Shown here in pieces: positions 1-32,087 of a stretch of DNA of 32,087 bases. The notes below the pieces were generated by a model, which was not told the origin of the DNA, made no database searches, and saw only the letters and a list, made by a program, of their open reading frames with translations. Position 1 is the stretch's first letter; every line of letters begins with the position of its first letter. The position numbers and the translations under genes are program-made. The stretch is taken from contig JAKSCH010000485.1 in NCBI GenBank assembly GCA_022360695.1, positions 1 to 32,087 on the forward strand, given 5' to 3'. Source of the stretch: Gemmatimonadota bacterium. Its GTDB lineage: Bacteria > Gemmatimonadota > Gemmatimonadetes > Palauibacterales > Palauibacteraceae.

Positions 1-486
1 CTGGCGCGGGTTCCGCTCGGCCTGGCGTTCCTGGTGATCGGGGAGGCGTCGATGCAGGCCCTGCTCGTGGTAGCGGCGGGCCTCACCGATGTCTTGGACG
101 GTTTCCTGGCGCGGGTCAGCGGGACCGTGTCACAGATCGGGCTCCTTCTCGATCCGCTGTGCGACAAGCTCTTCGTCCTCCTGGCGCTTTCCGCGTTCGT
201 CGCGGATGGAACGCTCGATTGGGCATCGCTGCTCATCCTGATCATGCGCGACATCTTCACGATGGGGTGCTACCTGCTCGGTCGGCTCGCGGCCCAGATC
301 ATCCCGTTCCGGCCGCGGTGGCCGGGCAAGGTGGCGACCGGTCTACAGCTCCTCACGTTGCTCGCCCTGATATTCGACCCCCGGTATGTTCCGCTCCTCG
401 TGATTCTCGTCGGCGTCATGTCCGTGTGGGCGATCATCGACTACGGGACGAGTGCGCTCCGACGACCGTGGCAGATGACCACGTGA
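1..486 (+). CDS. CDP-alcohol phosphatidyltransferase family protein (5' truncated by window edge)
   Basis: Frame is open from base 1; protein has the CDP-alcohol phosphotransferase signature D-G-x2-A-R-x8-G-x3-D-x3-D (DGFLARVSGTVSQIGLLLDPLCDK) and membrane-spanning segments. Confidence 0.85.
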   Translation: MARVPLGLAFLVIGEASMQALLVVAAGLTDVLDGFLARVSGTVSQIGLLLDPLCDKLFVLLALSAFVADGTLDWASLLILIMRDIFTMGCYLLGRLAAQIIPFRPRWPGKVATGLQLLTLLALIFDPRYVPLLVILVGVMSVWAIIDYGTSALRRPWQMTT

Positions 487-517
487 CCCGAGACGGCCGG
501 GTCGAGGGGATGACCGA

Positions 518-1519
518 GTGACAGCGGAAAAAGTCGACATCACCATCATCGGTGGTGGTCCAACCGGTCTGTACGGGTTGTTCTATGCGGGGATGCGGGG
601 TGTGAGCGCACGCGTCATCGACGTGCTACCCGAGCTCGGCGGGCAGCTGACGGCGCTCTACCCGGAGAAGGACGTATACGACGTCGCCGGGTTCCCGCGC
701 GTGCTCGCGAAGGACCTCGCTCGGGACCTCGTGACGCAAGCCATGCAGTTCGAGGCCGACGTATGTCTCGAAGAGCGCGTCATCGAGCTCAATCCCGGCG
801 ACGACGGCTTCGATCTCAGAACCGACGAGGGTGTGCGTCCGACCGGGACCGTCGTGATCGCGGGGGGAAAGGGAGCGTTCAAGAGCCGCACGCTCGCGGT
901 GCCCGGTTGGGACGAGCTCTGGAGGAAGGGCATCGCCACACACGTCAAAGACCCGGAGTCGCTACGGGGTCGACGCGTGCTCATCGTGGGTGGTGGGGAC
1001 TCGGCCTTCGACTGGAGCTGGGCGCTCCGCGACATCGCGGGTGAGTTGACGCACATCCACCGATCGGATCGCTTTCGCGCGCACGAACGGACGGTCGAAC
1101 AGGTCATGGGTGCGACGGAGCGCGGGCAGATCGAGCTCCTCACGTTCCAGGCGGTGCAGGAGATCCACGGCGACGAGCGAGTCGAAGCGGTGACGATCGC
1201 ACACACCAAGACGAAGGAAACGCGCCGACTGGAGGTCGACGAGGTCCTCGCCCTCATCGGCTTCGTCCCGAACATCGGGCCGATCGCGGAATGGGGTCTC
1301 GATCTCGAGGGGAACGCGATCCGGGTCGACACGCGGATGCGGACCAACATCCCCGGGGTGTACGCGGCGGGCGACATCGCGACGTACGAGGGCAAGCTCG
1401 AGCTCATATCGACCGGGTTCGGTGAGGCCGCGATCGCCGTCAACAACGCGGTCCACTACCTGGATCCCTCCGCGAAGGTCGACCCGGGGCACTCGACCAG
1501 CTCCAAGGCGTTCAAGTAA
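518..1519 (+). CDS. NAD(P)/FAD-dependent oxidoreductase, ferredoxin-NADP reductase (TrxB/YumC-like)
   Basis: N-terminal FAD motif (ITIIGGGPTGLYGLFYAGMRG), NAD(P) motif (VLIVGGGDSAFDWSWAL), C-terminal AAGDIATYEGKLELISTGFGEAAIAVNNA; no CxxC redox pair as in true thioredoxin reductase. Confidence 0.88.
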   Translation: MTAEKVDITIIGGGPTGLYGLFYAGMRGVSARVIDVLPELGGQLTALYPEKDVYDVAGFPRVLAKDLARDLVTQAMQFEADVCLEERVIELNPGDDGFDLRTDEGVRPTGTVVIAGGKGAFKSRTLAVPGWDELWRKGIATHVKDPESLRGRRVLIVGGGDSAFDWSWALRDIAGELTHIHRSDRFRAHERTVEQVMGATERGQIELLTFQAVQEIHGDERVEAVTIAHTKTKETRRLEVDEVLALIGFVPNIGPIAEWGLDLEGNAIRVDTRMRTNIPGVYAAGDIATYEGKLELISTGFGEAAIAVNNAVHYLDPSAKVDPGHSTSSKAFK

Positions 1520-1533
1520 CCGCGGGTAGCGCG

Positions 1534-2649
1534 ATGTGCCGTCTGCTCCACGTCGCCGACGTCCACCTCGGAGCGCCGTTCGGCGGGTTCGGGCGGGAAG
1601 CCGACGCTCGCGGACGCGAGGTTCTGCAAGCATTCCGCGGCCTGCCCGACGTAGCCGTCGACGCGGGGGCCGACGCCGTGGTGTTCGCGGGTGATGTGTT
1701 CGACGGACCCCACCCCCCCGAAGCCATCGTGATCGCCGTGCGGGAAGCCGTACGCCGGTTTCTCGACCGCTCGATCCCCGTGTTCGCCGTCCCCGGGAAT
1801 CACGATGCGAGGGCGCTGAACCCCGATCTCTATTCCAAGGCATTCGAGGGCGCGACCGTCTTCTCGGAGCCGAGGCTCGGCGCGCCCCGCACGGCCCGCG
1901 TCGGGGAGACCGATCTCCACGTATACGGGTTCGCGTACGACGCGGCGGAGGCGAGAGATCCGCTCGCCGGTTTCGAGAGATCCGTAGCCGACGGGATCCA
2001 CGTCGTCTTGCTCCACGGCTCGGTCCCCGGTGCGCCCCACTGGGATGCGGGAAGCTCGTTGTCGGTGTCGTGGGACGATCTCGCGAGTCTCGCGGTCGAC
2101 TACATCGCGCTCGGCGATCTGCACCGGTTCCGATCCGGTGACGAGCTCGAGGGTCTTCCGGCGTGTTATCCCGGCTCGTTCGCAGCGGTCGATTGGACCG
2201 AGCGCGGACTCCGCGGACCCGCGCTCGTGGAGCTCGAACCGGGCTGCGCGCCGGTGATCACGCGGTTGTCGAGCGGGGTTCGCGAGGTGGCGGAGCCCGT
2301 GGCCATCGACGTGAGCGGATACGAGACGGATCTCGAGGTGGTCGACCATGTCGTCCACCGTCTGGAGAGCGCCTACCCGATCGTCATCCTCGAGGGCGAG
2401 CCGTCGTTCCCGCTCGACGCCGAGGTCATCTCGGGCGCGCTCGAGGAGCGGTATGGCGCCGCGAGCGTCGTGGACCGGAGTCGCTTCTTCGCTGTCGAGC
2501 GACTCGAGGAGATCGCGGCCCAAAACACCGTGGCGGGTCACGTCGCGCGGTTGGGGCTCGAAGCGGTCGGCGCGGCCACGAGCAGCGACGAGCGAGAGGC
2601 GGCGGAGCAGGGGCTGCGTATCGCCTTGAGAGCGATGGAGGTGTCGTGA
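1534..2649 (+). CDS. Mre11/SbcD/YhaO-like metallophosphoesterase (DNA repair exonuclease)
   Basis: Metallophosphoesterase motifs: HVADVHLG, FAGDVFDGPHPP, VPGNHDA, VLLHGS, ALGDLH; followed immediately (4-bp overlap) by a Rad50-like ATPase gene. Confidence 0.88.
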   Translation: MCRLLHVADVHLGAPFGGFGREADARGREVLQAFRGLPDVAVDAGADAVVFAGDVFDGPHPPEAIVIAVREAVRRFLDRSIPVFAVPGNHDARALNPDLYSKAFEGATVFSEPRLGAPRTARVGETDLHVYGFAYDAAEARDPLAGFERSVADGIHVVLLHGSVPGAPHWDAGSSLSVSWDDLASLAVDYIALGDLHRFRSGDELEGLPACYPGSFAAVDWTERGLRGPALVELEPGCAPVITRLSSGVREVAEPVAIDVSGYETDLEVVDHVVHRLESAYPIVILEGEPSFPLDAEVISGALEERYGAASVVDRSRFFAVERLEEIAAQNTVAGHVARLGLEAVGAATSSDEREAAEQGLRIALRAMEVS

Positions 2650-5045
2650 CCGGCTCGAACGGGGCGCGCCCCGCCGCTCGGTTTCTCGCGATCGAGCTGA
2701 GCTACGGTCGACACCACGGCGTCTTCGATCTGGAGGTCGGGACTCGACCTGTCGTCATCGCCGGACCGAACGGCGCCGGGAAATCGTCGTTGATCGAGGC
2801 GATCATCCGGGCGCTCTACGGCTTCCGGCGCTCGCGCGCCGATGATCGAACGGCGCACTCGCTGCGGCGCCCCTGGTCCGGTGGATCGTACGGCGCGCGG
2901 CTCGTGTTGGAGACCGGCGCCGGCCGGTGGACGATCGAGCGCGACTTCGACACGGACGCCGTACGAATCGTCGAAGCGGGTCGAGAGTCGCCGCTCTTCG
3001 AGGGCGAGGCGAAGCCCAAGGGTGCCGGCGAGTCGGCGCGCCGCTATCGAGCGCTCCTGACCGAGAGTGTCGGTCTCTCGGAGCTCGATCCGTACGCGCG
3101 GACCGCGTGCATCTTCCAGGGCGGGATCGGCGCCACGGGTCTCAACCTGGACCTGCTACGCGTCGCCGCCGGTGGGCACACCGACGTGGAGTCCGCGCAC
3201 GGCCGGCTTCGAAAGGAGTATCGAGCCCTCACGACCGAGCCCATCGACGGGGGCGCGAGGCGACGACGGAAGCTCGGGTCGATCGAGCGACTCGACCGTA
3301 GGATCGACGATCTCGAGACTCGGACGGTCGAAGCTGTCGCAGCGGAGGACAAACGGGGACCGCTCGTCCGCGAGCGCGACGAGGTCCGGGCCGAGATCGA
3401 GCGGCTCGTCGATGCTCAGGCCGCCCTCGAAGCCGCTTTCGAGGTCTTGTCGGAAGCGCGCCGCCTCGAGGAGGCGGAGACGACGAGCCGCGATCGATTG
3501 CGGCGTCTCGAGCGCTCGTCGCGCGAGCTCGATGAAGCGCTGGCCCGGTTCGATCTATCGCGCGATCGCATCACCCACGGTCCCGCGGCGCGCTACCCGC
3601 TCGACTTCCCCGAGCGAGCGCGAGCCCTCGAGGAAGGCGTATGGCCGCGACGAAGCGCGCTGGAAGAGGAGCTCGACACGATCGTCGCGCGCCCCCAGCC
3701 GACAGGACGGGCCGCGGCGGTCATCGGAGCGATCGGTCTCGCCGCTCTCGGGCTTGGTGCGATCGCGCTGACCCTGGGCGGGCGCGTGCTCGGGGGCGCC
3801 CTCCTCGGTCTGGGCGGTACCGCGGGCCTCGTCGCCCTGGCTCGCCGACGGACCGATCTACGCGCGGCGCGGGACCGCGGGGACCGGATTCGGGCGCTCG
3901 AGACGCAACTCGACGAGGTCACCGCCCGTGCCATCGAGCTCCTCGACGGAGTGCCCGACCCCGAGACGCTCACGCCCGAGAGCCTGCCGGGCCGGCGGGC
4001 CGAGTACGAACGCGAGACGGCCGACCGCGCCGTGATCGAGGAGAGCGACCGCGCGCTCCGGCAGGCCGTGGACTTGGCGACCCGCGAGCTCTCGGGGCTC
4101 GACTCGGGAGCCGAGGGCCCGAGCGCTCGTGACACGACGGGGGGTCTGACCGTCCGCGCGAGGGACGCGCTCGGCGCGCTCCACGCCGCCGCGGCGTCGG
4201 AGCGCGAGCGCACGCTCGCGCCCTTGACCCTGCGGCTCGGGGAGCTCGGTCGCGTCCGGTTCGACCTGCCGGCCGGCGTGGACGCCACGTTGGATGGCGT
4301 ACGCGATGCGCGACGGGTCGGGCTCGCGGCCGGGGAGCGCGCGCGCGCGCGACTCGTCGAGATCGATCGACGCCTTGCGGTCGAGGCGCGGCCGGAAGAC
4401 AGCGTCCAGCGGCTACGACGCGAGCTCGATGCGGCGCGGACGGAGCACGAACGCCGGAGCCGACGGGCCAACGCCTATCGAGTGGCGTTCCGGCTCGTAT
4501 CCGATGCGTACGAGTCGTTTCGACGGACCGACGAGAAGCGTCTGCTCGAGGCCGTCACGCGTCACCTGACCGGTGTGTCGGGTGGCGAGCTGGGCGCCTT
4601 GAGCGCGCAGGATGGGCTCGAAGACGCGCGCATCGCGCTCGGTGAGCGCGAGGTGCCGATCGAGGCGCCACCGTTGAGCTATGGACAACTGCACACGGCG
4701 CTGCTCTCGATCCGGATGGGCGCGGCGGATTTTCTCGCCGGACTCGGAGTCCGCGTGCCGCTGCTGATCGACGATCCGTTCGTACACCTGGACGAAGAAG
4801 CGGCCTCCGAGCTGTGGCGAATCCTTCAACGCGTCGCGCGCGAGCGGCAGGTGATCATCGCCACGCAGGATCGCCTATTGCTCGAGCACCTGGGTGTGAC
4901 GGCCGACATCGGACTCGAGCGCGCGTCGGAACGGCCCGACGATCATCGGCTCGAGCTCCTGCCTGCTCGGGACGGCCCGACGAAGGACGGCTCCGAGGAC
5001 GCGGCCGCCGCGGTCGACGACGAGCTCGATCTGTTCAGCTCATGA
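2646..5045 (+). CDS. Rad50/SbcC/YhaN-like AAA ATPase with a central hydrophobic hairpin
   Basis: GTG start at 2646 overlapping upstream TGA; Walker A (IAGPNGAGKSSLIEAI), Q-loop (FQGGIGATG), signature-like (LSYGQLHTALLSIRMG), Walker B/D-loop (VPLLIDDPFVHLDEE), long coiled-coil-like middle with hydrophobic segment AAAVIGAIGLAALGLGAIALTLGGRVLGGALLGLGGTAGLVAL. Confidence 0.85.
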   Translation: MTGSNGARPAARFLAIELSYGRHHGVFDLEVGTRPVVIAGPNGAGKSSLIEAIIRALYGFRRSRADDRTAHSLRRPWSGGSYGARLVLETGAGRWTIERDFDTDAVRIVEAGRESPLFEGEAKPKGAGESARRYRALLTESVGLSELDPYARTACIFQGGIGATGLNLDLLRVAAGGHTDVESAHGRLRKEYRALTTEPIDGGARRRRKLGSIERLDRRIDDLETRTVEAVAAEDKRGPLVRERDEVRAEIERLVDAQAALEAAFEVLSEARRLEEAETTSRDRLRRLERSSRELDEALARFDLSRDRITHGPAARYPLDFPERARALEEGVWPRRSALEEELDTIVARPQPTGRAAAVIGAIGLAALGLGAIALTLGGRVLGGALLGLGGTAGLVALARRRTDLRAARDRGDRIRALETQLDEVTARAIELLDGVPDPETLTPESLPGRRAEYERETADRAVIEESDRALRQAVDLATRELSGLDSGAEGPSARDTTGGLTVRARDALGALHAAAASERERTLAPLTLRLGELGRVRFDLPAGVDATLDGVRDARRVGLAAGERARARLVEIDRRLAVEARPEDSVQRLRRELDAARTEHERRSRRANAYRVAFRLVSDAYESFRRTDEKRLLEAVTRHLTGVSGGELGALSAQDGLEDARIALGEREVPIEAPPLSYGQLHTALLSIRMGAADFLAGLGVRVPLLIDDPFVHLDEEAASELWRILQRVARERQVIIATQDRLLLEHLGVTADIGLERASERPDDHRLELLPARDGPTKDGSEDAAAAVDDELDLFSS

Positions 5046-6180
5046 ACGGTTCGATGCGGTCCCAGTTCGACTCCGCGTCCGCCTCCCCCAGCTCGACCAG
5101 CGTCCGGACGTATTCGCTCTCGAACAACAGGTAGCTCAGGAAGTCGGCGTTCTTGCTGTTCGACGAGCCGAGCCCGCGGATCAGAAAGCGGAGGGCTCGC
5201 GGAAGCTGGACCTCGAACTCGGCTGCCAGCTTTCCGAGGTCTTTCGACGGGCGCTGGATGAGCAGGTCGATGTGTCGCAGACCCTCTTTCTGGCGGGCTT
5301 CGGGCGGTAGTCGATCGACCAGGTGGTTGATTCGCCGGAGCGCCGCGGCGTCCCAGTCGAGCGTGTCGAGAAACACCGAGTTGAGAAGAAGCCCCAGCAC
5401 CCGAGCGGGTGAGGGGTACCCGATCGAATCCGGTCGGCGGGCTTCGGCGGTGGATCGCCGGTAGCGCGCCGAGATCGCGAAGATCCGATCGGCGCCGAGC
5501 TGTGTCGCGGGTCCGAGCGGCGCGGTCGAGCGGAAGCTGCCGTCGCCATAATACTGCTGACCGACTTTGATCGCGGGGAAGAGGAGCGGGATCGCGGCCG
5601 AAGCCATGACGTGGTCCACGGTGAGCTTCGCTCGTACGACGCGATGGTGGGAGCTCGAGGGCGTCGTGCGCACGGGCGCGTCACCCTGAACGAAGAGGAC
5701 CGTACGACCGGTTTGATACGAAATGGCGGTGAGCCCCACCGCTTCGAGCTCACCGGCCTCGAGCCGCTCCTCAATGCCCTCCATCGCCACGCTTCGATCG
5801 ACGAACTCGCGCAGTGGCGACGTGTCGACGAGGCTTCGGAACCGCGGCCCGATCGAGGTCCCGCCCGAGAAGAGCGACGCTCCCACGCGGAGCCCTCCTC
5901 TCACCAACGAGCTCGGACTCGTCTTGAAGACCTCCTCCGTGGTCAGCGATAGCCAGCGTCTTCGGAGCGCCTGCGTGGCCTCTCGAAACGAGCCGCGATA
6001 CGAGGCGAGGAACCCGAGGTTGATCCCTCCGGCAGACACGCCCGTGAGGATCGGGACGCGGAGATCGGGCATGCGCCGGCCGATGTGACACAACACGCCC
6101 GTCTGATACGCGGCGCGCGCTCCCCCGCCGGAAAGCGCGAACGCGAGCTTCGCCCGCCGATCCGCGTCGTGTTCGACCAA
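5035..6180 (-). CDS. patatin-like phospholipase family protein
   Basis: Oxyanion-hole motif FALSGGGARAAYQTGVL, nucleophile elbow GVSAG, catalytic Asp motif YYGDGSF; in-frame TTG candidate start at 6180; start uncertain. Confidence 0.85.
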   Translation of the reverse strand: MVEHDADRRAKLAFALSGGGARAAYQTGVLCHIGRRMPDLRVPILTGVSAGGINLGFLASYRGSFREATQALRRRWLSLTTEEVFKTSPSSLVRGGLRVGASLFSGGTSIGPRFRSLVDTSPLREFVDRSVAMEGIEERLEAGELEAVGLTAISYQTGRTVLFVQGDAPVRTTPSSSHHRVVRAKLTVDHVMASAAIPLLFPAIKVGQQYYGDGSFRSTAPLGPATQLGADRIFAISARYRRSTAEARRPDSIGYPSPARVLGLLLNSVFLDTLDWDAAALRRINHLVDRLPPEARQKEGLRHIDLLIQRPSKDLGKLAAEFEVQLPRALRFLIRGLGSSNSKNADFLSYLLFESEYVRTLVELGEADAESNWDRIEPFMS

Positions 6181-6194
6181 TCGCGACTCCGCGT

Positions 6195-6707
6195 TCAGGT
6201 CGTGTCGAGCGCCTCGGAAACGAGTCGCCGATGCCACGAATCGGCCAGGGGGCGCTCCAGCTTGCCCGCGCGGAGCTCGCCGAGCGTGGCCAACGTCGGA
6301 TCGAAGACACGCGTCTCGGCCCCCAGGGCGCCCGCGGCGGCGACTTCGCGGAACGCGGCCCGGTCGACGGCTTCGATGTCGCCCGTGTCTTCTCGATAGA
6401 AGATCCGCGTGCTGTCGAGCAGCGAACAAGAGAGACGCCCCTCCAGCTCCGCGAGGTGGTGTACCATCGCGTCGATCGAACACCCCGAGGCGGAGGCGGC
6501 TCGCTCGTCGACCGCGACGATGACGAACCGGTTCTCGATCACGTCTGCCGCGGCCTCGAGCTGAGCGCCGTGCGCGGTCCACCGGTCGACGAAGCTCGTA
6601 AGATCATCGCGGACCGCAGCGACTTCGGTGTCGTCGAGACGGCGATTCGAGCCGTACACCCAGACGCGCGCGTCGTCGGGCAACGCTTCTATCGGAACGC
6701 TCATCAT
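6195..6707 (-). CDS. small conserved protein of the family often mis-labelled 'ABC transporter ATPase'
   Basis: 170 aa; sequence pattern PDDARVWVYGSNRRLDDTEVAAVRDDLTSFVDRWTAHGAQLEA...FVIVAVDE...ASGCSIDAMVHHL recalled from a conserved bacterial family; contains no Walker A or ABC signature. Confidence 0.7.
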   Translation of the reverse strand: MMSVPIEALPDDARVWVYGSNRRLDDTEVAAVRDDLTSFVDRWTAHGAQLEAAADVIENRFVIVAVDERAASASGCSIDAMVHHLAELEGRLSCSLLDSTRIFYREDTGDIEAVDRAAFREVAAAGALGAETRVFDPTLATLGELRAGKLERPLADSWHRRLVSEALDTT

Positions 6708-6815
6708 TCAAACCCCGGAACGGGTGGCGAGCACGCGGCACCATAGTCCGGGCACGGCGTCGGTGCCAACTCGAACGCGGGAGCTCCCGGCTTCGATCGA
6801 GCCTGCGGGCGGAAG

Positions 6816-8024
6816 CTACTCGTAGCGGAGGGCGACGATCGGGTCGAGCCGCGCCGCCCTCCGCGCCGGCCAGATACCGAAGAACACACCGATCACGGCG
6901 GCGAACGCCACCGCGAGCGCGACCGCGTTCGGTGCGATCGCCATCGTCCACCCGGCGGCATCCGCGAGCACGCGGGCTGCGCCGTAGGCGAAGGCCACGC
7001 CGAGCAGGCCGCCCGCCATGCACAACGTCGTGGCTTCGAGCAGGAACTGGAGCAGCACGGCCTTGCGCGTGGCACCGAGCGCCTTTCGCACGCCGATCTC
7101 CTTCGTTCGCTCGGTCACCGAGACGAGCATGATGTTCATGATCCCGATGCCGCCCACGAGCAGACTCACCGCGGCGATACCGGCCAGGAGCATCGTGAAG
7201 GTCTGCGTCGTCTCTTGCTGCGTTTGCAGAAACTGCGTGCTGTCCGAGATCCAAAAGTCGTTCGCTTCGCCGATCCCGAGTCGGTGCTCTCGACGAAGAA
7301 TCTCTTCGACTTGAACCATGGCCATCGGGATCGACGCCTGATCCTGCACGACGATCTTGAAGCTGTTGACGCGATCCGTGCCGAGGAGTCGGAACTGGGC
7401 GGTGGTCACCGGGATGAAGATCTGCTCGTCTTGATTGAAGAACCCCTGCGTTCCCTTCTCCTCCAGAATCCCGACGATCTCGAACGAGATGTTCCGGATC
7501 GACATGGTTCGACCGAGGAGCTCGCCGGGCTCGACGCCGAGGACCGCCGGGATCGCACCGCCGAGGACGGCGACGCGCCGTCGGCCTTGGTTCTCCGCCT
7601 CATCGAAGAACCGACCCATCGAGACCGTATAGTTCTCGACCCGATGATAGTTGGGCGTCGTGCCCATGATGCGTACGTTCGCGTTCGTACGACCGAATTG
7701 GATCTGAAGCTGACCCTGCATCTCCGGTGCGAGCTCGACGATGGCCGGTGCGTTTCCTTGGACCGCATCGACATCGTCCATCGTCATCCGCGCGCCGCTC
7801 CCCCGCACGCCACGCGAGAACCCTTGCCCGGGACGGACCGTCAGCACGTTCGTCCCCAACGCTGCGATCTGCTCCTCGACCTGACGTTGCGCCCCCTCGC
7901 CGAGCGCGACCATCGTGATCACGGCTCCGACGCCGATCACGATGCCGAGCATCGTGAGGAAGGAACGGAGCTTGTTCGCACGGATCGCATCCATCGCGAC
8001 GCGCAGGATCTCGAAGAAAATCAT
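6816..8024 (-). CDS. ABC transporter permease, MacB/FtsX family (no ATPase domain)
   Basis: N-terminal MacB periplasmic core start (ANKLRSFLTMLGIVIGVGAVITMVALGEGAQ) and C-terminal FtsX helices (GGIGIMNIMLVSVTERTKEIGVRKALGATR ... PARRAARLDPIVALRYE). Confidence 0.92.
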   Translation of the reverse strand: MIFFEILRVAMDAIRANKLRSFLTMLGIVIGVGAVITMVALGEGAQRQVEEQIAALGTNVLTVRPGQGFSRGVRGSGARMTMDDVDAVQGNAPAIVELAPEMQGQLQIQFGRTNANVRIMGTTPNYHRVENYTVSMGRFFDEAENQGRRRVAVLGGAIPAVLGVEPGELLGRTMSIRNISFEIVGILEEKGTQGFFNQDEQIFIPVTTAQFRLLGTDRVNSFKIVVQDQASIPMAMVQVEEILRREHRLGIGEANDFWISDSTQFLQTQQETTQTFTMLLAGIAAVSLLVGGIGIMNIMLVSVTERTKEIGVRKALGATRKAVLLQFLLEATTLCMAGGLLGVAFAYGAARVLADAAGWTMAIAPNAVALAVAFAAVIGVFFGIWPARRAARLDPIVALRYE

Positions 8025-8030
8025 GCTCGA

Positions 8031-9536
8031 TCAGCGTCCGCCGACGCCCGGCAGTCCCGTCCGACCGCGGATGCGATTGAGAAAGTCCTGCTGCTGGATG
8101 ATCGAGAGCGGGATCGCGACCACCTGATCTCCTTCAGCCAGCCCGCTCACGATCTGCGTGTTGTCGAAGTCGCTGAGACCGATCATGAGCGGCGTGAGCG
8201 TGAGCATGCCGGCCGCGTCGTATTGGAAGGCGAAGGCCTGTTGCGGCTCGCCGGGACGCGCGTCGGCCGGGCGTCCGCCACGACCACCGGGTCCTCCGGC
8301 ACCGGGTCCGCCGCCACCTCGGAACCGCCCCATCACCTGCTGTCGCTCCTCCGCCGACAGGCCCTGGAGCCATTCGCGCCGCTCGTTCTGCGACATGGCC
8401 TGCACCTCGGAGATTCGGCGTCCGTTGAGGACCGGATCGGCGTCATCTGCGCCGTCCTCGGCGCCGGGGGCCGACTCCGTCGGCTCGCCCGGCGGCGTTC
8501 GGGCGGCGCGAGCGAGTTGTGCCACATCGACGTCGAGCTGCAACGCGCGCACGAGCTGCTGCGCCTCTTGTTGCGTCTTGATCCCGCTGTTGGCGATCGA
8601 CAGCACGTCGTTCTGTCGGCCGATCACGACTTCGACGTCCGAGTTCATCCCGGGCCGCAGCAGGTCATCCTCGTTGGTGATGCGGGTCAGGACCGCGAAC
8701 ATCGTGACGTTCTGCACGACCACGGCCTGCGGTTCGATCTTGAGCACGGATCCGCGGAACACCCGCTCGGGATATGCCTCGACCCGAATCTCCGCCGGCA
8801 GCCCGGCCTCGAGCCGACCGATGTCCGTCTCGTCGACGAGCGTCCGAACCTGGACCTCGTTCAGATCGGCCATCCGCATGAGGACCGTGCCACCGGTGAG
8901 ATCGCGCGTGCCGGTCACGACCTGCCCCTGCTCGACGGTGCGCTCGACGATCGTACCGGTGATGGGAGCACGAAGCGTCACGTCATCGAGCTTGTCCTCG
9001 GCGAGCTCCAGGTTCGTCTGCGCCCTCACGAGCGCGGCCTTGGAGTTCGCGTGCTCGAGGATCGCGGACTCGAGCTCATCGGCCGTCACGATGTCCGAGT
9101 CGTGCAGCTCCTGGATCCGCGAGAGCTGTCGTTCGGCTACGTCGAACCGCGCCTCCGCCACGTCGAGATCTGCCTGCGCCTGCTCGAACGCGTTGTTGAC
9201 GTCCCGCGGGTCGATCCGCACGAGCAGCGTCCCCTGCCGGACGTTGTCTCCGAGCTCGACGGGTAGGTCGAGGACCTCACCGCCGGCCTGCGACTTGACC
9301 TCGATGATCCGAATCGGCTCGATCGTGCCCGTCGCCTCGACGCTCGAGACGATGCTCTCACGCCCGACCGTGACCGTTTGGAGCGTCTGCTCGGTCTCGG
9401 TCGCCTCTCCCGCCGTGCACGCCGTCAGCAACACGGCGGCAGCCGAGGCTCTCCACGTGAGACCGGAGCGCCGCGTCGCGTTCGAGCGGGGGCTCGCCGA
9501 ACCCCTCCACCGGTATGTACGGATATCTGGTAGCAT
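8031..9536 (-). CDS. periplasmic adaptor subunit, MacA/HlyD family, with Gly-rich insertion
   Basis: Lipoprotein-like N-terminus (AAVLLTACTAGEA), lipoyl/hairpin region (IIEVKSQAGGEVLDLPVELGDNVRQGTLLVRIDPRD), barrel domain; stops 6 bp before the permease gene. Start placed at ATG 9536 upstream of the signal peptide. Confidence 0.9.
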   Translation of the reverse strand: MLPDIRTYRWRGSASPRSNATRRSGLTWRASAAAVLLTACTAGEATETEQTLQTVTVGRESIVSSVEATGTIEPIRIIEVKSQAGGEVLDLPVELGDNVRQGTLLVRIDPRDVNNAFEQAQADLDVAEARFDVAERQLSRIQELHDSDIVTADELESAILEHANSKAALVRAQTNLELAEDKLDDVTLRAPITGTIVERTVEQGQVVTGTRDLTGGTVLMRMADLNEVQVRTLVDETDIGRLEAGLPAEIRVEAYPERVFRGSVLKIEPQAVVVQNVTMFAVLTRITNEDDLLRPGMNSDVEVVIGRQNDVLSIANSGIKTQQEAQQLVRALQLDVDVAQLARAARTPPGEPTESAPGAEDGADDADPVLNGRRISEVQAMSQNERREWLQGLSAEERQQVMGRFRGGGGPGAGGPGGRGGRPADARPGEPQQAFAFQYDAAGMLTLTPLMIGLSDFDNTQIVSGLAEGDQVVAIPLSIIQQQDFLNRIRGRTGLPGVGGR

Positions 9537-9808
9537 CACGAAAACCCTCTCGATCCAACCCCGATCCCGACATATGTCGTACCCCACGATTCCCGTCGGG
9601 TCCTGCAAGCTCCAGGACACCCGCACCACACCCCACGTTGAATTCGAACGAGGCTACCCGTCGGAGCAGGGGGCGGCCGGGTGGTCTCGACCCCCGTCCC
9701 ACGACGCTCGGGAAAGCGAGATGCGGCGGGCCCGGTCGCGTCCGAGTCGGCCGCGGGGGCGTCTGTGGGGAGCTGGAGGCCGACTGTGGAAGGCGAGAAG
9801 CCTAGCGC

Positions 9809-11155
9809 TTAGCGCTCGGCGACCGACCGTCCGAGCAACGCTTCGATCTGCGCCACGGCCAGCTGATAGTCGAACAGCCGACTCACGAGGTCCACCTCGG
9901 ACTGCGTGAGCGTGATCTGCGCGTCCTGAAGCTCGAGGATCGTGGCGAGACCCAGCCGATAGCGTTCCTGCACCACCCGCAGGCTCTCTTCGCTCAACTC
10001 GACGTTTTGCTCGGCCAGATCGATCCCCGCCTGCGCGGATTGCGCACTCGCGTAGGCCGCGTCCAGCTCCGAGCTCAGGTTGAGCTCCGCCGCCCGCTCC
10101 TGCTCGCGCGCGAGGTTGGCGCGAGCTCGCGCCTGAAAGACTTGCGTCTCGCGCTGGAATCCGTTGAACAGCGGATAGGACCCCCGGAGCGAGAACGACC
10201 ACGACCGGTTCGACGGCGGAAACTCCTGATTCGCCCACGCATAGCCGCCCGCGATCGAGAGCGACGGCAGATAGGCGGACCGTGCGCTCGAGACGGCCGC
10301 TTCGGCCGCCTCGGTGGCCGCCGAGGCCGTTTGGAGCGAGGGCGCCGACTGGCCCGCCATCAAGAACAGCTCGTCGCGCGAGAAGGGCAGGCCCTCGGTC
10401 GCGAGCTGCGCCTCCGCCTCGGGGCCGACGCGCTCCTCGGACCCCACCACCTCCGTGAGCCGATAGGCGGTCGTGCGCTCGTTGTTCTGCGCGTTGAGCA
10501 GCGCGAGCTGAGCGTTGTTCAGATCGACCTGGGAGCGGAGGAGGTCCGAGCGGGTCGCCCGTCCGAGCTCGAGCTGCTGCTCGACGAAGTCGAGCTGGTC
10601 CGCCTGCCGCTGCACCCGGCGTTCTTCCACGCCGACCAGGTCGCGCGCGGCCACCGCCGCCGAGTACGCCTGCTTCACCTGTTGGATCGTCAGGAACTCG
10701 ACCTCGCGGTATCGCGCGTTCTGCTCGATCACGCCCAGCTTCGCGCCTTTGAGATCGGTAAAGCGCGACCAGCCATCGAACAGGTTGTACGACGCGTCCA
10801 ACTGGGTCGAGTAGCTCGTCGTCACGAACCCCTGGTTGCTGGCGTCGAGACGCCCGGACGACGAGTTCGAGTATCCGAACGAGAGGTTCACGGCCGGCAG
10901 GAACTGGCCGTACGCGCTCAAGCGCGTGTGCTCGGCCTGCTCGATGGCGGTGAACTGCTGTCGGAGATTGGGGTTGCGTCGACGAGCGATCTCGACCGCC
11001 TCGTCGAGCGAGATCGGCCGAAACTCGTCGTTCGCCACCGCCTGAGCCCGTAGCTCGAACGGAATCGCGACGAGTCCCGAAAGGAGAACGAGGGCAAAGC
11101 CGCTCGCATTCACCCGACGTTGAACGGTGCGTCCGCGCGTCACTCTACTCGTCAT
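9809..11155 (-). CDS. TolC-family outer membrane efflux protein
   Basis: Signal peptide and two TolC-type repeats (ISLDEAVEIARRRNPNLRQ..., SYNLFDG, ...LSEESLRVVQERYRLGLATILELQDAQITLTQSEVDLVSRLFDYQLAVAQIEALLG). Confidence 0.93.
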   Translation of the reverse strand: MTSRVTRGRTVQRRVNASGFALVLLSGLVAIPFELRAQAVANDEFRPISLDEAVEIARRRNPNLRQQFTAIEQAEHTRLSAYGQFLPAVNLSFGYSNSSSGRLDASNQGFVTTSYSTQLDASYNLFDGWSRFTDLKGAKLGVIEQNARYREVEFLTIQQVKQAYSAAVAARDLVGVEERRVQRQADQLDFVEQQLELGRATRSDLLRSQVDLNNAQLALLNAQNNERTTAYRLTEVVGSEERVGPEAEAQLATEGLPFSRDELFLMAGQSAPSLQTASAATEAAEAAVSSARSAYLPSLSIAGGYAWANQEFPPSNRSWSFSLRGSYPLFNGFQRETQVFQARARANLAREQERAAELNLSSELDAAYASAQSAQAGIDLAEQNVELSEESLRVVQERYRLGLATILELQDAQITLTQSEVDLVSRLFDYQLAVAQIEALLGRSVAER

Positions 11156-11199
11156 CTATCCTCGCTCGCGGACCCGGTCCCCATCGAGACGGTGCCCGT

Positions 11200-11715
11200 C
11201 TAGTTGTGTTCCTCGTCTTCGTCGCCGTCGTGCTCCGACCCGGTCTCGGGGCCGTGTCGGCCACGGTCGTCATCACCCTGCTCGCGCTCCCCACCGCGGT
11301 CACGATCACGGTCGGCGCCGTAGCGTTCCTCGAGGAGCGCCCGGTACGCTTCCAGCTGCTCCTCGAACAGCTCGGCCTCGATCTCGTTCCGCGTGGACTC
11401 GAGGATCTCCCTCCACTGCGGTCGCACCGATTCCCTCAGGTGGCGCACCGCTTCCCGGTAGCGATCGAGAATCCCGTCGATCTTCTCGCGCTGCTCGCCC
11501 GTGAGCTCGAGCTGGTCCGCGAAAGCCTCGATCGTCGTCTGTCGTGCTCGTCGATCCTCCGGGCGGCGATCCTCCCGCTCGGTCGGAGGCGTCGTCTCCG
11601 ACGCCTGGACCGTGCCCGGGATGATATCGAGCCGATCACCGGCCACGCCGAAGGCGGCGCCCGCCGCAAACGTGAGCGCGAGCAAAAGCGCCGCGCGAAA
11701 TCTCGAAGCGTCCAT
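11200..11715 (-). CDS. Spy/CpxP-like exported protein with highly charged C-terminal tail
   Basis: N-terminal membrane/signal segment followed by helical LELTGEQREKIDGILDRYREAVRHLRESVRPQWREI (CpxP/Spy/heavy-metal-sensor-like), then D/R/E/H-rich tail. Confidence 0.7.
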   Translation of the reverse strand: MDASRFRAALLLALTFAAGAAFGVAGDRLDIIPGTVQASETTPPTEREDRRPEDRRARQTTIEAFADQLELTGEQREKIDGILDRYREAVRHLRESVRPQWREILESTRNEIEAELFEEQLEAYRALLEERYGADRDRDRGGEREQGDDDRGRHGPETGSEHDGDEDEEHN

Positions 11716-11738
11716 ACGAAGCCGACCTTACTCGCGTT

Positions 11739-12110
11739 TCAGGGTTGAGGAGTGACGAGCGCGGCGGTCAGCACCGCATCTCTGCTGGGGTCCACCGCGT
11801 CGATCAGCAGCGCCGGCGGCGCCTCGGCGTCGGGGGCGAGCGAGGGCACCAGCTCGCCCGACGGCTCGTTGGTCGCGACCGGGATCGGCTCATCGCGATC
11901 GGCCGCGCGGTAGGCCAGCGCTCCGAACACCACGAGGACGCCCGCCGCCAACGGCGCGAGCAGCGACGACCACCCGGCCGTCACGTCGAACCACGATCGA
12001 GCGCGCAGGGCGCCCGCCGCGTCCAAGATGCGCCGACGCATTCGTTGCGCGGTGACTTCGTCGGGCCGCAGCGGCTCGAGATAGCGTGGCCAGTCCGCCT
12101 TCTTCTTCAC
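11739..12110 (-). CDS. putative single-pass membrane anti-sigma factor
   Basis: GTG start overlaps the sigma gene stop by 4 bp (GTGA); ~124 codons, cytosolic basic N-terminus, one TM segment (SSLLAPLAAGVLVVFGALAYRA), short extracytoplasmic tail. Confidence 0.6.
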   Translation of the reverse strand: MKKKADWPRYLEPLRPDEVTAQRMRRRILDAAGALRARSWFDVTAGWSSLLAPLAAGVLVVFGALAYRAADRDEPIPVATNEPSGELVPSLAPDAEAPPALLIDAVDPSRDAVLTAALVTPQP

Positions 12111-12751
12111 TCGTCTTCGATCCTCTCTTCGGCGCCGCTTCCCATGATTCTGCGCAGCGCCTGTCTCCCGTGGTGGAGATTCGCCCTCGACGTCCCGACG
12201 GCGATGTCGAGGACCTCCGCGATCTCCGCGTGATCGTACCCTTCCAAATCGTACATCAGCACCGCCGTACGTTGCCGCTCCGGGAGCCGCGCCAGGGCGT
12301 CGAGCACCCGCTCCCTGGCATCGGTCCGCTCCAGCTCGCGGTGCGGATCGTCGCTCGCCGCGGCCGCGTCCGTGAGCTCGGAGTGCGTCCTCAGCGCCTC
12401 TCGGCGTCTCAGGTTCAGGCACGTGCTCCGGAGCACCCGATAGAACCAGGGGCCGAAGCGACTTCCGGGCCGTAGTTGCCCGATCCGCTCGAGCGACCGG
12501 ATGAATGCGGCCTGCACCGCATCCTCCGCATCCTGTTCCTGCCGGAGAATCGACAGCGACACCGCGTACGCCGGTTCCATGTAGCGGTTGACCAGCGTCG
12601 TGAAGCAGCCGACATCGCCGGCCTGGACGGCTTCCACCAAGCCGGGCTCGTCGGCGCCTCGGTCCGGATCTCGCGCGCCGGAGCGGGATTCGCTCGAATA
12701 CCCCGTCGGAAGCGCCTCTGTTCGCGTTTTCTGCGCCAAGGACGTTGCCAT
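12107..12751 (-). CDS. ECF RNA polymerase sigma factor
   Basis: Region 2 (FTTLVNRYMEPAYAVSLSILRQEQDAEDAVQAAFIRSLERI...FGPWFYRVLRSTCLNLRRR) and region 4 (ALARLPERQRTAVLMYDLEGYDHAEIAEVLDIAVGTSRANLHHGRQALRRIM). Confidence 0.93.
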   Translation of the reverse strand: MATSLAQKTRTEALPTGYSSESRSGARDPDRGADEPGLVEAVQAGDVGCFTTLVNRYMEPAYAVSLSILRQEQDAEDAVQAAFIRSLERIGQLRPGSRFGPWFYRVLRSTCLNLRRREALRTHSELTDAAAASDDPHRELERTDARERVLDALARLPERQRTAVLMYDLEGYDHAEIAEVLDIAVGTSRANLHHGRQALRRIMGSGAEERIEDE

Positions 12752-12911
12752 TGCAACTGGGTAACACGCCCTCCGGGCCGGCCGTTGCACCGACGCGAGG
12801 GCGATTAACGTCTACGCCGCGCCCGACGTCCTACCCTCGAGTCGACCTCGGATGCTCGGCCGGTTGCGGCTCGAAGGGGGCGCAGCGCGATGACGTCTCG
12901 TACGGTACCGA

Positions 12912-13541
12912 ATGCTAGACGAAAGATCCGCTGTCGAACAAGCGCGGCTGGGCGACGAGCGCGCCTGGCGGGAGCTTTACGATGCCCACGTCGATCTGGT
13001 TTTTCGCCTCGCCTATCGCGTGGTGAACGACCGAGATGCGGCCTTGGACGTGGTTCAGGAAGCGTACGTGAAGGCCTCGCGATCGATCGATCGGTTCCGA
13101 GGGGACTCGAGCTTTCGGAGCTGGATCGCGTCGATCACGCTCAACGAAGCGCGGTCGTGGGCTCGGAAGCGCGCCCGCGCGCGGCAGGTGGGGCTCGACA
13201 CGGTGGCGGAGCCGGCGGACGGATCGCGGGGGGCCGCCGAAGCGGTATCCGACGCGGATCTGGCGGCTCGGGCCCTGGCGTTCGTGGACACGTTGCCGGA
13301 TCAACAGCGCGAAGCGGTGTTGCTCCGGACGACGGAGGGGTTGTCGTACAAGGAGATCGCGGAGATGCTCGATACGAGCGAGGGCTCGGCACGCGTGAGC
13401 TATCACCATGGGATCACGAAGCTCCGGTCCCACATGGCGCAGCTCATGGACGCCGGCCCGACGCCGGAGAACGGCCCGGGACGCGACCGCGCGACGGCGG
13501 CCGGCGAGCCCGTCGGACCCGACGCGGCGTCGGAGCGGTAG
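12912..13541 (+). CDS. ECF RNA polymerase sigma factor
   Basis: Region 2 (WRELYDAHVDLVFRLAYRVVNDRDAALDVVQEAYVKASRSIDRFRGDSSFRSWIASITLNEARSWARKR) and region 4 (LPDQQREAVLLRTTEGLSYKEIAEMLDTSEGSARVSYHHGITKLRSHM). Confidence 0.94.
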   Translation: MLDERSAVEQARLGDERAWRELYDAHVDLVFRLAYRVVNDRDAALDVVQEAYVKASRSIDRFRGDSSFRSWIASITLNEARSWARKRARARQVGLDTVAEPADGSRGAAEAVSDADLAARALAFVDTLPDQQREAVLLRTTEGLSYKEIAEMLDTSEGSARVSYHHGITKLRSHMAQLMDAGPTPENGPGRDRATAAGEPVGPDAASER

Positions 13542-13548
13542 CAGGGAG

Positions 13549-14106
13549 ATGATGATGAGCGAAACGGGCCTGCGAGACGATCACCCGGTCGACGCGCTGC
13601 CGGATTACGTTCGGGGCGGCGTCGCCGATCCGGCCGAGCTCGAGGCACATCTCGCAGAGTGCGAGGCGTGCCGCGTCGAGGTCGAGGTCCTGCGCGCGCT
13701 CGAGGATTCGGATCCCGCCCCGCTGTCCGATGTCGAGCGTCGGCGCGTCTATCACGGCTTCGAGAAGCGGCGAGCGGCCGGAGGAGCGCCGCGTCGCCCC
13801 GCGTTCGTCGCGCCGAGCGGCGGTCCGACGACCGTGGGGCCGCGGTGGCTGACGGCGACCTGGCGGGCGGCGGCCACGATCGCGCTGCTGCTGACCGGGA
13901 TCGGGGTTTGGCAGGTGGTCCAACGCGGCGAGACCGCGACGGATTGGAGTCCCGAGCTCGCCCTGGAGGGCTGGGGCCGAGACCTGGCCGAGCTGGATGT
14001 GGAGCCGAACGCGGTTCGGATGGCGTTCGGACTGGAGAGCGAGGTGGCGTGGGAGGACCTCGATGTCGATCCCTTCGATCTCGCGACACCGTGGGAGGAG
14101 AACTGA
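13549..14106 (+). CDS. membrane anti-sigma factor with putative zinc-finger (HxxxCxxC)
   Basis: DYVRGGVADPAELEAHLAECEACRVEVEVLRAL (zf-HC2-like), TM segment AATIALLLTGIGVWQVV; starts 7 bp after the sigma stop. Confidence 0.85.
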   Translation: MMMSETGLRDDHPVDALPDYVRGGVADPAELEAHLAECEACRVEVEVLRALEDSDPAPLSDVERRRVYHGFEKRRAAGGAPRRPAFVAPSGGPTTVGPRWLTATWRAAATIALLLTGIGVWQVVQRGETATDWSPELALEGWGRDLAELDVEPNAVRMAFGLESEVAWEDLDVDPFDLATPWEEN

Positions 14107-14667
14107 ATGGGGGTGCGAATCGGACGTTCGGGACGGCGCGGGCTCGGGATCGGCGCGCTCGCGCTGGCGGTCGCCGTCGGGTCGAGTCCGCCCCTCGAGG
14201 CCCAGGCGCGGCGTGGCGCCCAACAGCGGACGCCACGCGCGGTGGGCCAAGCGGACGGGAACGCACGGGCTCAGAACGGTCAGATGGGCGCACAGGGGCA
14301 GGTGCTGCTCGACCGGTTCGCCCGACGCGTCGGTGAGGCGCTCCACCTCGATGGGACGACGACCGAGCGGCTGCTGCGCGAGCTCCAGGAGTCGCGCTCG
14401 CAACGCAGGCGGATCAACGCACGGATCCGCGCGGGCCGACTGGAGCTGGGTCAGCTCATCCAGGAGACACCGGCCGACGAAGATCGAATCGGCGCGGTGA
14501 TGGACGAGCTCCTGGATCTCGAGCTACGGCGGGCGCAGGTGACGATCGACGAGCAGCGGCGGTTGGCGGAGTTCCTCAGCCCGCTCCAACGCGCCCGCAT
14601 CGTCTGGCTCCAGCGCCAGGCGGCGCGCCAGGCGCTCGAGCGCGGTCGGGACGGATCGCTCCGCTAG
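14107..14667 (+). CDS. Spy/CpxP-like exported helical protein
   Basis: Signal peptide (ALALAVAVGSSPPLEAQA), then charged helical region with LDGTTTERLLRELQESRSQRRRINARIRAGRLELGQLIQETPADEDRIGAVMDELLDLELRRAQVTIDEQRRLAEFLSPLQRARI. Confidence 0.75.
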   Translation: MGVRIGRSGRRGLGIGALALAVAVGSSPPLEAQARRGAQQRTPRAVGQADGNARAQNGQMGAQGQVLLDRFARRVGEALHLDGTTTERLLRELQESRSQRRRINARIRAGRLELGQLIQETPADEDRIGAVMDELLDLELRRAQVTIDEQRRLAEFLSPLQRARIVWLQRQAARQALERGRDGSLR

Positions 14668-14718
14668 GGTCGCACCGCTCCTTGTTCCCGTCCGCGACCG
14701 GGTGCATCTTCGGCCGCG

Positions 14719-15267
14719 ATGACTGAAGAAACGCACCCGACGACCGCGGTCGCCGAGCTACCCACGGGCGAGCTGGCGCTGGCCGCGAAGACGCTCGTCC
14801 ACGAACGCATCCGAGGGATACGAAAAGCGGTGGGCCGTCGTCTCGGTCCGGGCGACATCGTCCTCCGACCCTCGGCGCCCGATGTCCGCAAGCACCTCTT
14901 CGAGGAGGCGTGCGAGCTCTACTGGAACGAGCTGAGCTGGGAAGAGATCACCGACGAGGAGCTGGTGGGCGAGGATATGCTCACCGAGATGGTTTTCCCC
15001 GGTCTCTTGACGCTCGTCGATGCGTTTCTCCCCCGCGCCGCGAACGGCGAGCCGGATCGGGATCGCGAGCACCGGGACGTCGCGCACGACTTCCTGGAGT
15101 GGTTGGCGGCGCGGCTCGTGGAGTTGAGGACGGCGACCGGTGGCTCGGACGACGAGCGCGAGAAGATCCGCCGCGAGAAGGCGGTCACCGATGACTTGAT
15201 CGACCTCATCGCGTTCCGCGTGTGCTCGCTGAGCAACGATGAGATCGAGACCTACCAGAGCCGCTGA
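14719..15267 (+). CDS. conserved hypothetical protein
   Basis: Single clean ORF between Spy-like gene and etfB; acidic helical protein, no family recognised. Confidence 0.7.
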   Translation: MTEETHPTTAVAELPTGELALAAKTLVHERIRGIRKAVGRRLGPGDIVLRPSAPDVRKHLFEEACELYWNELSWEEITDEELVGEDMLTEMVFPGLLTLVDAFLPRAANGEPDRDREHRDVAHDFLEWLAARLVELRTATGGSDDEREKIRREKAVTDDLIDLIAFRVCSLSNDEIETYQSR

Positions 15268-15332
15268 GCTCTTGCCCGCCGGTCCCCGAGTGTGACCGGC
15301 GCACCTGAAGACAACGAGGCGAGAACACCACG

Positions 15333-16082
15333 ATGAACACCATCGTTTGCATCAAGCGCGTGCCGGATTCGGCCACGCGCGTGAAGATCGGCGCCGACGG
15401 CGCCTCGCTCGACCCCGACGGCGTCAAGTTCGTCGTCAATCCGTACGACGAGTTCGCGCTCGAAGAAGCGATCCGCCGAAAGGAAGATGCCGGCGAAGGG
15501 ACCGTGATCGCCATCAGCGTCGGGCCATCGGAGACCGCCGAAGCGGTTCGCCAGGCGCTCGCGATGGGCGCGGACGAGGGCGTGCTCCTCACGTGCGACG
15601 GATCGCACGACCCGATCGCGGTCGCCCGCGCGCTCGCCTCCGAGATCGAGGGCCGCGCGTACGACCTCGTTCTCTTTGGCAAGCAGGCGATCGACGACGA
15701 CAACATGCAGGTGCCCCAGCTCGTCGCCGAGTTCCTCGGTCTGCCGTGCGCCACGGTCGTCGTCGGTCTCGAGATCGACGGTGGACGGGCCACCGCGCGT
15801 CGCGAGGTAGAAGGCGGTCACGAGGTGATCGAGTTCTCGCTGCCCGCCGTCGTCTCGACGCAGAAGGGGTTGAACGAGCCGCGATATCCGAGTCTCAAGG
15901 GCATCATGGCGGCCAAGAAGAAGCCGCTGGAGGAGAAGGACATCGTCCTCGACGACGCGACCTTCGAGCTCGTGTCGCTCGACCTGCCACCGGCCCCCGC
16001 CGCCGGTCGAATCGTGGGTGAAGGAGCCGAGGCGGTCCCCGATCTGATCGCGGCGTTGCGCGAGGAAGCGGGGGTGCTCTGA
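15333..16082 (+). CDS. etfB: electron transfer flavoprotein subunit beta
   Basis: MNTIVCIKRVPDSATRVKI...NPYDEFALEEAIRRKE...DLVLFGKQAIDDDNMQVPQLVAEFLGLP...KGLNEPRYPSLKGIMAAKKKP; adjacent to etfA. Confidence 0.96.
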   Translation: MNTIVCIKRVPDSATRVKIGADGASLDPDGVKFVVNPYDEFALEEAIRRKEDAGEGTVIAISVGPSETAEAVRQALAMGADEGVLLTCDGSHDPIAVARALASEIEGRAYDLVLFGKQAIDDDNMQVPQLVAEFLGLPCATVVVGLEIDGGRATARREVEGGHEVIEFSLPAVVSTQKGLNEPRYPSLKGIMAAKKKPLEEKDIVLDDATFELVSLDLPPAPAAGRIVGEGAEAVPDLIAALREEAGVL

Positions 16083-17059
16083 TGCCGAACGTGCTCGGAT
16101 ACGCGGAGGTACGGGACGGGTCCGCGGGGAAAGCGGCGCGCGAGGTATTGGGAGCGGCCGGTGAGCTCGCCGCGGGGTTGGGGGGAGAGGTCCACGCCGT
16201 CGCGTTCGGTCCCTCGGGCACCGGTGTCGCCGTGGCCGGTCTCGGGGGTGCGACGAAGGTGTTCGCCGGTGAGAGCGATGCGCTCGCGATCCCACAGCCC
16301 GACATCGCGGCCGCGGCGATCGCACGTCTGATCGAGGGTGGGGACTACGGCGCCGTCGTCTTCCCCGCGACGGCCGGTGGCAAGGACATCGGGCCGCGGG
16401 TGGCCGCTCGGATCGGGCGCGGGCTCGCCACCGAGGTCATCTCGGCCGAGGTCGAGGGTGGTGTCGTGACCGTCCGCCGTCCGATGTACGCCGGCAAGGC
16501 GATCGCGACGCTGCGTTTCACGGGCGCGCCGGCGCTCTTGAGCATCCGAGCCAACGTGTTCGCGCCGCCCGAGGCCGGCGCGGGCGGTGACGTCGTCGCG
16601 CTCGATGTCGACGAGGGTGACGCCCGCGTCCGCGTCACGGCCGTCGAGCAGGGGGATCGCGACCAGCTCGACGTGGGCGAGGCCACCATCGTCGTTTCGG
16701 GTGGCCGGGGGATGCAGGGGCCGGAGCACTGGCACTTGCTCGAGGGACTGGTGGACGCGCTCGGCGATGAGGCCGCCCTCGGCGCGAGCCGCGCGGTCGT
16801 GGACGCCGGTTGGCGACCCCATGCCGAGCAGGTCGGGCAGACCGGAAAAACCGTTTCGCCGAACCTCTACTTCGCGGTCGGTGTGAGCGGCGCCATTCAG
16901 CACCTGGCCGGGATGCGTACGTCGAAGGTCATCGTTGCGATCAATCGGGACGCGGACGCTCCGATCTTCAACGTGGCGGACTACGGTCTCGTCGGGGACG
17001 TCTTCGAAGTGCTCCCCGCGCTCACCGACGCGGTGCGCGACGCGCGCGGAGGCGGCTGA
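16082..17059 (+). CDS. etfA: electron transfer flavoprotein subunit alpha
   Basis: FAD-binding C-terminus: VVSGGRGMQGPEHWHLLEGLVDALGDEAALGASRAVVDAGWRPHAEQVGQTGKTVSPNLYFAVGVSGAIQHLAGMRTSKVIVAINRDADAPIFNVADYGLVGD; TGATG overlap with etfB. Confidence 0.96.
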   Translation: MPNVLGYAEVRDGSAGKAAREVLGAAGELAAGLGGEVHAVAFGPSGTGVAVAGLGGATKVFAGESDALAIPQPDIAAAAIARLIEGGDYGAVVFPATAGGKDIGPRVAARIGRGLATEVISAEVEGGVVTVRRPMYAGKAIATLRFTGAPALLSIRANVFAPPEAGAGGDVVALDVDEGDARVRVTAVEQGDRDQLDVGEATIVVSGGRGMQGPEHWHLLEGLVDALGDEAALGASRAVVDAGWRPHAEQVGQTGKTVSPNLYFAVGVSGAIQHLAGMRTSKVIVAINRDADAPIFNVADYGLVGDVFEVLPALTDAVRDARGGG

Positions 17060-17081
17060 CCTCCCCGCCGCAGAGGATGGG

Positions 17082-18119
17082 ATGAGCATCAGAGCCATAC
17101 GGGAGTCGCTCGACCGCTGGGAACGGCGCGGGGATCGCGTCGCGATCGCCACGCTCATCGGCGTGCGTCGATCCGCGCCGCTGCCGCCGGGCGCGCGCTT
17201 CGCTCTCTCCTCGCGGGGCGAATGGGCCGGCTCGATCTCGAGCGGTTGCGTGGAAGGCGACGTGCACGAGCGGCTCTCGGCACTGCTCGCCGGGGCGGAC
17301 CCGGACACGACGACCTACGGAATCACGGACGAGATGGCGGCGGACGTCGGGCTCTCCTGCGGCGGCGAGATCGACATCCGTCTCGATCTGCACGACCCGA
17401 CGCACCCCGCCTGGGTCGCGCTCGACGCCGCGCTCGACGCCGGTACCCCCGCGGTGCTCGTCACGGGTGTCGGGGCTCGGACGCGCTCGGGCGCGCTCGC
17501 CCTCGTCGCCTCCGAAGCGACGGGGACGCTCGGGTCCGATGAGCTGGATCGAGCCGCGCGCGCGGGTGTGCACGAGTTCATGGGTCGGTCCGACGCGCGA
17601 GTGGTCGATCTCATCGCCGACGATCCCGACACCGCCGTCTTCGTGGAGTCGTTCGTCCGGCGCCCGCGGCTGGTGATCGTGGGCGCCACGCCGATCGGGC
17701 AGGCGCTGAGCGCGATGGCGGCGCGGACCGGGTTCGAGGTCGCCGTGGTGGACCCGCGCGGGGCGTTCGCCGATCCGGCGCGGTTCCCGGAGGCGGAGGT
17801 GCACGAAGCGTGGCCCGACGAGGCGATGGCGGATCTCGAGCTCGACGCCCGCACCAGCGTGGTCGTCCTCACGCACGACGCCAAGATCGACTTGCCGGCG
17901 CTACAGGCGGCGCTCGCGGGTCCCACCGGGTACGTCGGTCTGCTCGGCGGCCGCCGGACCCAGGGCCAACGGCGGGCAGCGCTACGCGAGGGCGGGCTCG
18001 ACGAAGCGACCTGTGATCGGATCCACGGCCCCGTCGGTCTCGACATCGGCGCTCGCACGCCCGAGCAGATCGCGGTGTCTGTCCTCGCGGAGCTGATCGC
18101 GGAGGGGCGGGCCCCCTGA
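17082..18119 (+). CDS. XdhC/CoxI family protein (molybdenum enzyme maturation)
   Basis: XdhC N-terminal GSISSGCVEGDV and GLSCGGEIDI motifs; C-terminal Rossmann VIVGATPIGQALSAMAARTGFEVAVVDPR and YVGLLGGRRTQGQRRAALREGGLDE. Confidence 0.92.
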   Translation: MSIRAIRESLDRWERRGDRVAIATLIGVRRSAPLPPGARFALSSRGEWAGSISSGCVEGDVHERLSALLAGADPDTTTYGITDEMAADVGLSCGGEIDIRLDLHDPTHPAWVALDAALDAGTPAVLVTGVGARTRSGALALVASEATGTLGSDELDRAARAGVHEFMGRSDARVVDLIADDPDTAVFVESFVRRPRLVIVGATPIGQALSAMAARTGFEVAVVDPRGAFADPARFPEAEVHEAWPDEAMADLELDARTSVVVLTHDAKIDLPALQAALAGPTGYVGLLGGRRTQGQRRAALREGGLDEATCDRIHGPVGLDIGARTPEQIAVSVLAELIAEGRAP

Positions 18120-18712
18120 CCGGCACCGACATCGTCCTCGCCGTGCTCGCGGCGGGCGCGTCGACGCGGATGCCCGGGACTCCGAAGCTGCTCCTTCCGT
18201 TCCCGGACGAGCCGATCATCCGGCGCTCGGTGACCCACGCGCTCGAATCCGGCGTGCGACCCGTCGCGGTGGTCGTCGAGTCGGCGACCGGCCCGATCGC
18301 AGGGGCCCTCGAAGGCCTCTCGGTGACGATCCTCGAGAACCCCGACGCGGCGACCGGCGCCTCGACCTCGATCCGCGTGGCGGCGGGCTGGGCGCTCGCT
18401 CTCGGTTCCGCGCTCGTCGTGACCCTCGGCGACGAGCCGGGGATCGACCCACAGGTCGTCCGGCGCGTCGCCGACGCCTGGCGAGCCGATCCGCTTCGAT
18501 CGCTTCGGGCCCGATACGACGACCGCGTCGGTCACCCCGTCGTCCTGTCCGATCGCGCGCTTCGCGCCGCCTCGGACATCGCGGGCGACCGCGGGCTCGG
18601 GAGCCACCTCGACGGGCCCGACGATGGGGAGCTCGCCATCCCCGGCCCGGCCCCGATCGACGTGGACACGGAACCGGCCTATCGCGAAGCGTTGGCACGG
18701 CTCACGCACTAG
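18116..18712 (+). CDS. nucleotidyltransferase family protein, MobA/MocA-like (molybdopterin cytidylyl/guanylyltransferase-like)
   Basis: AVLAAGASTRMPGTPKLLLPFPDEPIIRRSVTHAL nucleotide-binding N-terminus; VTLGDEPGIDPQVVRRV; GHPVVLSDRALRAA. Fold needs residues upstream of the GTG at 18143; putative CTG start at 18116 overlaps the xdhC stop. Confidence 0.82.
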   Translation: MTGTDIVLAVLAAGASTRMPGTPKLLLPFPDEPIIRRSVTHALESGVRPVAVVVESATGPIAGALEGLSVTILENPDAATGASTSIRVAAGWALALGSALVVTLGDEPGIDPQVVRRVADAWRADPLRSLRARYDDRVGHPVVLSDRALRAASDIAGDRGLGSHLDGPDDGELAIPGPAPIDVDTEPAYREALARLTH

Positions 18713-18784
18713 CGCCCGGGGTTGGTCGCGCGTCGACACGGCGCCGCCCGTTTCCGCTACCCGAGTCGGTGGTCGTCCGCGTCG

Positions 18785-19681
18785 ATGTCGAAACGAGCTC
18801 TGTACACGGTCGCCATCCTGCTCGTATGGGCTTCGACCCTCGGCTGGCACGTCAAACGCCTGTATTTCCGCCCCGCCTCCGACCTCCTCGCCGAGGCCGC
18901 CCGGACGATACCGCCGGGAACGGCGTACTACGCGGTGTTTCGCGGCGAGCGACGGATCGGCTGGGCGCAGACCGACGTCGACACGCTCCCGAACGCGACC
19001 GGCTTCACGTTGAGCGACCGGTTCGTCCTCCGCGAGCCGTTGCTCCCGGGGTTCGAGCCGATGCGGTTCCAGGTCGACGCCACGCTCGGGCCGACCTTCA
19101 CGCTGCAAGATTTCCAGGTCGCGGCCGAGGGCGTGCCGGGAATTCGCCAGGTCCGGGGCGAAGTGCATGGCGACTCGGTGCTCGAGCTCGGCATCCGCGG
19201 CGACGGTCCGGCCCGGCACCAGGAGATCGTCCTGTCGGAGCCCATCGTCGTCGCCACCGCCTGGACGCTACGCTTCGCCGCGGAGCGCGAGGTGGAGCCG
19301 GGCGCCGAGTTCGAGCTCCCCATCTACGACCCGCTCACCGGAACGCACCGGACGATGCACATGACCGTGCTCGAGCGTCGCACGCGGACGTTCCCCGACA
19401 GCGTCACCGCCGTCGATGGCCGATGGATCACGGCGCGCGAAGACACCGTGGAGGCGTGGCACGTCGAGCACGACATGTCCGGCATCACGCTGCGGTCCTG
19501 GGTCGATGAAGATGGTCGGGTGTTCTCGGCCCAGGTGCCCGGCGAGATCCGCCTCGAGCGCACCGCCTTCGAGTTCGCCTACTTCGGGGAAGAAGTGCCG
19601 GAACGGGTGACCCTGCCCGCCGGACAGGCTCGAGCGGCCGACTCCGAGGACGAAGAAGAGGACGACGGAACCGACCGATGA
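18785..19681 (+). CDS. exported/membrane-anchored hypothetical protein, acidic C-terminus
   Basis: ATG at 18785 followed by N-terminal hydrophobic segment (ALYTVAILLVWASTLGWHVKRLY); 4-bp overlap with downstream ABC ATPase gene (ATGA). Confidence 0.72.
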   Translation: MSKRALYTVAILLVWASTLGWHVKRLYFRPASDLLAEAARTIPPGTAYYAVFRGERRIGWAQTDVDTLPNATGFTLSDRFVLREPLLPGFEPMRFQVDATLGPTFTLQDFQVAAEGVPGIRQVRGEVHGDSVLELGIRGDGPARHQEIVLSEPIVVATAWTLRFAAEREVEPGAEFELPIYDPLTGTHRTMHMTVLERRTRTFPDSVTAVDGRWITAREDTVEAWHVEHDMSGITLRSWVDEDGRVFSAQVPGEIRLERTAFEFAYFGEEVPERVTLPAGQARAADSEDEEEDDGTDR

Positions 19682-20436
19682 TTCGATTGGAAGGGCTGAC
19701 GAAGACGTATGGCTCGTTCACCGCCGTCGATGGTATCGATCTCGACGTGCCGAAGGGAGGTTTGTTCGGACTCCTCGGTCCGAACGGAGCGGGGAAGACC
19801 TCGAGCCTGCGCATGATCGCGGGGATCCTTCGGCCGGACGCCGGACGGGTTCTGGTCGACGGGTTCGACATCGTGGAGGATCCGTACCGCGCGAAGGCCC
19901 GGCTCGGCTACATACCGGACCGACCGTTCGTGTACGAGAAGCTCACCGGTCGCGAGCTCCTGAGATTCTGCGCAGCGCTCTACGGTCAGGAGGGCGAGGA
20001 GATCGAGGAGCGCATCCTGGAGCTGCTTCAGCTCTGGGATCTGGATCGCTGGGGCGACGAGCTGGTCGAGACCTACAGCCACGGGATGCGGCAGAAGCTG
20101 ATCATCTCGTCCGCGCTCGTGCACCGACCGCGCGCGCTCGTGATCGACGAGCCGATGGTGGGACTCGATCCGAAAGCGGCCAAGCTGCTCAAGGATCTGC
20201 TTCGCGCGTTCGCCGACAGCGGCGGTACCGCGCTCATCTCCACCCACACCTTGGAGTTCGCCGAAGCACTCTGCGACCGGCTCGCGGTGATCAACGAGGG
20301 TCGGATCGTGGCCTACGGCACGATGGATGAGCTCCGAGCGTCCGCCGAGTCGGACGACCGGGGGCTCGAGGAGATCTTCCTGCGGCTCACCGGGGGTGAG
20401 TCCCAGGCCGAGCTCCTGCGCGTTCTGGCGGGGTGA
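19678..20436 (+). CDS. ABC transporter ATP-binding protein
   Basis: Walker A GPNGAGKTSSLRMI, signature-region YSHGMRQKLIISSALVHRPRALVIDEPMVGLDP, H-loop STHTLEFAEALCDR. Confidence 0.95.
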   Translation: MIRLEGLTKTYGSFTAVDGIDLDVPKGGLFGLLGPNGAGKTSSLRMIAGILRPDAGRVLVDGFDIVEDPYRAKARLGYIPDRPFVYEKLTGRELLRFCAALYGQEGEEIEERILELLQLWDLDRWGDELVETYSHGMRQKLIISSALVHRPRALVIDEPMVGLDPKAAKLLKDLLRAFADSGGTALISTHTLEFAEALCDRLAVINEGRIVAYGTMDELRASAESDDRGLEEIFLRLTGGESQAELLRVLAG

Positions 20437-20443
20437 GGAACCG

Positions 20444-22177
20444 GTGAGCGTCGACGCCCGCTCGTTCGCCGCCCCCGATCCGATCCCGGCGGGTCGGGCG
20501 ATCCTCGTCCTTCTGCGGCCAAAGCTGCTGAGCGCGCTGGGTCGAAGCGCGAAAGGACGCACGATCGGATCGCGGATCCCGCTGCTCGCGGGGTCGGCGC
20601 TGCTCGCCTTCGTGTTTCTGTTCATCGTCGGCACCCGGCTTCTCTCGGCCCTGCGCGAGGTGCCCGACGTGGGGCCGCTCCTCGCCTCGAAGCTCCTGGG
20701 GCTCGCGCTGCTGCTGTTTCTCGGCATCCTCCTGCTCTCGAACCTCATCGCGGCGCTGTCGTCGTTCTTTCTGGCCAAGGATCTGGGACTCGTCCACGAG
20801 GCACCCGTCGATTGGCTCGGCGTGTACGGGGCGCGACTGCTCGAAACGCTGGGGAGCTCATCGTGGATGGTGCTCCTCATGCTCGCACCGGTCGTGGCGG
20901 TCTATCAGTCGGTGTACGGCGGGGACGCCTTCTTCTATCTCATCGCCGTCGTCACGCTGGTTCCATATCTGATCATCCCCGCGGCGATCGGGAGCGCGAT
21001 CACGCTCGTGCTCGTCCGCGTGTTCCCGGCGCGGCGCACGCGCGACATCCTCGCTTTCGTATCGGTGATCGCCGGCGCGCTGTTGGTCGTCGGGTTACGG
21101 GTGCTCCGTCCCGAGCGGCTCGTGAATCCGGAAGGGTTCCGTAACCTCGTAGACTTCCTGGCGCTGCTACGCGGGCCATCGTCGCTGTGGTTGCCATCGG
21201 AGTGGTTGGCGCAATCGCTGACGGGCTACCTGGACGGCGCGTTCGATCCGTTCTGGCTTTGGTTGTCGTGGTCTACGGCCGCGGCGCTGGTCGCGCTCGG
21301 GGCCGGGCTCCACCGGTGGTTGTACGAGCAGTGCTACACGCGAGCGCAGGAGGGGACGGAATCGGGACAGCGCGGCGATCGACTATGGCGTCTGTTCGGC
21401 GCGATGCTCCGGCCGCTGGGACTCGCGCGGCGTGAGCTCGTGCTCAAAGACGCGCGCATCTTCTTCCGCGACGCGACACAGTGGTCGCAGCTTCTCGTGC
21501 TCGGGGTCCTGTTGTTCGTGTACGTCTACAACATCCGCGTGCTCCCCGTGCAGACGAGCGAGACGCTGAGTCGCTTTCTGGTCGCGATGGTCGTGTTTCT
21601 GAACCTCGCGCTCGCCGGATTCATCCTCGCGGCCGTCGCCGCCCGGTTCGTCTTTCCGGCCTACAGCCTGGAAGGGCGTACCCTATGGCTGCTTCGGTCC
21701 TCTCCACTCGATCCGGCGACATTCGTGTGGTCGAAGTACTGGTCGGGCGCGGTCCCGATCCTCGTGCTCGCGCTCGCGCTGACCGTGCTGACCAACTGGA
21801 TCCTCGGCGTGGCGCCGATGGTCATGACGCTGTCGGTGGTGAGCATCATCGCGCTCACGTTGGCGTTGGTCGCCCAGGCCCTGGCGTGGGGCGTCACGAT
21901 GCCTCGTTTCGAGACGGCGAACGCGGCGCAGATCCCGACATCGCTCGGTGGGATGCTGTTCATGCTCACCTCCCTGTTGAGCCTGGCCGCCGTGATCGCG
22001 GGTCAGTTCTGGGCGATGCGGGGCTACGTATACAGCGGCTTGCCGTGGCGCGAGACGCGCGACCCGACGGGTATCGAGCTTCTGTCGGCGTTCGCGATCA
22101 CCATCACCGTGACGGCGGTGGCGGGCTTCTTCCCATACCGGATCGCGCGTCGGCGCGTGGCGCGGGGGGCGGGCTAG
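20444..22177 (+). CDS. ABC-2-type transporter permease, multi-pass membrane protein
   Basis: GTG at 20444, 7 bp after the ATPase stop; numerous hydrophobic segments; follows cognate ATPase. Confidence 0.85.
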   Translation: MSVDARSFAAPDPIPAGRAILVLLRPKLLSALGRSAKGRTIGSRIPLLAGSALLAFVFLFIVGTRLLSALREVPDVGPLLASKLLGLALLLFLGILLLSNLIAALSSFFLAKDLGLVHEAPVDWLGVYGARLLETLGSSSWMVLLMLAPVVAVYQSVYGGDAFFYLIAVVTLVPYLIIPAAIGSAITLVLVRVFPARRTRDILAFVSVIAGALLVVGLRVLRPERLVNPEGFRNLVDFLALLRGPSSLWLPSEWLAQSLTGYLDGAFDPFWLWLSWSTAAALVALGAGLHRWLYEQCYTRAQEGTESGQRGDRLWRLFGAMLRPLGLARRELVLKDARIFFRDATQWSQLLVLGVLLFVYVYNIRVLPVQTSETLSRFLVAMVVFLNLALAGFILAAVAARFVFPAYSLEGRTLWLLRSSPLDPATFVWSKYWSGAVPILVLALALTVLTNWILGVAPMVMTLSVVSIIALTLALVAQALAWGVTMPRFETANAAQIPTSLGGMLFMLTSLLSLAAVIAGQFWAMRGYVYSGLPWRETRDPTGIELLSAFAITITVTAVAGFFPYRIARRRVARGAG

Positions 22178-22258
22178 GTGCGGCGGCCGTCGCCGAACGG
22201 AGCGCGGACGACGCGACCGTGGCTTGCGTGACCGCGTCTTCTCGGTTTGTCGCAGAGA

Positions 22259-22275
22259 GGCTCGCGCGCCGAGCC
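22259..22275. terminator. hairpin in a convergent intergenic gap (possible transcription end, no U-tract)
   Basis: GGCTCG-CGCGC-CGAGCC, 6-bp perfect stem, immediately beyond the stop of the minus-strand gene at 22278 and 82 bp after the permease stop. Confidence 0.3.
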
Positions 22276-22277
22276 GT

Positions 22278-23081
22278 CTAACCGTCGGTGTGGTAGGTGG
22301 TGAGCCGACGCCGCGCGTCGGAGATCTCCTCGTCGGAGAAGATCCCCTGCTCCTGCGCGACCAGAAGCTCCTGAACTTCCGCTTCCGAGAGCAGATCGAG
22401 CTGGACCGCCACATCTCCAAACCGGAGACGCGGATAGCGCCGCTGTTCGATCAGGATCCGCTCCACATCGGGCGGTTCGAGCAATCTACGGATGATGGCG
22501 ACCGTCCCGAGTGCAAAACGCCGAGGCACGGGCATCTTGCCGGGATCCGTTTCGACGTCCTGTAGGTCGGCGACCAGGGGCGATTCGTCCTTCGGGTCGG
22601 TGTCTCCGGCCGTCGCCTCGCCTACGGCGCCATCGGCCGTGTCCGACGCGTACGGCGGGAGGAACGAAATCTCTTGATCGTCCCCTTCGAGCCCCGCGGC
22701 GAACTCGTGGTAGGAGCGCGATCCCCGCTCGGGGTCGCGACCGTTCTCGCCGTCCGACCCCGAACCGTCCGAGTCGTCGTCCTTTCCCGAAGGGGAGGCG
22801 GGCGATAGAGCGTCGCGGCCACCGAACCCACGTACCATGAGGGGTTTCGCCAGCTCGGCTCCGAGCGACACGGCGTCGAAGCCGGATCCCGCGAAGGCCT
22901 CGGAGCCCGTCGAGAGGCCGCGCGAACGGGCGCTGGCCACGGCCGCGAGAGCCGCCGCGGCCAGGGCCACGAGGGGGGCGGACGCGACGGCACCGACGAG
23001 CGTGACGCCCGCGGCGACCGGCAACACCCACTCCGATTTTCGGGTCCCGCTCATCTTCCGTGGATCCGCGTTTGCCCCCAC
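22278..23081 (-). CDS. hypothetical membrane protein with C-terminal GspE/MshEN-like helical domain
   Basis: N-terminal hydrophobic segments, long Asp/Ser/Gly-rich linker, C-terminal LLEPPDVERILIEQRRYPRLRFGDVAVQLDLLSEAEVQELLVAQEQ pattern. Start could instead be ATG at 23054. Confidence 0.65.
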   Translation of the reverse strand: MGANADPRKMSGTRKSEWVLPVAAGVTLVGAVASAPLVALAAAALAAVASARSRGLSTGSEAFAGSGFDAVSLGAELAKPLMVRGFGGRDALSPASPSGKDDDSDGSGSDGENGRDPERGSRSYHEFAAGLEGDDQEISFLPPYASDTADGAVGEATAGDTDPKDESPLVADLQDVETDPGKMPVPRRFALGTVAIIRRLLEPPDVERILIEQRRYPRLRFGDVAVQLDLLSEAEVQELLVAQEQGIFSDEEISDARRRLTTYHTDG

Positions 23082-23226
23082 TGCCGGCGAGGGACGCCAA
23101 CCCCGAGAAAGTCCGGTCTTCTCCGATGTTCTTCGGGCGGCAAGTACCAGACCATGCGCGGCCGCTGACCTCGAGACCGCGCATCTTTCCTTCTGACAAA
23201 CGGTTAGCGCGGCGTCCGGGTCCCGC

Positions 23227-24345
23227 TCAGAGGCGCGTTTCGGGACCCCTCGAACGCTGGATCTTCCAACGATCGACCACGTCCGCCCCCCGGACGACGG
23301 TGAAATGGTCGAATTGGGCCACGGTGAGACAGGCGTGGTTGGGGAGGATCCGGAGCTTCTCGCCGACGGAGCGGGGCGCCGAGATCCTTCCGTGCTCCTG
23401 GCTCACGGAAGTCACGCGGCTCTCGGACAACGATCGGCCCTCGAGGTCCGCGTACAGCCGACCGAAATGCGACGGCTCGTCGAGGCCGACGTCCTTCGAC
23501 AGCGTGAGGGCGCCGCAATCCGCGACGCAGTCGTTTCGCCCGACCGGTGCCGAGACGACGGTCGAGAGCACGCTCACGGCGCAGCGATCGAGCTCGCATG
23601 CGCCGAGCCGGAGCTGGGTATAGTCGTAGACGGCGTAGTTGCCCGGTCTCGCCTCGTCGATCCCGCTCAGGTCTTCCACGAGCGACATACCGGGGGTGGA
23701 GCCCACCGAGAGCGTCCCGGGGTCGATCCCGCGGGCATGGATCCGCTCGCCGACCTCGACCATCGCTCGCCGCTCCTCCTCGGCGATCGCGAGGATCTCG
23801 TCGGCGTCCGCCGCGTGGTACGTATGACCGGCGTGCGTGAAGCACCCGCGGAGGCGCAGCGCGGGGTGCGCATCGAGTCGCTCCGCCAGCGAGAGGAGCT
23901 CATCGGCTCGGGCTGGCACGCCCGTCCGCCCGTACCCGGAGTCCACCTCGAGCCAGACCGAGAGCGGGGCTCCCTCCCGCGCCAGAGCGTCGACCGCGGT
24001 CGCCGAGTCGACCGCGATCCCGAGCTCGATGTCTCGAGCCAGCTCGACGACCTCGGGAATCCGGGACGGGCTCACCGGAAACGCCCAGAGCAGGTCCGTG
24101 AAGCCCGCCGCCGAGAAGGCCCGGGCTTCCTCGAGCGTCGAGACCGTGAACGCGGCGGCGCCCGCGGATCGCTGCAACCGGGCTACGTCGAGGCATTTGT
24201 GTGTCTTGAGGTGGGGGCGCAGACGCACGCCGAGACGGTCGGCCCGATCCTGCATCGCCCGGATGTTGACCTCCAGGGCGTCGAGATCGAGGAGGAGGGC
24301 CGGGGTCGGGAGGTCTTCCAGCGCGTCGATACGGTCGAAGTTCAC
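23227..24345 (-). CDS. D-threonine aldolase / D-serine dehydratase-like PLP enzyme (alanine racemase N-terminal fold)
   Basis: PTPALLLDLDALEVNI...LRPHLKTHK (PLP lysine), C-terminal ILPNHACLTVAQFD (HxC metal site). Confidence 0.9.
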   Translation of the reverse strand: MNFDRIDALEDLPTPALLLDLDALEVNIRAMQDRADRLGVRLRPHLKTHKCLDVARLQRSAGAAAFTVSTLEEARAFSAAGFTDLLWAFPVSPSRIPEVVELARDIELGIAVDSATAVDALAREGAPLSVWLEVDSGYGRTGVPARADELLSLAERLDAHPALRLRGCFTHAGHTYHAADADEILAIAEEERRAMVEVGERIHARGIDPGTLSVGSTPGMSLVEDLSGIDEARPGNYAVYDYTQLRLGACELDRCAVSVLSTVVSAPVGRNDCVADCGALTLSKDVGLDEPSHFGRLYADLEGRSLSESRVTSVSQEHGRISAPRSVGEKLRILPNHACLTVAQFDHFTVVRGADVVDRWKIQRSRGPETRL

Positions 24346-24389
24346 GGGGCCAAGGTAGTCGTGGCCAGGGGCTTCCGCTAAAATTGGAC

Positions 24390-24416
24390 GGTGGAGTGAC
24401 CCCAAGCCCCTAGAGG
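24390..24416 (+). repeat. left arm of two-block inverted repeat flanking the sigma/anti-sigma module
   Basis: GGTGGAGTGACCCC (24390-24403) and CCCCTAGAGG (24407-24416) are reverse complements of 26401-26414 and 26370-26379. Confidence 0.6.
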
Positions 24417-24423
24417 TCGTCTT

Positions 24424-25020
24424 ATTCGCGAAGAAGAGATCCCCCGGATCGGCCCGGAAGGCCGCGTCCGGAGCGATGAACCGGACGATGCGGACATAGT
24501 CCGCGCCGTTCTCGCCGGCGACCAGGAGGCTTATGCGGTCCTCGTGCGGCGGTACAAGGACGTTTTGTACCGGTACGCCGAGCGGATGACCGGCAGGCCC
24601 GACGACGCGGCGGACGTGGTCCAGCAGGCGTTCATCAAGGGGTTTCGGAGCCTAGATCGCTGCCGCGATCCGGAGCGCGTAGGGGGCTGGCTGTTCAGGA
24701 TCGCGGTGAACCTGTGCAAAGACCAGCTCAAGGGTCGCGCGAAGCGCGAGGTGTCGTTGGATGCGGTGGGACCCATTCGCGCGACGCGGGGTCTTCCCGA
24801 GGAAGGGGCGGAACGTGCGGAGGTTCGAGAGGAGATCTACCGGGCCCTCCAGTCGCTGAGCGATGAGCAGCGCGAAGCGTTCGTGCTCAAGCACGTGGAG
24901 GGTTGGTCATACGAGGAGATGGCGGAGAAGATGAACGTCTCCGTCTCGGCGTTGAAGATGCGTGTCCACCGGGCGCGCGATCAGTTGCAGGCGTTGTTAG
25001 CGAGTTATCGCCATGAATAA
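24424..25020 (+). CDS. ECF RNA polymerase sigma factor (start codon uncertain)
   Basis: Homology begins upstream of the first canonical start (GTG 24544): DEPDDADIVRAVLAGDQEAYAVLVRRYKDVLYRYAERMTGRPDDAADVVQQAFIKGF; region 4 LSDEQREAFVLKHVEGWSYEEMAEKMNVSVSALKMRVHRARDQL. Only ATT 24424 or ATA available between the upstream in-frame TGA and the conserved region. Confidence 0.88.
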   Translation: MREEEIPRIGPEGRVRSDEPDDADIVRAVLAGDQEAYAVLVRRYKDVLYRYAERMTGRPDDAADVVQQAFIKGFRSLDRCRDPERVGGWLFRIAVNLCKDQLKGRAKREVSLDAVGPIRATRGLPEEGAERAEVREEIYRALQSLSDEQREAFVLKHVEGWSYEEMAEKMNVSVSALKMRVHRARDQLQALLASYRHE

Positions 25021-25657
25021 GGAACTGAACAGATACCTGGACGGGGAGCTCGAGCCGAACGAGCTCTCGGCCGAGCTCAAGGGCGAGGCGGAGGCGTGGG
25101 ATGCGTTCCTGACGGATGTCCGCGAGTCCGGCGCGTCCGAGGCGCCGGTCGGGCTCGAGTCGATGGTCATGGACTCGGTCCGGGCCGAGCGGAAGGCGCC
25201 GTGGTCACGGCTGATCGACTGGTGGGTGAACCCGCAGTCGCTTCGGATTCGACCGCTCATCGGCCTCGCCGCCGCGGCGGCGATCGCGACGTTCTTCCTG
25301 CTGCCGAACGACGCGGTCCTCCCGGCTGAGCCGGCCGGCGCCGCCACCGCGCTGGTCGGCGAGGAAGCGGTGTATGTCCAGTTCGTGCTGGAGGCGCCCG
25401 AGGCGCAGTCGGTCGCGGTGGCAGGCGACTTCAACGACTGGTCGCCGGACATCGGGCTCGCGGATCCGGACGGCGATGGGATCTGGGCCGGTCGGGTGAG
25501 GTTGGCTCCGGGCGTCCACAAGTACATGTTCCTCGTAGACGGGCAGCAGTGGGTGACCGACCCGCTCGCCGAGCGATACACGGAAGACGGGTTCGGCAAT
25601 CGGAACGCCGTCATCGCCATCACCGGTGGAGCCGGAGCGGGCTCGCTCGCTCCCTAG
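25013..25657 (+). CDS. putative membrane anti-sigma factor with extracytoplasmic AMPK/CBM48-like glycogen-binding (isoamylase early-set) domain
   Basis: 8-bp overlap with sigma gene; N-terminal MNKELNRYLDGELEPNE (anti-sigma-like), TM segment PLIGLAAAAAIATFFLL, then VYVQFVLEAPEAQSVAVAGDFNDWSPD...WAGRVRLAPGVHKYMFLVDGQQWVTDPLAERYTEDGFGNRNAVI. Confidence 0.85.
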   Translation: MNKELNRYLDGELEPNELSAELKGEAEAWDAFLTDVRESGASEAPVGLESMVMDSVRAERKAPWSRLIDWWVNPQSLRIRPLIGLAAAAAIATFFLLPNDAVLPAEPAGAATALVGEEAVYVQFVLEAPEAQSVAVAGDFNDWSPDIGLADPDGDGIWAGRVRLAPGVHKYMFLVDGQQWVTDPLAERYTEDGFGNRNAVIAITGGAGAGSLAP

Positions 25658-25686
25658 GCGTTGACGTCGGAGTTCGGAGTAGGGAC

Positions 25687-26376
25687 ATGGTTCGCCGAGG
25701 ATTCTTCACCGCATCGATCGTCGCCCTGGGGCTTTCGTCGACGGCGCTCGCCGCTCAGACGGACGACCTGGCGCGCGTGCGCGCCGCGTACGGGGAGGTC
25801 GACGCCGCGCGGATCGCGGCGGTCATCCAGCGCGGCGTCGACAACGAGCTGCCTCGCCGGTTGCTGGTCGAAAAGGCGCTCGAAGGGACGGCGAAACGGA
25901 TGCCCGCCGACGCCGTGCTCGCCGCGGTGACCACCCTCGAGCGTGAGCTACGCGCCGCCGCGACGGTCGTGTGGCCGGATCAAGACGCCGAGACGCTCGA
26001 GAAGACGGCCGACGCGCTGCGTCACGGTATCGATCGCGCGTTGCTCGTCGAGCTTCACCGGGAACGGCCGGAGGAGTTCCCCATGATGATCGTCGCCATC
26101 GAGGATCTCATCCATGTCGGGGTCGATCCGGATGTCGCGGAGGACATGGTGCGCGCCGCCGCCACGAGCGGCTTGAGCGGCCACGAGACGCTCGGGCTGC
26201 CTGCGACCGTACGCCGACTCGTGCGCGAAGGGAGCACGCCTCGCGACGCCGCCAGCTCGGTGCGCGCCGGTATCCGCCCCGGCGGAACCGACGTCCCGCC
26301 GAGCGTGGACGAGCGTTTCCGCGACGTCCCCTCCACCGCCGGGGGGCGGGGACGAAGCATCCCTCCCATCCTCTAG
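25687..26376 (+). CDS. exported hypothetical protein
   Basis: Signal peptide (FFTASIVALGLSSTALAAQT), Ala-rich helical body; follows the anti-sigma gene on the same strand by ~30 bp. Confidence 0.75.
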   Translation: MVRRGFFTASIVALGLSSTALAAQTDDLARVRAAYGEVDAARIAAVIQRGVDNELPRRLLVEKALEGTAKRMPADAVLAAVTTLERELRAAATVVWPDQDAETLEKTADALRHGIDRALLVELHRERPEEFPMMIVAIEDLIHVGVDPDVAEDMVRAAATSGLSGHETLGLPATVRRLVREGSTPRDAASSVRAGIRPGGTDVPPSVDERFRDVPSTAGGRGRSIPPIL

Positions 26377-26414
26377 GGGCCCCGCACTCGACTGGTTCCC
26401 GGGGTCACTCCACC
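26370..26414 (-). repeat. right arm of two-block inverted repeat flanking the sigma/anti-sigma module
   Basis: CCTCTAGGGG (26370-26379) and GGGGTCACTCCACC (26401-26414), complementary to the left arm in the correct inverted order, with a 21-nt spacer versus 3 nt on the left. Confidence 0.6.
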
Positions 26415-26416
26415 CC

Positions 26417-26422
26417 TATACT
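26417..26422 (+). promoter_or_regulatory. possible -10 element (TATACT) upstream of the KAS III gene
   Basis: TATACT 30 bp before the TTG start of the 26452 CDS, directly after the right inverted-repeat arm; -35 box poor. Confidence 0.3.
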
Positions 26423-26451
26423 CTCGCTCGCCACGAGGGGAGGAGGGGGCC

Positions 26452-27519
26452 TTGTCCGATCGAACCACGGCCGCGATCGCCGGCACGGGGAGCTTCCTGC
26501 CGGCCGATAGCATAGACAACTTCGCGCTCTACGAGATGGGCACGCTACGGGACGACTTCGATGTCGAGCAGGCCCGCGGAAGCCTCCGATCCGTCGAGGG
26601 AGCCGACGCGTTGTCCGAGCACGAAGTCTTCGACCGCTGGGCCCGGCAGGTCACCGGGATCAAGGAGCGACGGTACCTGACGCCCGAGTCCGGGCTGACG
26701 ACCGAGGACATGTGCGCGCGGGCCGGCCAGCGGGCGTTGGAGGCCGCCGGTATGGAGGCGTCCGAGCTCGACCTCATCTTCGCCGCTTCGCTGACCGGTG
26801 CCGACGAAGTGCCCAACGTCGCCTGCACCGTCGCGGAGCGGATCGGTGCCCCGCAGCTGGGCGGCTACGTGCTCAACGCGGCGTGCGCCGGGTTCGTTCA
26901 TGCCATCGGAGCCGGCTGGTCATCGATCGTGAGCGGGATGGCCGAGCGGGTCCTCGTCGTGTCGGGCGACGCGCTCACACGCGCGGTCGACTACACGGAT
27001 GTCCGCACGGCGGTCGTGTTCGGCGACGGCGCCGGCGCGGTCGTCCTCGAGCGCTCCGAGGGCGACACGGGGCTGCTCGGGCGACCGGTCATGGCCAGCG
27101 AGTTCTCACGCGCGCCGCTGTACATGGTGGGGCAGGGCTGGGAAGAGGAGGACGAGCCGTTTCCCGTCCTCCACATGCACGGCGGGCCACGGATTCTCCG
27201 AAACGCGATCACGAAGATGGCCGAGGTCGGCGAGCGGGCGCTCGAGACGGCGTCGCTCTCCTGGCGGGACGTCGACTTCGTGATTCCGCACCAGGCGAAC
27301 CTCCGGATCACGAAGGGTCTCGAGAAGCACCTCGATCTCGAGAGCGGTCACGTCATCCACAACATCGAGCGGTACGGCAACATGTCGGCATCGACGGTGG
27401 CCGTCGCCTTCGATGAAGTGGTGCGCGGGAAGCACGGTCCGGTGCCTGAGCCCGCGACCTACGTGCTGACCGCGATCGGGGGCGGGTACACCATGGCGGG
27501 AGCGGTCGTCCGAGTCTGA
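26452..27519 (+). CDS. 3-oxoacyl-ACP synthase III family protein (FabH-like thiolase fold)
   Basis: Cys-His-Asn triad contexts: LNAACAGFVHAIGAG, IPHQANLRI, IERYGNMSASTVAVA; GDGAGAVVL and C-terminal AIGGGYTMAGAVV. Extra N-terminal insertion between GTGSFLP and TGIKERRYL. Confidence 0.92.
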   Translation: MSDRTTAAIAGTGSFLPADSIDNFALYEMGTLRDDFDVEQARGSLRSVEGADALSEHEVFDRWARQVTGIKERRYLTPESGLTTEDMCARAGQRALEAAGMEASELDLIFAASLTGADEVPNVACTVAERIGAPQLGGYVLNAACAGFVHAIGAGWSSIVSGMAERVLVVSGDALTRAVDYTDVRTAVVFGDGAGAVVLERSEGDTGLLGRPVMASEFSRAPLYMVGQGWEEEDEPFPVLHMHGGPRILRNAITKMAEVGERALETASLSWRDVDFVIPHQANLRITKGLEKHLDLESGHVIHNIERYGNMSASTVAVAFDEVVRGKHGPVPEPATYVLTAIGGGYTMAGAVVRV

Positions 27520-27669
27520 CCGACCGGCCGCCGACGCGCGACACCGGCGCGGCCGCCTCGCCGGACGGCTGCCCACGCACTTCGTCGCGTTTGCAACCCT
27601 CGCCGCATCCGCACCATCAGAGTCTCGAAGACGACGTACCGTCTCGACCCCCGACCCGGAGACCCGATC

Positions 27670-27807
27670 ATGATCTCGATGTTCCGGAAGACGCTCCCGG
27701 CCGCGCTCATCGTCGGCGCAGCGGCCGCCTCGCCCGGTGCCGCGCAGTGGGACGACGACTGCGATCACCGGCGGACGCTGTCCCTCGATCTCGGCGCGCT
27801 CGAGCTG
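27670..27807 (+). pseudogene. 5' fragment of an exported protein, truncated at a sequence junction
   Basis: MISMFRKTLPAALIVGAAAASPGAAQWDDDCDHRRTLSLDLGALE has a clear signal peptide and exported start; beyond ~27.8 kb the frame is only the antisense of a glutamine synthetase gene. Confidence 0.6.
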
Positions 27808-28191
27808 ACGCTTCAGGATGCTGCGCGGCGCGACGGCGACCGCGTCGCCGGCCTCGGTCTCGCAGTCGCACAGGACCAGCGCCGTGTTGTCCTGCCAGGC
27901 GACCTTGCGCAGGGTGCCGAGGTCGGGCACCGCGTGGAGGTCGCCGTAGCCGGTCTCCCAGCTCGTGAACGCGTAGCCGGGCGTCGGGTCCATCTCCATG
28001 TCGCACGCGAGCAGGTAGTCGCAGACGTGCATCCCGCCGTTCGCCACGGACTCCAGGAAGAAGTGGCCCGTGATGCGCTTGCCCACGAGCCGGCCGTAGA
28101 GGTCGGGGAAGGCCGTGATGACGGTGTCGACCGATCCCGTCTCGACCGCCCGGGTGAGCTCCTCGAGGCTGAAGCGTCCGGCCGCGCTCAC
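27785..28191 (-). pseudogene. N-terminal fragment of glutamine synthetase family protein (3' part missing at junction)
   Basis: GTG start at 28191 overlapping the purF stop; VSAAGRFSLEELTRAVETGSVDTVITAFPDLYGRLVGKRITGHFFLESVANGGMHVCDYLLACDMEMDPTPGYAFTSWETGYGDLHAVPDLGTLRKVAWQDNTALVLCDCE...APRSILKRQLERA, then homology is lost. Confidence 0.8.
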
Positions 28192-29678
28192 GCCGTGGGC
28201 TCTCCGTCCTCGTCGATGGGGCGGAACAGCGAGAGCTGCGGCGCCCGGGCCTCGTCCAGGATCGGCACGGGGTAGTCGTCGGAGAAGCAGGCGTCGCAGT
28301 GGCCGTGCTTGAGCTCCTGGCCGAGCCCGCGCAGGCCCTCGAGGGTCAGGTAGCCGAGCGTGTCGGCGCCGATCGCCACGCGGATCTCGTCGAGGTCGTG
28401 GGTGGCGGCGAGGAGCTCGCCCTTCGTGGGCATGTCGATGCCGTAGTGGCACGGCCGGATGGTCGGCGGCGCCGAGATGCGCACGTGGATCTCGCGGGCG
28501 CCGGCGGCGCGCATCATGTTCGAGATCTTGAGCGTGCTCGTCCCGCGCACGATCGAGTCGTCGACGAGCACGACCCGCTTGCCGTCGAGGATTCCCCGGA
28601 TCGGGTTGTGCTTGATCTTCACCCCGAAGTTCCGGATCGACTGCGCCGGCTCGATGAAGGTCCGCCCGACGAAGTGGTTGCGGATGATCGCCGTCTCGTA
28701 GGGGATGTCCGACTCCTCGGCGTAGCCGAGGGCGGCGACGCTCCCGGAGTCGAGGAGCGGGACGACCATGTCCGCTTCGACCGGATGCTCCCGCGCGAGC
28801 ATGCGGCCGAGCTCCTTGCGGAAGTTGTAGACGTTCGAGCCCGGCAGGTTCGAGTCGGGCCGCGCGAAGTAGATGTACTCGAAGATGCAGAACGCCTCGC
28901 GCGCGGGCCGCGGGAAGGGGCGGAACGAGCGCAGCCGGCCCCGGCGCACGACGACGACCTCGCCCGGCTCGAGGTGGCGCTCGACGGTCGCCCCGATCAG
29001 GTCCAGCGCGCAGGTCTCGCTGGCGGCGACCCAGGCGCCGTCCAGGCGGCCGAGCACCAGCGGCCGGAACCCGTGGGCGTCGCGCACCGCGACGAGCGCG
29101 TCGTGGGTGAGCATGACCAGGCTGAAGGCGCCCTTCAGCCGCGAGAGGGCGTCGACCAGGCGCTCCTCGAGGGTCGCCTCCCGCGAGCGCGCGAGCAGGT
29201 GGACGATGACCTCGCTGTCGGAGGTCGTGCTGAAGATCGCGCCCCGGCCCTCGAGCTCGCGGCGCACGGCGCCGGCGTTCACGAGGTTGCCGTTGTGGGC
29301 GAGCGCCACGGGGCCGCCGTCGGTGTTGGCGCAGAAGGGCTGGGCGTTGCGCAGCAGGCTCTCGCCCGTCGTCGAGTAGCGCACGTGGCCGATGGCGTGC
29401 CGGCCGGGCAGCCGCCCGAGGATCTTCTCGTTGAAGACGTCCGAGACCAGGCCCATCGCCCGGTGCACGAACTGCTCGCCGCCCTGCGTCGAGCAGATGC
29501 CGGCGCTCTCCTGGCCGCGGTGCTGGAGCGCATAGAGGGCCAGGTAGGCGATGTTGCTCGCCTCGGAGTGGCCGTGGACGCCGACGATCCCGCACTCGTC
29601 CTTCACGCGCTCGGCCTCGCGCAGGCGCGCGGCCTCGGCGAGCTCCTGGGGATCGAACGGGGGCGCTTCGTGGGACAA
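28188..29678 (-). CDS. purF: amidophosphoribosyltransferase
   Basis: Propeptide then CGIVGVHGHSEASNIAYLALYALQHRGQESAGI; FCIFEYIYFARPDS; PRPP motif VVLVDDSIVRGTS; C-terminal HCDACFSDDYPVP. Confidence 0.96.
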   Translation of the reverse strand: MSHEAPPFDPQELAEAARLREAERVKDECGIVGVHGHSEASNIAYLALYALQHRGQESAGICSTQGGEQFVHRAMGLVSDVFNEKILGRLPGRHAIGHVRYSTTGESLLRNAQPFCANTDGGPVALAHNGNLVNAGAVRRELEGRGAIFSTTSDSEVIVHLLARSREATLEERLVDALSRLKGAFSLVMLTHDALVAVRDAHGFRPLVLGRLDGAWVAASETCALDLIGATVERHLEPGEVVVVRRGRLRSFRPFPRPAREAFCIFEYIYFARPDSNLPGSNVYNFRKELGRMLAREHPVEADMVVPLLDSGSVAALGYAEESDIPYETAIIRNHFVGRTFIEPAQSIRNFGVKIKHNPIRGILDGKRVVLVDDSIVRGTSTLKISNMMRAAGAREIHVRISAPPTIRPCHYGIDMPTKGELLAATHDLDEIRVAIGADTLGYLTLEGLRGLGQELKHGHCDACFSDDYPVPILDEARAPQLSLFRPIDEDGEPTA

Positions 29679-29687
29679 GGCGGGAAC

Positions 29688-30701
29688 CTAGCGAGCCGGG
29701 CCGGCGATGGCTTCCGCCGGGCCGCCCGAGATCACGGTGATCGCGAGCAGCAGGTAGTACATCACGGGAATCCCGAGCAGATTCGAGTCGATGCGGTCGA
29801 GGATGCCCCCGGTGCCGGGGAGCAGCGTGCCGGTGTCCTTGACCTGCGCATCCCGCTTGAGGAGCGACTCCACGAGGTCGCCCACGATCCCCACGACCGC
29901 GAGCACGGGCGCCAGCAGGAAGTACGTCAGCCAGCCGAGCGAGGCCGAGAGCTGCGGAGCCCAGATGTCGAAGCCGAGCTTGAAGCCCGCGCCGATCAGG
30001 ACCCCGGCGATGACGGCGCCGATCGCGCCCTCCACCGTCTTGTTCGGGCTGATCGTCGGCGCGAGCTTGCGCTTGCCGTAGAAGCGGCCGCCGAAGTAGG
30101 CGCCGACGTCGCCGCCGATCACGATCGAGATGACGAGGAACAGGTAGAAGGCGCCGGCGTCGGGATGGATCCCGGCCGCGTAGGCCGCTCCGAAGCGGCT
30201 CTCGATGATCGGCTGGAAATTGCGCAGGGCGATGGCGTGCGAGAGCAGCCAGCCGACGTAGAACACGCCGAAGAAGGTGCCGGAAATGCTCGCGAGCGAG
30301 TCGGTGATCCGCGCCGTGCGGAGCTGCGCGACCATCACGCCGAGGAGCACCATCGAGAGCAGGATGGTCGCCGCCGACTCGCCGCCCCAGTAGACGACGA
30401 ACGGGATGGTGACGGCCGCCGCCGTACCGAAGCTCCGCAGGGGCTCGACCCCCTTGGCCTCGATCAGCTGGTAGAACTCCGTCACGCCGATCAGGATGAA
30501 GATCACGACGATCCCGAGGACCCACAGGGGGTCCGCGAAGATCCCGTACGTGACCGGCGGAATGAGCAGCGCGGCGGTCACGAGCCGCAGCGCGAGGTTG
30601 CTCCGCTCGCGGGGCGCGTCGACGGGCGTGGGCGGCTGGGGGTGGATCGGCTCCCTCGCCGCCGCGGGCGTCCCCGCGTCCGTCGGCAGACCGTCGCTCA
30701 A
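29688..30701 (-). CDS. cdsA: phosphatidate cytidylyltransferase
   Basis: SPNKTVEGAIGAVIAG and GDLVESLLKRDAQVKDTGTLLPGTGGILDRIDSN CdsA signature; multi-pass. In-frame TTG candidate start at 30701. Confidence 0.92.
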   Translation of the reverse strand: MSDGLPTDAGTPAAAREPIHPQPPTPVDAPRERSNLALRLVTAALLIPPVTYGIFADPLWVLGIVVIFILIGVTEFYQLIEAKGVEPLRSFGTAAAVTIPFVVYWGGESAATILLSMVLLGVMVAQLRTARITDSLASISGTFFGVFYVGWLLSHAIALRNFQPIIESRFGAAYAAGIHPDAGAFYLFLVISIVIGGDVGAYFGGRFYGKRKLAPTISPNKTVEGAIGAVIAGVLIGAGFKLGFDIWAPQLSASLGWLTYFLLAPVLAVVGIVGDLVESLLKRDAQVKDTGTLLPGTGGILDRIDSNLLGIPVMYYLLLAITVISGGPAEAIAGPAR

Positions 30702-30729
30702 GGCGCTCCCGTCCGTCGGCTGACCGCCG

Positions 30730-31185
30730 TCATGCCTCCCCCGTCGATCCGAAGCCCCCCTCGCCGCGCCGGCTCTCGGGCAGCTCGGTCGTCTCGTCCC
30801 ACTCGAGGCGCGCGACGGGGGACAGCACGAGCTGCGCGATGCGGTCGCCCCGCGCGATCTCGAACGTCTCATCCCCCGTGTTGCAGAGGATGACCGCCAC
30901 CTCGCCCCGGTAGTCGGCGTCTATGGTACCAGGGGCGTTGGGAAGCACGATCCCGTGGCGCAGGGCGAGGCCGCTGCGCGGCCGCACCTGGGCCTCGTAG
31001 CCCTCGGGCACGGCGATGCGAAGCCCGGTCGGCACGAGACGGCGTTCGCCGGGCGCCACGCGCAGCGGCTTCTCGACGGCGGCCCGCAGGTCGAGCCCCG
31101 CGGCGCCCGCGGTCGCGTACTCGGGCAGCGGGAGGCCGGCGGCCCCGGGCAACCGGGTCACGCGGACGCGCACCGGATCGCCCAT
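30730..31185 (-). CDS. dut: dUTP diphosphatase
   Basis: All five dUTPase motifs: [48 protein letters not shown]. Confidence 0.96.
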
Positions 31186-31203
31186 GGGGCCGCCCTGCCC
31201 TGC

Positions 31204-32087
31204 CTACTCGGCGCCGACCGCGTCGGCCAGGGCCTCCTTGCGGGAGAGCCGGATGCGGCCGCTCGGGTCGATGTCGATGCACTTGACCAGCACCTCGTCG
31301 CCCTCGGCGACCACGTCCTCGACGCGCTCGACGCGCGCCTCGGCCAGGTGGCTGATGTGCACGAGACCGTCCGTCCCGGGGAAGATCTCGACGAACGCAC
31401 CGAAGTCGGTGATCCGCTTGACCTTGCCCGAGTAGAGGCGATCGATCTCGGCCTCCTGGGTCAGCTCCTCGACCATCGACTGCGCGCGCTCGAGGGCGGC
31501 GCGGTCCGGCGCGAAGATGCTGACGGAGCCGCTGTCGTCCACCTCGACCTTCGCGCCCGACATCTCCTGGATGCCGCGGATGACGCGCCCGCCGGGCCCG
31601 ATGACGTCGCGGATGCGGTCGGGCTTGATCTTGATCACGGTCATGCGGGGCGCCCACTCGGACATCTCGGAACGCGCCGAGAAGCCCGGGAGCTGGTCCG
31701 CGGTGTCGCGGCGCATGGCCTCGAGGATGTGGAGCCGGCCCTCCCGGGCCTGGGCCATGGCGTCCTCCATGACCTTCCAGTCCACGCTCTCGATCTTGAT
31801 GTCCATCTGCAGCGCCGTGATGCCCTTCTACGTCCCGGCGACCTTGAAGTCCATGTCGCCCAGGTGGTCCTCGTCGCCGAGGATGTCGGAGAGGATCGCG
31901 CGGCGGTCGCCGTCCTCGATCAGGCCCATCGTGATGCCCGCGACGGGCGCCTTCAGCGGGACGCCGGCGTGCGTGAGTGCGAGGGTGCCGCCGCAGATCG
32001 TCGCCATCGACGACGAGCCGTTCGACTCGAGCACCTCGGACACGACCCGCACCGTGTACGGGAAGTCGTCGCGCTCGGGCAGCACCA
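31204..32087 (-). pseudogene. pnp: polyribonucleotide nucleotidyltransferase (C-terminal half in window) interrupted by an in-frame TAG at ~31827-31830
   Basis: Upstream part [43 protein letters not shown]...[13 protein letters not shown], then TAG, then KGITALQMDIKIESVDWKVMEDAMAQAREGRLHILEAM with KH (VIKIKPDRIRDVIGPGGRVIRGIQ) and S1 (YSGKVKRITDFGAFVEIFPGTDGLVHISHLA) domains in the same frame. Confidence 0.85.

Follow-up and report, generated by a model that had tools for sequence, protein, structure and literature searches.

The 32,087-nt stretch of Gemmatimonadota DNA analysed here (the window) carries a cluster of three genes on the plus strand: an ECF sigma factor gene (24544–25020), a gene for a 214-residue membrane anti-sigma factor with an exported CBM48/AMPK-type domain (25013–25657), and a gene for an exported helical protein of a family that we designate P3 (25687–26376). 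The first was assigned from its Pfam domains, the second from Pfam, PDB, and profile matches, and the third from its signal-peptide-like N-terminus and its conservation across loci. The anti-sigma reading frame opens with ATG and overlaps the sigma gene by 8 bp. An initial annotation of this DNA had described such an overlap with an ECF sigma gene, and both the position of the sigma stop codon (25018–25020) and the Pfam assignment bear it out.

Read from 24418, the sigma gene product matches Sigma70_r2 (E = 2.5e-17) and Sigma70_r4_2 (E = 7e-19) in Pfam, as well as the ECF superfamily model TIGR02937 (110 bits, cut-off 42.9). It contains regions 2 and 4 only and resembles ECF families (SigM, SigW, RpoE, ECF superfamily). 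The frame is open and conserved at the protein level from approximately 24418, upstream of the first ATG, GTG, or TTG at 24544. Because initiation at 24544 would truncate region 2, either a non-standard start codon or a sequence error is indicated in the sigma gene here. The probable start in Palauibacter relatives is a GTG, whose counterpart in the window (24499–24501) reads GTC, and the true start probably lies earlier than 24544 and is non-standard. Elsewhere in the window, two more ECF-sigma-like reading frames, at 12107–12790 (minus strand) and 12912–13541 (plus strand), are divergently oriented with ~120 bp between them.

The anti-sigma protein begins with a cytoplasmic segment (residues 1–59, 25013–25189) that the initial annotation had called anti-sigma-like by eye. 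A Pfam search with 80-residue N-termini returned no curated family for this region and none above cut-off. Using 19 aligned anti-sigma N-termini, we built a profile (A3) and compared it with 177,635 distinct PDB sequences; the best match was E. coli RseA (1or7_C, E = 0.0012) and the second was B. subtilis RsiW (5wuq_C, E = 0.0078), both outranking all other proteins, and the by-eye assignment is thereby supported. The NCBIfam 'anti-sigma factor' model matches the full 214-residue protein at E = 5e-5, far under its cut-off, and gives weak matches in 9 of the 19 aligned N-termini. An AlphaFold2 (AF2) model predicts helices at residues 3–9, 20–38, and 48–59. Together, these data support a class I (ASDI) anti-sigma domain with putative sigma binding and inhibition. 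Zinc ligands are absent from it, as in RseA and unlike RsiW; the zinc motif is missing from approximately 44% of class I anti-sigma domains, and approximately 79% of the ECFs of Gemmatimonadetes have an associated class I domain (PMC7406223). As the initial annotation proposed, a single membrane span is predicted: the only strongly hydrophobic stretch comprises residues 79–97 (25247–25303), where the best 19-residue Kyte-Doolittle window (at residue 79) scores 1.99, and the next separate window scores 1.21.

The exported CBM48-type domain and its putative ligand site

Beyond the membrane span lies the outer domain (residues 117–204, 25361–25624). Residues 130–204 match AMPK1_CBM (PF16561, E = 1.4e-10, 41.7 bits against a cut-off of 26.8), and the outer domain also matches CBM_48 (PF02922, E = 1.2e-5, 26.0 bits against 22.4). 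The top PDB sequence matches of the 214-residue protein are AMPK beta-2 and SIP2, in agreement with the earlier proposal of a CBM48-like domain outside the membrane. Structure comparison, which had been suggested as a check on this proposal, gives the same answer: although the AF2 model is modest (mean pLDDT 52, with values of ~60–80 across much of the outer domain), a Foldseek search with it returns AMPK beta, SNF1, SEX4, and CBM48 enzymes from the PDB.

From structures of the AMPK glycogen-binding domain, we take the glycogen-site contacts to be W100, K126, W133, and N150 (K126 in AMPK beta-1 numbering). Three of these are retained in the window's protein, as W143, W180, and N198; the position of the lysine is occupied by M172. 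The same pattern holds across 50 aligned sensor domains, in which the W100 position is Trp in all 50, the W133 position is Trp in 45 (the second Trp is missing in 5), and the N150 position is Asn in 46. Lysine is found at the K126 position in 0 of 50, where Met or Ala mostly stand instead. The initial annotation had singled out the Trp and Lys contacts, and took a loss of carbohydrate-contacting residues to count against its reading; both tryptophans and the asparagine are conserved, but the lysine is not.

AMPK-beta/CBM48 domains bind glucan as a family. The glycogen-binding domain of AMPK-beta/SNF1, the CBM48 of GlgB, and SEX4 share a fold family with the domain described here, which retains both tryptophans and the asparagine at the ligand-site positions. 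It differs from AMPK-beta in the Met at the K126 position, in being exported, and in its fusion to an anti-sigma factor. A glycan is a plausible candidate ligand of the outer domain.

Conservation of the cluster and its exported partner proteins

In a survey of genome groups centred on Gemmatimonadota, AMPK1_CBM matches occur in 188 of 298 genomes of the phylum, a count that includes both CBM proteins found in the cluster (see below). A pattern-limited scan of a genome collection found 14 loci, among them loci of named Candidatus Palauibacter and of other Gemmatimonadetes MAGs. We read 55 loci in total (the window, these 14, and 40 from eight families), of which 50 are independent after removal of one 100-base stub and four duplicates (L025, L048, L049, L060). 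An ECF sigma gene lies on the same strand in 48 of the 50: in 44 it sits directly upstream of the CBM gene, and L041, L052, L058, and L059 have it at another place in the cluster. No sigma gene was found at L043 or L044, the latter of which stops at a contig edge beside the CBM gene. In-frame TGA codons in some g13 CBM genes were considered as possible recoding, which was ruled out, as these codons fall outside the coding part.

The third gene of the cluster, which the initial annotation had linked to the anti-sigma factor, is matched in 40 of the 50 independent loci. Its product has a signal-peptide-like N-terminus and alpha-helical amphipathicity, and Pfam, NCBIfam, and PDB searches gave no match; P3 is an undescribed family.

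Outside the Palauibacter-like group, 30 of 40 loci encode a second CBM48 protein, which is exported and typically ~360–395 residues long. It carries AMPK1_CBM at its C-terminus, and amphipathicity of the beta type runs through its first ~250 residues (z reaching 5.7, though weak in some members). On the basis of this amphipathicity, the protein may be an outer-membrane barrel tipped by a CBM; an AF2 model built from three sequences reached a pLDDT of 34, too low to establish the fold. Both Trp are present in 30 of 30 of the partner CBM domains, and the Asn is mostly lost. Examples of this apparently unnamed family, which is widespread in Gemmatimonadota, are L012:5620–6780, L029:4483–5583, and L026:4434–5579. 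In 17 genomes of the window's own genus, there is one CBM locus only, consistent with the anti-sigma gene, and the CBM-tipped partner is absent.

Conservation of the system over the phylum excludes chance as its origin. We conclude that the system is real, conserved across much of Gemmatimonadota, and apparently undescribed.

A predicted promoter and its candidate regulon

Upstream of the sigma gene, on the plus strand, lies a predicted sigma-dependent promoter, GTGACC-N16-CGTCT (24396–24422), with its -35 element at 24396–24401 and its -10 element at 24418–24422, recognized from its fixed spacing across loci. The corresponding pattern GTGAC-N17-CGTC, which we take to have the form of an ECF promoter, occurs 5′ of the sigma gene with an exact 17-nt spacing in 18 of 48 loci. 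Of the 38 loci that fall outside the Palauibacter-like group, 8 show spacing 17, against 0.03 in shuffled sequences; across spacings of 10–25, the only others are isolated instances of 10 and 14, both at loci where spacing 17 is present too. The exact motif was not found upstream of sigma in the loci of more distant families. The position of this motif implies that sigma is autoregulated through a bipartite promoter, a computational prediction.

A stricter form of the pattern gave 54 matches in the 17 genus genomes, compared with 5 for a reversed control. Of these 54, 17 are the sigma promoter and 13 are a second shared site (in 13 of the 17 genomes). The 12 such sites that were read all lie just upstream of orthologues of a single lipoprotein gene encoding ~381 residues, whose start codon is mostly 24 nt past the motif. 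This lipoprotein is the best predicted sigma target beyond the operon itself, though a zero-mismatch search of the window's own assembly did not recover its site. One example, L072:1552–2697, begins 24 nt past a GTGACC-N16-CGTCT site and has no Pfam match. Further sites in the genus stand before genes for small lipoproteins and for two Plug proteins, one of them of the CarboxypepD_reg/Plug type. Across 16 genomes from farther afield, the genes that follow such sites encode more lipoproteins (one adjoining the cluster) and TonB-like proteins, names that in this second set were assigned by eye. Some of these promoter matches will be chance, and sites found in one genome alone may be. Taken together, the sigma promoter and the second, lipoprotein-associated site suggest autoregulation and an envelope regulon rather than glucan catabolism.

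Two further features were noted around the promoter. In several other lineages, a lipoprotein-like gene lies directly 5′ of the sigma gene and has a sigma-type promoter to itself (L049 on the minus strand; L048:667 onwards; L026:1890 onwards). In the window, the 13-mer GGGGTCACTCCAC occurs at 24391–24403 and, in opposite orientation, at 26401–26413, so that the two copies bracket the sigma operon; the assembly holds exactly two copies at one mismatch or fewer. The copy ahead of the operon overlaps the predicted -35 element, and the one behind it precedes a 3-oxoacyl-ACP-synthase-III-like gene (26452–27519). We rejected an operator role for this element, as relatives' loci are devoid of the 13-mer except for the promoter core.

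A proposed envelope-monitoring switch and its alternatives

We interpret the cluster as an autoregulated, envelope-monitoring ECF sigma/anti-sigma switch with a CBM48-type sensor, a reading to which we give about an even chance of being right and in which both sigma binding and glycan binding are putative. In the resting state, the cytoplasmic N-terminus would hold sigma at the membrane, as homology and gene coupling suggest. The exported CBM48-type domain would act as the sensor and be occupied by a periplasmic or cell-surface glycan; the helical exported protein would probably take part in sensing, as would, in most other lineages, the outer-membrane-like protein with the second CBM48 domain. 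A changed anti-sigma factor would then free sigma, through conformational change or regulated proteolysis. Free sigma would act at GTGAC-N17-CGTC promoters, a motif derived by comparison, to transcribe the operon that encodes it together with a few genes for lipoproteins and further envelope proteins.

Several observations argue for this switch: the domain assignments, the RseA/RsiW profile matches, the sigma gene in 48 of 50 loci, and the co-clustered exported proteins, together with the retention of Trp, Trp, and Asn in 50, 45, and 46 of 50 domains, the fixed-spacing promoter, the 54 pattern matches against 5, and the envelope-protein targets. Against it stand the missing AMPK lysine (50 of 50) and second Trp (5 of 50), the lack of a CBM-tipped partner in the window's genus, the persistence of the system without GH13 enzymes, the lack of the lipoprotein site in the window's assembly, and the share of promoter matches due to chance. 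A bolder version, which we put forward tentatively and expect to fail somewhat sooner than to hold, is that sigma activity is set across the periplasm by the two homologous CBM48 domains, one borne by the anti-sigma factor and the other by the tip of an outer-membrane barrel, through their recognition of a shared glycan or of one another, with the helical periplasmic protein as a third component of an undescribed, phylum-wide system.

The main rival interpretation, which we judge rather unlikely, is that the CBM48 fold serves as a protein-protein sensor with which the anti-sigma factor follows how the exported proteins of the cluster assemble or how abundant they are, much as RseA/DegS responds to outer-membrane protein folding, with sugar binding being vestigial. 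The sensor domain is homologous to the C-terminal domain of the partner, whose gene belongs to the same cluster, and the helical protein is likewise co-encoded in 40 of 50 loci. Loss of the K126 equivalent throughout and of the W133 equivalent in five domains, the endurance of the system where GH13 is lacking, and the envelope character of the predicted targets all fit this interpretation as well. A purely protein-protein role, however, does not obviously demand an almost invariant aromatic pair and Asn at the glucan site, and the window's genus lacks the CBM-tipped partner altogether.

A further possibility, close to the one first proposed, is a catabolic switch in which binding of extracellular starch or glycogen frees sigma to transcribe glucan-use genes. 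We consider this distinctly improbable. Glucan binding at the family level speaks for it, as does the GH13 tally: such enzymes were found in 13 of the 20 CBM genomes sampled, compared with 5 of 20 without a CBM match, the latter group being rich in one genus and phylogenetically redundant. This association is suggestive; it is confounded by related genomes and is not obligatory. GH13 was not detected in the other 7 of the 20 sampled CBM genomes, four of which were read at the sigma/anti-sigma-CBM locus (G014 at L056, G027 at L047, G036 at L032, and G051 at L041), nor did the window's own assembly yield a GH13 match. The gene also persists in G089 and G299, small genomes of the genus (incomplete MAGs) with no glycogen-synthase or GH13 match. 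Furthermore, no GH13, sugar-transport, or sugar-use genes were found among the inspected predicted targets. The GH13-negative genomes and the lack of sugar-use targets lower the alpha-glucan-catabolism reading and leave as candidate signals a glycan of the envelope or surface, or else a partner protein; gating by alpha-glucan specifically, as in the initial annotation, is therefore not favoured. Least probable of all, and given little credence here, is a folded cap that senses nothing and merely shields the anti-sigma factor from proteolysis: access to site-1 cleavage does gate proteolysis-controlled anti-sigma factors, and a RIP pathway has been described (PMC12203970), but the phylum-wide conservation of the binding-site positions exceeds what a passive cap needs.

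The envelope-monitoring switch that we favour has partial precedents. Like RseA and RsiW, the first PDB matches of its N-terminal profile, the anti-sigma factor has a single membrane span, is encoded beside an ECF sigma factor, to whose translation its own is probably coupled, and is associated with an autoregulated promoter and envelope targets, which here are predicted from sequence; it differs from both in the CBM48-type carbohydrate-binding fold of its outer domain. A second precedent is RsgI of Clostridium thermocellum, a group of membrane anti-sigma factors whose exported CBMs serve as polysaccharide sensors (PMC12203970). RsgI proteins, however, belong to Clostridia, pair with SigI rather than an ECF sigma factor, have an autocleaving periplasmic domain, and carry CBM3, CBM42, PA14, or GH10 sensors for plant polysaccharides; CBM48 is not listed among them (PMC12203970). 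Our search, which covered the open-access literature, found no paper on an anti-sigma factor with a glycogen-binding domain, nor one on a Gemmatimonadota anti-sigma factor and the outer membrane, and a broader query likewise gave nothing of relevance. The earlier remark that no characterised example was known stands, within that search, as far as an ECF anti-sigma factor bearing CBM48 is concerned; it does not extend to the principle of sensing through a CBM, which is known from RsgI.

Gemmatimonadota, whose members live in soil, sediment, and sponges, is a phylum in which envelope sensing is seemingly little known. If our reading is right, a sigma switch would operate over much of this phylum, with a promoter sequence and a short target list to go with it, and which glycan, if any, a Gemmatimonadota cell monitors would become directly testable with one small soluble domain.
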